From positions 1-64,000 of the forward strand of contig PNAA01000024.1 in NCBI GenBank assembly GCA_003169975.1: a DNA stretch of 64,000 nt, given 5' to 3'. The notes under the pieces were generated by a model. The model was not told where the DNA came from. It did not search any database and was given only the letters and a program-made list of their open reading frames with translations. Shown here piece by piece: positions 1 to 64,000 of the stretch (its first letter is position 1; each line of letters starts with the position of its first letter). A program made the translations under genes and the position numbers. Origin of the DNA: Spartobacteria bacterium. Its GTDB lineage: Bacteria > Verrucomicrobiota > Verrucomicrobiia > Chthoniobacterales > UBA10450.

Positions 1-544
1 ATCGGCACGACGCCTTGGGAGGACCGAAGGGGCTGCCAAACTAGAAGGCCAACCAAGAGGGTAGTAAGAAGTGTTTTCATAGGGATTCTCCAATCTTGCC
101 GACCCCCGGTGGCGCATGGCGGAGCTGCCGGACGGACCGATAATGATCCTGTGCCAAGACATGGCAAGACAGATCTGGGTTCTTTTGCGATTGTAATCTT
201 GCGGTCACAATCCGGAAAACCATGCCGATTGGTAGATGCCCTCGGACCGCACCAATAGCGTGTCCGGCCAGCGGTTGGCTGATCGGATGGCTAGGAACCG
301 TGGATAGCGGCCGCCAGCGTGAATCAAGGACAACGATAGTCAGCGCGGAGCTGGCCACGATCACTGCCGGCATTACGACAAAACGAAACCCCGCAGCCGC
401 GAGGAAGTGGTACATTGCGAATCTTTGGCTTGACTCCTGGAGTCCGAACCACAAGTATGAGTTCGACGCGCGCGTCTGGGCGATGGCAGAATTGGAACCG
501 CGATTCGCGCGGCGCTTCTGGCACATTCGAGGAAGGATTTCATT
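1..544. other. Leader region without a recognisable gene
   Basis: No convincing coding region was recognised on either strand. The short open frames here lack recognisable protein features and overlap one another. The last 20 bases hold the ribosome binding site of the following gene (GAGGAAGG at 529-536). Confidence 0.5.
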
Positions 545-2002
545 ATGATCAAAAAACTTCTCTTCGCCTCTGTCGTCTTATTTCTGGCTCTCACCAGCCT
601 GGCTCCAGCCCAGTCATTTGTAAGGCTGGTCAACCAACCGCCGGGCGGAGCGTATCTCAGTTTTCTCCTGACCGATGGAGCTGTGATGTCTCAGGCTAAC
701 GACTATTCCCATTGGTGGAAACTGACTCCAGATATTAACGGTAGTTATGTGAACGGCACGTGGACCCGGCTCGCACCACTCGAGTCTGGGTATGCTCCGA
801 ATGATTTTGCTTCCGCCGTCCTGGCGGATGGGCGGGTCATCATCTTGGGCGGTGAGTATAACAACGGCTCCTTCGTTTTGAGCAACCTGGGCGAAATCTA
901 CGATCCAGTCGCCAACACCTGGACTCCCCTCGATCCGCCATCCGGCTGGGACTTCATCGGAGACAGCCCTTCGGTCGTGCTCCCGGATGGCCGTTTCCTT
1001 GTCGGGAACAAGCTCAACATGGAAATGGCGGCGCTGGATCCTGGCACCCTTACCTGGACCATGTTGGGCTCCACCGGCAAAAGTGACTTTCATGCGGAAG
1101 AAGGCTGGACGCTGCTGCCCGATGGGACAGTCCTTACTTGCGACGTCCAGAACGCGCCTCACTCGGAACGCTATTTTCCTTCCACTCAAAGCTGGCCGAG
1201 AGTCGGGAACACGATCGTAGACTTGCATTCCCCTTCGCCCTTTAAAGGTTGCTCGCAATACGGCGATCTTGGTCAGTTTTGCTATTATCCGCCGGGCGAA
1301 ATAGGACCAGCCATTTTGCGGCCCGATGGCACCGTCTTCGCCACCGGCTCGTTCTCCAAGGTCAAGGCGGGGCACACCGCCATCTACACCCCCTCGAGAG
1401 ACATGACCGGTGCGGGCACCTGGGCGGCCGGACCCGATTTCCCAAACAACGACGATGCCGGAGATAGCTTTGCCGTTCTTCTGCCTAACGGGAAGGTCCT
1501 GCTGGAAGGGAACAGCGGCCAGATGTATGAGTTTGACGGAGTGACTTTTAACCCCACCCTCCAGACCTTCGGCTACCTGATAGTTTTGCCCACGGGAGAA
1601 GTGCTATCGGCCGACGGTCGAGCCGTCAAGCTTTATACTCCGGCTAACACGAGTTACGCGCCGGCCTGGGCGCCGCAAATCAAAGGCTACCCAAAGACCG
1701 TGCAGCGGGGTAACACCTACGCCATCTCGGGGCAGCAGTTTAACGGCCTGTCGCAAGCGGCCGCTTCGGGCGATGAGCTGGAAACTGCCACCAATTATCC
1801 GTTAGTGAGGTTGACTAATACCAAGACCCATCATGTTTTCTACGGCCGCACCCACGACCATAGCACGATGGGCGTCGCCACCGGCACGCAGCTGGTCTCG
1901 ACAAACTTCGACGTGCCCGCGACGATGGAAACCGGCACCTGTACGCTTGAAGTAGTCGCAAACGGGATCCCATCCCCGGCGGTCACCGTCACTGTGCTCT
2001 GA
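545..2002 (+). CDS. Secreted kelch-type beta-propeller protein
   Basis: A 485-residue protein with an N-terminal signal peptide (MIKKLLFASVVLFLALTSLA, cleavage near APAQS). The body holds repeated blades of the type LPDGRVL/LGG...YDPxxNTW, as in kelch and galactose-oxidase-like propellers, at about residues 60-370. A C-terminal beta-sandwich follows (about 375-485), with the DHSTMG segment seen after galactose-oxidase-like propellers. The start is supported by GAGGAAGG eight bases upstream. It is probably secreted or outer-surface. No copper-radical catalytic set could be assigned, so enzymatic activity is uncertain. It stands alone and is followed by a repeat-bearing spacer. Confidence 0.8.
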   Translation: MIKKLLFASVVLFLALTSLAPAQSFVRLVNQPPGGAYLSFLLTDGAVMSQANDYSHWWKLTPDINGSYVNGTWTRLAPLESGYAPNDFASAVLADGRVIILGGEYNNGSFVLSNLGEIYDPVANTWTPLDPPSGWDFIGDSPSVVLPDGRFLVGNKLNMEMAALDPGTLTWTMLGSTGKSDFHAEEGWTLLPDGTVLTCDVQNAPHSERYFPSTQSWPRVGNTIVDLHSPSPFKGCSQYGDLGQFCYYPPGEIGPAILRPDGTVFATGSFSKVKAGHTAIYTPSRDMTGAGTWAAGPDFPNNDDAGDSFAVLLPNGKVLLEGNSGQMYEFDGVTFNPTLQTFGYLIVLPTGEVLSADGRAVKLYTPANTSYAPAWAPQIKGYPKTVQRGNTYAISGQQFNGLSQAAASGDELETATNYPLVRLTNTKTHHVFYGRTHDHSTMGVATGTQLVSTNFDVPATMETGTCTLEVVANGIPSPAVTVTVL

Positions 2003-2180
2003 GCCAAAGGCTTTCGGCTGTCTGATCCGCCCGAGTTCAGATCGTTGATCTTCGATGGGACCTTCTGCCGACGCGGCAGTCTCTACACCATTTAACTGCA
2101 AATTCCCGACACGTCAGTTGCGGTCCATGGGAGGCCAGATCCCATGTTGACGTGCAGTTCGCCGAAGTAAGGTGTGCGAA

Positions 2181-2354
2181 TGGTGCCGGAGCTGCGCGGA
2201 ACGGGGTCGCGTCCGAACATTTTGACATTTAAGCTGCGTGGGAACAACAAGACCAGGCGGCCAAATCTTGACACGAAGCAATCTTTCAGGACGAGGCGAA
2301 CCGGCGGTTTTTTCCGAGGATGGGATTCGCTTCTCGGAAAATGATGGCTGACCC
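2181..2354 (+). repeat. RAYT-associated repeat, copy E1
   Basis: First of three long copies of a repeat family (E2 3695-3962, E3 6350-6542; short copy near 48,648-48,682). Shared blocks include GGAACGGGGTCGCGTCCGAA, ACATTTTGACATTT, AATCTTGACACGAAGCAATC and GGCTGACCC. It contains no gene. The family lies beside fossils of REP-associated tyrosine transposase genes, so a REP-type origin is inferred. Confidence 0.7.
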
Positions 2355-2380
2355 GATGTCTGACTTCTAAGCGGCGATCA

Positions 2381-3667
2381 CTACGGGCGCTCCCCGGCTG
2401 CATCCTGGTTGCGGTAGAGCTCGATTTGATGCCGGACGGCATCGAGGGCTCCGCGTCCCCATAGATTCGCGGGCTCGACATCGTCGTTGGTATTCGCATC
2501 AAAGCCCTCGTCGGGCGGCACGAACTCATTGAATTGATGGATGATCAGAAAGATGGGATCAAGCTGGCGTGCGTAAGCCATAAACGAAGCCAAGGTGGTG
2601 TAGGAATCATGTCGGCCGAAGCGCAACGCGTCGTCGGGACAGTAGGGCGGAGCATTGGGATTTGGACAACCCCATCCATCTTGCCCGGCGGTGGCGATGG
2701 AGGCGGTAAAGTTTTCCACGCGGGAGGCCGCTGGATAGCGGATCCTGGTGTATGACGGGTAATAAGGGCAGAATGAGAGCGTGCAAGTAGGGTTGAGGCG
2801 GTCGACCCAACTCCAGAAGCCGTAATCGGGATTGATTTCCACCGGGCCGTCGGGCGCGCCTTGCCGGGCCCAGAGGGCGGGCTGGCTGTCGAGATATCCC
2901 GCCAGCATTCGGAATGTATATTCGCGCTCGATCTCAGGATGGTTTCTCAAAAATTCTCTGATTTGAAACCACAACGGATTGTCCGACCGGTTTGGATCTT
3001 GCGCCGCCCCGAGGTAAATCAGCATCAGAGGCTTGCCTTGGTAAATCACGTTCCGCCCCGGGTACTGGCGCATCAGCGAGCCGAAGTATTCGATTTCTTT
3101 TTGGAATGCGGTCTTGCCGTCGATATCCTCGAACAAAACATTCTGATCGATGCCACCGAGCAGAGGAATTAGCTTAAGCGGAGTGCGGAGCCTCGACCAC
3201 GCGAGATAAAGGTTGCCGGTATTGTCGCGGATGTTCTGGTAGTCGGCGCGCAGCACGGGACAGCAATTAAAGTTTCGGAGATATTTCCTGGCGAACCACT
3301 CGCTGTTGAAGATGCAGCTTACGTCATTGGTTAAATCGATGATGGCGGCGTCAATCCCCATCCGTTGCAGCCAGGCGACGTGCTGTTGAATGACGGCGGG
3401 ATCCGCGCTGTCATAACCGCCGCCCACTGCCTGCATGTCTGCGGATTGCAAGAGAGGCGTGGCCGCGCTGCCCTGGAAAGTCACGGCGTGGGGGCCAAAC
3501 CAGGCTTCGTATTCCATGACGACGACGTGGCTGTGAGTGCCGACAACCAGTGGGTTATCTGCGTCAATACCCGACAAGGCCGGTGACGCGGGCATAAGGG
3601 CCAAGTGTGACAGGAGGGCTAACAGGAGAGGTCGCGACAACAGTCCCTGATATTGGCTCACAACCAA
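2381..3667 (-). CDS. Secreted glycoside-hydrolase-like protein (GH99/GH71-like barrel)
   Basis: A 428-residue protein with an N-terminal hydrophobic export signal (LLLALLSHLALMPASPALS). The body resembles TIM-barrel proteins related to GH99/GH71 or DUF5010: an early YEAWFGPH segment, HVAWLQRMGIDAAIIDLTND, KPLMLIYLGA, and a late HQFNEF segment at strand ends where such enzymes carry catalytic acids. The family is assigned from the overall motif order, not a confident match. It could act on polysaccharide outside the cytoplasm. It is transcribed toward the kelch gene and flanked on both sides by the E repeats. Confidence 0.6.
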   Translation of the reverse strand: MVVSQYQGLLSRPLLLALLSHLALMPASPALSGIDADNPLVVGTHSHVVVMEYEAWFGPHAVTFQGSAATPLLQSADMQAVGGGYDSADPAVIQQHVAWLQRMGIDAAIIDLTNDVSCIFNSEWFARKYLRNFNCCPVLRADYQNIRDNTGNLYLAWSRLRTPLKLIPLLGGIDQNVLFEDIDGKTAFQKEIEYFGSLMRQYPGRNVIYQGKPLMLIYLGAAQDPNRSDNPLWFQIREFLRNHPEIEREYTFRMLAGYLDSQPALWARQGAPDGPVEINPDYGFWSWVDRLNPTCTLSFCPYYPSYTRIRYPAASRVENFTASIATAGQDGWGCPNPNAPPYCPDDALRFGRHDSYTTLASFMAYARQLDPIFLIIHQFNEFVPPDEGFDANTNDDVEPANLWGRGALDAVRHQIELYRNQDAAGERP

Positions 3668-3694
3668 TTCTCTCTCGGGCGCGACAAAGAATCA

Positions 3695-3962
3695 ACGGTG
3701 CGCGGAACGGCGGTGCGCGGAACGGGGTCGCGTCCGAACATTTGACATTTGAGCTGCGTGGGAAAAACAGGGGTCAGGCAGCCAATCTGGACAGGAAGCA
3801 ATCTTGCAGGACGAGGCGGACCGGCGGTTTCTTTCAGGAGTGGATTCTCTGTCAAAAAATGATGCCTGACCCACGGTGGATTCAATGCCGGACCTCTTCC
3901 CCGCGCGACGCGGCTGCGGCGGGCCCGATCGGGCACCTTAGCGCTACGTTTCGACAGGCGGT
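3695..3962 (+). repeat. RAYT-associated repeat, copy E2
   Basis: Second and longest copy of the E repeat. An internal unit of about 98 bp is bounded by an inverted pair, GGGTCAGGCA at 3775-3784 and TGCCTGACCC near 3862-3871. The part after 3871, including CCGGACCTCTTCCCCGCG and CTTCGACAGGCGG, is shared with E3 but not E1. A tandem GGTGCGCGGAACGG doublet lies at the left end. Confidence 0.7.
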
Positions 3963-4648
3963 CGAAATGGAACGTGGGGTCGCATTGCGCTGCGGCCGCT
4001 CGCACGCCATAACTCCAGCGCCTCCTGTTTGTATTGCTTCGTGTAGCTCGCCTTGCTGCGAGTTGGCTTCGTCAACTGTGTCTTCATGTGGGCTCCTCGG
4101 GTTTTTGGTCCCAAGCCCACTGTCCGTCAAATCAGGGCAACCCCACATCCATACATTTGACATTCCAATGCGGTTCGGGTCGTCAGCATGCTTTGTGCTG
4201 TGGAAGCGTGCGTACGTCAGAGCCAAAGGTAAATCAGAAGCGTCGTCTTGTTGCCAAACTTTTTCCGGAAGGGATTTGCGGTCAAAGGCGGAAAATCGGC
4301 GTCGAGGGGCGCCGATCGATTGAACTTTCGCGCGCGCGTTTCCCAGGCTTCACGTCCGGCGTTTTGGAGGGTGGAAAAAATTGTATAAAAAATGTTTGAC
4401 ATCTCTACTAAATCACTGGAGTATCAATCTCTACTAAACAAGTAGACATTAAAACAACTGAATATGAAAACACTTCTGATTGAAATGGTCTCCGTCATTA
4501 AGGTGAGCTTGTTCTGGGCGCTGGCGTTGCCCGCCGCAGCTGTTATTTGTCCGCTCTTGGCGGGTTGGGGAAAAGTCAGCGCGCTGATCTCGCGCGGTCA
4601 AAGCACAGCGACTGGGCCCTTTGCGTCGCGCCTGAGGCCCGCTTCTCG
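3963..4648. other. Spacer with degenerate sequence
   Basis: No gene is supported. An ACATTTGACATT echo of the E repeat occurs near 4154. The AT-richer stretch 4380-4460 holds a TTGACA (4396-4401) and a duplicated CTCTACTAAA, and could contain a promoter, but no good -10 box is spaced correctly. An open frame from 4464 starts with a hydrophobic stretch but soon ends and has no support. Confidence 0.4.
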
Positions 4649-5089
4649 ATGAATCCCTCGCGCGATTATCGCAAATACACGGACTTCGCCCTGGATGCTT
4701 TAATCAAGAGGTTCCCTTCTCATCCCGATCATGCGGGCGCATTGTCCGAGTCTGAACGTCGGCGCAAAGAGCGCGACCAGGGGCGCGAAGCGACGAAAAA
4801 TCATCCAGGCGCGGGGGCACTTCCGGCAGGCAAAGGAATTCCGGCTTCGGCAAGAGTGGCGGGAATTGTTGCCAGTATTGTGTTTGCGCTGGCAGCCCTC
4901 TATCTAGCGCTTCAGATTTTTTCTCTCGGGACGCAGCGCGACGAGCCCCCGCCCCCCTTGCCAGCGTCATCCCCTAAAGCGCAAGCACCCGTCTCCGGAT
5001 CGCTGCCACCGTCGGAAGTTCGTCATTTGTCGTCAACTCGCGAGAATAGTAGACGCGACCCTATCTTATCTTCGAGCTGCGCTCGTTAG
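4649..5089 (+). CDS. Hypothetical single-span membrane protein
   Basis: An unrecognised 146-residue product. The N-terminal half is charged and hydrophilic (MNPSRDYRKYTDFALDALIK, then a basic SESERRRKERD stretch). One clear transmembrane segment follows (about residues 65-90, VAGIVASIVFALAALYLAL), then a proline-rich tail (EPPPPLPASSP). An in-frame upstream start at 4547 exists, but the sequence before 4649 looks non-coding. It sits inside the RAYT-fossil zone, so it may be a remnant. Confidence 0.4.
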   Translation: MNPSRDYRKYTDFALDALIKRFPSHPDHAGALSESERRRKERDQGREATKNHPGAGALPAGKGIPASARVAGIVASIVFALAALYLALQIFSLGTQRDEPPPPLPASSPKAQAPVSGSLPPSEVRHLSSTRENSRRDPILSSSCAR

Positions 5090-5142
5090 GCACCGCTGTG
5101 ATTCTCGCGAATATAGAAGAGGATCGGACCTGGATCGGACCT

Positions 5143-5212
5143 ATACATTTGACATTGGGAGGATCAGCTGAGCGGCTGGCTAAGTCAGCGGGAGCTGGGG
5201 GAGCTATTTCTC
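5143..5212 (+). pseudogene. Small RAYT transposase fragment
   Basis: Contains ACATTTGACATT followed by a stretch that can be read as LSQRELGELF, the same helix-turn-helix segment as in the larger fossil at 5950-6345. Only about 15 codons survive. It shows that more than one REP-associated tyrosine transposase copy has decayed here. Confidence 0.5.
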
Positions 5213-5590
5213 GTTTGTCCCAGGCGAACCATTGTTGGGCGATGGCACGATCGACCGTCCACGCGCCCTTGGAACAAGCGCCATACTCGCGGGCGCAGCA
5301 GCGTTGCCATCAACAAAAAAGGAGTTCGGCGAGGCGCCCGAAGGGGCTCTCATCCCGCCTGCGGAAGTCGCGGCGAAGCTGATCATGGCCAAAAGAACGC
5401 CGACCGAGCAAAGAAGAAGACCAAGCTGGACTCGTGGACAAAAAAGCCGCACTGAAAAGTGGATTGCTTTTTCATATGGCCATTCACGTGGCGTTGGATC
5501 GCCAGGAATGGTGTAATTCCGCGCAAAGATTCGAGCGAAAATCAAGCACAAACATCAGGCCGCGCGCTTCTGCCGGAACGCGCCCGGGAA
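5213..5590. other. Spacer, no gene recognised
   Basis: Overlapping open frames exist on both strands (for example 5232-5516 +), but none shows a recognisable domain, ribosome binding site or consistent codon pattern. Confidence 0.35.
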
Positions 5591-5866
5591 TCACTTCTCC
5601 ACCGACTTCCAGATGAGTACCGGAACAGTGCCCTTGGGCACTTTCAATGCGTCCCCCGGCTTGGCCGGCAGCGGGCGCATCTTCACACATTCCACCGCTC
5701 CCACAGAGATCGGCGCCTCGATGGCAAAATGCAGGATCCATTCTTCCACCACTTTCGCCTTTGCCTCCGACTCCTTCATTCCCGGCGGCATGATTTGCGC
5801 CGTCACCAGGAAAGCGATTCCATCTGACTGTAATTCGAGTTCAAACAAACCCTTGAGCTGTTTCAT
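5591..5866 (-). CDS. Small hypothetical protein
   Basis: A 91-residue unrecognised product starting MKQLKGLFELELQSDGIAF and ending PVLIWKSVEK. Alternating hydrophobic and charged residues look protein-like, with no signal peptide or membrane span. A longer frame reaches 6025, but its extra N-terminus overlaps sequence that reads better as RAYT remnant. No clear Shine-Dalgarno sequence is visible. Confidence 0.4.
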   Translation of the reverse strand: MKQLKGLFELELQSDGIAFLVTAQIMPPGMKESEAKAKVVEEWILHFAIEAPISVGAVECVKMRPLPAKPGDALKVPKGTVPVLIWKSVEK

Positions 5867-5949
5867 GTGCCGGAGTGTATCCAATGGAGTGCGCGGGAGC
5901 AAAACTTCCTTGCGGGGCGGGAGTCGTTCGTGCTCACAAGACGAAACGA

Positions 5950-6345
5950 GAACTGACCATGTGCGGCACATTTGGAGTCTGTTTTGCCCAGACGCGGTGC
6001 CGGGCGCGGACTGGTTCAAGCGCACGCTCGTCCCGACGTTGCCTGACCAGCAATTGAAAGGGCGCCAGGAAGTGACGGGTCTGTGGCGCGGGGTTGCGAG
6101 GCTGAGTGCCGAGGTGGTCTTGCAGGCGGTGGCGAAGCACTATGGGTTGTCGGTGCGACGGTTGCGGGAAAAGGGAGGTCGTGGTCTGGAGGCGCGCAAC
6201 GTGGCGCTGTGGCTGATCTGGGAGAGGTGTGGTTTGAGTCAGCGGGAGTTGGGCGAGCTATTTGGAGGGATGAATTACGCCGCGCCGCGGCAGCGCAACG
6301 GCTGCGGCGGCTCAAGCCGGAGAGTCGCCAGGTGGCTGAGATAAT
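5950..6345 (+). pseudogene. Truncated REP-associated tyrosine transposase (C-terminal part)
   Basis: Reads as the C-terminal end of a RAYT/IS200-like REP transposase: a DWFKRTLVPTLPDQQ-like segment, then the DnaA-like helix-turn-helix region VAKHYGLSVRRLREKG, ARNVALWLIWERCGLSQREL and GELFGGMNYAA. The catalytic N-terminal half (HUH and tyrosine) is missing. The last helix runs into a frameshift where AVSQR would be expected. It is immediately followed by repeat E3, the usual RAYT-REP arrangement. Confidence 0.65.
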
Positions 6346-6349
6346 TGAT

Positions 6350-6542
6350 TGGAACGTCAAATGTTCAAATCCTGACACGAAGCAATCCTTCAGGATAAGG
6401 CGGATCGGCGGTTTCTTCAGGAATGGACTCGCGGTAGAAATGATGCCTGACCCACGGTGGGTTCAACGCCGGACCTCTTCCCCGCGCTGACGCGGCTGCG
6501 GCGAGCCCGATTCGGGCATCTTAGCTATGCTTCGACAGGCGG
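6350..6542 (+). repeat. RAYT-associated repeat, copy E3
   Basis: Third copy of the E family, adjoining the transposase fossil. It shares CACGAAGCAATCCTTCAGGA, GATGCCTGACCCACGGTGG, CCGGACCTCTTCCCCGCG and CTTCGACAGGCGGG with E2. Confidence 0.7.
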
Positions 6543-6582
6543 GCCGTAACGCGGGTGAAGGAGCGGCCGGGCTTTCAGGCTC
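6543..6582 (+). repeat. Mini-element W, copy 1
   Basis: One of four copies of a roughly 40-bp unit of the form GCCGTAACGC...GAAG...GGCCGGGCTTTCA. Other copies are near 45,626-45,665 (+), 47,611-47,648 (-) and 61,646-61,692 (-). Confidence 0.5.
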
Positions 6583-6830
6583 CGGAGTTAGCGAAACGCC
6601 GCAACGTCATCGTCATCGCCGATGAAGCGCACCGCAGCCAATCCGACTTGATCGACGGACTCGCGCCCAATCTTCGCGACTCCGAGAAGGAATTAGCGAT
6701 CGCGAGACACGATCGCCAGCACGCGAGGGCGCGTGCGCTCCCCAATCCAAAGAGCTTCAACCGGCACGCCGATCGAGAAGACCGGCACCAATACGCGCGC
6801 GGTCTTCGGCGATTTGCCTCCCCCGAGGCT
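6555..6830 (+). pseudogene. Fossil of a type I restriction subunit (HsdR) helicase domain
   Basis: One frame reads RRNVIVIADEAHRSQSDLID, the Walker B/DEAH box segment of HsdR motor domains. About 90 bp later a different frame reads STGTPIEKTGTNTRAVFGD, the next conserved HsdR segment. The frame change and loss of both ends show a pseudogene. This HsdR is of a different subtype (DEAH) from the fragment at 58.5-59.2 kb. Confidence 0.65.
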
Positions 6831-7163
6831 CTACGAAAGTGGCTTCCCGTCGATTTTTTTGGGTGTTGCGTTGTCGTGCAGTCCACGACCACGGCTTCTT
6901 GCTGGCCGAGCTTGGCACGCCTTTGCAGCCGGCCGACACAACCCCGCTGCAGACCCTTTGCAGGCGCATTGCAACAGTCGCGCAAAGCGCGCGCGCCGCG
7001 TTGCCGGCGAGTCTGATTTCCCGGGCCGCGTTCTTCGGACGGCCGAATCACAGCGCCGACCATCGCAGCTTAACGCGGCGGGCGGCGCCCCACATTATCA
7101 ACTCAGAAGGCCGCGCGATTTTGAGATCGCGGACGGCGAGCGCGATTCGACTGCGAAGCGGCC

Positions 7164-7208
7164 TTGGAACAAACGCGCGATTTTTCGGAGAATCAGGTCG
7201 CGCACATA
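7164..7208 (+). repeat. Dispersed repeat, first copy (pair with 12,293)
   Basis: Begins TTGGAACAAACGCGCGATTT and continues TTCGGAGAATCAGGTCGCGC. A near-identical copy lies at 12,293-12,337, about 5.1 kb away in the same orientation. Confidence 0.6.
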
Positions 7209-7249
7209 CAGTCTGCTGTCACGATTAATAGAAGCTCCACGGGCAGATT

Positions 7250-7323
7250 CGATTGATTCGCTCGCGCACTCGCTGACCCTAGCGGGCTTCGTCTATGTCG
7301 CGCCGTGCCCGCGCGCTCCATTC
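7250..7323 (-). repeat. Mini-element X, copy 6
   Basis: Reverse-orientation copy of element X. The diagnostic parts are GATTGATTCGC, an AGCGGGC core, GTCTATGTCGC and GCTCCATTC. See the entry at 61,761 for the consensus. Confidence 0.55.
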
Positions 7324-7581
7324 CCGCCGGCGAAATTGTGGAGCCGACCTGGTGTGCCTGCGCGGGCTAATTCTCCGGAAGCGAAATAATCCTCACAAAG
7401 ACGGAATCAGGCGAAAAATGGTTGATTTTGCGGCACTTCACGAATCGGGGAATCGCCGATTCCAACAGGTGTCAAATCTCGAGCTTTTATTGAACCCGGC
7501 TGCCTGGCATTCGAGCACCGTGGCATCCCCGGCTACGTGCGCCGTCGCTCAAAAGGCGGTGCAGTGGATTCCGTCGCCCTT

Positions 7582-9321
7582 TCAATCTTTGGAGCGAGTG
7601 ACAGCCATCGCGCCTGCGAGCGGAAAGGCTTGCTTGTGCCTCAGATCGATCGCTCGAGCCTCGAAAATCACGCTGCCTTTGGGAAAGTCATGGACGGCAA
7701 ATATTCGACCGAATCCAGCGAAGGCCAGATGCGGGTTGCCCGACGCAATGGCCACGTCGGGCCGCGGAAGCCCCGTTTCCGTGACACCGAACAGTTTCCA
7801 TCGATCCATTTCGTCTCTAAAACCGAGGATTACACAATCCGCGGGCGCATCTCGTCCTGGAATCTGGCCCCACCCTTCCGCGAGGAGTCGATCGGGCGAG
7901 ACAAAGGCGACGCGATCGAGATAACCGGCGATCTTCGAGGTCGGCGTGTCTGATCGTTCTACGGCTCGCGTCAACGCGCCGTCGATAAGGCGTGGTCGCA
8001 AGGCATCGTGTTCCGCCAGAGTTCGAATCCTCTGCAGCGTCTCAGGATACGGCGATAAGAAATGCAAGTCCGGGTTGGCCGGAATCGCCAGACTCCAGCG
8101 TGCGACCAATTGGAGGTGCTGACGCTCGGTAGTGTTTCTTTCGAGTTGAGGCATCTCCTGGCGAAATGTGAAAACCCAGCCGGCAAGCAACAGAGCAGCC
8201 CCGACGAGCGCGACAAATTTCGGGCAAATTGATCGTTCGACGTTCTGATAGGCAGTACAGAACAGGCCGATGACGGCGATGTAGAGAAAGACGGTGAAGA
8301 CGGTGTAGCGAACATCAAAAGCCACAGCAACGCCGAAGCCGACGCGACCTGAGGCAGTAACCAGACCTGAAATCAACACGTAGCTTCCAAGGTTCAACCA
8401 AGGGTAGAAAGCGCGCCGGGAATCTTCCCGTTCGGCGCGCCTGATTGCGACGACAACCAGCCACGCAAACAGACTCAAGATGAACACGCCGACGAACGCC
8501 GGCGCGGAAGTTATGAAGAGATCGCCGACCCAGATTGTGAAGTAGTGGAGAAGCCGCGGAAGCTTCGAGATACCGATGGCAAAGGGAGGGGTGTCGGGCG
8601 GGTGTTTGTAACCAATGAAATAAGCCGCGATCGAGACAATTCCCGCGAGCGAATAAGCAATGCGCCAGAACCTCCGGTCAGCGGTGGATTCGGAAACTGG
8701 AAGCCCTTTCCACTGCGCTGGGAAAGCCAAAAGCCATACGAGCATTCCGTTGGCGCAGGTGTAGGTGCTGAGCAACGCGAGCAGGCCGTTAGTCATCGCT
8801 TTCATGCGGAACGACTTCGCGCGCAGGTTGCAAACCAGCGCGAAAACCAGAGCAAAGGCCGGAGTAAAATTTTCACCCTCGATCCCGTAGAGGAAGTTCT
8901 CATACTGGCGCGGCGAGAAGAGCAAGAGATTCATGAAGATGAACCCGCAGCACGCAATGGGGCGCGAGACGCATTGCCGTAGCAAACAATACAATCCGGC
9001 AGAGCCGGCGCAGACCCACGCGAAGGTTAGCGCCATGCCGTAACGCACATCCCAGCCAGCCGGCACGAAAAGGGCAAGGTAAAGCAGTCGGGGAAACAAT
9101 TTGCGCGATTCATTGTGTTGACTCCAAAGATCAGCAAAGTGAAGCGTGCCCCGGTAATAGGAGGCGAGCGTGTCGCCCGGCGTGAGCCACTCGTCCCACC
9201 ATGGCACGGCGACCCAATGGGTGAGCATCACGTGAAACGCCCAGCAAATCGGCAGCGCAACCAGCGCCGCGCAGAGAACTCTGCTTGCAACCTTATTCGG
9301 GATTAGCTCTTTCATATCCAT
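7582..9321 (-). CDS. Polytopic membrane protein of unknown function
   Basis: About 579 residues from the MDMKELIPNK start. Roughly ten or more hydrophobic segments cover residues 15-420. A charged extracytoplasmic C-terminal part of about 150 residues ends in IFEARAIDLRHKQAFPL. The general plan (membrane core, aromatic VPWWDEWLTPGD loop after the first span) resembles GT-C type or PMT-like glycosyltransferases and DUF2029-like proteins, but no catalytic motif could be fixed. A frame up to 9522 exists, but it would overlap the next gene and begins with non-coding-like sequence. Confidence 0.6.
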   Translation of the reverse strand: MDMKELIPNKVASRVLCAALVALPICWAFHVMLTHWVAVPWWDEWLTPGDTLASYYRGTLHFADLWSQHNESRKLFPRLLYLALFVPAGWDVRYGMALTFAWVCAGSAGLYCLLRQCVSRPIACCGFIFMNLLLFSPRQYENFLYGIEGENFTPAFALVFALVCNLRAKSFRMKAMTNGLLALLSTYTCANGMLVWLLAFPAQWKGLPVSESTADRRFWRIAYSLAGIVSIAAYFIGYKHPPDTPPFAIGISKLPRLLHYFTIWVGDLFITSAPAFVGVFILSLFAWLVVVAIRRAEREDSRRAFYPWLNLGSYVLISGLVTASGRVGFGVAVAFDVRYTVFTVFLYIAVIGLFCTAYQNVERSICPKFVALVGAALLLAGWVFTFRQEMPQLERNTTERQHLQLVARWSLAIPANPDLHFLSPYPETLQRIRTLAEHDALRPRLIDGALTRAVERSDTPTSKIAGYLDRVAFVSPDRLLAEGWGQIPGRDAPADCVILGFRDEMDRWKLFGVTETGLPRPDVAIASGNPHLAFAGFGRIFAVHDFPKGSVIFEARAIDLRHKQAFPLAGAMAVTRSKD

Positions 9322-9469
9322 TAGGGGAGAGGATATCCGCCTTACTCGCTCCGCCAAAGAGGATAACGCCTGTCCCTTTGTCTTGCCTGTCATTATTATC
9401 CGCACCTGTTTGCGGCCCTCCGTAGCCAGGGAAAGGGGCGCCGCGCGCGTTACAACCGGTTGATACCGT

Positions 9470-11863
9470 TCAACCGGCCAGCGCCACGCGGTCTGGTGCC
9501 GCTTCGGCCCGCTGCGCGCCATTAACGCGCACGCGCGCGATAATCGCCAGCGCCGCGAGATAGAACAGGCCGCCGATGATCAGCGTCTGCACCAACCCGA
9601 GATAGATGGCGCAAACCAGCGCGCCGACCGAGCCCAGCACACTGGAAGCGGCATTCAGCGACCACGCCCAGCGAACGCTCGGCGCGTGCAGCTCCTCCAA
9701 ATGCTTGAGCCCCGTCGGAAACGGCATGCCCATTACGAAACCGAGCGGCGCGATCAACGCTACCGTCAATGCCACCTTGACGGACCACGGCAGCCACACC
9801 AGCGCAGAAAGCATCGAAGAGATCACGATCCCGAGCAACGAGGTAAGCAGCGCAATCAAGCCCAGAACCTTAATCAGGCGACCTTCGTCGCAGCCTAGCA
9901 TACGCTTGCTTGCGAAACTGCCGATGCTGCTCGAAACCAGCATCGAGAAGATCACTACGGTGAGCGCGTAGGTAGGATGGCCTAGGAAGAGCACGAACTT
10001 TTGAATCAGGCAGACCTCGATCAGAATGTAGCCCATGCCTATGAACAAGAAGTAGCTCAGGAAACCACGCATGCCGCGATGGCTAGGCAGGCGGGCGCCC
10101 AGCACGAGAGGCGGCACCACCAAAATCAGCAGTGTCGCCACAACGCTGATGGCCAGCAGGCCGAAAAGCAGTGGCACCGCTTTGTTGATCTTTCGGTCTT
10201 CGGTTTCGGCGCCGCCCTTAATAAACGCCCAAAGGTCGCGGGGTTGCACCGTGTAGAAAAAGAATGGGCGGTTGTCGGTGACGGGAGTGATGTCGAAGGG
10301 GTAATTGCGCTCGTAGGCGGCGGGATTCGGGCTGAGCAGCAGATCGCAGAACTGGTTGCGCAGTTCGCAGCCGGGATAGTAGATGGGTACCTGACCGCTG
10401 CTGGCGACGTTGGCGAGGGCGCGCGCGATATCCGCGTCGCTGAATGGCTTGCGCGAAACCATCACCGTATCCAGCGCGCCATAGCCCTCCGAGAAACCCT
10501 GATGCGAGACAGCCTGGCGCGAGATAATGATGTGACGCCACGGCTCCTTTTCACCGACCTGATCCAAGGCCTCGATGGCCAGCGAGATCAGCCGCAGCGA
10601 TTCGCGCGGAGGTTCGAAGCCCCACCTTGTGATGGCCAGCATGCCGTCGTCAGTGAGCTGCAGCAGGTAATCGCGAAAAGCGTCGGTGGTGTAGAGGTTA
10701 TTTTCGGAGAGGGCGAATGCGCCGGCGGCGGTGGCAGCCCAAGTGTCGACCAGCGTGGCTTGCAGCACCTGGTATTTGTCCTTGCTGCGACGCACGAAGC
10801 TGCGGCCATCCTCCACGTAGACGTGAACCTCGGGGCGCAAATAGAGATTGTTGCTGAGCCCGGCGAAACGCTCGCGCATGATCGTATTGGCGATAATGCC
10901 GTTGATCTCGACGGCGGTCACATCGGTACTGCCGCCGTAAAGGGCGCGCGCAATGTCCCAACCTCCTCCGGGTCCGATGATCAGGGTCTTCGCGCCGGGG
11001 CGAACCGCGTAAGGGAGCGAAGTACCATACACAGCGAGATCATGGCGCTTCTCCGGAGTGCGGTGGGCGAAATCAAATTTCGCGATGGCCGTAGAGGCGT
11101 CGGCGTCGATCACAATCCAATGCCCGCCATCGGGCTGCCGAATCAAGGCAATGCGCGAAAGATCGTTCCAACTGGTGAAGATCTCGCTGGCAATGGGCTT
11201 CCCTTTAGCATGGCGGACCGTGAGGACCGGATGCTTCTGGTTCCCGATTAGGAAGGCGATCAGAGCGAGGGCGAGAACCACGCTGCCGGCGCGCCCGCCG
11301 ACCGACCCCGCCAGGTCGTGCCAGATGGCAGCGGCGATTGCAAAGGTGACCGCGGCCACGATCACCGTGCCGGGGCCGCCCACTAGTTTGAGTAGTGGCA
11401 ACAAGAGAAGGCATCCGGCGGCGGCACCGGCGAGGTCGAAATAATAGACTCGGTTAACCTGCTGAATGGTTTCGCTGACGGCGAGCGAGACGATCGCACC
11501 GACGGCAAAGAACGGTAGCGCGGCGGTGAAGTAAACCAGCGCCAGATCCCAGCTGGAAAGATTGTCCCCCTGCGCGAGTAGGACGGCGAGCGCTACGATG
11601 ACGAACAGGCTACTGGCGATGCTGAGACGCCCCAGGCGGATGAACAAAGGAGCCTTCCAAGTGGCCACCACGTAGGAGAACACGCCGCCCAGCCCCAGAC
11701 CAAAGAGCGCGATGGAGATGGCGAGGAAGGCGAAGTGGTAGTAGAAAACGACCGAGAAGATACGTGTCAGGGCGAGTTCCAACAACAGGCTGGCCATCGT
11801 GGTCAGCGCCACGCACAGGTAAACCTCGCGCCTTTGCTTTGAGTGCCTTTTCACAGACTTCAC
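9470..11863 (-). CDS. Membrane-embedded spermidine-synthase-like fusion protein
   Basis: A 797-residue protein. Two hydrophobic modules (about residues 15-205, six or seven spans; and 560-785) flank a soluble SpeE-like Rossmann domain (about 240-520). The SAM/dcSAM binding loop is visible (LIIGPGGGWDIARALYGG), followed by VTAVEING and VYVEDGRSFVR in the expected order. Family members are usually annotated as spermidine synthase or MFS fusion proteins; their substrate is unknown. The C-terminal module keeps the CLIQKFVLFLGHPTYALTVV segment typical of these proteins. It lies upstream of the polytopic protein at 7582-9321 on the same strand. Confidence 0.75.
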   Translation of the reverse strand: MKSVKRHSKQRREVYLCVALTTMASLLLELALTRIFSVVFYYHFAFLAISIALFGLGLGGVFSYVVATWKAPLFIRLGRLSIASSLFVIVALAVLLAQGDNLSSWDLALVYFTAALPFFAVGAIVSLAVSETIQQVNRVYYFDLAGAAAGCLLLLPLLKLVGGPGTVIVAAVTFAIAAAIWHDLAGSVGGRAGSVVLALALIAFLIGNQKHPVLTVRHAKGKPIASEIFTSWNDLSRIALIRQPDGGHWIVIDADASTAIAKFDFAHRTPEKRHDLAVYGTSLPYAVRPGAKTLIIGPGGGWDIARALYGGSTDVTAVEINGIIANTIMRERFAGLSNNLYLRPEVHVYVEDGRSFVRRSKDKYQVLQATLVDTWAATAAGAFALSENNLYTTDAFRDYLLQLTDDGMLAITRWGFEPPRESLRLISLAIEALDQVGEKEPWRHIIISRQAVSHQGFSEGYGALDTVMVSRKPFSDADIARALANVASSGQVPIYYPGCELRNQFCDLLLSPNPAAYERNYPFDITPVTDNRPFFFYTVQPRDLWAFIKGGAETEDRKINKAVPLLFGLLAISVVATLLILVVPPLVLGARLPSHRGMRGFLSYFLFIGMGYILIEVCLIQKFVLFLGHPTYALTVVIFSMLVSSSIGSFASKRMLGCDEGRLIKVLGLIALLTSLLGIVISSMLSALVWLPWSVKVALTVALIAPLGFVMGMPFPTGLKHLEELHAPSVRWAWSLNAASSVLGSVGALVCAIYLGLVQTLIIGGLFYLAALAIIARVRVNGAQRAEAAPDRVALAG

Positions 11864-11865
11864 GC

Positions 11866-12189
11866 TTATAGTAACGCGTCGCGCGCATGTTGCTCACTGC
11901 AATTTGTACCTGCCCCAAGGTCTTTCCGTGATGCACAAGGGGCTCCAGATGAAATCCAGAATAGCGGCACGCCCCGCCAACCTAACGAATGCGGGCGATG
12001 AATCCATGACAGCGCCCCAGCTACGCTGTCCATATACACGCCGCAGATAAGTCCGCGGTTGTTGATCCCACTTAGTCTCGTGCTCAGTGCGTCGGGATAA
12101 TCAAAAGACAAAAACTTATCTGATCCCCGATAGATAAAGCCATGTTCGACTGAGTTGCGGTCGTAATATCCGCCTACAATCAAGCCCAT
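11866..12189 (-). pseudogene. Fragment of a HAF-repeat extracellular protein
   Basis: The first part reads GLIVGGYYDRNSVEHGFIY, FLSFDYPDALSTRLSGINN and RGLICGVYMDS. These are about one and a half units of the repeat seen in full in the gene at 43,282-44,277. After that the frame continues as unrelated sequence to the start of the SpeE-like gene. There is no signal peptide and no additional repeats, so it is a truncated remnant. Confidence 0.6.
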
Positions 12190-12292
12190 GTCGTTCAGTC
12201 CTCGGAGCAGGCTCCCATTAGCACCTAGTCTGACCCGGAAAGTCGACTGGGAAAGTCAGGCTGCCGAGTTCGTCGCGGACTGCAGCGGGGTT

Positions 12293-12337
12293 TTGGAACA
12301 AATGCGCGATTTTTCGGAAAATTAGGTCGCGCAGCTA
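12293..12337 (+). repeat. Dispersed repeat, second copy (pair with 7,164)
   Basis: Begins TTGGAACAAATGCGCGATTT and continues TTCGGAAAATTAGGTCGCGC. It is nearly identical to the copy at 7164-7208 and lies in an otherwise empty spacer (12,190-12,415). Confidence 0.6.
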
Positions 12338-12415
12338 CACTGGCTTTCGCTTGATTCCAGATCAGGGGTTCCTTCGACTTCGTTCGGGGCGACAAAGATA
12401 TGCGGCATTGTGCCG

Positions 12416-14878
12416 CTACGGAATATCGTACGCTTCCACCAACGCCACGCCGGTGGTGCCATTCACGCCGCTGACGATGGCGGTGTAATTGCCGGGCGCC
12501 AGTTCCATCACGATGGCCGATTCGCGATCGTCGGACGGCGGGAGGCCGGTGGCGATGATCTCGGCTTCCTGGGTGTCGCGCCAGTTGTCGTTGGCACTGA
12601 TCAGGGCGCCATTCTGGTCGTGCAATTCCAAGGTCGGATCGAGCAGCGGGTTCGTCACGTTCAGCGCGCCTAACGACGGGCCGATCGCGCGCACGATGAG
12701 GTGGCGCGTGGTCGTGCCTCCGATGATGAATCCGCCGATCATGACGTCGTCGCCCGTCTGGACCAAGCCGCGAGTGGAGATGTTGACCGGATTGGCCGGC
12801 GCAGTAGGACTGGTCGCGTAAAATTCCATCAGGCCGATACCGGTGCCGCCGCTCGCATCGCTCAGGATGGTCGTGTAACTGCCCGGCGCCAGCTCCGCAA
12901 GCAGGGCGGACTCGAGCGGATTGGCAGGCGCGAGGCCGAGGCTTGTGATTTCGTCTTTTTGCGGGCTGTCCATCCAGTTGTCGTTGGAGGCGATCAGGGC
13001 GCCGCTGCTGTCGTGCAGCTCAATTTTTGGATTGGGCAACGTTCCGGCGAGAGGCACGCCGTTCACCTGGATCGAGGGACCGATGCCGCGCAGCACCACT
13101 TCTTCCGTGGCGCTGCCGGTGATGATAAACCCGCCGATGAGCACGTTGTCACCCGTCTCGACGTTTAACCGGGTCGACAGATTCAGAATCGTCGGCATGG
13201 CCGCGATCGGCACGATTTTGTAAACGATGCCGGCGTCGCCGGAAGGTCCGGCGCTCGCGTCGCCGAGGACGTAGACCTCGCCATCATCGTCCCGGCCGAA
13301 ACCCTTCAGAAGTAATCCGAACGTGCGTTGCGGGTCGCCGATGCGCAATTCCTGGATGAGGCCATTGCTGAAGTCGGAATAGAACAGGCGGCCCTGCCCG
13401 GACTCCTCCATGTCATAGTCGCCGAAGACGTACATGCCACTGAGCGCGGGCACCCCGGTGCCGTGTTCGACGATGCCGCCGATGACCGCATTGCCGTCAT
13501 CGTGGCTGTACTCGAGAACCGGCTCGGTCAGCGCGGGATCAGGTGATGGATCGGGCATGACCGAAGCGTCACTCGGATCGAAAAGGAAGGAGCCTTCCTT
13601 GCGGTTCCAGCCGTAATTCTTGCCCGCTTCAACGAAGTCGACTTCCTCGATATTTTTCTGGCCGACGTCGCCAACAATCAGCCGGCCGGTCGGTGCGTCG
13701 AACGAGAAGCGGAACGGATTGCGCAAACCGTAGGCGTAAATTTCATGCACCGTAGTCCCACTACTGATGAAGGGGTTGCTCGCGGGAACGCGATACTTGC
13801 CATTGGCGCTAACGGGATCGGCACTGGTCGTGGTGAGCGCGGGATCGAGCGGATCGATGCGCAGAATTTTGCCGAGCACAGTGGTGAGATCCTGGCCATT
13901 ACCGATGACCGGATTATGGCCATCGCCGACGTCGTTGGAGGCGCCGCCGTCCCCTAACGAGATGTAAAGATACGGTTCGCCCGGGCGAAAGGCGAGCTTG
14001 CCACCGTTGTGATTGACCTGCGGATGATCGACGCGCAACACTTCGCGCCGGGTCGTCGGGTCTGCGACGTCGGGATTCGCGGCTGAAGCCTGCCATTCCG
14101 CGACGACGCTCTGGTTATTAAACGGGGTCGTCTTCGGCACGGTGAAATCCGCCGGGCCGGCGACGGGTTCGCTCGTGTAAGTGTAGAACTTCCGGAATCC
14201 GGGGCTCAAAGGATCGTTGAAGCCGGGGTGGAAAGCGAAGCCCAGGAGGCCGCGCTCATCGCCGCCGGGCGAGAGTTTGACGAGGCGCGCCGAGAGATCA
14301 AGGAAAGGAGTCGCGAGCAGCGCGTTGTTTTTCACAATCCGAATCGTGCCGGTCTGTTCGTCGACAAAGAGCCGGCCGTCGCCGACCGAAGTCAGATCGT
14401 TAGGCGCATTGAGGCCGCTGGCGATTTGTTGCAGCTCGACCCGGATCGGGCCGCTGTAGATATGCGGCAAGAGTGGAGTGGGTGATGGGCTGGGGGAGGG
14501 ACTCGGACTGGGCGATGGCGATGGCGCGGCGACGGTCACCGTCCCAGTCATCATGCAACAACCGCCGTGGACGCTGCAGTAGTAGGGGAAGCTCCCCACG
14601 TTGTTGAATTCATAGGTAAACTTCGAGCCGCTATTGAGCACGCCGGAGTTCCAGAAGCCCGAGGGATTTCCCGGCGTGCCGGAGGTGGTGCTGTGGAAGC
14701 TGGCGTCCCAGTCCCACTCGATCTTGTCGCCCGGTTCGATCGTGATCGTCGCGGGCGAAAATTTATCGCCGCTCGTGCCGATGTGGACAAAGAAGGTCGT
14801 GGCCAGTGAGGTGCGGCCGAGAAAAAGGGAAAGCGCCCCGGCCAATCCGAGGTTGACGATACGACGGTGAAGTTTCAT
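12416..14878 (-). CDS. Secreted cupredoxin / glucose-sorbosone dehydrogenase fusion
   Basis: About 820 residues. Signal peptide, then a cupredoxin domain (about 30-120) with a His (FHSTTSG) and a Cys-x2-His cluster (YYCSVHGGCCMMTG) that can supply the Cys, second His and Met of a type 1 copper site. A PSPSPS linker follows, then a six-bladed PQQ-type sugar dehydrogenase domain (about 150-560; GDGRLFVDEQTG, ISLGDGGASND, YAYGLRNPFRFSFD). Two roughly 115-residue repeats with IGGFI...VRAIGPSL and NDNW end the protein. These C-terminal repeats are common on secreted proteins of this lineage. A GTG at 14,902 is an alternative start. Electron transfer from sugar oxidation to the fused copper domain is inferred. 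Confidence 0.8.
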   Translation of the reverse strand: MKLHRRIVNLGLAGALSLFLGRTSLATTFFVHIGTSGDKFSPATITIEPGDKIEWDWDASFHSTTSGTPGNPSGFWNSGVLNSGSKFTYEFNNVGSFPYYCSVHGGCCMMTGTVTVAAPSPSPSPSPSPSPSPTPLLPHIYSGPIRVELQQIASGLNAPNDLTSVGDGRLFVDEQTGTIRIVKNNALLATPFLDLSARLVKLSPGGDERGLLGFAFHPGFNDPLSPGFRKFYTYTSEPVAGPADFTVPKTTPFNNQSVVAEWQASAANPDVADPTTRREVLRVDHPQVNHNGGKLAFRPGEPYLYISLGDGGASNDVGDGHNPVIGNGQDLTTVLGKILRIDPLDPALTTTSADPVSANGKYRVPASNPFISSGTTVHEIYAYGLRNPFRFSFDAPTGRLIVGDVGQKNIEEVDFVEAGKNYGWNRKEGSFLFDPSDASVMPDPSPDPALTEPVLEYSHDDGNAVIGGIVEHGTGVPALSGMYVFGDYDMEESGQGRLFYSDFSNGLIQELRIGDPQRTFGLLLKGFGRDDDGEVYVLGDASAGPSGDAGIVYKIVPIAAMPTILNLSTRLNVETGDNVLIGGFIITGSATEEVVLRGIGPSIQVNGVPLAGTLPNPKIELHDSSGALIASNDNWMDSPQKDEITSLGLAPANPLESALLAELAPGSYTTILSDASGGTGIGLMEFYATSPTAPANPVNISTRGLVQTGDDVMIGGFIIGGTTTRHLIVRAIGPSLGALNVTNPLLDPTLELHDQNGALISANDNWRDTQEAEIIATGLPPSDDRESAIVMELAPGNYTAIVSGVNGTTGVALVEAYDIP

Positions 14879-14976
14879 AGGCTGCTGAATGACAAGTTTC
14901 ACCCTTACGCCAGGTGTTGGCGAAAGCCATTCCTCAAAGGTAACGCGGCTGTTACTTTTGTTCGCCTAACGATCGC

Positions 14977-16182
14977 TCAGAAGCGAACGGTGAATTGCGC
15001 CGCGAAGGTGCCCTGAAGATGATTCGAGATAAAATCGTCCCGGGCCACGCTGTATTGCAACTTGAGTTGAGAATGGGCGGTAAAACGGTAGCCGGCCGCG
15101 GCGTCGATCCGACAGACGTCGTGCCCGTGGGCCACGGGCTGGCCGGTCGGATCGCGCCCGCTGTCGAATAACTCCTGATTCCAGCGCAGTGCGCCGAAGA
15201 GTTGCGGCGTGATTTTGTATTTCGCTTCCACATAATAGGCAAAAACGTCGGCGTCGCCGACTCGCGGGACCTGGAAACGCGCTTCAAATACTTCCGCCCA
15301 AATTTGCAGGTGGCCGCGGGCGTAACTGATATCCTGCCCGAGGACAAACTGCCGGTAATCGGCGGGGTCGCTTTCGCTCGGCAAGGGCCCGGCGTCGGGT
15401 CGAAGGTAGGAACCTTCTGCGAACGAAAATCCGAAACGCCCCGCCTCGTTAGGCCGGAGTCCGACGCGCAGATCGACCGCGGGATGACCGAAGTCGTAGT
15501 CATTCCACGATTCCGGGCGCGAAGCGAGGGGCGCGTTCTTCGCTTCTGCTGCGTACTCAAAGATCCCCACCCGACCGGCGACCGAAACGCCCGGAGCGTA
15601 GACCGGCCCCCAAATAATCGGGAGGAACTCATATTTATCACTTCCTGGCACAGCGCGAAAACTCTGGCCTGTGAGGGGCAGTTCGACATCCGAGACCAAC
15701 GTGGGGTTTTCATAGGGCAATGGGGCATTAACAAAGGGATTTTCCCAGGAGAGACTCCGCCCGACCCAACCGCCGATCACGGTGGAAAACTTTCCCACCT
15801 GTAAATTAAAGCGTCCATCGTCCCACGGCGTCACCCGCAGCGCATACTGATCCAGCCGCACCTGCGTGCCGAGATCGGTGGGATCGAATCCGGTATCGAC
15901 CCGCGGCTGGACGAAGAAATAAATGTTAGGTCCAACCTGCGTATCGAGGAAGAAACTCAAACGCGGGCTAAAGAGATCGTGGTCCTCCGCGCGGATCAAA
16001 CCAGGCGGAGGTTGCGGGTAATGATAATATTCGAGATCGAGTAAGCCGCTGACGCGGGTGCGGACCTGATCGTCAAAAATGCTGAGCGTGAGGGCCTGGT
16101 CGACCCGGTCGAGGAAATCGTCCGCGGCGAACGCGCGGGTCGCAGCGGCGAGCAAACAGGCGCAAAGAAGAGGCGCTTTCAT
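14977..16182 (-). CDS. Outer-membrane porin-like beta-barrel protein
   Basis: A 401-residue protein with a signal peptide (MKAPLLCACLLAAATRAFA). The mature part is dominated by alternating amphipathic strands, with aromatic residues at strand ends (IYFFVQPRVDTG, FNLQVGKFSTVIGGW, LKLQYSVARDDF). It ends in a terminal phenylalanine (TVRF), the usual outer-membrane assembly signal. Its start overlaps the stop of the histidine kinase by four bases (16,179-16,182), so the two are probably translationally coupled. The substrate is unknown. Confidence 0.75.
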   Translation of the reverse strand: MKAPLLCACLLAAATRAFAADDFLDRVDQALTLSIFDDQVRTRVSGLLDLEYYHYPQPPPGLIRAEDHDLFSPRLSFFLDTQVGPNIYFFVQPRVDTGFDPTDLGTQVRLDQYALRVTPWDDGRFNLQVGKFSTVIGGWVGRSLSWENPFVNAPLPYENPTLVSDVELPLTGQSFRAVPGSDKYEFLPIIWGPVYAPGVSVAGRVGIFEYAAEAKNAPLASRPESWNDYDFGHPAVDLRVGLRPNEAGRFGFSFAEGSYLRPDAGPLPSESDPADYRQFVLGQDISYARGHLQIWAEVFEARFQVPRVGDADVFAYYVEAKYKITPQLFGALRWNQELFDSGRDPTGQPVAHGHDVCRIDAAAGYRFTAHSQLKLQYSVARDDFISNHLQGTFAAQFTVRF

Positions 16183-17963
16183 CGCGTCGCTTTCGCCTCG
16201 CTGGCGGCCGGCGCCGCCGCAGCAAATCGGGCGCTAAACTCCGTCCATTCCGCATCGGAGCGGACGAGGCGCAACTTGCCCCCGTGCAGTCGCATTAGTT
16301 CGCGCGCGAGATTCAAACCGAGCCCGTGTCCCGGCACGTCCTCGCTCGCGCCGGCGCGATGGAAGCGCTCGAAAATGTCGGGCTGGGCTTCGCTCGGGAT
16401 GCCGCGGCCGGTGTTCGCCACCCGCAGTTCGACCTGGTTGTTTTCTTCGTGCGCGCTGATCCGGATGACCCCGCCGCGGCGGTTATATTTCCGGGCGTTG
16501 TCGAGCAGGTTCTGCACGACCAGCGAGGTAAATTTCGTCTCGCCGGCGATCTGCAGGTCATCCGGAAGATTGGTCTCGACGCGCAGATGGGCCGCGTCCG
16601 GCATGGCCCGCAGATCATCGATCCATTCGGCCACGAGATGAGCCAGGTCCACGGGATGGAGATTGAGCCGCAGCTTCCCGGCATCCATCCGCGAAAGGAG
16701 CAACAAGTCTTCGACCACGCCGGTGAGCCGATAGGTCTGGTGAATGAGCGACGAGATTTCCTCGTAGACTTCCTGCGGAAAACCATCGCGCGCGAGTAAC
16801 GAATCCAGTCCCGCGCGCAAAACGGTGATCGGGCTTTTCAACTGGTGCGAAGCGTCGGCCGAAAAGCGCGCCGAGCGCTGCAATTCTTCCGCCGTGGTTT
16901 GCAGCTTCGCTTCGGCCCGTTGCCGCTGCGCCAGGTTTTCTTCCGAGACGACCACCAGTTTTTCGACCGGCCGCGACAGGCGCCGCGAGAAGAAATGACT
17001 GACCACGAAACCGCCGAGCAGCAGGACGCCGCCGGCCCCGAGAAACTGCGAGCGCAATTGCCGCTGGCGGGCGAGCAATTGGGTGAGTGGATAAACGCAT
17101 ATTTCGTAGGCCGGCGGATAATTAGAATGGAGATTGAGCCGTTTGAAAAAAAGAAGATACGGCACGCCTTCAATCTTTGTCTCGAGGCTGCGTTCCTCAT
17201 CGCCGGCTTTCCCAACATCCTGTTTCACCTCGCGGGCGATGCGTTCCTCGGCCGTGCGGTCGAAGGCCGGGAGGTGCAATTCTTCGCTGACCAGAATGCC
17301 GCTTTTCATTCCGGTCGTCTCGTCGTGGGCGAGCACTTCGACGGGTTTGAATCCGAGGACGAGCGCCGCGATCACCTCGTTCGTCTCGGTGGAACGAATC
17401 GGCACCGCGATCATTTCGTCGACCGTCGGGCGGTCCGCTTCATCATGCCGGGAGAGGTAGCCGGTTTGCATCGTTTGGGGAACACCGCCCTGGGCGAGCT
17501 GCTCTTGTTCGTTAGGCAAGAGATCGCCCGCATCGTTCGTCGGTGGGACGATGATTCGGCCGCGGCTGTCGAGAAAGCGGTAGAACCGCGCATGCAGGGC
17601 GTCGGCCGCTTCCACGCCGCCGGCATCCGGACGCTCCATCAGATCGCGCAACTCTTCCCGGGCGCTGGGATAGAGAAGATCGAGCGCGTTGTCCTCGAGC
17701 GCGGCGTGAATCCGCGCATTGCGGGCCAGCGCGGTCGAGCGGTCGGCGACCGCGGCGTTGCGCAAATCCTGGAGACGATGGAGCGAGGCCAGCTCAAGCT
17801 GGAAATCGCGGTGCAAATCGGCCTGCGCGTCCGCCGCCGCGCGGCGTTGCGCGACGTAGATGCCTAACGACGTCAGGGCCGAGACGACCAGCATCATGGC
17901 TAAGAGGAGTTTGGTGCGAAAGCGGCGAATGCCGGCGGGACGAGGCTCGGCGGGGGGATTCAC
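16179..17963 (-). CDS. Membrane sensor histidine kinase
   Basis: About 594 residues from a GTG start at 17,963. This GTG overlaps the TGA stop of the upstream cupredoxin gene as GTGA, which is why it is preferred over the ATG at 18,038. A membrane span near the N-terminus (KLLLAMMLVVSALTSLGIYV), a large extracytoplasmic sensor region, and a second span (FLGAGGVLLLGGFVVSHFF) are followed by the H-box (FSADASHQLKSPITVLRAG), N-box (VVQNLLDNARKYNRRGG), G1 (VANTGRGIPS) and G2 (GHGLGLNLARELM). No response regulator is adjacent, so the kinase is an orphan. The operon suggests sensing linked to copper proteins or envelope state. Confidence 0.85.
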   Translation of the reverse strand: MNPPAEPRPAGIRRFRTKLLLAMMLVVSALTSLGIYVAQRRAAADAQADLHRDFQLELASLHRLQDLRNAAVADRSTALARNARIHAALEDNALDLLYPSAREELRDLMERPDAGGVEAADALHARFYRFLDSRGRIIVPPTNDAGDLLPNEQEQLAQGGVPQTMQTGYLSRHDEADRPTVDEMIAVPIRSTETNEVIAALVLGFKPVEVLAHDETTGMKSGILVSEELHLPAFDRTAEERIAREVKQDVGKAGDEERSLETKIEGVPYLLFFKRLNLHSNYPPAYEICVYPLTQLLARQRQLRSQFLGAGGVLLLGGFVVSHFFSRRLSRPVEKLVVVSEENLAQRQRAEAKLQTTAEELQRSARFSADASHQLKSPITVLRAGLDSLLARDGFPQEVYEEISSLIHQTYRLTGVVEDLLLLSRMDAGKLRLNLHPVDLAHLVAEWIDDLRAMPDAAHLRVETNLPDDLQIAGETKFTSLVVQNLLDNARKYNRRGGVIRISAHEENNQVELRVANTGRGIPSEAQPDIFERFHRAGASEDVPGHGLGLNLARELMRLHGGKLRLVRSDAEWTEFSARFAAAAPAASEAKATR

Positions 17964-18604
17964 GGGAAGTTGACCTGCAGGACCGCGCTGCTCTTGAGGT
18001 CGACCGGACGTTCCCGCGTCGTCTTGCTGTCCACCCAAGCCTTGACGATAAAATGCCCCGCCGGCAGGTTCGTTAGGCGATAGTGTCCGGCCGCGTCCGT
18101 GATGGTGAAATAGGGCGAATCCAGCACCATGATCAGGCCCCGCATGTGTTCATGGATGTCGCAGCGCAGCGTCACCAGCCCCGCCTTGTCGAAGACCTGG
18201 AAGGGCGTCGGTTTCTCGCCTGGCGGATAACGCCCGAGGTCAAAACGCTTCGCCGGTGAATAGGAAAAAATATTGTGATAGGTGTCGTCGAGATTGGGGA
18301 ATTCCACCTTGGTCCCGACCTCGATGGGGAGCAGCGCGGGCGCAAAGGCGAAATCTTTTTGCGCCACCTGTTTGGTGGGCAGAGCCGACGGCTTCGGGAA
18401 ATCGCCCTGCAGGTAAACCACCGCCCGCGGCGGATAGGTCGCAAGCACGCCTGCCTTGCTCACGATTTCGTAGCGCTCGCTGGCGACCGGCGCGAAATGC
18501 GATTTCGGCAGCTCCACGCGGCCTTCGATTGTCGCCTGCCCAAGGCAAGCGGCCGGGGTCAGACTGAGCGCAACAAAGAGTCGGAGGAGCAAGTTGCCGT
18601 TCAT
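17960..18604 (-). CDS. Periplasmic cupredoxin-like protein with carboxypeptidase-regulatory-type domain
   Basis: A 214-residue protein with a signal peptide (MNGNLLLRLFVALSLTPAACLG). A plastocyanin-like fold carries candidate copper ligands: His in DDTYHNIFSYS, Cys and His in LRCDIHEHM, and the following Met. The C-terminal part (YFTITDAAGHYRLTNLPAGH onward) resembles the carboxypeptidase regulatory-like beta-sandwich. It is first gene of a three-gene unit with the histidine kinase and porin, all with overlapping ends. The start MNGN is preferred because of the signal peptide; longer frames lack one. Confidence 0.75.
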   Translation of the reverse strand: MNGNLLLRLFVALSLTPAACLGQATIEGRVELPKSHFAPVASERYEIVSKAGVLATYPPRAVVYLQGDFPKPSALPTKQVAQKDFAFAPALLPIEVGTKVEFPNLDDTYHNIFSYSPAKRFDLGRYPPGEKPTPFQVFDKAGLVTLRCDIHEHMRGLIMVLDSPYFTITDAAGHYRLTNLPAGHFIVKAWVDSKTTRERPVDLKSSAVLQVNFP

Positions 18605-18952
18605 GTTTTTCTCATCATAACAGGATCGAGGCCCGCTGAAACGGAGGAAATCGATCCTCTTGTAAGCGGTCCCGTGAAACGCTCGGACGTCGCTTCCTGG
18701 TCGGCGAATAAGCAGCGAACGAAACGTAACATGCCTGTAACTTTTGGCGGTTCGCCCGGGCCACACAGCGGCTTGAAGGCTGCGCATCGCAGCAAGATCG
18801 CCGGTCAATAACATTCGAAATCACGGGCGCATTCTGGCGGTGGAAGATCAAGTCAGGCTCGCGCGCCACGTCTTCCGCGCCTGCGCAATGGCGCGCTAAA
18901 AATTGGCAACCGTGCGACAGCGAGCCCGCTGACGGGCTGCTAGGATCGCGGC
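18605..18952. other. Divergent intergenic region
   Basis: Lies between the cupredoxin operon (leftward) and a decayed outer-membrane protein gene (rightward). It should hold the operon promoter. No textbook -35/-10 pair was identified with confidence. Confidence 0.35.
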
Positions 18953-19724
18953 ATGCAACAATTCCGGGCCATCGCAGTGTTTTTGATCCCGATCGTTTTC
19001 TGTGCGCTTTACGCTGCTTCCATCACCATGCCCGAGCGGACACGCGTCGGTTTACCTATATCTACGAAGCGACCACGGAGGAACCTGGGGAGGTGGAGTC
19101 TGAGAACTGGATCACGTGGGCGACGAGCGTCGCTTCAATGCGGTGGATTTTCGGCATGAGATCGAATTCGGCGTGACCGACCATTTGCAGATGGGACTCT
19201 ATTTGGCTGACTGGGGCTACCGCGACGACCCGGCGGCAAATGAACACGGATTCCGTTATCAAAGCTCGGCGGTCGAGCTGATTTACAATCTCACTAATCC
19301 GGCCACCGACCTGCTCGGGCTCGCGCTTTACGGCGAAGTCCGCGGAGGACCAAAGGAATTGGAGCTGGAATTCGAAGGTCATCCTGCAAAAGAATTTCGG
19401 CCGCTTGGTAGTCGCGTACAACGGCACGCTGGAAGCAAAGTGGGAAGGAAATCACCTGGAAAAAGAGGGCGGAGAATTCTCGCAATCGCTCGGAGTGAGC
19501 TGCGAGCTTTCACCCTCCGGGCGGATCGGCGCGGAGTTTCTCCATGAGATCGACCTGCCGGATTGGTCGAAGGCGGAAGATTCCGTTGTCTATGGCGGGC
19601 CAAACGTTTCCTATCGGCGCGGAAATTGGTAGGCCACGGTGACGCCACTTGTTCAACTGACCAACGTCGCCTCGGAAGTGGATTTCCAGACGAGGCTGAT
19701 CTTTGGCTTCAGCTTTTACTCGAT
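18953..19724 (+). pseudogene. Frameshifted outer-membrane / DUF6662-like protein
   Basis: Starts with a signal peptide (MQQFRAIAVFLIPIVFCAL). The recognisable protein then continues in three frames: FTYIYEATTEEPGEVESENW (about 19,045-19,110), DERRFNAVDFRHEIEFGVTD to GGPKELELEF (about 19,118-19,375), and LVVAYNGTLEAKWEGNHLEK to PNVSYRRGNW (to 19,631). An in-frame TAG follows, after which homology continues as VTPLVQLTNVASEVDFQTRL. At least three frame breaks and one stop mark it as a pseudogene, unless the assembly is poor here. The family tie is tentative. Confidence 0.6.
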
Positions 19725-19782
19725 TAAGAGCCTAACGAACAAAGGAGATGGTGAGGCGCCCAAACGTCGTCAGGGAACGCCG

Positions 19783-21351
19783 TTAATATGACTTCGCCCA
19801 AAGGACGCGTCGCGCGCTCGGCTCGCTCGTGATGACGCATTGCCCGCTCTCGGGCGCGCTTTCCGGATCATCGAACGGGATGCAGCGAATCGTGACCTTG
19901 AGGTCGTTCTTGATCTGTTCCTCGACGGCGCGGCTGCCGTTCCAATGGGCGAGGGCAAAGCCGCCGTGGATCTCCGGCTTGGCCGGGTTCCTGGGAGTAA
20001 AGAACTCGTAGAACTCTTCCTTTGTGTCGATCGCGCGAGTGTGCGCATCGCGAAATGCGAGCGCGCGCGCGAAAAGATTTTGTTGGATTGCGTCGAGCAG
20101 CTCAGCTGCCTGCCTAACGAAAACAGCGCTCGGCAGGAATGCCTTCGTCGCCGGTTTGCCGGGGTCGGCGCCCCCGGCTACAGGAAGGCCGTCGCGCCGC
20201 GTGACGGCGACGTTTCCGCTTTCCAGGTCGCGCGGGCCGAGCTCGACGCGCAGGGGCACGCCTTTCTTGATCCATTCCCAATTCTTCACACCGCCGCCGA
20301 GATCGCGCTGATCGATGTGCACCTCGAGCGGCGTGCCGTGCCAGGTGAGGGCGCGCAGTTGCGCCGCCAGTTTGTTCGCCGCGGTCAGGACCGCGTCACG
20401 CGTCTCCGGTTTCGGCGTGACCGGCAGAATGACGATGTGCGTCGGCGCAATGCGCGGCGGCAGGACGAGACCGTCGTCATCCGCGTGCATCATGATGAGC
20501 GTGCCGACAAGGCGGGTGCTCACGCCCCAACTGGTCGTCCAGCCGAACTCCTGTTTTCCATCGCGCGTTTGGAATTGAATTCCGCTTGAGCGGGAAAAAT
20601 TCTGTCCGAGGAAATGTGAGGTGCCGGCCTGGATCGCCTTTCGATCCTGCACCATCGCTTCGATGCAGAGCGTTTGCACCGCGCCGGGGAAACGCTCGCT
20701 CTCCGATTTCTCGCCGGTGTAAACCGGAACCGCCAGATAATCGCGCGCGAAGGTTGCGTACACCTCGAGCATCTGCTTCGTCTCCGCCCGCGCCTCGGCT
20801 TCCGTTTCGTGGACGGTGTGGCCTTCCTGCCAGAGGAATTCGGTTGTCCGCAAAAACAAGCGCGGACGCATTTCCCAGCGGACGACGTTGGCCCACTGGT
20901 TGATCAGGATCGGCAGGTCGCGATAGGATTGCACCCACTTCGCGTAGCTCGCGCCGATGATCGTCTCGGAGGTCGGCCTAACGACCAGCGGTTCGCCCAA
21001 CGGGCTCGCCGGAACCATTTTCCCATCGGCGTTCAGTTCCAGCCGATGATGGGTAACGACCGCGCATTCCTTGGCAAAGCCCGCGACGTGCTCCGCTTCT
21101 TTCTGCATGTAGCTGAGCGGAATGAAGAGCGGAAAGTACGCGTTCTTGTGCCCGGTCGCCTTGAACATGGCGTCGAGCGCGCGCTGCATGTTTTCCCAGA
21201 TGCCGTAGCCCCACGGCTTGATCACCATGCAGCCGCGCACTTCGCTCGACTCTGCCATGTCGCCCGCGCGAATGACTTGCTGGTACCACTCGGGAAAATC
21301 CTCCGCGCGGCGCGGGCTGATGGCGGATTTGGGAAGATCGGGCTGGGCCAT
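19783..21351 (-). CDS. proS: Prolyl-tRNA synthetase, archaeal/eukaryotic type
   Basis: A 522-residue class II aminoacyl-tRNA synthetase that charges tRNA-Pro. Motif 2 region (VVRWEMRPRLFLRTTEFLWQ), the proline-binding TSETIIGASYAKW segment, and motif 3 region (WGVSTRLVGTLIMMHADDDG) are present. The anticodon-binding domain follows (APTHIVILPV). It lacks the long editing insertion of the E. coli type and ends in a C-terminal tyrosine (WAKSY), as the archaeal/eukaryotic type does. The coding region carries two copies of the CCTAACGA octamer. Confidence 0.92.
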   Translation of the reverse strand: MAQPDLPKSAISPRRAEDFPEWYQQVIRAGDMAESSEVRGCMVIKPWGYGIWENMQRALDAMFKATGHKNAYFPLFIPLSYMQKEAEHVAGFAKECAVVTHHRLELNADGKMVPASPLGEPLVVRPTSETIIGASYAKWVQSYRDLPILINQWANVVRWEMRPRLFLRTTEFLWQEGHTVHETEAEARAETKQMLEVYATFARDYLAVPVYTGEKSESERFPGAVQTLCIEAMVQDRKAIQAGTSHFLGQNFSRSSGIQFQTRDGKQEFGWTTSWGVSTRLVGTLIMMHADDDGLVLPPRIAPTHIVILPVTPKPETRDAVLTAANKLAAQLRALTWHGTPLEVHIDQRDLGGGVKNWEWIKKGVPLRVELGPRDLESGNVAVTRRDGLPVAGGADPGKPATKAFLPSAVFVRQAAELLDAIQQNLFARALAFRDAHTRAIDTKEEFYEFFTPRNPAKPEIHGGFALAHWNGSRAVEEQIKNDLKVTIRCIPFDDPESAPESGQCVITSEPSARRVLWAKSY

Positions 21352-21476
21352 GGCGAAGCGCGATACTTAAACCGGCGCGGGGCAGTTGACCAGCCGGGGT
21401 TTTGGCAAAGCCATAGGTTCTATTCGTCCCATGCATCCCATGCGACCGAGAGGACGAATGGGACCAATGCCAGACT

Positions 21477-22144
21477 TTAGTTGTGCGCCAAGAGCGCGCG
21501 CGAACTGCTTGCCAGCTCGAGGTAGCCACCGGCGAAATCGATGCTGCAAACCGTGCCATAGCGGGCATGCGTTCCCAGTGCCGCGCCAGCGTAATTAAAG
21601 GCCGGGTTGAAGATGTTCTTGCGATGTTTCCGGCTGCGCAAACCGTCGTCGATGATCAATGCGATGACCACATCGCGCGCCGTCGCTTTGCCATAGGCAA
21701 TGTTCTCTCCCCAGAACGCACTCCAGGTTCGTGGCGATTCATTCGTTCTCCCGGGTCGCTGTGATCAGAGCCGCTGTGACCGAAGGCGCCGGTAGCTTGA
21801 TCGGCAACGTGCTCCGCCGCAGCGAGGGAGATGCCGGGCGAATAGATGAACGGTGCGAGCGGGCGCGCGCGTTGCAAAAATCGGATCGCGTCGTCCACAG
21901 AGTCCACGCCTTCGTGCGTGTGCAGCAGCGTCCCGCCCGGCAGAACCAGCACGTTCCCGCGAAAATGGCCGCGCAACTCCTCGAGCTGACGGACGTAGAT
22001 TTCCGGATGTTGGCGCGCGAGGTTCATCTCGCGGATGACCTCGGCGCCGGCCGTCGCGGGACCTGGCGACTTATTTGATTCCGCCGGAGAGGCGCGGACG
22101 CAGAAAATCGCCGGCAGAATGGCCAGGATGAGGACCTTTCGCAT
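21477..22144 (-). pseudogene. Secreted CAP-domain (SCP/PR1) protein, frameshifted
   Basis: Signal peptide start (MRKVLILAILPAIFCVRAS), then a CAP-like helix (AGAEVIREMNLARQHPEIYV) and middle part LAAAEHVADQATGAFGHSGS. Near 21,735-21,760 the frame changes and homology continues as WGENIAYGKATARDVVIALI, IDDGLRSRKHRKNIFNPAFN and YGTVCSIDFAGGYLE. The two halves together make a complete CAP domain of normal length. It is therefore either a recent single-base frameshift or a sequencing error. Confidence 0.7.
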
Positions 22145-22194
22145 CCTTTGGGAGAAAGCATTCGCGGTGCCACTCGCACCACCTGGCGCGGGAT

Positions 22195-22223
22195 TTGACA
22201 CCCGCCGTCGCCTCCACTAATTT
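22195..22223 (+). promoter_or_regulatory. Sigma-70-type promoter for rplM-rpsI
   Basis: TTGACA at 22,195-22,200, a 17-base spacer, and TAATTT at 22,218-22,223. It lies about 25 bases before the rplM start, so the leader is very short. Confidence 0.7.
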
Positions 22224-22248
22224 CCCCGCCCTTCCCCAGAACTTCCCG

Positions 22249-22680
22249 ATGAAAACGTTTTCCGCAAAAGCAGACCAGGTCGACCGCAAGTGGTGGATCA
22301 TCGATGCCCGTGATCAGGTGCTCGGCCGCGTCGCGGTCAAAGCCGCCAATCTGCTCCGCGGCAAAGAAAAGGCGATCGTTACTCCGCACGTCGATACCGG
22401 CGATTTCGTGGTCGTGATCAACGCCGACAAGGTGCGACTGACGGGCAAGAAGGAAGAGCAAAAATCCTTCATGAGTTTCTCCGGTTTTGTCGGTGGCCAC
22501 AAAACCGAGAACGTGCGCGCCCGTCGCGCGCGGCATCCCGAGCTGCTGGTGGAACACGCCGTCCGCGGGATGATTCCGCACAACAAACTCGGCCGAGCCG
22601 TTTATCGGAAATTAAAGGTGTATAGCGGCGAGGAACATCCCCACGCCGCTCAGCAACCCCAGACGGTTGCGTTGGACTAA
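22249..22680 (+). CDS. rplM: Ribosomal protein L13
   Basis: A 143-residue large-subunit protein. Typical segments: KWWIIDARDQVLGRVAVKAA, FVVVINADKVRLTGKK, and the C-terminal RGMIPHNKLGRAVYRKLKVY followed by HPHAAQQP. The ATG at 22,249 gives the normal length; an upstream TTG in frame overlaps the promoter. It is cotranscribed with rpsI twelve bases downstream, the conserved bacterial order. Confidence 0.96.
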   Translation: MKTFSAKADQVDRKWWIIDARDQVLGRVAVKAANLLRGKEKAIVTPHVDTGDFVVVINADKVRLTGKKEEQKSFMSFSGFVGGHKTENVRARRARHPELLVEHAVRGMIPHNKLGRAVYRKLKVYSGEEHPHAAQQPQTVALD

Positions 22681-22692
22681 CGAACTACTTTC

Positions 22693-23088
22693 ATGGCTGA
22701 GACACAGGAATTTATCGCCACCGGTCGCCGCAAAACCGCCGTCGCCCGCATTCGCATGACGCCGGGCAGCGGCAAAATCGACATCAACGGCAAGAGCTTC
22801 GAGGATTATTTCCCGACGGTGCCGCTGCAAAACACGGTGTTGCAACCGTTGCAGGTGGTGAAACTCACCCACGCTTACGACATCTCGGTCAACACCACCG
22901 GCGGCGGCGCCACCGGCCAGGCCGGGGCCGCGCGCCTTGCGATCTCGCGCGCGTTGTTGCAAGTAGACGCGAATCTTCGCGGCACGCTCAAAGCCGAAGG
23001 GTTGCTCCGGCGCGATCCGCGGATGAAAGAACGGAAGAAGTCCGGCCAACCGGGCGCGCGCAAGCGGTTCCAGTTCTCGAAGCGGTAA
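22693..23088 (+). CDS. rpsI: Ribosomal protein S9
   Basis: A 131-residue small-subunit protein. It has ATGRRKTAVARIRMTPGSGK at the start, the GGGATGQAGAARLAISRAL block, LLRRDPRMKERKKSGQPGAR and the basic C-terminus KRFQFSKR that reaches the ribosomal P site. Second gene of the rplM-rpsI unit; transcription probably ends in the palindromic element directly after it. Confidence 0.96.
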   Translation: MAETQEFIATGRRKTAVARIRMTPGSGKIDINGKSFEDYFPTVPLQNTVLQPLQVVKLTHAYDISVNTTGGGATGQAGAARLAISRALLQVDANLRGTLKAEGLLRRDPRMKERKKSGQPGARKRFQFSKR

Positions 23089-23093
23089 GCGCT

Positions 23094-23189
23094 TGTAGAC
23101 GCCTCGCTCTGCGAGGCGCGAGGGAAATCTCGTCAGCTAGTCCGACGATCGGCGCGCCGTGCCACGCTTCGCAGAGCGAAACGTCTACA
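23094..23189. repeat. Paired REP palindrome (BIME), TGTAGACG class
   Basis: Left palindrome begins TGTAGACGCCTCGCTCTGCG; right arm is CGCTTCGCAGAGCGAAACG then TCTACA. The two inward-facing units fill the gap between convergent rpsI and the TPR gene and can form a bidirectional terminator-like fold. Related elements: 26,188-26,293 and 32,278-32,303. Confidence 0.75.
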
Positions 23190-23198
23190 GGTACGGCG

Positions 23199-23912
23199 TT
23201 ACGGCGTCGCGGCCGGCGCGGCAGTCTCTTCCGGCCGGGCCATCGGGATGGGCGGTTCTGCGTGCACCGTTACCTGGGCGGGCGTCTTGGCGGTCGGCGC
23301 GGCCTGCGGCAAAGAGGTCAACTCCCGCATCGCTTCGTTCGACACGATGCTGTCGCGATACTGGGTCAGCAGTGTCTCGCAAACCCGGCGCGCTTCGTCG
23401 AAGCGGCTCTTCGCCTTTAGAAAGGGCACCTCCGCCAGCATCGCGAGCGGGGCGTTAAAGCTCTGCGGGTATTCGGTCGCGAGCCGCTGATAGGTGCTGA
23501 GCGCCTCGTCGTTCTTGCCTAACGACTCGAGATTCGCCGCCACGCCCATCCAGGCGGTCGTGATCAGTTCGTGTTTTGGATACTGGTCGATGAATTTGTG
23601 CAGTGTCGTGTTCGCTCCGGTGGAGTCTCTGGTCGCGCGTTGTTGCGCCGCGAGGAGCAAGTAGGCGCTCGCGGCCGGTTCGCTGCCGGGATAACGATCG
23701 ATCACCTGCTGATAATCCTGAGCTGATTTTGCGGCGGCCAAAAGGGTGGTCGCGTCGGCGGCGCGGCGCGTGGTGTAGAGCTGGAAACCAACATACCCGA
23801 GCGCGCCGAGCACGAGGATAGCGACGACTGCGATGATGGTCGTCTTGTATTGATCCCAGAAAAGATGGGTCTCGAGCGCGGGATCGGCGGTGATTTGCGA
23901 TACGGTGGCCAT
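23199..23912 (-). CDS. Membrane-anchored tetratricopeptide protein (YfgM/BamD-like)
   Basis: A 237-residue protein. One transmembrane helix (about residues 24-46, TIIAVVAILVLGALGYVGFQ) leads to TPR-like helices (residues 55-205) with YQQVIDRYPGSEPAASAYLL, FIDQYPKHELITTAWMGVAA and ALSTYQRLATEYPQSFNAPL. The tail is rich in Pro, Ala and Thr. The start MATVSQITADP is chosen because the frame upstream falls into repeat sequence. Such proteins act as periplasmic chaperones or in envelope assembly; the specific role is not known. Confidence 0.7.
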   Translation of the reverse strand: MATVSQITADPALETHLFWDQYKTTIIAVVAILVLGALGYVGFQLYTTRRAADATTLLAAAKSAQDYQQVIDRYPGSEPAASAYLLLAAQQRATRDSTGANTTLHKFIDQYPKHELITTAWMGVAANLESLGKNDEALSTYQRLATEYPQSFNAPLAMLAEVPFLKAKSRFDEARRVCETLLTQYRDSIVSNEAMRELTSLPQAAPTAKTPAQVTVHAEPPIPMARPEETAAPAATP

Positions 23913-23991
23913 TGGAAATCGGGAGTTGTGTCTATGCCACGCGAAGGTTTTCCGTGCAAGCATCTTCACGGCGGCCTCGAAGGCCCGCCGA

Positions 23992-24050
23992 GTTGAACGT
24001 TGAACGCCTGCCGCGCCGAAGCGTTGCGAAGGCGGGTTGAACGTTGAACG
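23992..24050 (+). repeat. Paired GTTGAACGTTGAACG repeats
   Basis: Two identical 15-mers (23,992-24,006 and 24,036-24,050) flank a GC-rich palindrome-like core (CCTGCCGC...GCGAAGGCGGG). The unit lies between divergent genes and reaches a possible upstream start of the next gene. Confidence 0.55.
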
Positions 24051-24058
24051 TTCTCTCC

Positions 24059-25132
24059 GTGATTCCACACGACAAGCTTTTCACCCCTGGCCCGGTCGAG
24101 GTCTCGGAGAAGACGCTGGCCGCCTTTGCCCGGCCGATGATCGGACATCGTGGTGAAGATTTTAAAAACCTTTACGGCGCCATTCATCCGCGCCTCCAGG
24201 AATTGTTCGGCACCAGGCAGCCGGTTTTTCTTTCCACCTCCTCGGCCTGGGGCGTGATGGAAGCGGCCATCCGCAATCTCGTCAGGCAGCGTGTCCTCTG
24301 CTGCATGTGCGGCGCGTTTTCCGACAACTGGCTCGAGGTCGCGCGCCGCTGCGGCAAGGAAGCGGAACCGTTGCAGGTGGAGTGGGGACAGGCGATCGAT
24401 CACAAGGCGATCGATGCCCAACTCGCCAGTGGAAAATTCGACACCGTCACTTTGATCCACAACGAGACCTCCACCGGGGTGATGAATCCTTTGCCGGAGA
24501 TTTGCTGCACGCTGGCGAAATATCCTGAGGTCGCTCTGATCGTGGATTCCGTCTCGTCCTTCTCGGCCGTGCCGATCCCGATGGACGCTTACCAGATCGA
24601 CGTCCTCCTGACCGGCTCGCAAAAAGCACTTGCGCTCCCGCCGGGATTTGCGCTCTTCAGCGTTTCCGAAAAGGCCTTCAGCCGCGCGGCGCAGGCTTCC
24701 GATCGCGGCTACTACTTGGATTTTCTGGAATTTAAGAAACAGCAGGAAGGCGGGATGACGCCGACCACGCCGAGCATCGGCCACATCTACGCGCTGCAGT
24801 CGAAGCTCGACGATATTTTCGCCGAGGGCCTAACGAATCGCTACGAACGCCACGCGCGCACGAACGCGCTCGTCCACGAATGGGTGCGCGCTCGTGGCTT
24901 CGAGTTCTTCGCCGCCGAAGGCCGCCGTGCTCTCACTCTCACCTGCGTGAAAAACAGTCGCGGGATCGACGTCGCCAGGCTGGTGCGCGATCTGCGCGAA
25001 AAGCATCATCTCGTGATCGATGGCGGATACGGGAAGCTGAAGGGCCTGACGTTTCGCCTCTCGAACATGGGCGACGAGACCGAGCAAACCGTCGCGTACC
25101 TTCTTCGCTGTCTCGACGATTGTCTTGGGTAG
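24059..25132 (+). CDS. Class V PLP aminotransferase (alanine/serine-glyoxylate type)
   Basis: About 357 residues. The start of the fold (KLFTPGPVEVSEKTLAAFAR), the GHRGEDFKNLY segment, VTLIHNETSTGVMNPL, the cofactor-binding VDSVSSFSAVPI and the PLP-lysine segment LLTGSQKALALPPG are all typical of the alanine-glyoxylate/serine-glyoxylate/phosphonopyruvate aminotransferase family. The C-terminal domain ends LKGLTFRLSNMGDETE. The start is uncertain: GTG at 24,059, or TTG at 24,044 inside the repeat. The substrate cannot be told from sequence. Confidence 0.82.
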   Translation: MIPHDKLFTPGPVEVSEKTLAAFARPMIGHRGEDFKNLYGAIHPRLQELFGTRQPVFLSTSSAWGVMEAAIRNLVRQRVLCCMCGAFSDNWLEVARRCGKEAEPLQVEWGQAIDHKAIDAQLASGKFDTVTLIHNETSTGVMNPLPEICCTLAKYPEVALIVDSVSSFSAVPIPMDAYQIDVLLTGSQKALALPPGFALFSVSEKAFSRAAQASDRGYYLDFLEFKKQQEGGMTPTTPSIGHIYALQSKLDDIFAEGLTNRYERHARTNALVHEWVRARGFEFFAAEGRRALTLTCVKNSRGIDVARLVRDLREKHHLVIDGGYGKLKGLTFRLSNMGDETEQTVAYLLRCLDDCLG

Positions 25133-25141
25133 CGATGAAAA

Positions 25142-25192
25142 GTGGGAGCAGCCTTTGCGCTGCGACGATCGGGGCACACAAGCCCCTCCCAC
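25142..25192. terminator. Palindromic repeat acting as bidirectional terminator
   Basis: Outer arms GTGGGAG and CTCCCAC enclose two hairpins (GCAGC/GCTGC and GGGGC/GCCCC). It fills the gap between the convergent aminotransferase and EamA genes. No T-run follows. Confidence 0.55.
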
Positions 25193-25199
25193 ATTAGGA

Positions 25200-26141
25200 T
25201 CAGCCGCGGCTCGCGGCCCCGGCCGCTGCGGCCCGCTTCGGCTCCTCGATCCGGCGGAAGATCATCCAGACGCCGAGCAGAACGAACCCCGCTCCGAGGA
25301 GCGACCAGGCGGAAAGCCGTTCGCCGCCTAACGCCCAACCCAGCGCGATCGCGCCCGGCGGCGTGATGAGCGAGATCGTCTGCAGATTGGTCACCGACAT
25401 CCGCGGCATCAGCCAGTAGAGCAGCAGGAAAGTGAAGGACGAGCCGATGACCGCGAGATAGAGCAAGCAGAAGATGGCGCGGCCGGTCCAATGGAAGTGC
25501 AGCGGATTGCCATCCAACGTCAGGGCAACGAGCAAGAGCGGTACGACCCCAAAAATCATCTGCCACGCCGCCAGCATCGATGGCGCGAGCTGCAATTTCC
25601 TCGCCTTCAAGAGCACGTTGGAAAAGGCCGCGCTCGCCGCGCCGATTGTGATCCCGAGCCCGCCGAGAAAAGCCAGCCAGCCATTGAAACTCAGAAGGCG
25701 CGCGCAGATTAACGCGACACCGAAGATGGCGACCAGGGCACCGGCCAAACGTTGCCAGCGCAGCGGTTCCTCCGGCAAAAGCCAATGGGCAAAGATCATT
25801 CCGAAGATCGGGATCGACGCCTGGATCACGGCCGCCAATCCGGACGAGACATGCAGTTCTGCCCAGAAGAGGAGCGCGTAGTTGACAGAGAACATCAGCA
25901 CACCAGTGAATCCGAGCACGAGATAATCCGAGCCGCGTCGCGGCAACAGGTGCGTGCGGCCGATCGAGATGGCGAGCAACACGAGCAGCGCGATGACGAA
26001 ACGCCAGGCCACGAACGACACTGGCGGCAGATCGCGCAGTCCGATCTTGATCACCAGCCAGGTCGAACTCCAGACGACGCAGAGCGTGAGCCAGGCGACC
26101 GGGATCCGCCAATCTCTCAAGCCTTTCGTCGCCGCGTTCAT
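25200..26141 (-). CDS. EamA/DMT-family transporter
   Basis: A 313-residue inner-membrane protein with about ten hydrophobic helices in two EamA halves. The first helix carries TLCVVWSSTWLVIKIGLRDL, a typical EamA start, and the first half ends GLAAVIQASIPIFGMIFAHW. The second half has AFSNVLLKARKL and ISLITPPGAIALGWALGGE. The tail is basic and alanine-rich. Drug/metabolite efflux is the family role; the substrate is unknown. Confidence 0.85.
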   Translation of the reverse strand: MNAATKGLRDWRIPVAWLTLCVVWSSTWLVIKIGLRDLPPVSFVAWRFVIALLVLLAISIGRTHLLPRRGSDYLVLGFTGVLMFSVNYALLFWAELHVSSGLAAVIQASIPIFGMIFAHWLLPEEPLRWQRLAGALVAIFGVALICARLLSFNGWLAFLGGLGITIGAASAAFSNVLLKARKLQLAPSMLAAWQMIFGVVPLLLVALTLDGNPLHFHWTGRAIFCLLYLAVIGSSFTFLLLYWLMPRMSVTNLQTISLITPPGAIALGWALGGERLSAWSLLGAGFVLLGVWMIFRRIEEPKRAAAAGAASRG

Positions 26142-26187
26142 TGGTGAGGGCGATACTCGCGGTGAGATGCCGTCGCGTAAAGGGAGC

Positions 26188-26293
26188 TGTAGACGCCGCC
26201 CTCTGGGCGGCGTGAGTCTGCGTGTGAATGGGGCGAATGAATCGCGAGCGAGCGACGCCCGAGCCTCGCGCTTCGCAGAGCGAAGCGTCTACA
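26188..26293. repeat. Paired REP palindrome (BIME), TGTAGACG class
   Basis: Left unit begins TGTAGACGCCGCCCTCTGGG; right unit ends GCAGAGCGAAGCGTCTACA. Same class as 23,094-23,189. It lies between the EamA gene start and the rnpB terminator. Confidence 0.7.
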
Positions 26294-26301
26294 TCAAAGT
26301 G

Positions 26302-26333
26302 GAAGGGCGCCTTCGTTTCCGAAGACGCCCTTC
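26302..26333 (-). terminator. Hairpin downstream of rnpB
   Basis: On the minus strand GAAGGGCGTCTTCG, a GAAA loop and CGAAGGCGCCCTTC form a strong stem just past the RNA 3' end. The run of T that follows in classic terminators is weak. Confidence 0.6.
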
Positions 26334-26336
26334 ATT

Positions 26337-26764
26337 TCGATGGCGATAAGCCGAATTCTGTTCCCCGGATTTCTCCGGGGCGATGATCATTTATCTCATC
26401 CAGCTTGCGCCGGACGCCCGCCGAGCCGCGGTCGGCGGTCATAGACCGCCGCTACAGCCCGGCGTGATGCGACGATACCCGAGGGTTTAACGGACCGGCT
26501 GCCCTTCCTCTGTTTTGTCTTGCACCGCATGGGGTTTTTCCTGCCTCGCCGCTTGCGCGTCGAGCGGTGAGCTCTTACCTCGCCTTTTCACCTTTGCCTC
26601 CCGAACGCTTGCGCGCTCGTCAGGCCGTATGTTTTCTGTGACACTTTCCGTCGCAGTTCCCTTTCGCGAACCGCGCCCGCGCTTTCTGCGCGGCATGCTG
26701 CCGTTTGGTGTTCGGACTTTCCTCTGGCCGGCCTCGCGGCTGACCAGCGATCATCTGCCATCGC
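26337..26764 (-). ncRNA. rnpB: RNase P RNA (catalytic subunit)
   Basis: On the minus strand the 5' conserved block GAGGAAAGTCCGAACACC occurs at about 26,713-26,730. The 3' conserved tail reads ACAGAATTCGGCTTATC near 26,345-26,361, preceded by GGATGAGATAAATGATCATC. Terminal bases pair as helix P1 (CGATGGC with GCCATCG), which sets the ends. The length of about 428 nt suits a bacterial type A RNA that is slightly long. A REP-like palindrome (26,433-26,457) sits in the 3' third. The RNA removes 5' leaders from pre-tRNA with the RnpA protein. Confidence 0.9.
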
Positions 26765-26872
26765 TGGGAAGATATCATGATCAGGAACGCAGAAAAGCAG
26801 GAACTGGGGAGCCGGGCGAGAGCATCACAGCTTTCTTGAAAGTTCGCGCCTGAATGCTCAGGCTCGTTCGCG

Positions 26873-28762
26873 ATGGCCGGCATGCCGCGTTCCCGAAACC
26901 TTTTTTGGCCGGCAGCCGGAGCGAGTGTGTTCGCGGTGACGGTTATCGCACTGGTCTGCTGGCACGACTCCTCACGGGCCGTGGTGCCGGCGCCCCCGAA
27001 TCGCCCAATCACGGCGCAGGAGAGGAACTACGTGACCTCGAATTCCTGCCGCGCCTGTCACCCGGGCAACTACGCGAGCTGGCACACCTCGTTTCATCGC
27101 ACCATGACGCAGGTCGCGACGGCGGCGACGCTGATTCCCGATGCGCGCAACGTCGAACTCAGCTTCGCCGGCCGGCAATACAACCTGGAACGAAGAGGCG
27201 ACAGTATTTTCGCCTCCGATCGTTCGTTAGGCGAAAAGGAGTACGGTTCGCCGCATCAGGTCGTGCTCCTGACCGGTTCGCACACCATCCAGATCCTGTG
27301 GACCGAGACCGGCCAGGGCCGGACGCTCGAGCAATTCCCTTTCGCCTACCTCATCGCGGAGAAAATGTGGGCGCCGGTCACGCAGACTTTTCTCATGCCG
27401 CCGGAGACGAAGGAGGCCTATTCGATCGGCGCGTGGAATGGCGCCTGCATGGATTGCCACGTCACGCAGGGCGTGTCGAAGTTCGTTGAAGGCAACAAGT
27501 GGGACACCAGGGTGGCGGAGTTTGGGATCGCCTGCGAAGCGTGTCACGGCGAAGGGCGCGACCATATCGCGGCCAATCGGAATCCCTTTCGGCGCTGGAA
27601 ACTTCACCTAACGAAAAGCGCCGATCCTACGATCGCGAACGCATCGCGCATGAAGGGGCCGGAGTCAGCGCTCGCCTGTGGACAATGTCACAGCATCTGG
27701 GCCTTTAACGGAATGGACGAGAAGCTCGATTGGAACCGACACGGCGGAAAATTCCGCCCGGGGAAAGAAGACCTCGTGCAGCGCTTCGTGGTCCAGCCTA
27801 ACGAGCAGGATCATGGCACCCAGAAGGACTTTATCCGGCAGACCGAGCCGGACTTCTTTCGCAACCGATTCTGGGGGGACGGGATGATCCGGGTGACCGG
27901 GCGAGAGCTGAACGGCGTGCAGGAATCGCCCTGCTTCAAAGGCGGAAATTTCTCCTGCGTCTCCTGTCACGAGATGCATCCGACCACGACGACGCGCGTG
28001 GCGCTCAACACCTGGGCAAGGAGTGACCAACTGATCCCGAAGATGGAATCCGACCAGGCCTGCCTGCAATGCCACAAGGAGATGGCCGCTCGCCTAACGA
28101 GTCACACGCATCACGACCTCGATTCCTCGGGCAGCCGCTGTTACAACTGCCACATGCCGCACACCACCTTCGGTCTGCTTCGCGCCATGCGGAGCCACCA
28201 GGTTTCGTCGCCTAACGTGCGTGAGAGTCTTGACTATGGGCGGCCGAACGCCTGCAACCTCTGTCATCTCGATCAGACGCTGAGCTGGACGGCGGACAAG
28301 TTGCGCGCCTGGTATCGACAGCCCGTGCCGGAGTTATCGGATGACGACAGGACGATTTCCGCAGGCGTGCAGTGGCTCGTAAAAGGCGACGCCGGTCAGC
28401 GTGCGTTGTTGGCGTGGGGAATGGGTTGGGAACCGGCCCAAAGGGTTTCGGGGCGCGACTGGCTCTATCCCTTTTTGAGCTACAGCCTGCTTGATCCCTA
28501 TGCCGCGGTTCGGTTCGATGCCTGGAAATCGTTGCAGACCTTGCCCGGGTTTTCAGACTTTGAATTCACCTACACCGCCGATGCGGACGCGCTCGGCGCC
28601 GCAGTCAAGCAAGGTTATCAAAAGTGGTGGAATGAAGTGCGCCCGGGCAATCCGAACTTCGATCCGAAAACTGCGCTCGATCCCGAGGGACGCTTCCAAC
28701 AAGATGTTTTCAGCCGGCTTCGCCGCGAGCGCGATGACAAGCCGATTGTGCTCGCCGAATGA
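26873..28762 (+). CDS. Exported octaheme c-type cytochrome
   Basis: A 629-residue protein with an N-terminal signal-anchor (AAGASVFAVTVIALVCW). Eight CXXCH heme-binding motifs occur in order: CRACH, CMDCH, CEACH, CGQCH, CVSCH, CLQCH, CYNCH and CNLCH, all before about residue 475. The remaining C-terminal 150 residues are helical and heme-free. Eight hemes recall the octaheme nitrite reductase, tetrathionate reductase and hydroxylamine oxidoreductase groups, but no group-specific active-site lysine-type motif (CXXCK) is seen, so the reaction is unassigned. Five octamer copies lie inside the gene. The small membrane protein downstream may belong with it. Confidence 0.88.
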   Translation: MAGMPRSRNLFWPAAGASVFAVTVIALVCWHDSSRAVVPAPPNRPITAQERNYVTSNSCRACHPGNYASWHTSFHRTMTQVATAATLIPDARNVELSFAGRQYNLERRGDSIFASDRSLGEKEYGSPHQVVLLTGSHTIQILWTETGQGRTLEQFPFAYLIAEKMWAPVTQTFLMPPETKEAYSIGAWNGACMDCHVTQGVSKFVEGNKWDTRVAEFGIACEACHGEGRDHIAANRNPFRRWKLHLTKSADPTIANASRMKGPESALACGQCHSIWAFNGMDEKLDWNRHGGKFRPGKEDLVQRFVVQPNEQDHGTQKDFIRQTEPDFFRNRFWGDGMIRVTGRELNGVQESPCFKGGNFSCVSCHEMHPTTTTRVALNTWARSDQLIPKMESDQACLQCHKEMAARLTSHTHHDLDSSGSRCYNCHMPHTTFGLLRAMRSHQVSSPNVRESLDYGRPNACNLCHLDQTLSWTADKLRAWYRQPVPELSDDDRTISAGVQWLVKGDAGQRALLAWGMGWEPAQRVSGRDWLYPFLSYSLLDPYAAVRFDAWKSLQTLPGFSDFEFTYTADADALGAAVKQGYQKWWNEVRPGNPNFDPKTALDPEGRFQQDVFSRLRRERDDKPIVLAE

Positions 28763-28769
28763 CTCCGCC

Positions 28770-28850
28770 CGGAGGGACGTGCTTCTGCGCGTCCTCGATC
28801 TTCCCCGCGAGGAGGCAGGAAATTGGACGTGCCGAAGCACGTCCCTCCGA
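28770..28850. repeat. Paired palindrome, GGAGGGACGTGC class
   Basis: Left arm CGGAGGGACGTGCTTC and right arm GAAGCACGTCCCTCCG are nearly perfect inverted copies around a 40-bp core. Related sequences occur at 40,135-40,167 and 41,879-41,930. Confidence 0.7.
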
Positions 28851-28948
28851 GAACCTCTGATGATTCTCGTGCCACGCTGCGCTGGGCGAAGCATCGACAA
28901 GGCGAAATCCAGCGGACGCCGCATCTGTCTGTGCAATTGGCGGATTCT

Positions 28949-29422
28949 GTGAATAATTCTCGAGCCAACCAGTTTGCATTGAACTACTCCTCTCGACATC
29001 TCCGTTTTGGCTGGTGGGCGTTGGCGATCTACGTCTGCCTCGGGATCGTGCTCGAGATGATGCACGGCTTTAAGATCGGTTGGTATCTCGATGTCGGGAA
29101 CGAAACGCGCCGGCTCATGTTCAGCCTCGGGCATTTCCACGGCACCATGCTCGCGCTCGTCAATATCGCGGCTGGCCTAACGATTCGCAGCGTGGACGAT
29201 TTCAAACTGCGGCCGTCGGTCTCTTTCGCGTTGATTTGGGCGGCGATCCTGCTTCCGGGCGGTTTTTTGCTCGGCGGCTTTTTCACTTATGATGGCGACC
29301 CAGGGACCGCGGTCTGGCTGGTGCCGATTGGGGCGCTGCTTATGCTCTACGGCGTCGGCCGTGTCGCGCTCGATCTCACGCAGACCGCGCGCGACGCGGC
29401 GCCAAGCCGGCCAAAGCAGTAA
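28949..29422 (+). CDS. Small polytopic membrane protein of unknown function
   Basis: About 157 residues with four hydrophobic helices: FGWWALAIYVCLGIVLEMMH, SLGHFHGTMLALVNIAAGL, FALIWAAILLPGGFLLGGFF and VWLVPIGALLMLYGVGRVAL. A GHFHGT motif in the second helix is the only striking polar feature. A GTG start at 28,949 is chosen because the frame further upstream runs through the palindromic element. It follows the octaheme cytochrome on the same strand, so it could be a membrane partner. Confidence 0.5.
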   Translation: MNNSRANQFALNYSSRHLRFGWWALAIYVCLGIVLEMMHGFKIGWYLDVGNETRRLMFSLGHFHGTMLALVNIAAGLTIRSVDDFKLRPSVSFALIWAAILLPGGFLLGGFFTYDGDPGTAVWLVPIGALLMLYGVGRVALDLTQTARDAAPSRPKQ

Positions 29423-29476
29423 ACCACCTGTTTTTCTGCAAGACTTCCGGGATGGGACCAAATCTGACAACGCTTC

Positions 29477-31666
29477 TTATTGCGGTGCTGGCCCCGCCGG
29501 CTCCAGCCCGCGGCGCTCGAGCAGTGGCTCGATCCACGGGTCGCGGCCGGTGAAGTCGTGGAAGAGTTTCATCGCGTCTTTGCTCCCGCCGCGGCTGAGG
29601 AGGGTGTTGCGGAAATGGTCGCCGTTTTCGCGTTTCAGACCGCCGTGTTCTTTGATCCATTGGACGCTGTCGGCGTCGAGCTCCTCGGCCCAGATGTAAC
29701 TGTAATAACCGGCGCTATAACCGCCGGCAAAGGCGTGCGAGAAATAGGTCGTGCGATAGCGCGGAGGCACCGGCGCAAAATCGACCCCGGCTTTCTTCAG
29801 CGCGCTCGCTTCAAAAGCGAGCGCGTCGTTAGGCACCTCGGATGGTTTCAGCTGGTGCCAGGCCTGGTCGAGGAGTGTGGCCGCGAGGTATTCGGTCGTC
29901 TTGAACCCCTGGTTGAATTTTTCCGACGCCAGCACCTTGTCGAGCAGCTCCTTCGGCATCGGCGCGCCGGTTTGGTAATGTTTCGCGTAGTGCTGCAGCA
30001 CCTCGGGCCAGCTCGCCCACATCTCGTTGACCTGCGATGGGTACTCGACGAAATCGCGCGGTACGCTCGTCCCGCTGAAGCGCGGATATTTTACACTGGA
30101 AAACATCCCGTGAAGCGCGTGACCGAACTCGTGAAACGCTGTCCGCACTTCGTCGTAGGTGAGCAGGGTCGGCTGGCCGGCTGCCGGTTTCGGGATGTTG
30201 AGATGGTTCGCGACGACCGGCTTCATGCCTAACAACTGGCTTTGGTTGACGTATTCGTTCATCCAGGCGCCGCCGCGTTTCGAAGGGCGGGCGTAGTAGT
30301 CGGCCAGGAAAATCGCGAGCGGGTTACCGTCCTTGTCGAAGACGTCGAAGACCCGAACATCCGGCTGATAGACCGGGAGATCGTGCCGTTCCTTGAAGGT
30401 GATGCCGTAGAGCTGGGTTGCAGCGTAGAAAACGCCGTCGAGCAGGACGTGGTTGAGCTCGAAGTAAGGTTTGATTTCCGCTTCATCGAAGGCGTAACGC
30501 GCCTGCCGGACTTTTTCGGAGTAATAAGCCCAGTCCCAGGAGGCGAGTTGGAAGCCGCCCTTCTCCGCGTCGATCAACTTCTGCATGTCGGCCGCTTCCT
30601 TGCGCGCGTTGGCGACGGCGGGCGGGGCGAGCTGGGCGAGCAACTTGTTGACCGTCCCCACGTCGTGCGCCGTCTGATCTTCCAGTTGGTAGGCGGCGTG
30701 GCTCGCGTAGCCGAGCAGCGCGGCGCGTTCCGCGCGCAGCTTCACTATCCGCAGGACGACAGCCCGATTATCCCACTCGCTGCCGTGACTGTTGCGCGCG
30801 AGCGAGACCTTCATGATCCGTTCGCGCAGCGCGCGATTTTTCAGGTCGGTCAACGCCGGCTGCTGAGTCGTGTTCTGGAGGGGAATGACGAACTTGCCCT
30901 CCTTCTTCTCTTCCTTGGCCGCGGCGGTCGCGGCCGCCAGCTCGGTCGGTGAGAAGCCGGCGAGCTCTTCCCGCTTCGCGACGACGATCGACTCCGCGTT
31001 TTTTTCTTTCAGGACGTTTTGCGAAAACTTCGTCTGCAACTCAGCGAGCTCGGCGTTCATCTTCTTGAGCTTCGCCTTGTCCGCGTCGGAGAGCTTCGCG
31101 CCAGCGCGCACGAAATCCTTGTAATAGCGCTCGATCAACCAGGCCGATTCTTGGTCGAGGCCAAGCTTTGCGCGCTCGTTGTAGAGCGTCTCGATGCGTT
31201 TGAAGAGCGGGCCGTTCAAGAAGATCGCGTCCTGGTGGGCGGAGAGCTTCGGCGCCATCTCGGTCTCGGTTTTTTGCAGCGCGGGATTGGTGTTGGCGGC
31301 CGAGAGATTGGAGAAAATACGATCGACCCGCCCGAGCAGATCGCCGGTTTTTTCGAGGGCGACAACGGTGTTTTCAAAAGTCGGGGCCTCGGTGCTGGCG
31401 GCGATCGGTTCGATCTCCTTCAACTGTTTGGCCATCCCTTGTTCGTAGGCCGGGGCGAAATCCGCATCCTTGATCTGGTCGAAGGGCGGGTAATGGAAAT
31501 CGAGCGAACTCTCTCTGAGCAACGGGTTTTCGGTCATTGGTGTGGCACTTGTTGAGGGCGACGAAGACTCATCCGCGGCGTAGGCCGAAAGGACAAGGAG
31601 CGGCGCGCAGAAAAGGGCGAGACGCCCCGCGAGCGTGGGGAAAAAAGGCTGGACGGTCTTGAACAT
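29477..31666 (-). CDS. dcp: Exported M3-family oligopeptidase (peptidyl-dipeptidase Dcp type)
   Basis: A 729-residue protein with a signal peptide (LALFCAPLLVLSAYAA). The M3 zinc site is present as FHEFGHALHGMFS with the downstream EYPSQVNEMW glutamate. Other Dcp-type blocks include FLADYYARPSKRGGAWMNEY and the C-terminal GGYSAGYYSYIWAEELDADS. Length and motif order match periplasmic Dcp, which removes C-terminal dipeptides from oligopeptides. A signal sequence suggests periplasmic action. One octamer lies four bases before the start codon. Confidence 0.9.
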   Translation of the reverse strand: MFKTVQPFFPTLAGRLALFCAPLLVLSAYAADESSSPSTSATPMTENPLLRESSLDFHYPPFDQIKDADFAPAYEQGMAKQLKEIEPIAASTEAPTFENTVVALEKTGDLLGRVDRIFSNLSAANTNPALQKTETEMAPKLSAHQDAIFLNGPLFKRIETLYNERAKLGLDQESAWLIERYYKDFVRAGAKLSDADKAKLKKMNAELAELQTKFSQNVLKEKNAESIVVAKREELAGFSPTELAAATAAAKEEKKEGKFVIPLQNTTQQPALTDLKNRALRERIMKVSLARNSHGSEWDNRAVVLRIVKLRAERAALLGYASHAAYQLEDQTAHDVGTVNKLLAQLAPPAVANARKEAADMQKLIDAEKGGFQLASWDWAYYSEKVRQARYAFDEAEIKPYFELNHVLLDGVFYAATQLYGITFKERHDLPVYQPDVRVFDVFDKDGNPLAIFLADYYARPSKRGGAWMNEYVNQSQLLGMKPVVANHLNIPKPAAGQPTLLTYDEVRTAFHEFGHALHGMFSSVKYPRFSGTSVPRDFVEYPSQVNEMWASWPEVLQHYAKHYQTGAPMPKELLDKVLASEKFNQGFKTTEYLAATLLDQAWHQLKPSEVPNDALAFEASALKKAGVDFAPVPPRYRTTYFSHAFAGGYSAGYYSYIWAEELDADSVQWIKEHGGLKRENGDHFRNTLLSRGGSKDAMKLFHDFTGRDPWIEPLLERRGLEPAGPAPQ

Positions 31667-31926
31667 ATATCGTTAGGCGGTTGGATTGCAGTGTGAGTCG
31701 ATGACGTATCGGGCCTGACTATTTACATCGGGTTTTGGATCGAGAAAGGTCTTTCCCAAATTATGCCATCCATTCCCCCCCGCGGTGATCGCCTCCGCCA
31801 AGGGAAACCGCTTTCGGAATGGCGGCGACCTGCCCTGCGGGGAAGAAGCGTTCGCCGAGATGATGGATGGCGTCGACGTGCTCGACGCACTCGATCGCAT
31901 GCTGGCGGGCCTCGCGCCGCTGTTCG

Positions 31927-32238
31927 TTAGGCGATATTCGCCATCTCGATCAGAACGTCAGCGTGGCAGGGTTGGCCGAGCGGACACCAGCAGGCCAGGT
32001 TTTTCCCGCGCAAACAGGCGCGCAGATCGTTGAGATTGAATGCGTCGCGCGCATACTGACGATAGAGCGCGATCGCCTTGGCCGCCGTCAGCTTTTCACC
32101 GCCAATCAACTCGGAGCCGACCACAAATGGATTGCCCCAGACCGTGGGACGGCCGACGTAGACCGTGTTGGCCGGCATCTTCCAATCCTTCGTCCGCCGA
32201 CGGACCACGCGATGCGGTTTGGTCTGTTTCGATTTCAC
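31927..32238 (-). CDS. DUF4326 protein
   Basis: A 103-residue protein with the family signature NTVYVGRPTVWGNPF near residue 25 and a C-terminal CLRGKNLACWCPLGQPCHAD holding the conserved Cys-x-Cys...Cys-His cluster, probably a metal site. Function unknown; members are often encoded in phage or plasmid genomes. The stop codon TAA lies inside a copy of the CCTAACGA octamer. The roughly 260 bp between it and dcp hold no supported gene. Confidence 0.8.
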   Translation of the reverse strand: MKSKQTKPHRVVRRRTKDWKMPANTVYVGRPTVWGNPFVVGSELIGGEKLTAAKAIALYRQYARDAFNLNDLRACLRGKNLACWCPLGQPCHADVLIEMANIA

Positions 32239-32277
32239 GCGGAAAGCTCGCCGCCTTCAAGCGCGGTCGCAACGCTG

Positions 32278-32303
32278 TTGTAGACGCTTCGCTCTGCGAA
32301 GCG
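32278..32303. repeat. Single REP palindrome, TGTAGACG class
   Basis: One palindrome, GTAGACGCTTCGCTCTGCG then AAGCG, matching the paired elements at 23.1 and 26.2 kb. It stands upstream of the DUF4326 gene. Confidence 0.6.
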
Positions 32304-32401
32304 CGAGAGCCAGCTTCGTTCGCGCAAGAGTCATCGCGCAGCCCACCCTGATACCCGCGCCTCCCAGGGGCCGGCGCCTACAAATGGCTCCTGGCCCATC
32401 G

Positions 32402-33937
32402 TTAAACCCACAGGGTCCGGTCGAAGGTGCGATACTGGATCGCTTCGCTCACGTGGTCCGGCGAGATTGCCGCGGCGCCCTCGAGATCGGCGATGGTGCG
32501 CGAGACTTTCAGGATTCGATCGTAAGCGCGCGCGCTCAGATTCAGCTCGGTCATTGCGACCCGGATCAACTCTTGTGAGTCATCGCTCAGTTTGCAGTGC
32601 GCCTTGATCGCGCGCGACGTCATCCGTGCGTTGCAGGTGGTCTTCTTGTCGGAACGGAAGCGCGTCTGCTGGCGTGCGCGCGCCTCGCCGACGCGCGCTC
32701 GAATCGCGGTGGATTGCTCTTCCGCGCGCTCGCTCGAGATATCGCGGTATTCCACGGCCGGCACCTCGATGTGCAGATCGATCCGGTCGAGCAACGGTCC
32801 GGAAATGCGCTGGCGGTAACGTTGCACCTGCACCGGACTGCAACGGCATTCGCGCTTGAGATCGCCGAAATAACCGCAAGGGCAGGGGTTCATCGCGGCG
32901 ACGAACATGAACTCAGAGGGGAAAGTGATCGTGCCCGCCGCGCGCGAGATGGTGACGCGGCCATCTTCGAGCGGCTGACGCAACACCTCGAGGGTGGAGC
33001 GCTTGAACTCCGGCAGCTCGTCGAGAAAGAGGACGCCATTGTGCGCGAGGCTGACTTCGCCCGGCGCGGGGATGGCCGAGCCGCCTAACAATCCCACGTC
33101 CGAGATGGTGTGATGCGGGGAGCGAAACGGACGCGTCGCCACAAACGACTGCTCGGGCGTGAGCAGACCCGCGATGCTGTGGATTTTTGTCGTCTCGATC
33201 GCTTCCTCCAACGCCATCGGCGGGATGATGGTGGCGATCCGTTTTGAGAGCATCGATTTGCCGGAACCGGGCGGCCCGATCATCAGGATGTTATGCCCGC
33301 CCGCGACCGCGACCTCGACAGCGCGCTTCACGTGCCCCTGACCTTTGACGTCGGCAAAATCGACGTCGTAATTCTGGTGGGTGGCGAAAAATTGGCTGAG
33401 ATCGCCACGCACTGGTTGCAGTTGGGTCTCGCCCCTAACGAACTGAAAAGTCTGGCGCAGGTTCTGCATGCCGTAGACATCGATCCCTTCGACCATTGCG
33501 GCTTCGGCCGCATTCGCTGCGGGCACAATCACGCCGCGTTTTCCGCGCCGGCGTGCTTCAAGCGCCACTGGCAGCACGCCCTTCACCGCGCGGACCGCGC
33601 CGTTGAGCGCCAGCTCGCCGACGAAACTGAACTGGTCGAAAAGGTCGTCCTCGATCTCCTGCGCCGCGGCGATCATGCCGAGAGCGATCGGCAGATCGAA
33701 GCTCGGTCCTTCCTTTTTGATGTCGGCCGGCGCGAGATTGATCGTCGTCCGGCCCCGCGGCCAATAGTAGCCACTGTTGCTGATCGCAGTTGTGACCCGG
33801 TCGCGGCTCTCCTTCACGGCCGCATCCGGCAGGCCGACGATGACGATATTGGGGCTGCCGCCGGCGGCGTTGACCTCGATTTCGACCTCGTAAGCGTCCA
33901 CGCCGTAAACGGCTGCGGAATAAATCCTGGCGAGCAC
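32402..33937 (-). CDS. comM: YifB/ComM-family AAA+ ATPase
   Basis: About 511 residues from a GTG start ([20 protein letters not shown]). The N-terminal Lon-S16-like domain contains [14 protein letters not shown]. The AAA+ (Mg-chelatase-like) domain has Walker [21 protein letters not shown] (Walker B) and the cysteine-rich [10 protein letters not shown]...CRCSP segment. The C-terminal [20 protein letters not shown] is typical. In transformable bacteria ComM drives branch migration during uptake of homologous DNA. A frame up to 34,072 lacks the family's N-terminal start. It is relevant to the abundant octamer if that is an uptake signal. Confidence 0.88.
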
Positions 33938-34117
33938 GGGTGCGACAGTGTCAGAAGACGCGGACGAAGTCCAAACTGTGCTTGAAAAAAGTTGCCGGGC
34001 TAGGGCTCGGTCCGGCGAACGTCGACAAAGATTCGCGGCCCACCCAATTGGCCGAAATCTTGCTTTCTGCATCCTCGGCGTAAAAAACCCAGGTTGACTC
34101 CGTCCGATCGAATCAAA

Positions 34118-36520
34118 ATGAAATCCAAATCAGCAGCGGCGGCCGATCGTCTGAGGAGCGGCCTCGCGCCAGGCCGACCCCCCGCCCGAAACGGAAAGGG
34201 CAAGAGGCGAGGACGCCGCGCGCCGCGGGAAAAAGATTCCCCGAATCCTCCGGACGACAGGTATCGCACCCTCTTCGACGCGAACCCGACGCCGATGTGG
34301 ATTTACGACCTCGAGACGCTGCGTTTCCTCGAAGTCAATGCCGCGGCGATCGCGCAGTATGGCTATACCCGGGAGGAATTCCTGGCTCGCACGGCGCGTG
34401 ACATCCGGCCGGGCCAGCAGCTGGCGCAATTCCAACAACTGTATCTGCAGGAAGGCGGGGCGGGATTCCGCGGCCGCTGGCGGCACCTCCGCAAAGACGG
34501 CACGACGATTTTTGTCTCGATTTATACCAGCCCGCTGACCTTTGCGGGACGCCCGGCGCGCTTGGTGGTGACGACCGATGTGACCGAGCAGCAGGTCGCG
34601 GATGAGAAAATTCGCCAGAGCGAAGCCAACCTCGCTCTCGCCCAACGGGTCGCACGGATCGGCAGTTGGGAAGTCGCCCTAACGAATCGCGAGGAACGCG
34701 CCAGCCACCCGCCCCACTGGTCGAATGAAACCTTCCGCATCTTCGGCCTCGACGCGGCGACGACGAAAGTGACCCACGACAGTTTCTTCCGTCTCCTCCA
34801 TCCCGACGAGCGCGAGAAGGCGCGCACCGCTTTCCTCCAGCAGTTGCGGACCGGCGAGTCGTACAAGGTCGACCACCGCATCATCCGTCCGGATGGATCC
34901 GAGCGGATTGTGCACGTGCAATCGGACGCCTTGCGCGATGCGACGGGCCGGATGGTGAAAATAGCGGGCACGGTGCAGGACCTGACGGAACAGAGACACG
35001 CGGAACGCCTGCTTCATCAGCAGGCCAGGCTGATCAACCTCGCTTCAGACGCCATCTCCGTGCAGAATCTCGACGGCACCGTCCGCATGTGGAATCACGG
35101 TGCCGAACATCTTTACGGCTGGACGGCCGAGGAAATGTGTGGCCGCCAGGTCCGGGATGCGATCTACGACGATCCCGCCCCCTACGACGCCGCCACCGAG
35201 GAGTTGCTGCGCGCAGGCGAGTGGCGCGGCGAATTGACGCACCTCTGCAAAGACGGGCGCAGGATCATCGTCAGCGCCCGCTGGACGCTGGTCCGCGACG
35301 AGCGGCATGAGCCGGAATCAATCCTGATCATTCATACTGATGTGACCGAGCAGAAAAAGCTCGAGGCCCAGTTCCTCCGTTCCCAGCGGCTCGAGAGTAT
35401 CGGCACGCTGGCCGCCGGGGTGGCGCACGACCTGAATAACATCCTCGCGCCGATTCTCCTCGTTACCCCGCTCCTGCGCGGCGAGCTCGAGGTCGAGGAA
35501 AAAGAAAGTTTTCTCGCCCTCGTCCAGACGAGCGCCGAGCGCGGGGCCAACTTGGTGAAGCAAATGGTGACCTTCGCGCGCGGCGCGGATGGCGAACGCG
35601 TCCTCGTGCAGCCCTCTCATTTGATCGAAGAGGTTGCGAAAATCGCCGGGCAAACCTTTCCGAAAACGATCACCCTGCGGACCAAGTATCCGCAGGATCT
35701 CTGGATGGTGGAAGCGGATCCGACGCAGTTGCAGCAGGTGCTGCTCAATCTCTGCGTCAACGCGCGCGACGCCATGCCCGAAGGCGGGGTCCTTCGCCTA
35801 ACGAGTGAAAATTTCACCGTCGACGAACATTACGCCAACATGGCCGCCGGCGCGCAACCCGGTCCGCACGTCCTCATCCAGGTGACGGACGACGGCAAGG
35901 GCATTCCCCGGCACGTCATCGACAAGATTTTCGATCCGTTTTTCACGACCAAGGAAGTGGGGAAGGGGACCGGCCTCGGACTTTCGACCGTCATCGGAAT
36001 CGTCAAGAGTTACGGGGGCTTTGTGAACGTCTACAGCGAGCCGGGCCACACCAGTTTCAAGGTTTTCCTCCCGGCGAGCCAGGTAACGAGCGACGCGGCA
36101 GATTGCCGGGACACGCCTTGTGTGCCCCATGGGCGCGGCGAAAAAATTCTCATTGTCGACGACGAGCCATGCGTCCGGGCGGCGGCCGAAGCCTTGCTCG
36201 AACGCTGGGGCTACGAACCGCTCGTCGCGGAGGATGGCGTCTCGGCGCTCGCTCTTTACGCACAACAGCCGAAGGAAATCGCCCTTGTCCTGACCGATCT
36301 GGTCATGCCGCTGATGGACGGGCTCATGCTCATCCGGGCGCTGCGCAAGCTGAACCCGAAACAAAAAATCATTCTTTCCACCGGACGGGAAGACGATCTG
36401 GAGTCGTCCGAAATTCGCTCGTTAGGCGTGGACGCCTGCCTGATGAAGCCGCATTCGCGGGAAAAGCTGCTCAACACGCTCGAGGAAACCCTGCGCTGCG
36501 AGCCGGCGACCGCAGCCTGA
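34118..36520 (+). CDS. PAS-domain hybrid histidine kinase
   Basis: About 800 residues, with no membrane span, so cytoplasmic. Three PAS domains: [20 protein letters not shown] (about 45-165), IGSWEVAL...GTVQDLTEQ (about 175-300) and [20 protein letters not shown] (about 305-420). HisKA follows with [20 protein letters not shown], then a HATPase domain ([40 protein letters not shown]). A C-terminal receiver domain ([21 protein letters not shown], phospho-acceptor Asp; LMKPHS lysine) completes it. A TTG at 34,094 is an alternative start. The signal sensed is unknown. Confidence 0.9.
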
Positions 36521-36574
36521 GCGGGGCGTTGCTGCAGGATTGGGGTGCTGCCCGCATTTAGCCGGGACTCCGGA

Positions 36575-37051
36575 TCAATAGGGCACCTTGTCCGGTTTCG
36601 CCATCCACTCGCGGAAGAGATCGAGGGAATGCTCGCGCTCGATTTGTTCCATCGGGAGCGAGCGCGCGGCGATCTCGAGCGGGAGTTGCTCGTAGATAAA
36701 GTCGTCGTCGAACCCGATCTCGGCCGCGTCGTGCCGGGTGCAGGCGTAGTAGACGCGGTCGAGCCGCGCCCAGTAGATCGCGGCCAGACACATCGGGCAG
36801 GGTTCGCAGCTGGTGTAGAGCTCGCAGCCGTTCAAGGCAAAGCGCCCTAACGAACGGCAGGCCTCGCGGATGGCGATGATCTCGGCGTGCGCGGTCGGGT
36901 CGAGCAGCGTCGTCACCTGGTTGTAGCCGCGTCCGACCATCTTCCCGTCGCAAACCACCACGGCGCCGAAGGGACCGCCGCCGTTTTTCGTCATGCCCTC
37001 GCGGCCTAACGAGATCGCCTCCTGCATCCAGCGCCGATCGCTCTCGCTCAC
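36575..37051 (-). CDS. guaD: Guanine deaminase, cytidine-deaminase fold
   Basis: A 158-residue zinc deaminase converting guanine to xanthine. The zinc site is [20 protein letters not shown] (HAE) and SCEPCPMC (PCxxC). The C-terminal [18 protein letters not shown] matches the domain-swapped B. subtilis-type GuaD rather than the tRNA deaminase TadA. A GTG start at 37,051 overlaps the TGA stop of the upstream aminotransferase (GTGA), so the pair is coupled. Together with the neighbouring nucleobase transporter it suggests purine/pyrimidine salvage or breakdown. Confidence 0.85.
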
Positions 37052-38388
37052 AATTTCGCCAGCGCCTGATCCAACACCTCGAGAATGAAATCGGCGTCCG
37101 CTTGATGGATGCACATCGGCGGCGAGAAGCGGATCGTCTGTCCCTGCAACCCGCCTTTGCCTAACAACAGCCCCATTTCGCGGCAAATCTCCAGCACCTG
37201 CGCGCATTCCGCCTTGGCCGGTTCCTTGGTCGCGCGATCTTTCACCAGCTCGATGCCGAGCATCAGTCCTTTGCCGCGCGCGTCGCCGATTACGCTGTGC
37301 TTTTCCCTTAGCCGCTGCAATCCGGCGGAAAGGTGCCGGCCGATGGCGAGCGAATTGGCCTGCAATTTCTCGCGGTCGATCACTTCCAGCACGGCCTTGC
37401 CCTGCGCGCAGACGACCGGGTTGCCGCCGAAGGTGTTGAAATGAATCCGCTGCGCCAGCGCCGCCGCAATCTTTGGCGTGGTCACGACCGCGCCTAACGG
37501 GCAGCCGTTCCCGATGCCTTTCGCCATGCAGACGATGTCGGGGATGACGCCCTGGGTTTCGAAACCCCAGTAATGCGTCCCGGTGCGCCCGAAACCGGAT
37601 TGCACCTCGTCCGCAATGCAGACGCCGCCCGCGGCGCGCACGTGTTCGTAGGCATGCTTCAGGTAGCCGTCCGGAAAAACGATGCAGCCGCCGACGCCCT
37701 GGATCGACTCGGCGATGAATCCGGCGATCTGGCCCGGCGTCGCGTAGTCGATCAGGTTCTTCACGTCGGCCGCGTAGTTCTTGCCCGCGTCCGGATTGTC
37801 GTGCCCCCAGATCCCGCGATATGGATCGGGCGTGATCGAGTGATGCACACCGAAGCTGTGCGGCACATTAAATTTCCACGTCGCGTGTGCCGTCAGGCCC
37901 ATGCCGGAGGCGTTCCCGCCGTGATAGGCGTTGCGCAGCGCGATCATGTCGTAATTGCCGGTGTAGGCGCGCGCCATGAGCATCGCGAGGTCGTTCGCCT
38001 CCGAGCCGGAGTTCACGAAGTAGCAGACCTTCAAGTCGCCCGGCATCTTCGACGCCAGCTTCTCGGCGTACAGCGCGATGTTCGGGTGCAGGTAAATCGT
38101 GGTCGAATGCTGGAGCAATTCGTTCTGCGCGTGCGCCGCCGCGACCACGTCCGGATGACAATGGCCGACGCTGATCGTGACGATCCCGCCGAGCGCATCG
38201 AGATAACGCCGTCCGTTTTCGTCCCAGACGTATTGCATCTTGCCCTCCACGAGCGTGAGCGGCTTTTTGTAGTAGAGAAATATTCCCGGGTTCAGGAACT
38301 CTTTGCGCAGGCGCAGGATCTCGTCGGGCGACGGCCCGGTGTAGCGCTGCGGTTGATGATCGAAGGGTGGCAGTTCAGGCGTTTGCAT
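37048..38388 (-). CDS. Class III aminotransferase (alanine-glyoxylate / beta-aminoisobutyrate type)
   Basis: A 446-residue PLP enzyme of the AGXT2-like ornithine-aminotransferase group. N-terminal [40 protein letters not shown], the PLP-interacting [19 protein letters not shown], and the Schiff-base lysine in [17 protein letters not shown] are present. Such enzymes use alanine or beta-amino acids with glyoxylate or pyruvate. It is encoded just ahead of guaD with overlapping stop/start and next to an NCS1 transporter, which suggests a nucleobase-degradation role. The frame before MQTPELPPF is not supported. Confidence 0.85.
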
Positions 38389-38505
38389 GGTGCTGAGATT
38401 TTGGAGTGAAAGGTAATTATCAACGCCGACTGCCAAAGCGCATCAGAATTGTCGCATCCGTGCTGAGGTGAAGATGCGCCGTTCGTATCGCGGCAGGTTC
38501 TTGCC

Positions 38506-38660
38506 GGGTAGCGCACGCGTCTCGCGTGCTGGTCGCGGTGTCTCACCGCGACGAATTTTTCCAACGAACCACGCTAGTTTCGAGCTCGACCACATGAGGG
38601 GAAGTTCGCGACTCGCGAAAGCTTTCGGAGTCGCCAGCACGCGTGACGCGTGCGCTACCC
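38506..38660. repeat. Long paired palindrome, GGGTAGCGCACGCG class
   Basis: Left arm starts GGGTAGCGCACGCGTC, right arm ends ACGCGTGCGCTACCC, about 155 bp in all, with an internal GTCGCGGTG/CACCGCGAC hairpin. The right arm overlaps the last codons and stop of the decayed NCS1 transporter. Confidence 0.75.
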
Positions 38661-40096
38661 AGAGGGCCGATCAGGCGTGGCCTTGCGCAAGACGAGATAC
38701 AAAACGAAGGCGAGCGCAAAGCCGACGAACCAGGCGTAACGATAAAGGGAAAGAAAAATCGGCGACCGAACTCTGCGGCAGCACTTTGATCGTCGCCAGA
38801 AATCCCGGAATATTCGGCAGCACGCTCAAAACGAGCGCGGTGATGGCGACACCGCTGAACCCGCCGGTGTAGCGATAGCGGCCGTGGGGTTGATAAAGAT
38901 CGTTCACGTCGAGCTGCCGCTTTCGATAGACATAATAATCCGCGATCATGATCCCGCCGATCGGGCCAAGAAGCGCGCTGTAACCGACCAGCCAGGTGAA
39001 AATGTAACCGGAAGGATCGGCCACCAATTTCCACGGCATCATCACGACGCCGATGATTCCGGTGATCAATCCACCCAGGCGAAAGGAGATTTTTCGGGGC
39101 GAAAGATGCGAAAAATCGTTCGCCGGGCTGACCACATTCGCCGCGATATTTGTCGCCAGGGTCGCGATGCAGAGCGAGAGCAACGCGACCACCAGCACCA
39201 CCGGATTCTTAAAACGAGTCAGCACATCGACCGGGTCCCAGATGGTCTCTCCGTAAATGATCGTCGTCGCCGAAGTCACCGCCACGCCGATGAAGGAATA
39301 GAGCGCCATCGTCAGCGGCAATCCGAGCGCCTGCCCGACGATCTGGTCGCGTTGCGAACGCGCGTAACGCGAGAAGTCCGGGATGTTAAGCGAGAGCGTC
39401 GCCCAGAAACCGATCATGCCGGTGAGCGCGGGAACAAAGAAGGTAAAGAACTGGCCGGATTTCGTTGTCCGGGGTCGAAGGCGGAGGCGCGATGAGCAAC
39501 GGCGCCTTGATGTTGAGCAGCCACCGGACGCAATCGATGCCTTTGTAAACGACCAGCATGTTGATCGCCCAGAAAAAGAGAAAGCAAAGAAACTGCGGCA
39601 GCGTAATGCCAAACGCGCTCGCGGAAGTGTGGCCTAACGATGGCACGAAGATCGCCAGGATCTTGTAAATGGCGTTGCCGCCGATCCAGGTTTGGATGCC
39701 GAACCAGCCGCAGGCGACAAACGCGCGCAGGAGCGCGGGAATGTTCGCCCCGCGGATGCCGAACGAGGCGCGGCAAAAAACCGGGAAGGGGATTCCGTAA
39801 TTTGTCCCGGCGTGGGCGTTCATGATCATCGGGACGATGACGATGAGGTTGCCGAGAAAAATGGTGAGGATCGCCTGCGACCAATTCATCCCGCCACCGA
39901 TGAGCGACGAGGCAAGCATATAAGTCGGGATGCAGGCCGACATGGAAATCCAAAGCGCGGCATAACTTCCAAGCCGCCATTTGCGCCGCTCCATCGGTAC
40001 GGGTGCGAGATCGTCATTGATCAGCGCGCTCGATTCGAGCATCGGCGGGAGCGACTCAGTCGCGGCGGCGGACGTTTGGATCATTCGGCCGGGCAT
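38655..40096 (-). pseudogene. NCS1 nucleobase/allantoin transporter, frameshifted
   Basis: The N-terminal two-fifths (from about 40,084) is clearly NCS1: MLASSLIGGGMNWSQAILTI, FPVFCRASFGIRGANIPALL and ACGWFGIQTWIGGNAIYKIL. At about 39,460-39,490 the frame changes and roughly 30 residues of the expected helix are missing. The other frame continues with VPALTGMIGFWATLSLNIPD, FSRYARSQRDQI and GIMIADYYVYRKRQLDVNDL. A second shift at a T-run near 38,755 is needed to reach the normal end LSLYRYAWFVGFALAFVLYL. It is probably non-functional; the neighbouring guaD pair is intact. Confidence 0.75.
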
Positions 40097-40134
40097 CCTG
40101 CCAGCGCGGGTGTTCGGGCGTCGAGCGTTCTTTT

Positions 40135-40167
40135 GGAGGGACGTCCCGCCTCAGGCGGGTCACGTCC
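40135..40167. repeat. REP-like palindrome, GGAGGGACGT class
   Basis: GGAGGGACGTCCCGCC, then TCAGGCGGGTCACGTCC, forming a compact hairpin in the divergent gap between the NCS1 and AtoE-type transporter genes. Confidence 0.55.
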
Positions 40168-40318
40168 GCGTTTTCCCCTCCGCCCTAACGAATAACAAAT
40201 TCCGGGAGCGCGCGCCGGGTTTCCCCAATTACCAACAGGCAATAACGAATAACTGGGCGAAGCCCAATGACTTTTGGCTCTGTGCCTGAAGAGCGCCTTT
40301 TGCTAGGGTGGCGCCTTT

Positions 40319-41773
40319 ATGACCGTCCCTGACTCGCGTTCCGGACAAAACACCAACCCGTCGGCAGAGGCGGGACTGCTCGCGCGCATGGCGCTCGCGA
40401 TGACTGCCTGGACCGAGCGGTGGGTGCCAGACGCCTTCGTCTTCGCGCTTCTCGCCACCCTGGTCGTGATTGTTGCCGGCGTCGCATTCACGCCGTCGAG
40501 CCTGCCGCAGGTGATCGATGCCTGGGGGCGCGGTTTCTGGGAGTTGATCCCATTCACGCTCCAGATGGCACTCATCATTATCACCGGCTATGTGCTGGCG
40601 ACCTCGCAGCCGGTGGGACGGGTCATACGCCGTTTGGCGGGGTGGCCGACGACCCCGCGCAACGCCGTCGCGCTGGTGGCGTTCTTCGCCATGGCCAGCT
40701 CATGGTTCAACTGGGGATTCAGCCTCATCTTCAGCGCCGTGCTCGCGCGAGAAATCGCGCGCCGCGTCGAGGGCGTGGACTATCGCGCGCTCGCCGCTGC
40801 CAGCTTCCTCGGCCTCGGCAGCATCTGGGCGCAGGGGTTGAGCGGATCGGCGGCCCTGCAAATGGCCACGCCGGGCGCGCTCCAGCCGCAGATCCGGGAG
40901 ATCGTCGCCAACCACGGGATGGTGCCGGGCGGGCTCATTCCTTTCAGCCACACGATTTTTCTCTGGCAGAGCCTGCTGTCGGTGGTCGTAGAGATAGCTG
41001 TGGTGACGACCGTGATGTGGCTCGTCACGCCGCCGGCCGGTCGAGGCAAAACGGCGCGCGATCTCGGCATCACTCTCGGTCAGGCGGAGATCGAACCGCC
41101 TGTGGCCATCGTGAAACCAACGCCCGGTCAGTGGCTCGAACATTCCCCGATCCTTAACTGGCTGATCGTCCTCCTCGGCGGAACGTATCTGGTTCGCTAC
41201 TTCATGCAGGCCGGCGAGCCGCTGAGCGCGATCAACCTCAACATTGTCAACCTCACCTTTCTGCTTCTCGGTTTTCTGCTCCACAAGACTCCGGCGCGCC
41301 TGATGCACGCCGTGCAGGGTGCCACGCCGGCGGTGTGGGGAGTTATTCTCCAGTTCCCGTTCTATGCCGGCATCGCGGGCATCATTACGTCGACCCACTT
41401 GAGTCAACGCATCGCGCATGCCTTCGTCGGGATCTCCACCGCGCAGACCTTTCCCGCCATCGTCGCGACCTACTCGGCCGTGCTCGGCGTGTTCGTTCCC
41501 TCAGGCGGTTCGAAATGGGTGGTCGAAGCACCTTACGTCATGGCCGCGGCGCACGAACTCAAGGTTCACCTGGGCTGGGTCGTGGCGTCCTACGACCTGG
41601 GAGAAGCTCTCGCAAATCTCGTGCAGCCATTTTGGATGCTGCCGATCCTGGGACTGTTTCAGCTCCGCGCGCGCGACGTCATGGGCTACACCTTCGTCGT
41701 CTTTCTTGTGCTCGTCCCCGTCGTGCTGCTGCTCGTAACGATCCTCGGGGCGACGCTGCCCTATCCGCTGTAG
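40319..41773 (+). CDS. atoE: Short-chain fatty acid transporter, AtoE family
   Basis: A 484-residue membrane protein with about eleven hydrophobic helices. Family segments: WTERWVPDAFVFALLATLVV near the start, FAMASSWFNWGFSLIFSAVL, GLGSIWAQGLSGSAALQMAT, and GVFVPSGGSKWVVEAPYVMA near the end. AtoE-type proteins import short-chain fatty acids such as butyrate or acetoacetate. No ato degradation genes are next to it. The symbol refers to family only. Confidence 0.85.
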   Translation: MTVPDSRSGQNTNPSAEAGLLARMALAMTAWTERWVPDAFVFALLATLVVIVAGVAFTPSSLPQVIDAWGRGFWELIPFTLQMALIIITGYVLATSQPVGRVIRRLAGWPTTPRNAVALVAFFAMASSWFNWGFSLIFSAVLAREIARRVEGVDYRALAAASFLGLGSIWAQGLSGSAALQMATPGALQPQIREIVANHGMVPGGLIPFSHTIFLWQSLLSVVVEIAVVTTVMWLVTPPAGRGKTARDLGITLGQAEIEPPVAIVKPTPGQWLEHSPILNWLIVLLGGTYLVRYFMQAGEPLSAINLNIVNLTFLLLGFLLHKTPARLMHAVQGATPAVWGVILQFPFYAGIAGIITSTHLSQRIAHAFVGISTAQTFPAIVATYSAVLGVFVPSGGSKWVVEAPYVMAAAHELKVHLGWVVASYDLGEALANLVQPFWMLPILGLFQLRARDVMGYTFVVFLVLVPVVLLLVTILGATLPYPL

Positions 41774-41878
41774 GGAGAACGCGGCCCCTATCACTCCAGC
41801 TAATGGCTCCCAGTGACCTTTCTACGCTTACAGCGGCACCAGTTTTCAACCTTACTTCCTCAAGTCAGATGTGACACC

Positions 41879-41930
41879 CGGAGGGGCCTGCTTCTGCAGG
41901 TCCGGGGACGTGCGGAAGCGCGTCCCTCCG
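41879..41930. repeat. REP-like palindrome, GGAGGG class
   Basis: CCGGAGGGGCCTGCTTC and GGAAGCGCGTCCCTCCG face each other about 105 bases past the AtoE gene. Same class as 28,770 and 40,135. Confidence 0.55.
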
Positions 41931-41981
41931 AAATGCGCGCGCGGAATTGGGATCAGCTTTGAACCTTGTTTGCTTTCCCTT

Positions 41982-42270
41982 TCACTCATCGCCGTCGTCA
42001 CTCCCGTCATCTCCTACTGCCTCTGTGACGCTGGTTACGGTCAACGCCGCAAGAAACCGAAGCGGCCCCCCTCGATTCATCCGGACGATTTCCGCCGGGG
42101 AGAGCGCCCGGGTTCCGCCGATCGTTGGCGAAGGATCGAAGACGCCGACAGCGATGACGCGGTAGGGAGAGAAGTCTACCGCTGTGACAACCTTCGGCGA
42201 CCTGCACTGGACGACCGGCCTCCTTTCCCGAGGCCACGGCGCGCCACAGATAAAGGATTGACAGCGATTC
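41982..42270 (-). other. Possible small coding remnant
   Basis: One minus-strand frame has no stop from about 42,270 to 41,982 and reads smoothly (VVTAVDFSPYRVIAVGVFDP, then ALSPAEIVRMNRGGPLRF, ending GDDGSDDGDE). It has no start codon in a good position and no recognised family. It may be a gene remnant or chance. The rest of the 41,774-42,333 spacer holds only the palindromic element. Confidence 0.25.
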
Positions 42271-42333
42271 CGTCACTCCTCAGGCTGCGAGCGACGCATC
42301 CACCAACCGCGTCAGCTCAGCAGAAAAACATCT

Positions 42334-43113
42334 ATGAAAACACAGACCCTTGCACTCATCGCATCCCTTAGCCTCATCAGCGGCAGCGCGCGCGCGGCCG
42401 ATGATTCCTTTGTCGGCAAATGGAAGTTCAATCCCGACAAGAGCCAGCTCACCGGCCTGGATTACAAAATCGAAGACGCCGGCGGCGGCAAATACCACTT
42501 CATGTTCGGCGACGACGTCGAAACGCTCACCCTCGACGGAAAAGGTCACCTCACGAAGTATGGCGAAACCTGGTCCATCAAAACGACCGGCCCGAGCAGT
42601 TGGGAATCGACCACAAAACGGGATGGCAAAGTGACGAACAAAGAAAAGTGGACCGTCTCAGAGGACGGCCAAACGTTTACCAGCATGGCGGAGAACATGC
42701 GGCCAGATGGTTCGACCGGCCATTCGGAGGCGACCTTTAAGCGCACCGGCGGCACCTCGGGCCTCGCCGGGTTATGGGAAAGCACGTCCATTAAGGTCAT
42801 GTCGCCGACCAGCATGGAGATGGCGCAATGGCAGAAAGACGGCTACTCGCTCAGCAACCCGACCTTCAAAGAGCGCCTCAATTTCAAGTTCGACGGCAAG
42901 GAGCATACGCCGAACGGTCCGCGGGTCGCGAAGGGTACCACTGTGACCGCCAAAAAGGTTGATGATCACTCGATGGAACTGACCTACAAGCTAAAAGGTA
43001 AAACGACCCAGACCGATCGCTGGGAGCTGGCGGCCGACGGCAAAACTCTCACCGACACCGTCACCTACTCGGGCGTAAGCAAGCCCGAGGTGGACGTTTT
43101 CGACCGGGAGTAG
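42334..43113 (+). CDS. Secreted lipocalin-like hypothetical protein
   Basis: A 259-residue protein with a signal peptide (MKTQTLALIASLSLISGSARA). The mature protein has two similar halves rich in beta-strand turns. Each starts with a G(K/L)W...P motif (FVGKWKFNPDKSQLTGLDYK; LAGLWESTSIKV) and has a W-containing strand with DGKTLTDTVTYSG-like endings (VSEDGQTFTSMAENMRP; LAADGKTLTDTVTYSG). This is reminiscent of lipocalin-like exported proteins. No enzymatic residues recognised. Confidence 0.65.
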   Translation: MKTQTLALIASLSLISGSARAADDSFVGKWKFNPDKSQLTGLDYKIEDAGGGKYHFMFGDDVETLTLDGKGHLTKYGETWSIKTTGPSSWESTTKRDGKVTNKEKWTVSEDGQTFTSMAENMRPDGSTGHSEATFKRTGGTSGLAGLWESTSIKVMSPTSMEMAQWQKDGYSLSNPTFKERLNFKFDGKEHTPNGPRVAKGTTVTAKKVDDHSMELTYKLKGKTTQTDRWELAADGKTLTDTVTYSGVSKPEVDVFDRE

Positions 43114-43175
43114 GACGGCCAACAGCAGTTACCGTCCCGGTAACCCACAAAGAAAGAGCCGAGAGCAGCGTCGCG

Positions 43176-43203
43176 CATCAGTGCGCGACGCTGCGAATCG
43201 CGC
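43176..43203. terminator. Perfect hairpin between convergent genes
   Basis: CAGCGTCGCGCA, loop TCAG, then TGCGCGACGCTG: a perfect 12-bp stem in the gap between the convergent genes at 42,334 and 43,282. No T-run follows on either side, so function as a bidirectional terminator is inferred. Confidence 0.6.
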
Positions 43204-43219
43204 GCTCCAGCCCCCTTCG

Positions 43220-43254
43220 GATCAGCGCTGACCCTTTCAAGATCAGCGCTGACC
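43220..43254. repeat. Direct repeat GATCAGCGCTGACC
   Basis: Two copies (43,220-43,233 and 43,241-43,254), each holding the palindrome TCAGCGCTGA, just after the stem-loop. A similar GATCAGCGCTG occurs near 49,979. Confidence 0.5.
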
Positions 43255-43281
43255 GCTTTGAATCAGGGCTGCTAACCGAGC

Positions 43282-44277
43282 TTAAAGCGCCGGCTCTACC
43301 ACCGACCTCACAGGCAGCGGCTTCACCGTGCCGGCCTGCGCTGGGTGCCTCTGCGGGGTCACCCCCGTAGCCGGCCGGTCCGACGTCCCGCTAACGAGGC
43401 GGGCTAGAAGTCCGTGCTCAGCGCCAGTGCTATCATCGTAACGCCCAACGATCAGCCCCGCCTCGTTGATCCCATTAAGGGATGTGAAGCTGGAACCAGG
43501 AAAATCGTAGGTGATGTAGGTGCTTGGTGGGATGAAGACGAATCCATGGGTTGCTCCTGAACTGTCGGGGTATCTGCCCACAATAGTGTTGCTATTGTTA
43601 TTACCAAAGACGATCGTCCCGGTCGACCCCGCGGGATCGATCGGAGAAACAATCGAGCCATCGCTGTTCCGGTAGTAGCCGTGGCTGACGGATGAGCTAT
43701 CGAGATAATAACCCGCTGCCTGGTTTGAATTGTTAATCCCATAGGCAAGGGTCGCGGTAGATCCTGACACCAGGAACTCCGTAACGGTTCCTCCAATGCT
43801 GACGTATCCCGACTGAGTTCCGCTACTGGGAATGTCAGAGCCGCAGAAGTCGTTCGCATTGTTTAGTCCCAATACGATCGTCCATGACGAGCCGGGCACA
43901 AGGTAGTCATAAAAGGCCGCGCCTCTCAAAAAGAAACCATGATAGTTGCCAGTGGTCGGATCCACATAATCGCCGCCGACCCTGAGTGAGTTATTGATGG
44001 CTCGGCCTTGAGTCGTTCCTCCGGTGTCGTTGGGATCAACCAGCGGGGCGCTAAAGTGCCCGTTTGGGAATCGGACAAAACCGCTCGACAACCCGCTCGT
44101 GTCGACAAAGACGCCGATAACGGCGCCCGTGCCGCTGATTTTTTGTGGTTGCGTCGAGACTACGGAGCCCGGGTAATCAAAGGTGTTGATTAACTGGACA
44201 CTTTGCGCAAACACCCCTAGCACTGGAAGTGCGAGAAGGGCGGTCAAGCAAGAGACGATTGTATTTTTTGTTTTCAT
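43282..44277 (-). CDS. Secreted HAF-repeat protein
   Basis: A 331-residue protein with a signal peptide (MKTKNTIVSCLTALLALPVLGVFAQ). About six repeats of roughly 45 residues follow, each with a (G)IN(N)...G.Y.D.SG..HGF pattern: TTQGRAINNSLRVGGDYVDP, LAYGINNSNQAAGYYLDSSS, IVFGNNNSNTIVGRYPDSSG and SLNGINEAGLIVGRYDDSTG. These are HAF/extracellular repeats of unknown function, frequent in soil bacteria. The last 40 residues are proline-rich and unlike the rest. The fragment at 11,866-12,189 is a broken relative. Confidence 0.75.
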   Translation of the reverse strand: MKTKNTIVSCLTALLALPVLGVFAQSVQLINTFDYPGSVVSTQPQKISGTGAVIGVFVDTSGLSSGFVRFPNGHFSAPLVDPNDTGGTTQGRAINNSLRVGGDYVDPTTGNYHGFFLRGAAFYDYLVPGSSWTIVLGLNNANDFCGSDIPSSGTQSGYVSIGGTVTEFLVSGSTATLAYGINNSNQAAGYYLDSSSVSHGYYRNSDGSIVSPIDPAGSTGTIVFGNNNSNTIVGRYPDSSGATHGFVFIPPSTYITYDFPGSSFTSLNGINEAGLIVGRYDDSTGAEHGLLARLVSGTSDRPATGVTPQRHPAQAGTVKPLPVRSVVEPAL

Positions 44278-44990
44278 ATTTTGTTTATCCTCTAAAGGAA
44301 TCTGCTAAGCAGTTCGATCCTTCATGTCAAGCTAAATTTTGGCTCCCCGGCGGGTGGGCGATTGGCCTCGCTGGGGGCGAGCTTACGCGAGCTTTCATTT
44401 ATGAAAGATTGGGCGCGCAAAATCGGATCAGGAACGCAGGAAATATGTAGAGGTGGCGTGCCGCCCGCAGATCTTGGAATCTGGAACCCAGGAGTCCAGG
44501 AAACCTGGGGGTGCCGCCCGTAGACTGAATAAGCACCCGGAGGGACGTGGCGACCGGCTGGACCCCGCAAACCGTGCCAGACAAACTCGAAGCAGAAGAT
44601 AACTCTCAAACCCGCCTTATCTTAGCGCCATTCGGGCCAGGTGTCAGGTGATGGGCGTCGGGTCTGTCCTGCGTAAGTTAAGAACGCGCTCCGCGCATCA
44701 GATCCCGCCGCAAAAACCGCAAGTCCCGTCCTTATCGGTTTTTGCAACGAAATCTGATGCGCTCAATTCATCCTTTGTCGAAACGACTTACGAACGCTCG
44801 TTGTGACGCCCATCACCTGACACTTGGCCAGTGAGGACTGGCCCCAGATCACGTCGCAAATAAAGTTGTTGACCCGAGCGAGAGCGGCTCTCTACGCTGC
44901 GGCCGTTGATTGCCCTGGCTGTTGTTCTCGGCCCTGAGTGGGGACGGGAATGACTCGCAGCCGCAATCATAGCTGAATGAAAGAACCTAT
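44278..44990. other. Repeat-rich spacer
   Basis: No gene recognised. It contains an AT-rich promoter-like stretch before the HAF gene, short palindromes (AGCTTACGCGAGCTTTC near 44,380; a CCAGGAGTCCAGGAAACCTGG run near 44,488), and the 195-bp long inverted repeat at 44,635-44,829. Confidence 0.5.
44635..44829. repeat. 195-bp long imperfect inverted repeat
   Basis: The ends pair over about 25 bases (GTGTCAGGTGATGGGCGTC against GACGCCCATCACCTGACAC). Further in, CGTAAGT pairs with ACTTACG, then GCGCATCAGAT with ATCTGATGCGC, and GCAAAAACCG with CGGTTTTTGC, leaving a loop of about 15 bases. The whole segment can therefore fold as one hairpin. It may be a MITE with long terminal inverted repeats or a structured RNA. 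Confidence 0.75.
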
Positions 44991-45467
44991 ATGAAAATCG
45001 TCACCTTAATACTCGCAGTAACAGTCTTGGCCCTGCCCGCGCTCGCCCAGGAAAAGAAGATGGCAGCCAAGCCAGCCAAAGGCGCCAGCGTCGAAGCGGC
45101 CGTGAAAGGGCTGGAGGACGGCTGGGAAGCAGCCATCATGAAGCACGACACCAAACCGATCGACGAAGTCGTCGCGTCTGACTTTGCCGGCGTGGGGCAC
45201 GACGGCAAGCTACTCGGCAAGACGGGCCTGCTGCAGGAGCAAGTGAAGAGCAACCACGACACCTACACCTTGGCCACCCTTAACCACGTGATCGTGCGCG
45301 CTTACGGCTCGAACGTCGCGGTGGCGATCGGCGATGCGCGCGAGAAAGGTACCGGGAAAGACGGCAAAGCCTTCGATCGCACCTACCGTTTCACCGACAC
45401 CTGGGTCGAGCGCAACGGGAAGTGGGAGTGCGTCGCCGAACAGGTCGCGCAGGTCTCAGGCAAGTAA
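44991..45467 (+). CDS. Secreted SnoaL/DUF4440-like (NTF2 fold) protein
   Basis: A 158-residue protein with a signal peptide (MKIVTLILAVTVLALPALAQ). The mature part follows an NTF2-like plan: a helix (VEAAVKGLEDGWEAAIMKHD), DEVVASDFAGVGHDGKLLGK, then strands (VIVRAYGSNVAVAIGDAREK, YRFTDTWVERNGKWECVAEQ). This matches DUF4440/SnoaL-like proteins, often of unknown function. The lysine- and alanine-rich segment after the signal is probably flexible. Confidence 0.75.
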   Translation: MKIVTLILAVTVLALPALAQEKKMAAKPAKGASVEAAVKGLEDGWEAAIMKHDTKPIDEVVASDFAGVGHDGKLLGKTGLLQEQVKSNHDTYTLATLNHVIVRAYGSNVAVAIGDAREKGTGKDGKAFDRTYRFTDTWVERNGKWECVAEQVAQVSGK

Positions 45468-45470
45468 ACG

Positions 45471-45567
45471 CTGGGGAGCGAACGAGACGCCGGTCGCGGT
45501 CGTCGGCGGGAGCATCTACGCGACCACGGTGAACGGCAACATCGACTCGCTCAGCTTGGCGCTTTAG
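45471..45567 (+). pseudogene. Duplicated 3' end of a PQQ-propeller gene
   Basis: Reads GANETPVAVVGGSIYATTVN then GNIDSLSLAL and a stop. It is a near-copy of the last 33 codons of the fragment at 47,156-47,470. The similarity continues past the stop to about 45,710, so a DNA segment of roughly 200 bp was duplicated. It lies directly after the DUF4440-like gene. Confidence 0.65.
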
Positions 45568-45999
45568 TAGCACGCCCCCACAACGCCCTCAGACGGCGTT
45601 CGGGACCGGCTGCTGCCTTCAGGTGCCCCGTAACGCAGCCGAAGGCGAGGCCAGGCTTTCAAACCTGGCCATCAACGCTCCCACCCGTCGAGTCCCACTG
45701 CCACCAAGTGAAAGGGAGCGCTCTTGGATTCAAACCAGATTTTGCACGATTCAATGACCCCGACTTCCACGTGAAGCAGGAATGTTCGCCGGGCAGTTCA
45801 ATGAACATGGCGGTCCAGGCAAACAAGGTTGCCCGTGAAGCAAACAAGCGTGCCCGCCGGCTTGTGTTAAGCCGCCTCGCCAGGTAAGAGTGTTCAGAGT
45901 CCAGGCAAACCCACCTGTCCCGCAACCTCCGGGGAGCGCGCGCCCTCGCGTAGCGGACACTTAGGCGGGGGATGTAATAGCCCTGCTTCGTCCGGCGCG
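45568..45999. other. Spacer with duplicated segment and mini-element W
   Basis: 45,568-45,710 matches 47,471-47,558, interrupted by a W element (about 45,626-45,665). The rest shows no gene. Confidence 0.45.
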
Positions 46000-46740
46000 C
46001 TACTGGGCGCTTCCAATTTCCTTGAAGGTGGTGGCGATGCGCACTTCGTCAAACGCATAGGAGCCGTCGTTATTGCCCACATTGATACGGATCATATCCA
46101 AGCTAAAAAATGGCATCGTTAACGTTGCATCCGGCACCGGCGGCTCGATCGGGCCAGGGGTTGGATTAACGTAAAGACTTTGCGTCAGCGTGTGAAAATC
46201 GAGTTTCACCACCAGCCAGTCCGCCGCCGTAGTGCTCGGCGAGAAAGGCGTCAGCGCCCGCTGCCCGTTGTTGTTATCAATTCCGTAGACAAAGCTGTTA
46301 GAGATCAGGCCATAGCCGGAAAAGGAGTAACCCACCCCGAGGACCGCGTAGCCTGAAGTGGCCGCGTTCAGGTTCCGGATCAGAAAACCGATCCAAACAA
46401 TCCCGCGGTGAACGAAGGAGAGATTCGCCACGGCCTCGTCTCCAAACGTTCCGATATCGCTGAAGACGGCCGCACCCGGAGCAGAGAAAACATGTCGATA
46501 GCGCAGGCCGCTAAGCATAACCTGCGGATCTCCAGGCAGGACCCTGGTCCATCCAGTCTGCCCGGGAGGGCTGCCGGCCGGCGGACCATCACCCGAAAGA
46601 GATCCAACAGGGTATTGGAAACTGTCGGAGAAAAGCAGGTCACCGCGAGCGGTAGACATGCCGAACGTTAGACTCATCGCCGCACCGAGCGTGGCGAGGA
46701 GGAGACACCGAGAGGGCTGCTGTTTGATGGCTATTTTCAT
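46000..46740 (-). CDS. Secreted hypothetical protein with concanavalin-like fold
   Basis: About 246 residues. Signal peptide in MKIAIKQQPSRCLLLATLGA and AAMSLTFGMSTARG. The mature part begins LLFSDSFQYPVGSLSGDGPP, a start common to exported LamG/jelly-roll-like proteins of this lineage that are often annotated with PEP-CTERM tails. Further beta-strand segments are SFVHRGIVWIGFLIRNLNAA and WLVVKLDFHTLTQSLYVNPT. No PEP-CTERM sorting tail is present here. Function unknown. Confidence 0.6.
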   Translation of the reverse strand: MKIAIKQQPSRCLLLATLGAAMSLTFGMSTARGDLLFSDSFQYPVGSLSGDGPPAGSPPGQTGWTRVLPGDPQVMLSGLRYRHVFSAPGAAVFSDIGTFGDEAVANLSFVHRGIVWIGFLIRNLNAATSGYAVLGVGYSFSGYGLISNSFVYGIDNNNGQRALTPFSPSTTAADWLVVKLDFHTLTQSLYVNPTPGPIEPPVPDATLTMPFFSLDMIRINVGNNDGSYAFDEVRIATTFKEIGSAQ

Positions 46741-47155
46741 TAGCTTATTGTGCTGCTTACTGTTTGGTTTTTTGCTTCCGAAAGTGGAGCGCAGTCCTGG
46801 CACGCTTTACGCAGACTTTCAGCTTTTCGGACGGAGGTCGAGCTTTTCTTTCCCATTCTTGACGCGGCTTCGTGCGGCACAGTTGGAAATCCCAGCCACA
46901 GCAAAGCAGCGGATTGTCGGGGAAAGGTGCGTCCACAATGGTCTCAGTGACAGGTTCGTTCGAGTCCAGCCGGAAAATCGCGCCCTCGCGATCACGAAGG
47001 TTGCGCCTTGCTGCCTCACTTCTACAGGTCAGTCGCAATCTCTTCGCGCAGTAGGACGCTAAGACCGTGATCGAGGAGATCGCCGAGTTCATCCTCACTC
47101 ATGGTTAGCTGGATTGGACGATGGACATCCTTGCCTGAGCCGCGGAAACCAATTT
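46741..47155. other. Spacer with possible antitoxin remnant
   Basis: No intact gene. On the minus strand around 47,022-47,102 a short frame reads MSEDELGDLLDHGLSVLLRE, resembling the end of a small antitoxin, but nothing recognisable accompanies it. Confidence 0.35.
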
Positions 47156-47470
47156 GCAGGGGAGCTCGTCGCCTTCGCGGTCGCGGGCTGCGGGGAGGCG
47201 GTGTGCAGCCCACTGTGGACGTCGGCGCCGTCTGGGCTCGCCCTCTTCACGCCGACGATCGCCAACGGCGTCGTCTATGTCGGCGCGCTCGACTTCATCT
47301 ACACGCAAGGCGACGTGCTTGCGTACCCGACCACGTGCATCGACGGATGCGAGCCGCTCGCGACGCTCGTCCTGGGCGGAGCGAACGAGACGCCGGCCGC
47401 GGTCGCCGGCGGGCGTATCTACGCGACCACGGTGAACGGCAACATCGACTCGTTCGGCTTGGCGCTGTAG
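47156..47470 (+). pseudogene. 3' fragment of a PQQ-like beta-propeller gene
   Basis: The frame reads AGCGEAVCSPLWTSAPSGLA, TIANGVVYVGALDFIYTQGD, VLAYPTTCIDGCEPLATLVL and GANETPAAVAGGRIYATTVN then GNIDSFGLAL and stop. These are about two blades of a PQQ-binding-like propeller with VCSPLW and VVYVG blade markers. The 5' part is missing. The 3' end is duplicated at 45,471-45,567. Confidence 0.65.
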
Positions 47471-47610
47471 TAGTACGCCCTCACACGGTGTTTGGGACCG
47501 GTTGTCTTCCGGTGCCGAACTCGGCCATCAGCGCTCCCACCTGTCGGAGTCCAGTGCAGGAGTCGGAACGGGGTCTGATCTTTTCAGACGCGACTCCGTC
47601 GACGCCGACT

Positions 47611-47648
47611 TTTGAAAGCCCGGCCGTTGCTCCGCATCCGTTACGGCA
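47611..47648 (-). repeat. Mini-element W, copy 3
   Basis: TTTTGAAAGCCCGGCCG ... GTTACGGCAG, in the opposite orientation to the copy at 6,543. It lies in the 292-bp spacer before the acetyltransferase gene, which otherwise shows no gene. Confidence 0.5.
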
Positions 47649-47762
47649 GCTTTCAGAAGGTAGATGCCCCGCGACCCAGCACAGATCTGGGTGGGGCAAG
47701 GTGCCGTCGAATCGGACTGCACTGTAGAGAGGCTAAAGCCTCGGCCAAACTACACCATCGCA

Positions 47763-48281
47763 TCAGCTATTGGCGAACACGTTCACCTCGGCGGCGTCGG
47801 CCGTCAGTCGAGCCAGCCGCTCAAAGCGAAATCCGAGCTTCTCGAGAAGCGCGACTGACGCGTGATTGTCTGGGGAAGTGACGGCAAGCAGTCGCGACAT
47901 TCCAAAAGCGCATCGCCCGTAGTCCATGACTGCGGCGGCCGACTCGAAGGCAAACCCTTTACCCCAAAACGCCGGCAGGAAAGCAAACCCAAGATCAACA
48001 TCGTCCAATGAATCGCGCTTGATCAACCCGCAGATCCCAATGGGCTCGCCACTCTCTTTGAGCTCGACCAGATACAAGCCAAAGCCGAGACGTCGATACA
48101 TCGCAACTGGACCATTCTCGATGTAATGGCGAGCGTCTTCGACCGTGCGGACGCCCTTGTCACCGATATAGCGCAGCCACGACGGTTCATTCAAAAGCTG
48201 AAGCATAAACGTCGCATCGTCTGATTCGAGCCAGCGCAATGCGAGCCGCGCCGTCTCCAAAACCTTCACGTACGACTTCAC
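47763..48281 (-). CDS. GNAT-family N-acetyltransferase (RimJ/RimL-like)
   Basis: A 172-residue protein. The N-terminal VLETARLALRWLESDDATFM is typical of RimJ/RimL-like GNATs. IGICGLIKRDSLDDVDLGFA and FLPAFWGKGFAFESAAAVMD hold the acetyl-CoA binding strand-loop-helix (GKGFA in place of the usual Q/RxxGxG/A). SPDNHASVALLEKLGFRFER is the closing motif B. It probably acetylates a protein N-terminus or a small molecule. It stands alone on the minus strand. Confidence 0.8.
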   Translation of the reverse strand: MKSYVKVLETARLALRWLESDDATFMLQLLNEPSWLRYIGDKGVRTVEDARHYIENGPVAMYRRLGFGLYLVELKESGEPIGICGLIKRDSLDDVDLGFAFLPAFWGKGFAFESAAAVMDYGRCAFGMSRLLAVTSPDNHASVALLEKLGFRFERLARLTADAAEVNVFANS

Positions 48282-48690
48282 AGTTTCGTCACTCAGCGTT
48301 AGCGCTTCAAATCCGCCGCGATTTGATTGACTCGAACTGCCCCCAGTTCTCGGGCTGCGCCCCGCTTTGCATGTCTATGTCGCACCGCTCCCGCGGGCTC
48401 CATTGACTCGCAGTCGCCCGTATGCTCTCCCTTTCGGGTTTGCCCATCTATGTCGCGGCTTCCCATCACGCTCCATTCAGCGAACTGGGCGACTTCGAAA
48501 GTGTTCGCGAGCAGGCGATGGAACCCAAGTTTGCGCAGGTGATTCATGCTACACCTGCCTAAGCGATGCCGCCCATCCCGGCAAACCCGGCAGGAAGGAT
48601 CGAGACCCCTGCGAGCGGTTCCGCTAAGGCCCGATTCCTTTCTTTCTCCGCTGTCAAGATTTGTTGCCTGACCCCTATTCCCCCCTTCCG
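48282..48690. other. Spacer with mini-element X and E-repeat fragment
   Basis: A 172-codon minus-strand frame exists (48,299-48,817) but passes through repeat sequence and has no protein-like features. Element X copy 1 occupies 48,372-48,478. GCTGTCAAGATTTGTTGCC at about 48,653 then TGACCCC matches one end of the RAYT-type repeat E. Confidence 0.5.
48372..48478 (-). repeat. Mini-element X, copy 1
   Basis: Reverse-oriented full copy with an extra half unit. In the element's own direction it reads AATGGAGC, CGCGACATAGA, ACCCGAAAGGGAGAGC, GCGAGTCAATGGAGC and GCGACATAGAC, which is the same order as the copy at 61,761-61,871. Confidence 0.65.
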
Positions 48691-49158
48691 CTAGGGATGA
48701 TGGAAACCGGAGAAAATCCCGCTGAGCAAGCTTCCAAAGATCGCCATGATGGTGAAGAGGAGAATGATCAACACGGGAATAAAGCAGCAAAAGACGAGGA
48801 ACGCCGCCGCCGCCCATTTGAAGAGAAGTTTGACGATGGAGAGGAAAGGAAGGTCGATATCAACGAGCTTCACGGCTGAGCCGGCGGGAACCTTTCGGGT
48901 GGGCAGGGAAGGTGGAGAGGATCGCGCGCCGTAGATCGGTGAATCTTCCGACCGGACTAACGGGGAGGTAGGCGCCGGCAATTGCGTTCCGTATTTCAAG
49001 TTCGGCAAATAATCATCAATCGTCTTCCACGCGCCAGTGGTCCCGAGCCGGCAAGGCGTGTTCCGATCCACCCGGCCGTCCGCGAAAAGCTGCGATACCT
49101 GTTCTTCGGAGTACGGTCCTTCTTCGCGATCGTAAAGTTTGAGGAGGTAGGAGTTCAT
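48691..49158 (-). CDS. GYF_2 (DUF4339) domain membrane protein
   Basis: A 155-residue protein. N-terminal GYF_2 domain (YLLKLYDREEGPYSEEQVSQ, then GRVDRNTPCRLGTTGAWKTI), a proline-rich linker, and a strongly hydrophobic C-terminal helix pair (LLFKWAAAAFLVFCCFIPVL, IILLFTIMAIFGSLLSGIF). GYF_2 domains are thought to bind proline-rich peptides. The start overlaps the stop of the upstream nuclease-like gene by four bases, so the two are probably coupled. Confidence 0.78.
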   Translation of the reverse strand: MNSYLLKLYDREEGPYSEEQVSQLFADGRVDRNTPCRLGTTGAWKTIDDYLPNLKYGTQLPAPTSPLVRSEDSPIYGARSSPPSLPTRKVPAGSAVKLVDIDLPFLSIVKLLFKWAAAAFLVFCCFIPVLIILLFTIMAIFGSLLSGIFSGFHHP

Positions 49159-49679
49159 GTTCCGTGCGCTTTGTAATAAGCGACAATCTCAGCGAGATCG
49201 CCCCCAGCCGACGCGGAGAACGCTCCTCGTTTCGAGAGGCTCGACAGGATTGCGTGAAACGGATGCAAAATCACTCCTTCACGTGCAAAAACCTCCAGCT
49301 CGTGCGGATCGCGGACGTTTGCATGGACGAAATGAAAAACCCAGGCGACGCCCGGCCAAAGTTGTTCTCGCATCGCCACTTTCGCCTGAGCGCGAAATTT
49401 CGCCACGACCCACTCCTTTGCACAGGCCTCGACCTCTTCCACGGAGCGCTTGCGGGCGGAGAGTCGGCCGGTCGGCGAAGCCTTTGGAAGCTTGGCGATA
49501 AATCCGATTGGTCGAAAGCTGATCTGCACTTCGACATGCCATCCAACGATTGTCCCGTTAGGGTCTGCTCGCACGGCGAGCAAATCCATCTCATCGACGC
49601 CGTGCTTGACGCCACGGATCGTGAAGAAGCCTTCCCTGTTTAGCCACTCTTCGACCAGACTTTCAGCGAGGAGAGCCAT
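49155..49679 (-). CDS. Possible PD-(D/E)XK-like nuclease
   Basis: A 174-residue unrecognised product. N-terminal part VEEWLNREGFFTIRGVKHGV, DEMDLLAVRADPNGTIVGWH, VEVQISFRPIGF has the pattern helix, glycine-rich hairpin, D...(x)...VEVQ seen in PD-(D/E)XK nucleases (acidic residue, then E-x-Q/K). This is inference from motif spacing only. It lies between the restriction-modification debris and a GYF_2 protein and overlaps the latter. Confidence 0.5.
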   Translation of the reverse strand: MALLAESLVEEWLNREGFFTIRGVKHGVDEMDLLAVRADPNGTIVGWHVEVQISFRPIGFIAKLPKASPTGRLSARKRSVEEVEACAKEWVVAKFRAQAKVAMREQLWPGVAWVFHFVHANVRDPHELEVFAREGVILHPFHAILSSLSKRGAFSASAGGDLAEIVAYYKAHGT

Positions 49680-49688
49680 GTTATTTTT

Positions 49689-50170
49689 TCAAATCATTCG
49701 CAATTTCGGAGAATTGGGCGAGGGCGCTTGTAGGTCTTCGGTGATGTCGGCGGCGATGATTTCGGGGGCGGGGAGGTTGGCGCTGTCTTCGAGGGCTTCG
49801 TCTTTGAGCCAGAAGATGTCGAGGTTGATCTTGTCGCGCTTGATTAGCTCTTCGTAGTCGTAGGACCGCCAGCGGCCTTTATCGTTTTTTTCGGTCCAGG
49901 TCGGCTTTCGCTCGTGGCGGTTCTTCGGGTTGTAGCAGGCGACGAAGTCGTCGAGGTCGTTGCGTTTGAGCGTATTTTGATCAGCGCTGCAGCGCTGCCC
50001 CTTCGGGCTGGCATTCACCAGTCTATGTCGCAGTTGCTCCATTCCTTGAGCGTGACTGCCCGTCGCGAAGTGACAAGTCCAAAAAGAAAAGGCACTCTCG
50101 CAGAGCCGCCGTCGGCGGATAAATGGAGGTTCGTGCGCAAATCGTAAATCCAAAGTTTCTGTGTCCACGG
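49689..50170 (-). pseudogene. hsdM: 3' part of a type I DNA methyltransferase gene (hsdM)
   Basis: The last 75 codons read FVACYNPKNRHERKPTWTEK, RWRSYDYEELIKRDKINLDI and FWLKDEALEDSANLPAPEII, the normal C-terminal part of an HsdM of the N-6 adenine type. About 60 codons upstream, another frame reads PWTQKLWIYDLRTNLHL, which should directly precede it. Mini-element X (49,981-50,044) and other sequence separate the two. The upstream part of the gene lies at 51,163-52,245. Confidence 0.75.
49981..50044 (-). repeat. Mini-element X, copy 2 (inside hsdM)
   Basis: Contains GCCCCTTCGGGCTGG, GTCTATGTCGC and GCTCCATTC. It sits exactly where HsdM homology is interrupted, so its insertion is visible. 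Confidence 0.65.
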
Positions 50171-50184
50171 CTCTTGCCTCCCCA

Positions 50185-50235
50185 GGCTATGCTATTTTGC
50201 CGCCCTTGTTGATGAAGCGCGCTATCGCAGGCATT
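50185..50235 (+). repeat. Mini-element Z, first copy (pair with 51,011)
   Basis: GGCTATGC, TTTGCCGCCCT, TTGAT, AAGCGCGCTATCGCAGGC and ATTC. The same order occurs at 51,011-51,062. Both lie in hsdM debris, one on each side of the toxin-antitoxin pair. Confidence 0.5.
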
Positions 50236-50397
50236 CTCTGCGCGAGGTTGCGGTCGAAGAGCTGAAGCCGCGGGGCAGCGGCGAATCAGACGGGCAGGCC
50301 GAGAGGCTGAGCGAGCGGGAGAGAACGAATCAAGAGGACGTTCGCCTAATGCCAGTCCGGCTCGGACCTCCTTGGGCGTAGAAGATGCCAGTGGGCA

Positions 50398-50724
50398 TCA
50401 AGACTCGGGAATAAATATCAACGTGCGGGTTTTCGCTTTTGGCAGGGTCGCCAGCAGTTGATTCATCAACGGACGAGTATCGTCGAGCCGATTAGACTTC
50501 GCCCGCAACGCGATGACTGCGATAGCGTAACGCGCGAGGTTTTGCTGATGCACCATGTTGCCATCCATGGTGATAAGCGCGTCGAAGTCTGCCTCAACGG
50601 CTTTTCGTAACAGTTCGCCATTCTGAATTCCGGCCCAGCCCAACAACGGCACGGATTCAACCTCATGCCCCGGCAAATCACGGCGCAGACGCCAGTCGAG
50701 ATTCTCGTCCAGCAGGATACGCAT
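50398..50724 (-). CDS. DUF5615 PIN-like toxin
   Basis: A 108-residue protein beginning MRILLDENLDWRLRRDLPGH, with acidic PIN-like positions (DEN; DFDALITMDGN) and a final IFIPES. DUF5615 proteins are Mut7-C/PIN-like and are the usual partners of DUF433 antitoxins. The start overlaps the antitoxin stop by one base. The pair interrupts the hsdM pseudogene region. The RNase role is inferred from the family. Confidence 0.82.
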   Translation of the reverse strand: MRILLDENLDWRLRRDLPGHEVESVPLLGWAGIQNGELLRKAVEADFDALITMDGNMVHQQNLARYAIAVIALRAKSNRLDDTRPLMNQLLATLPKAKTRTLIFIPES

Positions 50725-50936
50725 CAGGGCGCGGCGAGAACATGCGCCCGCGATTCCTCGAGCAACGCGATGACCTGCTCGCGCTTCACGCTCGGGAAAC
50801 CCTCCAGAAACTGCTGGATCGAGTCTCCCGCTTCCAGGTGATCAAACAGGCTCTTCGCCGGCACCCGCGTGCCAGCAAACACCGGCTCGCCTCCGAGCAC
50901 CTCAGGACTTTGCGTAACGACTCTGCTCATAGCCAA
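50724..50936 (-). CDS. DUF433 antitoxin
   Basis: A 70-residue protein with the DUF433 signature PEVLGGEPVFAGTRVPAKSL, FDHLEAGDSIQQFLEGFPSV and REQVIALLEESRAHVLAA. It is a winged-helix-type DNA-binding antitoxin encoded directly before the DUF5615 toxin, probably autoregulating the pair. Confidence 0.82.
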   Translation of the reverse strand: MAMSRVVTQSPEVLGGEPVFAGTRVPAKSLFDHLEAGDSIQQFLEGFPSVKREQVIALLEESRAHVLAAP

Positions 50937-51010
50937 AGATTAACCTCAAATGATCGGAATGCCAGCAAACCTGCTTGGGTAATGCGCGGCGGATGGTTTG
51001 CCTTCACCAA

Positions 51011-51062
51011 GGCTATGCAAGTTTGCCGCCCTCTTGATAAACGCGCTTTCGCGCAGGCATTC
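51011..51062 (+). repeat. Mini-element Z, second copy
   Basis: Partner of 50,185-50,235. It begins GGCTATGCAAGTTTGCCGCC and ends CGCGCAGGCATTC. Confidence 0.5.
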
Positions 51063-51080
51063 GCCGGCGCCGCCTTCGAA

Positions 51081-51135
51081 GAATGGAGCCGCAAGGTCGC
51101 GAGCGACATAGACAGCGCAGAGCGCTGGGCGAAGG
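51081..51135 (+). repeat. Mini-element X, copy 7 (partial)
   Basis: GAATGGAGCCGC, GCGAGCGACATAGAC, then a diverged AGCGCAGAGCGCTGGG core. It adjoins the break in hsdM after the PDNVL codons. Confidence 0.55.
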
Positions 51136-51501
51136 CCGACTGAGCGGGGGCGAGGGAGTCAAGACGTTATCAGGCAACACCACCGCGGCGCGGCTGTGCT
51201 GCTTGAGGATGGTGAAGATGTGCTGGAGGAAATTGAGCTGCAATGCCAGTGCGGCTCGCCCTTACTCGCGCTCGCCCAGACTGCCTGCGCGGTAGCGCAC
51301 TTAAGAAAAGAGGGAGGCCAATCCGCAGAGCCGCAGTGGCGGCAAATTGTCGCGGTTGATGATGAGCGATTGCCGCGAAGTGCGCGGCGCTGGGGTTAGC
51401 CCTGTTTCATCGAACGGCTCTCCCGAGCCAAGCCAGTCCTTTGAGGTCTCGCCCGCTTCGTTGACGATGGTGACGCTGCTCTTCTTGCCGAAGGGCATGG
51501 G

Positions 51502-51575
51502 GGATTATCCCGCGTTGAGGCGGGCTCTGCGGTTAGGCTTTTCGTTGTTTAATTGCGCTTCCGCGCATGGCAGTG
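51502..51575. repeat. Mini-element Y, copy 1 (inside hsdM)
   Basis: TTATCCCGCGTTGAGGCGGG, CTCTGCG, a variable middle, and GCGCTTCCGCGCATGGCAGTG. It matches 58,896-58,969. It carries two small hairpins. Confidence 0.6.
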
Positions 51576-51583
51576 GCCAGGAC

Positions 51584-51657
51584 AATCGAGCCGCGGGGAC
51601 GCGAGCGAGATGGACGATAGCCCGAAGGGTGAGCAGATGGGAAGATGCGAATCAATG
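51584..51657 (+). repeat. Mini-element X, copy 3 (inside hsdM)
   Basis: AATCGAGCCGCGGGGACGCG, AGCGAGATGGACGATAGC, CCGAAGGGTGAGC, GATGCGAATCAATG. It is inserted between the KHGEYDI and PFGKKSS codons of hsdM, directly next to element Y1. Confidence 0.65.
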
Positions 51658-52309
51658 TCGTATTCGCCGTGCTTCGCGGCGAGCGCGTCCTTGGTCACGA
51701 CCGACAAACCGGATTCCAATGTCTGGCCGTCCGCCTCCGACCCGATGCCGTGGAGGAGCAGGTTCATCGCGCAGAGCCGCGTGACGCTGTCCACCAGCTC
51801 GATGCCGAGGAAGGTGCCGCTTTTGAGCTTCTTTTTTTGCGCCCGGTCGAGCTGATAATGCTTCGCGATATATCATGCGCCACGAGCAGGAAACCGCCCG
51901 TGCCGCAGGCCGGATCGCAAATCGTCTGGCCCGGCTGCGGGGCGACCGTGTCTACCATCGCGGCGATGAGCGGGCGCGGGGTGAAGTATTGGCCCGCGCC
52001 GCCTTTCACGTCCTCGGCGTTCTTTTGCAGCAACCCCTCGTAGGCGTCGCCCTTCACGTCGGCGGAAAGGCTGGACCATTGTTCCTTGTCGATCAGGTCC
52101 ACGATGAGCCGGCGCAGCTTCGCCGGGTCCTGGATTTTGTTTTGCGCCTTGCGAAAGATGACGCCCAGCATGCCCGACCGCTTGCCGAGTTCCCCCAGCG
52201 TATGCATGGACCAAGCCCCTCTTTCAATCTTGTCTCGCACGTCGCATCTCATCTTCCTGATCGACACAAGATGAGAATCTGGCAACTTTCCTCCGTTGCC
52301 AGATTTGCA

Positions 52310-54697
52310 ATGAGCGAGGAGATACCTGAAGGAGCTTTCGACATGAGTTTACTGCCGACGGGGGGCAGAAATAATTTTTGGTTTCGACGGCCTTCGTCTT
52401 CGACGGCGGTAGTGTTTGTCCACGGCGTGTTGTCCGATAGTCGATCATGCTGGCTTGCGAAAAAAGACGCGGAGGACGTGTATTGGCCACGTCTACTCGC
52501 GGAAGATAAGAGATTCCGCGATGTCGGAATTTTCATGGGCGGCTACTACACCACTATCGACGCCGGCCGTTACGAAATACGTAACGCAGCGGATGAATTA
52601 TTGGCGGCTCTCGGCCGAGATAGAGACTCCTCGGTGCTCGCCAACGATCGCATTATTTTCGTTTGCCACAGCACCGGCGGCATAGTCGTCCGTTACATCC
52701 TGACTCACAACACGCACCTGTTCTCGGAAAAAGAAATCGGCCTCGTGCTAATCGCGTCGCCATCCTTTGGGTCACGGTGGGCGAATAAGCTGTCATTGCT
52801 CTCTTGGATCTATGGACATAGCGTGGGGAAACAATTACGTGCCGGTAACTGGACCCTTAAGGAGATAGACGCGCAGTTCAAGAACCTAGTCAATGAACGG
52901 AGGATTCCAGGGTTGGTCGGAATCGAAGCTTACGAAAACCACTTCATTCTCCATCGGAAGTGGTTACCGGACCGCCAAGTCGTCGTAACGGAAGAATCAG
53001 CTGGCCGTTATTTCGGCGCGCCTATCCTTCTGCGCAATACCGATCATTTCAGCAGCGTAAAACCTACGGATCGTGAGCATCCGTCATACGAACTATTAGT
53101 CGACTTCCTCGAAAAACATTTTGGGGCGGACCGGGAGAGGACGGCACTAAGCGGAGCCCAGATCGTCTCCTTTGTTTTCGAAACGCAACCCACATATCCC
53201 CGTCTGAAGTTTTCCGTCACGAACGTTAGCAAGCAGCACGTACAGATCACAAATTTGCGGGTTTTTAAAGTTGCCGCGATGAAGGATGAGCACTCTTCTT
53301 TCCGCCATCTCATGGGTCCGAGGATGAAGCTGGACTTCAACTTAAAGGCGGCCCCAGAGGGCATTGGCGAGGAGTTATTGGAGGATCGGGTTTCTGATCT
53401 CGTGCCCGGAGCATCGGAAGCATTCGAAATAACGCTGGAAGTGGAGAACATGGTGGCGCTCATCGACTTCGAGGCCGAATGCGTGACAGCATCGTCGAGG
53501 ACACCGAGAACCGCGCGACCGAGCACTGTCGCGCTTGTTCATGCGCCAACCGAACAAGATCCCGGGCAAATTGCGGTAATGGAGCGGCGATCGTTGTGGA
53601 ACGCCATGCTTACTGAAACAGCAACAGTACCGTGGCGGCAATGCGGTTATCAGGACTGCCGCACCCATGAATTAGTATTGTTCCGCGGCGCCGCTACGCT
53701 CAGTTTTGATGATCCTGAACGCGGCTGGGAACTGTTGCGATCAACATTCGAGAAATCTGGGACCTTCGGTTTCATTCTGGCGTCTTATGCCGATGGCCTC
53801 AGACAGGGGTTTGTGTCGGAATCGGTGAAAGCTTTTCTTTCCGACTTCATCTCCGACCCCAAAAACATAAAGCGACTTGGGATCACAGATATCGAGGTGC
53901 CAGCGGTGACGATTAGTAGAGCGCTGGCTGATGCGACGACGAAAATCAAGGGCGGACCTTCATCGGAACGCGGGAGCTACGAGCTCGGATTGGCCGATCG
54001 CCTGTTAGAAGTATCCACCGTGATTGACGAGCCTGATGATGAGCAGTCATCAGCGACATTTTCTGAGGCGGGTTTCCAACGGCACATGCAGCAGGTCTCA
54101 GGGAACGTTACTCGAAAGGATCTGCTGCTGCGCATCGCTCAACAGTTTGGTGAAGGCGCACTGGAGTTCCTCATCGCAACACTTGTCGCTCAGCCTCATT
54201 TGTTTCACGAAATTCACGACCTGCTGAATGCGCTGACCAATCAAAGAAAAAGCATCATTCGGCATGATGAAGCGGTGGTTGTCGCGGAATGGTGGGACTG
54301 GTGGGTATGCAATAAATCAGCAAGATACTCGTCCCTGTCATGGACAGAGTGGTGTCCGCGTCTCGCCAAAGCCTATGAAGCTTTCCGGGCCACCGACTCT
54401 CGCGCCCTCGCGAACTTTGTCTTGGACGAAGACGAAGTCGTGAGATTTGCGGCGGCGAGATCCTCTGCCATAGAACCGCGCCATCTGGAGATCTTAGCCA
54501 GAGACGCACGCCCTATGATTCGGCTGAGCGTTGTCGAGAATCCGCTCACCCCGATAGAGCTTCTCAAGCTACTTGTGCACGATCAAAACTCGATTGTTCG
54601 GCGGTGGGTTTCAACGCACCGAAGCGCAGATGAGGACATCCTGGCGACGTTGAAAAACGATCCGGTAGAAGCCGTCCGAAAGTTCCTAGAACATTGA
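52310..54697 (+). CDS. Alpha/beta-hydrolase (SERAC1/DUF676-like lipase) with C-terminal repeat domain
   Basis: About 795 residues. The N-terminal hydrolase (about 30-260) has an oxyanion segment STAVVFVHGVLSDSRSCW, a nucleophile elbow FVCHSTGGIVVRYIL (Ser121) and a catalytic His in LRNTDHFSSVKPTDREHPSY, as in eukaryotic-like lipases. A beta-rich middle follows (270-430). The rest is helical and ends in leucine-rich-variant repeats (IEPRHLEILARDARPMIRLS; NPLTPIELLKLLVHDQNSIV). The gene is AT-richer than its neighbours, is bounded on both sides by hsdM fragments, and faces a metallophosphoesterase-STAND gene. A phospholipase-type immune effector is possible but unproven. Starts at 52,271 and 52,343 are alternatives. 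Confidence 0.7.
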   Translation: MSEEIPEGAFDMSLLPTGGRNNFWFRRPSSSTAVVFVHGVLSDSRSCWLAKKDAEDVYWPRLLAEDKRFRDVGIFMGGYYTTIDAGRYEIRNAADELLAALGRDRDSSVLANDRIIFVCHSTGGIVVRYILTHNTHLFSEKEIGLVLIASPSFGSRWANKLSLLSWIYGHSVGKQLRAGNWTLKEIDAQFKNLVNERRIPGLVGIEAYENHFILHRKWLPDRQVVVTEESAGRYFGAPILLRNTDHFSSVKPTDREHPSYELLVDFLEKHFGADRERTALSGAQIVSFVFETQPTYPRLKFSVTNVSKQHVQITNLRVFKVAAMKDEHSSFRHLMGPRMKLDFNLKAAPEGIGEELLEDRVSDLVPGASEAFEITLEVENMVALIDFEAECVTASSRTPRTARPSTVALVHAPTEQDPGQIAVMERRSLWNAMLTETATVPWRQCGYQDCRTHELVLFRGAATLSFDDPERGWELLRSTFEKSGTFGFILASYADGLRQGFVSESVKAFLSDFISDPKNIKRLGITDIEVPAVTISRALADATTKIKGGPSSERGSYELGLADRLLEVSTVIDEPDDEQSSATFSEAGFQRHMQQVSGNVTRKDLLLRIAQQFGEGALEFLIATLVAQPHLFHEIHDLLNALTNQRKSIIRHDEAVVVAEWWDWWVCNKSARYSSLSWTEWCPRLAKAYEAFRATDSRALANFVLDEDEVVRFAAARSSAIEPRHLEILARDARPMIRLSVVENPLTPIELLKLLVHDQNSIVRRWVSTHRSADEDILATLKNDPVEAVRKFLEH

Positions 54698-54699
54698 TG

Positions 54700-55005
54700 G
54701 GCGAGGCGTCCGGCCGGGGAGGGTGAGCGTGTCTCGCCGGCGGCGCGGCCGTGCTGCTTGAGGATGGTGAAGATGTGCTGGAGGAAATTGAGCTGCAATG
54801 CCAGTGCGGCTCGCACTTGCTCGTGCTCGCCTAAAAATTGTCGAGGTTGATGATGAGCGATTCCTTGGGGGTCTCCGCCCGTTTCGTTGACGATGGTGAC
54901 GCTGCTCTTCTTGCCGAAGGGCGGATTGGCCAAAATGATATCGTATTCGCCGTGCTTCGCGGCCAGAACGGCCGTGGCGGGTTACGGCAAACACCTCCAA
55001 CCTCC
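54700..55005 (-). pseudogene. hsdM: Second partial hsdM copy
   Basis: Reads VLAAKHGEYDIILANPPFGK, KSSVTIVNETGG, then LQLNFLQHIFTILKQHGRAA. It is the same region as 51.2-51.6 kb but without elements X and Y, and with the NPPF motif intact. Most of the segment between is deleted. It shows that a duplication or recombination placed the hydrolase gene between two hsdM pieces. Confidence 0.7.
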
Positions 55006-55039
55006 CGCAGTGGTGGTCAATCGAGACGCCGACGTCCGT

Positions 55040-57511
55040 TCATTTGTTTGAATCGGAAGGTGGAAGATCTTCCCTTCGGCGCTCGAGGTAATGAATCTCA
55101 CTCTCAATTGTGCGCCCTTCTATACGTTTGAGTTCGTTCAAATCTACCATGTCGAGCCGACGAATGTACTTGGATTCCTGTTCTCCAATTCCTTTTAGTC
55201 GCCAAAAAAATGAGGATAGACGAAAGAGTCGAACCAATGACGAAAGAAGGCCTTCTTTCGTAAAGATGTCCCATAGAGCGACATGGCAACGTTCGAGAAG
55301 TTTGCTAATGCGCTGACCGTACGAGTAATCATAAGCGGCGCCCAGTAACTCCCGATCTCGCAGCTCCAAGTCTGATTCTCGCCCGAGTTTAGTGAGAAGA
55401 GTCGCTTTGTTTATTATTGCCCGGGCCCGAGTATAATTTCCTTTTGATGTACGGAAAACGTCGTCAAGGTACTTCAGGGACTCAGTAGGATTTTTCCCCC
55501 GTCGTACTAGTTCGAGTGCAATATTATTAGCGGGGGTATCGTGCCCTTTGCGACGCGCGTGTCGCATGAGTTCAAGTAAGCGTCTCTCCAGCTCCTTGGG
55601 ATCGTCGATCGTACGTTGCGCGATCACCGATTGAGCTTGATAGCCGTCCGAAGACTCAGGACCTGAAAGCGTGAGCACTCTCTCCGCCGCCTTTAAAGCC
55701 TCCTCGTTCCGGCCAAGGCTATCGTATGAGAGCGCTAATTCGGTGAATATCCCGCCTTTGACGTCATTCGTATAGTATGAGCTGCCCTCGTCGAGAGCGA
55801 TCTGGTTCATCTCAATGGCGGCTTCGTGCTCGTCCATCATCCGCAACGCATTTGCGTGTAGCCGAGCCGCTTCCGCGTATTCCTCCTTTAGTTCAGTGTC
55901 TCGGAGAAGCTGCACCATGGATTCCGTCGACGTCAAAGCATCCCGAAACCAATCGAGGGCGATAAGCTTCTTACATAAACCTAATCCGAGTTGGACGGAG
56001 CGCTTGATCTGGTGATCATCTCGGGAAATCAACGATTCTCGAACGAGATACAGTGCCACAAAACGCTCGTTGCCAGGGCCGCCGATGGAGGTTTCCGAAT
56101 ACGAACGTTCTAGCTCTTTTCGGAGGTGGATAGATCCGTTTCGCCATGCTGTGCCAAACAAGAGTTCGGTTGATGTGCGCAAGATTTCATCACGTTCTTC
56201 TTTTGAGATGAACCCGTTAACGTAAGTACGGACCTGAGGAGGAACGTGGAGAAGCTTAGGGATATCACTGGGCGAATGCTTGGTCCGGCTTGCGCCTCCT
56301 GAAAGTTCAGCTGCCGTTTGTGCGATCGGCACAGCTTCGAGCAGCTCTAGCTTCATAAGCTCGGAAACATTGTCTAAGTGGAAGGGGTCCGTCTGGTAAA
56401 AGCGCTTCACGGCGTGAAACACTTCGCCGTCCCGCAGCACTGAGAGCACCTTCAAGAGGCGGAAACTGTGATAAGATGTTCCCTCGGTCGCTTCCGCAAG
56501 GGTTCCGACTGCGTCCCTAAGGGCTCTTGGAACCGGCTCTGCGTGCTCTGCCTGGCCGAGGGAAATTTCTCCTCGCTCATCGAAGAAGTCTGATAACGAG
56601 CAGCCTCGCACTTCCTCTATGAGGTAATCGAGCCGCATAGGAAGACCCTCCGACCAATCCTGAATCTTTTCTAGATTGCCTCCGTCCGCGAGGTCCGCCT
56701 GAGCGTCGGCGTGATGAGAGATGTATTGGCGGGTCTCATGGATATCTATCGCGCGCAACGCGACTATCTCTTCCTCCCGAGTTAGGCGGGGCTTTTGCCG
56801 ACTAACGAAGATCATTGCAAGGTTCGGGCAAAAGTCCCGAATAGGCTGAATTATCGCCGATTCGAGAGTATTCCGTTCATCGCCGTTGGCGAATGTTACA
56901 GGAAGATCATCGAAGATTAGGACCGGGAGATGTGAAGCGCCGACATGGGCAAAAAATTCTTGAAATGACAATCCGAATTGCGTCTCAGGAAGGGACTGGA
57001 GGTCGGCGCTCGTTTTCCCTTCACCGCACTCTAGAACAAATGCGTCTGGTTCTGAGCCGCTGTATTCTTCGAGAGCGGAGGCAAGAAATCCGTCTTTCCC
57101 TAGTCCCCAATCTGCCACAACCCATACGAGATGACGGTCCCGTAATGCCGTAACGATTAGCTGGCGTTCGTCTTTCCGAATTGCGACATGTTGTCTTGCG
57201 ACAGGCACCCGCCACCGGGGAATACTTTGTAGTTGTAGCTCTCGCTGTTTGGAGGCTAGCGCCGCCGCGACGACAAGATCCGGAAGTTCAGGTCTGTCTG
57301 GGAGAATGTTATTAACCGCGGGGCAACTCCCATCTCTATTGACCCGTACGATATCAAACGCCAAAATCGCGCAGTTGTTGCTATCCAGTGTGTAGCCGCG
57401 ATCGGGTCCCAACCGGCGAAGTCCTCCGTACGTGAATTCCGCGTTGCGAGGCCACAACAGTTCGCGCGTCTTCGTTCCGTCGATTTCCCAACGTCCCAAC
57501 ATATATCCCAA
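55040..57511 (-). CDS. STAND-type NTPase with TPR-like repeats (C-terminal part of a metallophosphoesterase fusion)
   Basis: An 823-codon open frame. Residues 1-35 are the tail of a metallophosphoesterase domain (GYMLGRWEIDGTKTRELLWP). The NTPase (about 100-420) has a P-loop-like VVADWGLGKDGFLAS and a Walker B-like HLPVLIFDDLP. The lysine is followed by Asp instead of the usual Ser/Thr, which is unusual. Winged-helix and TPR-like helices follow (AARLHANALRMMDEHEAAIE, LALSYDSLGRNEEALKAAER). The domain plan is that of STAND immune sensors. The gene is in frame with 57,566-57,778 apart from a TAG at 57,566-57,568. Confidence 0.7.
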   Translation of the reverse strand: MGYMLGRWEIDGTKTRELLWPRNAEFTYGGLRRLGPDRGYTLDSNNCAILAFDIVRVNRDGSCPAVNNILPDRPELPDLVVAAALASKQRELQLQSIPRWRVPVARQHVAIRKDERQLIVTALRDRHLVWVVADWGLGKDGFLASALEEYSGSEPDAFVLECGEGKTSADLQSLPETQFGLSFQEFFAHVGASHLPVLIFDDLPVTFANGDERNTLESAIIQPIRDFCPNLAMIFVSRQKPRLTREEEIVALRAIDIHETRQYISHHADAQADLADGGNLEKIQDWSEGLPMRLDYLIEEVRGCSLSDFFDERGEISLGQAEHAEPVPRALRDAVGTLAEATEGTSYHSFRLLKVLSVLRDGEVFHAVKRFYQTDPFHLDNVSELMKLELLEAVPIAQTAAELSGGASRTKHSPSDIPKLLHVPPQVRTYVNGFISKEERDEILRTSTELLFGTAWRNGSIHLRKELERSYSETSIGGPGNERFVALYLVRESLISRDDHQIKRSVQLGLGLCKKLIALDWFRDALTSTESMVQLLRDTELKEEYAEAARLHANALRMMDEHEAAIEMNQIALDEGSSYYTNDVKGGIFTELALSYDSLGRNEEALKAAERVLTLSGPESSDGYQAQSVIAQRTIDDPKELERRLLELMRHARRKGHDTPANNIALELVRRGKNPTESLKYLDDVFRTSKGNYTRARAIINKATLLTKLGRESDLELRDRELLGAAYDYSYGQRISKLLERCHVALWDIFTKEGLLSSLVRLFRLSSFFWRLKGIGEQESKYIRRLDMVDLNELKRIEGRTIESEIHYLERRREDLPPSDSNK

Positions 57512-57565
57512 GAGTGGGCGCGTCTCCGCGATGCCGAACGTCTCAAGCCCAAATAGCGACGCGCC

Positions 57566-58395
57566 CTACCGCGATCGCCGAATCGGTCCTCCTGTTACGC
57601 TTACGTCATGCATTTTAGGGTCGTGCAAATGCCCGCTCAGGTGCGAGTCAAACTTTCCTAGCGAGTAGATTTCGTTCAGTTGCTGTTCTGCTAAGGAATT
57701 TAGCCAAATGGGCGGTTGATGGGTCATCAGGATCGCCAGATCGACACAGTCACGCCAGTTTGAGGATCGTCGCTGCATACGCCGTGCAGTTGTTGCAAAT
57801 GCAGATCAAGCTTCCCTTCGTATTCGCCCTTTCCGAGTTGTAGAAAGGTTGTGTTTAGACCGATTAGGCCAACGTAAATATCATTTCGTTGGATGACGGC
57901 GGAGAAGTCGCCGGGTAACATCCCTTTGACTAGTTTCGCTTTAGGAACCTTCAGTGCCTTCAACCAGCCTGTGTAATTCTTCAGCGACCGCTCAACGGCT
58001 TTGCGATACTTACTTTTGTTGTTCGTCCAAAATTCGGATTTGACGTCTTCCTCGCCTTTGTCGTGCCAGCGAAGCGATTGGCGAGTTATTGGATCGGTGT
58101 CCGCGGGACGGACAAGATCGTGATTACCCGGAACGCATAACAGTAGGGGATTCGAACCAAGTCGGTTAAAGTGCTTCCAAAGCCTTTCCAACTCGGTCGC
58201 GGCCGAACGAAACTCGTCTGCATTTCCTTTTTGAACGAAATCGCCGGTGAACAACACCAAATCCCAGGGTCCAGTGGCGTCGGCCATTAATCGCAGGTCT
58301 TCGTAAAACTGCTGGCGCATGCTTTGCCAAAGCCATCCGTTGGGTTGGCCAACGTGTAGATCCGTCAGGTGAAGCCATGAAATGACCTCGCTCAT
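57566..58395 (-). pseudogene. Metallophosphoesterase domain of the STAND fusion, frameshifted
   Basis: Starts MSEVISWLHLTDLHVGQPNG at 58,395. The calcineurin-type metal motifs appear in order: TDLH, LFTGDFVQ, VPGNHDLV, then after a frame change near 57,760-57,778, ILMTHQPP and SGHLHDP. The second frame ends in TAG at 57,566, beyond which homology continues in the same frame into the STAND part. The ancestral product would be about 1,115 residues: phosphoesterase effector, NTPase, TPR sensor. One frameshift and one stop either inactivate it or are assembly errors. Confidence 0.75.
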
Positions 58396-58469
58396 TCGTT
58401 TAGCAGGTGATGAAGATCGTCAATAATCATGCGCAAAAGAGTAACGTTTGGGTCCCTTCCTCAGTCGCC
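58396..58469. other. Short junction region
   Basis: Separates the metallophosphoesterase start from hsdR debris. It should contain the STAND gene's promoter. Nothing distinctive is seen. Confidence 0.3.
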
Positions 58470-58699
58470 GTAGATCAAAGTCGCACCCTTCTTTATGCGT
58501 TCAGGGATCCGGGTCGAACTCTCTTGCGGTGAAGGTGAGACCGTCCTCGAGTTCTCGGAGCGCAGTTTTTTCGTTCCTTTGTGACGGCCGTCGACGATGA
58601 GGCTTTTCTCGAGCTTGCCGCCCTCTCCGTGACCTCCGTTTTGATGCGGAAAAGGTCGTAGCCTCCGTTCACGCCATTGGCGACGGCGCGCTCGTGCGG

Positions 58700-58772
58700 A
58701 TATTGATTCGCGCTGCAGGAGCTCACCCTTCGGGCCCCTCCTTCGGATGACGTCTTGTCGCTGCTGCTCCAA
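58700..58772 (-). repeat. Mini-element X, copy 4 (inside hsdR)
   Basis: ATTGATTCGCGCTGCAGG, GCTCACCCTTCGGGC, TGACGTCTTGTCGC, TGCTCCAAT. It is a diverged copy in reverse orientation that splits the hsdR helicase segment. Confidence 0.6.
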
Positions 58773-58895
58773 TCGCTGAGGAGGTTCTGATTAAAGAAGC
58801 CGATGGCTTGTTTACCGGGCGTGGCGGTGAGGCCGATGAGGAAGGCGTCGAAATATTCAAGGACCTGGCGCCAGAGGTTGTAGATGGAGCGATGG

Positions 58896-58969
58896 CATTT
58901 ATCCCGTTGAAGCGGGCTCTGCGAGATGGCGTTCCTATTATGAAGAGCGCTTCCGCGCTGGGCAGTGTC
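58896..58969. repeat. Mini-element Y, copy 2 (inside hsdR)
   Basis: TTATCCCGTTGAAGCGGGCT, CTGCG, a variable middle, GAGCGCTTCCGCGCTGGG and CAGTG. In its hsdR insertion it preserves the reading frame. Confidence 0.6.
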
Positions 58970-59224
58970 GGCGATGACGAAGTCGAAGGTCTCGATCGGG
59001 ATGGTGGGACAATATTGGACGTCGCGCGGACGTTGATCGGCAGCGGCGATCTCGAAGCCGGATTTCTCGTCGAGGTCTTCGAGCAGCTCTTCGCCGCGTA
59101 GCATGGCGTAAAGGCGCTGGATGGTGCAGATGGTGACGCGCGCGACCGGGTCGAGATGGTTCGAGGTGAGGTGCTGGACAGCGGAAGGCTGAAGGCAGAA
59201 GGAAGAATTAAGAAGTGAGGCCAT

Positions 59225-59560
59225 GATTCTTTTGAGTTTGGCGGGCGCGCTCCTCCGGGGTCGACATTCCAGGCGCAGTTGTAGCGGGTGTTCGGAGATC
59301 TGAAAACTGAAAACTGAAAACTGAAAACTGACAGCTGAAAACTGAAAGCTGAATGGAGCCGGTGGGAAGCGCGTGGCGTTTAGGTTATTAGTGATTGCGG
59401 AGTGCGGAGGGGTCGGAAGGCGAAAAACAGAAAAGAGTTTCCAGAGGGCCGGCGAGATTGCGATCTGGCGGGATATTGTGTTGCGCCGGTAGTTCTCCGC
59501 TTTCGAAAACTAAATCCGAGGCGTATGGTAATGTCGAAACATCCTGAGGAAAGGCATTCT
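59225..59560. other. Spacer with tandem repeat
   Basis: Contains the CTGAAAA tandem repeat (59,300-59,352). The remainder has no gene. It separates hsdR debris from the DUF2314 gene. Confidence 0.45.
59300..59352 (+). repeat. CTGAAAA-type tandem repeat
   Basis: Seven or eight imperfect units of 7-8 bases (CTGAAAA/ACTGAAA, with CTGACAG inserted). Shorter relatives are near 60,577-60,615, 61,080-61,108, 61,733-61,765 and 62,518-62,545. Confidence 0.7.
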
Positions 59561-60085
59561 ATGAAAACAGTTCTCATTGCGTTGCTTGGTTTAGTTCCGC
59601 TCGCGATCAGCGTTGGAGCGGCCGAAGAGGAGACCACTCACATGGCCGGAAGGGCGGTGAAAACGCCAGGGCATCCCGGCTACGCTCGAGTGGAGGATAA
59701 CGATAAGGCGATGGATCGCGCGGTGGAGCATGCGCAGCGCTCACTCGGCTTTTTCATGGCGGCGTTGCATGCGAAGAAGCCGGGCGACAGTACCTTCGAA
59801 ATCAAGAAAGCCTTCATCGATGGCGATAAAGTGGAGCATCTTTGGATCAGCAACCTCACATATGACGGCAAACATTTTCAGGGCAAGATCAACAATCGAC
59901 CACTCGACGTAAAGAACGTCCATCTCGGTCAGCGCGTGACGGTCGCACCGAGTGAGGTGTCGGATTGGTTGTTTTTGAAGGGTGGAAAACTGATGGGCGG
60001 CTATACCACGCGTGTGCTTTACGCGCGGCTTTCGCCGGAGGAAAAGGCGCAATTCGACCAAAAAGCGCAATTCAAAATCGAATAA
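59561..60085 (+). CDS. Secreted DUF2314-domain protein
   Basis: A 174-residue protein with a signal peptide (MKTVLIALLGLVPLAISVGA). The DUF2314 part begins AMDRAVEHAQRSLGFFMAAL and contains FEIKKAFIDGDKVEHLWISN, FQGKINNRPLDVKNVHLGQR and VTVAPSEVSDWLFLKGGKLM, GGYTTRVLYARLSPEEKAQF. It resembles YegJ-type proteins of unknown function. The frame upstream to 59,402 has no signal peptide. Twelve bases separate it from the next gene. Confidence 0.75.
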   Translation: MKTVLIALLGLVPLAISVGAAEEETTHMAGRAVKTPGHPGYARVEDNDKAMDRAVEHAQRSLGFFMAALHAKKPGDSTFEIKKAFIDGDKVEHLWISNLTYDGKHFQGKINNRPLDVKNVHLGQRVTVAPSEVSDWLFLKGGKLMGGYTTRVLYARLSPEEKAQFDQKAQFKIE

Positions 60086-60097
60086 AGGAACACGAAC

Positions 60098-60487
60098 ATG
60101 AAAACGAATTTTTCAGGGAAGAACATTGACCACTCGATCCGCAGCGTCTCACGAGTGGGTTTGAAATTTCTCGCCATCGCAGCGTCGATCGCTATCGCTG
60201 CCATCGCTTTCACGGGATGCGCGGGCGACTATTACGCGGCCGGATACGGCCCGGCCTATTACGCGCCCGATTACGGTCCCTATTATGCGGATTACGGGTA
60301 TGCGGGCTATCCATATTGGGGCACCGGTACATTTTACCGCGGCGAAATTATCACTGGCGGAGTGCACCACCGGGGCTCCTTCGGCGGGCACCATTTCGCG
60401 CATGAATGGGGCGGCGGCGGCGCAAGGGCGGGCCATGGAGGTGTCTTTCAAGCGCCAGCTGATAGTGGCGGGCCGCACCGACGGTAG
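60098..60487 (+). CDS. Small Tyr/Gly/His-rich lipoprotein
   Basis: A 129-residue protein. The signal ends in a lipobox (IAAIAFTGC), so it should be lipid-anchored. The mature part is low-complexity: DYYAAGYGPAYYAPDYGPYY, ADYGYAGYPYWG, then His/Gly-rich FGGHHFAHEWGGGGARAGHG. Probably a surface or envelope protein; the histidine-rich tail could bind metal. Likely in one unit with the DUF2314 gene. Confidence 0.65.
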   Translation: MKTNFSGKNIDHSIRSVSRVGLKFLAIAASIAIAAIAFTGCAGDYYAAGYGPAYYAPDYGPYYADYGYAGYPYWGTGTFYRGEIITGGVHHRGSFGGHHFAHEWGGGGARAGHGGVFQAPADSGGPHRR

Positions 60488-60645
60488 CCGGAGGGCAGAT
60501 CTCAAAAGTCAGAGGTTCCGCCGGCGCGCGGCTGTTGCGTGGCAAGCAAGGGCAAGTTGTAGCGGGAGCGCTGAAGATTGAAAAGCTGAGAAGCTGAAAC
60601 GCTGACAGCTGAGGCCTCGGGGACCGAGGTGGGAATCCACGGGCG

Positions 60646-60876
60646 CTAGTCGCGGATGCCGTGTTTGAGTTCCCAGACGCGCAATGCAGCCAGGAGCAGG
60701 CGACGAGTGCGGGCGAGGGTGCCAATCCGCGGGAGTCGCTCTTCTTCCTCCGATGTCTCAGCGGGCGGCATGGGACTAAGTGGCGTGACCCGGCGTTTCC
60801 GGCTCTCGAGTCTGGGCCGGACCGGCTGCTGTGAAACGCTTCCAACACCGGCTTCGTCGCTGTGTTGTTTGAGCAT
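60646..60876 (-). CDS. Possible small hypothetical protein
   Basis: A 76-residue frame beginning MLKQHSDEAGVGSVSQQPVR and ending EEERLPRIGTLARTRRLLLA, ALRVWELKHGIRD. The basic helical tail looks protein-like, but there is no recognised family. The rest of 60,488-61,160 is filled with tandem-repeat relatives and a short + frame from 60,958 (MAIMAQDDMIVMNRLTTAGR) that ends in repeat sequence. Confidence 0.3.
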   Translation of the reverse strand: MLKQHSDEAGVGSVSQQPVRPRLESRKRRVTPLSPMPPAETSEEEERLPRIGTLARTRRLLLAALRVWELKHGIRD

Positions 60877-61160
60877 GCGCGGGTGCGGTTTCAAAATGGT
60901 GAAGTCCAGCGCCAATCTGATTCGCGTCTGGCCCGCGGCCGGGCCTGGGCACGAATTATGGCAATTATGGCACAAGATGATATGATTGTTATGAATCGTC
61001 TGACCACGGCGGGGCGCAAAAGGATCAGCATTTCTTCGGGGAATGGGCGACCCGAGGCGGTCGCGGTAATGGTTCTTCGAAACGCTGAAATCTGACAGCT
61101 GAAATTGAAATGACGAGTGGCGAGGCCGGGCAGCGCAAATGGGCGACAGAGCGCCTCGGG

Positions 61161-61577
61161 TTACTTGGGGATCGATTCGAGGAAGATGATCGCGGCCGCA
61201 TACGCGTCCTCCTCTGGTACCGCCCGGAAGTAGAATTGGCGGGTTCGGCGCCGGCCCGCGGCATCAGTGTATTCCACGCGGTAGACCGATCTCGAGGGCA
61301 ACCGCGTGATCCCCAGGACCGCTGAGGAGAGGCCGAGCGCCCGCAGAACGCGCGGCGGGATCTGATTCGCTCGGCGCGCCGTCGTGCTTCGCAAGGCTTC
61401 ATCCCGGACGCGCGTCGCTTCCCGCAGGCTCTCTTCGGAATGCCCGATGACGCTCCGGCTGAAATAGGGCTGACCGACCCGATTAATGCGAATTTGGTGT
61501 GCAGCAGAGCGCTCCTGGCCTGGAGTCGGATGTCGAGTCCGGTGAATCTCCGGGCCGAGCCTTCCCAGCGCTTCCAC
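61161..61577 (-). CDS. AP2-like domain protein, copy 1
   Basis: A 138-residue frame. The conserved part begins IRINRVGQPYFSRSVIGHSE, ESLREATRVRDEALRSTTAR, NQIPPRVLRALGLSSAVLGI, and ends EDAYAAAIIFLESIPK. It follows the same plan as the protein at 63,013-63,417: a basic strand segment, HSE(E/K)S...A...RD, IP.R.LRAL.LS, a Tyr-containing strand, and a C-terminal helix. The start of this family resembles AP2/ERF-type DNA-binding domains found in phage and homing-type proteins. The first 30 residues are doubtful. Confidence 0.55.
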   Translation of the reverse strand: MEALGRLGPEIHRTRHPTPGQERSAAHQIRINRVGQPYFSRSVIGHSEESLREATRVRDEALRSTTARRANQIPPRVLRALGLSSAVLGITRLPSRSVYRVEYTDAAGRRRTRQFYFRAVPEEDAYAAAIIFLESIPK

Positions 61578-61645
61578 GCCGCTTGGTTTTTCTCAATCCG
61601 GGTAAGGGGCTACTCGCGACGGGGCGTCCGCTTCGGTTTCTGGGG

Positions 61646-61692
61646 AGGCGACTTTGAAAGCCCGGCCTCGGGCTCCGCCTGCGTTACGGCTC
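61646..61692 (-). repeat. Mini-element W, copy 4
   Basis: CTTTGAAAGCCCGGCCTCGG, GCTCCGCCTGCGTTACGGCT. Reverse complement of the copies at 6,543 and 45,626. Confidence 0.5.
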
Positions 61693-61760
61693 AGCTCCGG
61701 CATTCGCGCGGATTTCTAGCGAGAGGACGGGAAAGCTGACAATTGAAAACTGACACGCTG

Positions 61761-61871
61761 AATGGAGCCCGCGGGGGCGGAGCGACATAGACGAAGCCCG
61801 AAGGGTGAGCGCATGGGAAATGCGCGAATCAATGGAGCGACCCGGGTGAGCGACATAGACGTGCGAAGCAC
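61761..61871 (+). repeat. Mini-element X, copy 5 (clearest)
   Basis: In order: AATGGAGC, a C/G-rich run, AGCGACATAGACGAA, GCCCGAAGGGTGAGC, GCATGGG, TGCGCGAATCAATGGAGC, GAGCGACATAGACG and GAAGCACGGGC. Taken as the reference for the family. It contains no gene. It lies in the 61,578-61,941 spacer. Confidence 0.7.
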
Positions 61872-61941
61872 GGGCGCGGTCCAAGACCATGGGGAGGCCG
61901 GGTCAAAGTAAAAGGCGGACACTGCCTGCGGTGATTTCTCT

Positions 61942-62238
61942 CTAGCGCTGCAATCGGCGGCGCTCCCGCGCGCCATGCCAGAAACGAAGGACCCGCACTG
62001 TCGCGGCGGCCTGGTCCACCCGATAGACGATCAGATAGGAGCCGACAACCGAGAAACGTGCGCCGGGCCGCTCTCTTAAGTGCCCACCTAGTTCGGGAAA
62101 CTCTCGCAGGGCTTCCGCGCGATCCAACAGCCTCTGGCAGAAAGAGACCGCTACCGTAGGATTGTCGCGGGCGATGAAATCGCGGATGCGTTGGAGATCA
62201 CGCAGCGCGACGCGCCCAATGATTACTTGCCAGGCCAC
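61942..62238 (-). CDS. RelE/ParE-family toxin
   Basis: A 98-residue protein with the ParE/RelE plan: MAWQVIIGRVALRDLQRIRD, FIARDNPTVAVSFCQRLLDR, FPELGGHLRERPGARFSVVG, SYLIVYRVDQAAATVRVLRF and WHGARERR. The C-terminal basic tail is typical. It overlaps its upstream partner by 16 bases. Either an mRNA-cleaving (RelE) or gyrase-targeting (ParE) activity is possible. Confidence 0.85.
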   Translation of the reverse strand: MAWQVIIGRVALRDLQRIRDFIARDNPTVAVSFCQRLLDRAEALREFPELGGHLRERPGARFSVVGSYLIVYRVDQAAATVRVLRFWHGARERRRLQR

Positions 62239-62441
62239 GAGCCGATCGACCGGCGGGCATCCTCAATCGGCAGGCCGCCTTCCTTTTCCCAGGAAGCATC
62301 TGCTTCATCCACCGCGGCCAGCAATTCCGGGGAGGCAGTCAAAGAGCGCCCCTCGAGCAACTGTCCGGCGGTCTGCCAGATCGTTTCTAGATCTTCCGGC
62401 GGCAGGGCAGGCAATTCAGCCAGAATTTCGGTTGCGCTCAT
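62223..62441 (-). CDS. Antitoxin of the RelE/ParE pair
   Basis: A 72-residue acidic protein starting MSATEILAELPALPPEDLET with a helical EGRSLTASPELLAAVDEADA segment and GGLPIEDARR near the end. It is encoded immediately before and overlapping the toxin. No specific DNA-binding family recognised with confidence. Confidence 0.7.
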   Translation of the reverse strand: MSATEILAELPALPPEDLETIWQTAGQLLEGRSLTASPELLAAVDEADASWEKEGGLPIEDARRSIGSWPGK

Positions 62442-62558
62442 CGAGTTACTCTAATGTTAATCGGTCGTTCACAAAGAGAAAAATCGTGTCGGAACTGAGC
62501 GCGGTTATTGGTTCGTCGAAACGCTGAAATCTGAAATCTGAGGACGGGGACGGAGGCC

Positions 62559-62594
62559 GGCCGCCTCCATTGAACTTACGGCGTGCCAAAGAGG
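62559..62594 (+). repeat. Direct repeat flanking the 2TM gene, left copy
   Basis: GGCCGCCTCCATTGAACTTA, CGGCGTGCCAAAGAGG; nearly identical to 62,957-62,992, about 400 bases away in the same orientation. Confidence 0.7.
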
Positions 62595-62615
62595 ACTGAG
62601 GACAGAGTGGGCTGT

Positions 62616-62897
62616 TCAGGCGCCAGCGTCCCTCTTGTCGCGTTCCATCTCGCGCTCGATCATTTTCTCCTTCTGTGTGCCGAGCCATCTCGGCGAGAAG
62701 ACGCTCAAACCATGCGCGACCACGCCGATGCCCCAGCCGAACATCGGCCATTTTACCCACAGGTAGCCCGGCGATTCCGACAGGTTGATGAAGAGAAGAA
62801 CCAGGTTGACCAAAACGTAAATCATGGCGTGGCGATAAAATCCAAGCCTCTCTTCGACCCGCGCTTTGGCCCGGTTGTACAAAGCGTTGTCGTCCAT
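62616..62897 (-). CDS. 2TM-domain membrane protein
   Basis: A 93-residue protein of the 2TM family (PF13239-like): a basic amphipathic start (AKARVEERLGFYRHAMIYVL), two membrane helices (VNLVLLFINLSES; FGWGIGVVAHGLSVF) and a charged tail (KEKMIEREMERDKRDA). Histidine kinase domains sometimes carry this module, but here it stands alone. The gene lies between two 36-bp direct repeats. Confidence 0.75.
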   Translation of the reverse strand: MDDNALYNRAKARVEERLGFYRHAMIYVLVNLVLLFINLSESPGYLWVKWPMFGWGIGVVAHGLSVFSPRWLGTQKEKMIEREMERDKRDAGA

Positions 62898-62956
62898 CCA
62901 CGCAGCATAATGACTTCGAACAGCTCCGGGCGAGCAATTTTTTTGGGGGCGAGGGC

Positions 62957-62992
62957 GGCCGCCTCCATTGAACTTACGGCGTGCCAAGGAGG
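62957..62992 (+). repeat. Direct repeat flanking the 2TM gene, right copy
   Basis: GGCCGCCTCCATTGAACTTA, CGGCGTGCCAAGGAGG; see left copy at 62,559. Confidence 0.7.
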
Positions 62993-63012
62993 GCAGAGGA
63001 CATTGTCCCAGC

Positions 63013-63417
63013 TCAGCGCGCGATCGTGAGCTTGCGAAATTCGATCGCGGTCCGGTAGGCGTCGGCCTCGCCGTCGCCGATCCAGGAGAATACGGCGCAA
63101 CGCTGCCGGCCTTTCTCACGGAAGGTGACCTGATAGAATTTCCTCTTGCCATAACGGAAGACGCCGACGACGGGCTTGCTGAGATCAAGTGCGCGCAGCA
63201 TCCGGCGCGGGATTTTATTGAGACGTTTGTCGGGCATCTGGCGCAGGAGCTGGTCGCGGTAACGCACCGCCGCGCGATAGCTTTTCTCGGAGTGACCGGC
63301 GAAATGTTTGCTCACTTCGATTTTGGCGCGCACGATCGAGACCTGGTATCCGCTAGGCAGCACACGGATGTTCTTGAAGTTCGTCATGGCGCGGGACTGT
63401 TTCCTGGAAGCTTTCAT
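63013..63417 (-). CDS. AP2-like domain protein, copy 2
   Basis: A 134-residue protein, intact paralogue of 61,161-61,577. FKNIRVLPSGYQVSIVRAKI, FAGHSEKSYRAAVRYRDQLL, NKIPRRMLRALDLSKPVVGV, FYQVTFREKGRQRCAVFSWI, ADAYRTAIEFRKL. The N-terminal part fits an AP2-type three-strand DNA-binding domain. Function unknown; such proteins in bacteria are linked to mobile DNA or to regulation. Confidence 0.6.
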   Translation of the reverse strand: MKASRKQSRAMTNFKNIRVLPSGYQVSIVRAKIEVSKHFAGHSEKSYRAAVRYRDQLLRQMPDKRLNKIPRRMLRALDLSKPVVGVFRYGKRKFYQVTFREKGRQRCAVFSWIGDGEADAYRTAIEFRKLTIAR

Positions 63418-63681
63418 CTTGCGGGTCGGCGGTAAGGTTAAGACAGGATTCGAAAGTGGAAAGCCGGGATCTCCCGGCGCAGGCGCAGGATCTATCGGGA
63501 GGACACCCGAATATCCGGGCCAGAGTGATGTGGCGGCAAAAGTCGCGTAGCTTGATTTTTAAGGGTCCAAATCTCTGTCAAAAATCGCTCGGGGGGACAG
63601 GTGTTTCCGGCATTTCCGTTGTGGTCTACGCGAGGCTGGTCTGAACAAGGCCGCGAGCGGCTGCAAAGGCCCGACAGGGGA
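63418..63681. other. Spacer, no gene recognised
   Basis: No feature supported between the AP2-like gene and the end of the partial S74-type gene. Confidence 0.35.
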
Positions 63682-64000
63682 TCAGTTCTTAGCCACCACG
63701 CGCGGAGTAAGGGATTGTGTGTTGAGTTGATCGCTCACGTTCTGGATTTGCGCTGCCTGTGCCTTGAGGGTTGCAGTGAGGGCCTTAATGTCCTGTTGCT
63801 GCTGCGTCACCGTAGACTTTAGCTCGACGATGGTCGCTTCCTGTTCCTGCCCCTTCCGCCCTTGTTCTTCCACCATGCGATGTTCCTTAAGAAACTCGTT
63901 GAGCAACATCGCGTTCACCGCTTCATAGCGCACGGTATAGGGCTTGCCCTGGTCGTCGCGCGCCACCAGATCGGGGTTCACCTTTTCCACCTGCTCAGCC
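63682..64000 (-). CDS. C-terminal end of an S74 (endosialidase-type chaperone) tail-fibre-like protein, partial
   Basis: The frame is open to the window edge; its 5' part lies beyond. It reads AEQVEKVNPDLVARDDQGKP, YTVRYEAVNAMLLNEFLKEH, then a coiled coil (IVELKSTVTQQQQDIKALTA). This matches the peptidase S74 intramolecular chaperone that ends phage tail spikes and many large bacterial surface proteins. The chaperone trimerises and then cuts itself off. Confidence 0.8.
   Translation of the reverse strand, partial: AEQVEKVNPDLVARDDQGKPYTVRYEAVNAMLLNEFLKEHRMVEEQGRKGQEQEATIVELKSTVTQQQQDIKALTATLKAQAAQIQNVSDQLNTQSLTPRVVAKN

Follow-up and report, generated by a model that had tools for sequence, protein, structure and literature searches.

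A 195-bp foldback element in a Spartobacteria genome, probably a miniature transposon with ends resembling those of an IS481-like family

A foldback element between divergent open reading frames

The window, i.e. the whole 64-kb stretch of DNA that was analysed, contains a 713-bp spacer (44278-44990) flanked by divergent open reading frames, as counted when a 95-aa mechanical ORF at 44322-44609 is ignored. The features of this region are the following.

43282-44277, minus strand: neighbouring ORF of 331 aa, without Pfam match at E 0.001
44619-44647, minus strand: promoter-like site, CTGACA / 17 nt / TAAGAT, 9 of 12 consensus positions, a consensus match only
44635-44829, no strand assigned: whole element, 195 bp, MITE-like foldback, based on the fold, the pairing of the arms and a relative in the genome G002
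44635-44659, plus strand: left terminal inverted repeat, 25 bp; the end motif is also found beside an IS481-like transposase in L018
44672-44678, minus strand: 3' side of a 7-bp inner stem (ACTTACG on the minus strand), pairing with 44786-44792
44695-44760, minus strand: main hairpin of 25 pairs, also formed in G002, where two pairs differ by double changes and every departure is a G-U
44786-44792, minus strand: 5' side of the 7-bp inner stem (CGTAAGT on the minus strand), pairing with 44672-44678
44805-44829, minus strand: right terminal inverted repeat, 25 bp, 24 of 25 bases identical to the left end of an insertion sequence (IS) in the genome G084
44830-44845, plus strand: right half of a dispersed 24-bp repeat, AGTGAGGACTGGCCCC, adjoining the element; the whole repeat is present on contig C32 of the own genome (G000:C32)
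44991-45467, plus strand: neighbouring DUF4440 ORF, with a second copy in G000:C32

In the outer arms of the element (44635-44659 with 44805-44829), 24 of the 25 bases can pair, and these arms form part of 44-nt arms with 77% complementarity. Further inside, 27-nt arms (44693-44719 and 44736-44762) are 85% complementary on the plus strand, and when read on the minus strand with G-U pairs allowed, all 25 positions of 44695-44719 and 44736-44760 pair. The RNA minimum free energy of 44625-44839 is -103.9 (z -9.25); 200 shuffles averaged -64.8 (sd 4.2), and none of them scored as well. The element also contains the one exact inverted match of 18 bases in the entire window whose non-overlapping halves lie within 250 nt. 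An earlier note on this DNA had described a 195-bp foldback with near-identical 25-bp ends, standing alone in a long spacer, and both the outer pairing and the location bear this out; of its three further paired blocks, two are firm, namely the main hairpin and the 7-bp stem, while the remainder is weak.

With 195 bp the element offers at most 65 codons per frame, and a reading of the six frames by eye revealed no transposase gene. Moreover, no Rfam family covers it at gathering score; permissive settings returned two microRNA-hairpin families far under that score (30.7 versus 87 bits, E 0.0009, and 16.8 versus 90). The REP/RAYT class is defined (PMC3733652) by palindromes of 20-40 bp in high copy, and the element falls outside it through its length and its single copy in the own genome, as the earlier note had held. 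The first hexamer of the promoter-like site lies within the left end, and the site is directed outward, to the minus-strand ORF. Positions 44200-45050 contain three promoter-like sites of this type, where shuffles average 0.5; the same scan of this region yielded no terminator-like site, against 1.1 in shuffles.

Relatives of the element and the origin of its ends

The own genome (G000) contains the element once. Ten matches at E up to 10 comprise the element itself, its own reverse strand and eight short, weak ones. Of these eight, the one that was read, in G000:C32, marks where a second copy of the element's right flank begins. A search of 58 genomes, the own included, recovered a relative at a contig end in G002, a member of the same genus, with 71% identity over 127 nt. 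This relative possesses the same left end and the same stems and layout, and the contig end cuts the copy before its right end; its surroundings are unrelated to the window, hence it occupies a different site. The third match of that search, 40 nt in G028, was discarded after reading, as were weak DNA matches at L012, L017, L019 and L020. A covariance model of the interior (R1, 145 columns) recovered only the window and G002 places, one each, across the family (83 genomes) and the order (213 genomes), in runs with strict filters that scored part of the candidates, so that weak copies may escape, and in which both places also appeared weakly on the plus strand. Three of the five genomes of the genus gave no match to this structure model, and a distant DNA search found the element in no plasmid or phage at E 0.01.

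The end motif, with up to three mismatches, was found nine times in the 83 family genomes (window two, G002 one, G084 two, G068 one and three others), compared to zero for the reversed control. Three matches (L127, L128 and L131) lack a tblastn transposase match and showed no paired end on reading, and were taken as chance; inverted repeats around the motif were searched in L126, L127, L128 and L131 only. Among 387 genomes of the phylum there were five matches, two being those of the window itself; L157, L158 and L160 were set aside on the same two grounds. The 103 stretches with the 15-base end core in viral contigs, 80 of which were listed, were likewise taken as chance, as our own estimate was about 100. 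The earlier note had proposed a search for further copies sharing the ends. Its motif, GTGTCAGGTGATGGGCGTC, returned two matches (L013 and L014) in 84,980 species genomes, a collection that may omit records of the own genome, and by eye both fall in coding sequence, so that this check alone would mislead.

The G084 match was obtained with the G002 copy as query in the 83 family genomes, G084 belonging to the same family. The frame in question, of 406 codons (L018 1591-2808 plus stop), encodes a protein similar to IS481 transposases. Against the NCBIfam IS481 model the protein reached E 1.8e-21 and 76.9 bits over 297 residues, below the model cutoff of 224, and it is therefore IS481-like rather than filed as a member of the IS481 family; Pfam matched its HTH part only, and the DDE part was without match. 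The left side of this IS reads GGCCAAGTGACAGGTGATGGGCGTCAGG, agreeing at 24 of 25 positions with the right end of the element in the window, and its right side carries the core motif AGGTGATGGGCGTCAGG inverted, with the right end cut short. A relative of the transposase in another family (52% identity in the genome search, 51% by tblastn), the sole further one at E 1e-30 or better among the 387 phylum genomes, has GGCAAGTGTCACATGATGCAGGTCAG at both ends (L022). At E 1e-10 the G084 transposase is present in one of the 83 family genomes, the own genome being without match, and none was found in plasmids and viral contigs. A remnant of the right end of a G084-type IS was recognised by eye in G068 (15 residues, 87%, E 0.004). 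The interiors of the element and of the G084 IS are unlike, as judged by eye. Going by the sequences, the ends of the element are those of an IS481-like transposon.

These ends also bear on two other explanations. The element may be a relic, in which an internal deletion joined the two ends of an IS481-like element and left neither activity nor function today. The single copy, the own genome being devoid of a match to the G084 transposase, and the decay of the family seen in the cut G084 right end and the G068 remnant speak for this, whereas a chance deletion would not share its interior (about 70%, with the same stems) with the G002 element elsewhere; a relic that then moved becomes the miniature transposon proposed below. 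We regard inert remains as quite unlikely. Alternatively, the long imperfect hairpin with its short flanking stems could point to a target of a site-specific recombinase, to an attC hairpin like those of integrons or to a retron ncRNA, but by eye there are neither attC core sites nor a reverse transcriptase among the listed neighbouring ORFs (three proteins of which were Pfam-scanned), and the ends belong to an IS481-like element, rendering such an origin extremely improbable. The attC and retron readings, and that of a riboswitch, were abandoned as unsupported.

A dispersed 24-bp repeat beside the copies

G000:C32 contains a second version of the element's right flank (44830-45493), 97.7% identical and without the element. 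The identity begins exactly at the element border, where G000:C32 reads GTGTCGATAGTGAGGACTGGCCCC. To the left of the G002 copy stands GTGTCAATAGTGAGG. When at most one mismatch was allowed, this 15-mer occurred at 11 places in the five genomes of the genus (one in G000, eight in G002 and two in G003), compared to one, in G004, for the reversed control. Six of the 11 (L162, L164, L165, L169, L171 and L172) extend into the 24-bp repeat, with at most one disagreement among the last 9 bases; L163 is the element, and the other four do not extend into it. The consensus of the repeat was drawn up after its places had been seen. Intact copies of it stand in G000:C32 and elsewhere in G002 and G003.

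The half-sites beside the window and G002 copies overlap by AGTGAGG, which together with the intact site suggests a 7-bp target duplication. The earlier note had proposed to look for flanking duplications, and no single copy displays both sides: at the window copy the flanks share no duplication, the left half of the target is missing and the left flank is unrelated, and since that half is missing in the window, we infer the duplication across the two copies. IS481 elements mostly generate 6-bp duplications, with a range of 2-15 (PMC10045372), which makes a length of 7 bp permissible though atypical. Next to the right end of the G084 IS stands ACTGACCC, short but consistent with the 24-bp repeat; no such repeat flanks the class-level relative in L022. 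In a check for empty sites, the 1,863 bases preceding the G002 copy had matches at 12 more places within the genus; none of these matches extends past base 1,686, and all therefore stop short of the border of the G002 element.

It is possible that the 24-bp repeat is a REP-like target for the IS481-like family. Insertion beside or inside a dispersed repeat is shared with REP-targeting ISs, the repeat here being only REP-like; PMC1525189 names IS3, IS110, IS4, IS256 and IS5 in this role, with IS481 absent from its text, and in passages of PMC9769881 IS481 appears only in an IS table. A loose regular expression for the wider REP class matched the window 12 times, with a mean of 12.5 in 20 shuffles, and the claim is accordingly limited to the 24-bp repeat.

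Two further observations concern the surroundings. In G002:C215 (L141), a TPR-protein frame on the minus strand, 3746 to about 5089, is open across the element border with its nearest upstream stop inside the element, and it may have lost its start at the insertion. In the own genome, positions 5768-8966 of G000:C32, an 11.6-kb contig, repeat four large pieces of window 44830-52204 at 92-98% and in the same order; these hold the DUF4440 ORF and then, by eye, acetyltransferase-like and DNA-methylase-like ORFs, with smaller pieces at 81-91% and partly out of order. This likeness stems either from a segmental duplication or from an assembly that includes a second strain.

The minus-strand hairpin and a probable mobile element

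The window and G002 sequences were compared for 35 inner pairs on the minus strand, and each displays 30 Watson-Crick and 5 G-U pairs, with no A-C or other mismatch. RNAalifold of the two minus-strand sequences gave 37 pairs. In four of these both partners have changed, two of the four lying in the main hairpin (columns 52/103 and 65/90) and two in a 2-pair stem outside the 35; the pairs were picked from the same two sequences, which favours agreement. All seven wobble-type departures in the 25-pair hairpin are G-U on the minus strand, equivalent to A-C on the plus strand (one-sided chance of 1 in 128, in a test conceived after seeing the data and with two sequences only), and one departure in the outer arms runs the opposite way. 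Taken alone, the G002 interior surpasses its shuffles only modestly in folding (z -2.0, plus strand), and the minus strand of the window reaches z -6.4. The inner hairpin seems to be preserved, and the pattern fits selection on a minus-strand RNA.

The earlier note had left the choice between a MITE and a structured RNA. The latter would be a small RNA or leader made from the minus strand, with transposon-like ends that are incidental or a means of spread, and is as such compatible with a mobile element. Besides the minus-strand pairing and the double changes, a same-strand ORF follows in both genomes (43282-44277 in the window, 3746-4930 in L141). However, the comparison consists of two sequences and a post hoc test, strand-biased mutation yields the same G-U bias, the outer-arm departure goes the other way, and terminator-like sites, an Rfam family and a match in three of the five genus genomes are lacking. 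Additionally, the ORF in G002 may be broken by the insertion, and the other neighbour in the window runs in the opposite direction. We consider a functional RNA of this type somewhat unlikely.

The element is quite likely a non-autonomous miniature transposon (MITE), the ends of which would be cut in trans by a related IS481-like DDE transposase. The ends are shared with the G084 IS around its transposase, a second copy occurs at an unrelated site in G002, and the hairpin is conserved between the copies; against this stand the single copy in the own genome, the restriction of the structure to two of 213 genomes of the order under strict filters, and the lacking duplication at one copy. In the mechanism that we propose, the 25-bp ends would represent binding and cleavage sites for the IS481-like transposase, supplied by a full-length relative elsewhere in the family, and the element would have moved in trans into the dispersed REP-like 24-bp repeat, where 7 bp, AGTGAGG, were probably duplicated. 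Any transcript of the insert, chiefly one from the minus strand, would fold into a long hairpin; the insert could then influence transcripts nearby by serving as an RNase target, by forming a barrier or by way of an outward promoter. A bolder version, where a MITE lineage under selection for the minus-strand RNA hairpin homes to REP-like repeats via the IS481-like transposase, in effect a small mobile RNA gene with site preference, we consider unlikely.

NEMIS/Correia elements occur in high copy number. They are found in Neisseria, span about 100-200 bp with 24-bp ends, and give rise to a long stem-loop transcript, and RNase III cleaves the hairpin RNA of such a MITE in Neisseria (PMC2229807 and PMC10969869). 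The present element resembles them in being short, in ends of similar length and in the long stem-loop expected if transcribed, but has IS481-like ends rather than the 5'-TA ends described there (PMC2229807), and a single copy. YPAL/RU-2 and ERIC are folding elements of 168 and 127 bp, and the targets of YPAL span or adjoin dyad symmetry (PMC2229807); their ends differ, and those of our element lead back to an IS that encodes a transposase. Non-autonomous IS481EU families are on record in Trichomonas (PMC10045372). The G084 partner matches NCBIfam IS481 but scores below the model cutoff, and the element here is bacterial, 195 bp long and equipped with a long inner hairpin, with 7 bp as the probable duplication.

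Thus, the element adds a new example to a known kind, that of NEMIS/Correia, ERIC and YPAL. Its value lies in a gene-less foldback element that can be linked to a plausible parent transposase family, and in a possible case of an IS481-like family with REP-like repeats as targets; apart from the link to the parent family and the minus-strand pairing, it is an ordinary mobile repeat.

The window contains other repeats as well, 20 families being listed of at least 60. A 108-nt direct repeat (45475-45582 and 47378-47485, 92% identical) is by eye the tail of an ORF, a longer relative of which is located beside the G084 IS in L018. A palindromic repeat around TGTAGACGCTTCGCTCTGCGAAGCG is present in both orientations at 23093-23189, 26187-26296, 28868-28899 and 32276-32307, and a dispersed repeat, AATGGAGCC...GACATAGAC, also in both orientations, at 7283-7323, 48373-48404, 48446-48477, 51081-51113 and 61760-61800. 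An inverted pair, GGGGTCAGGCA...GACAG (3766-3794 and 48651-48679), is perhaps of the same class as the target repeat of the element, a class for which the loose expression above showed no enrichment. Finally, Rfam identifies a bacterial RNase P RNA of class A at 26334-26763 on the minus strand.
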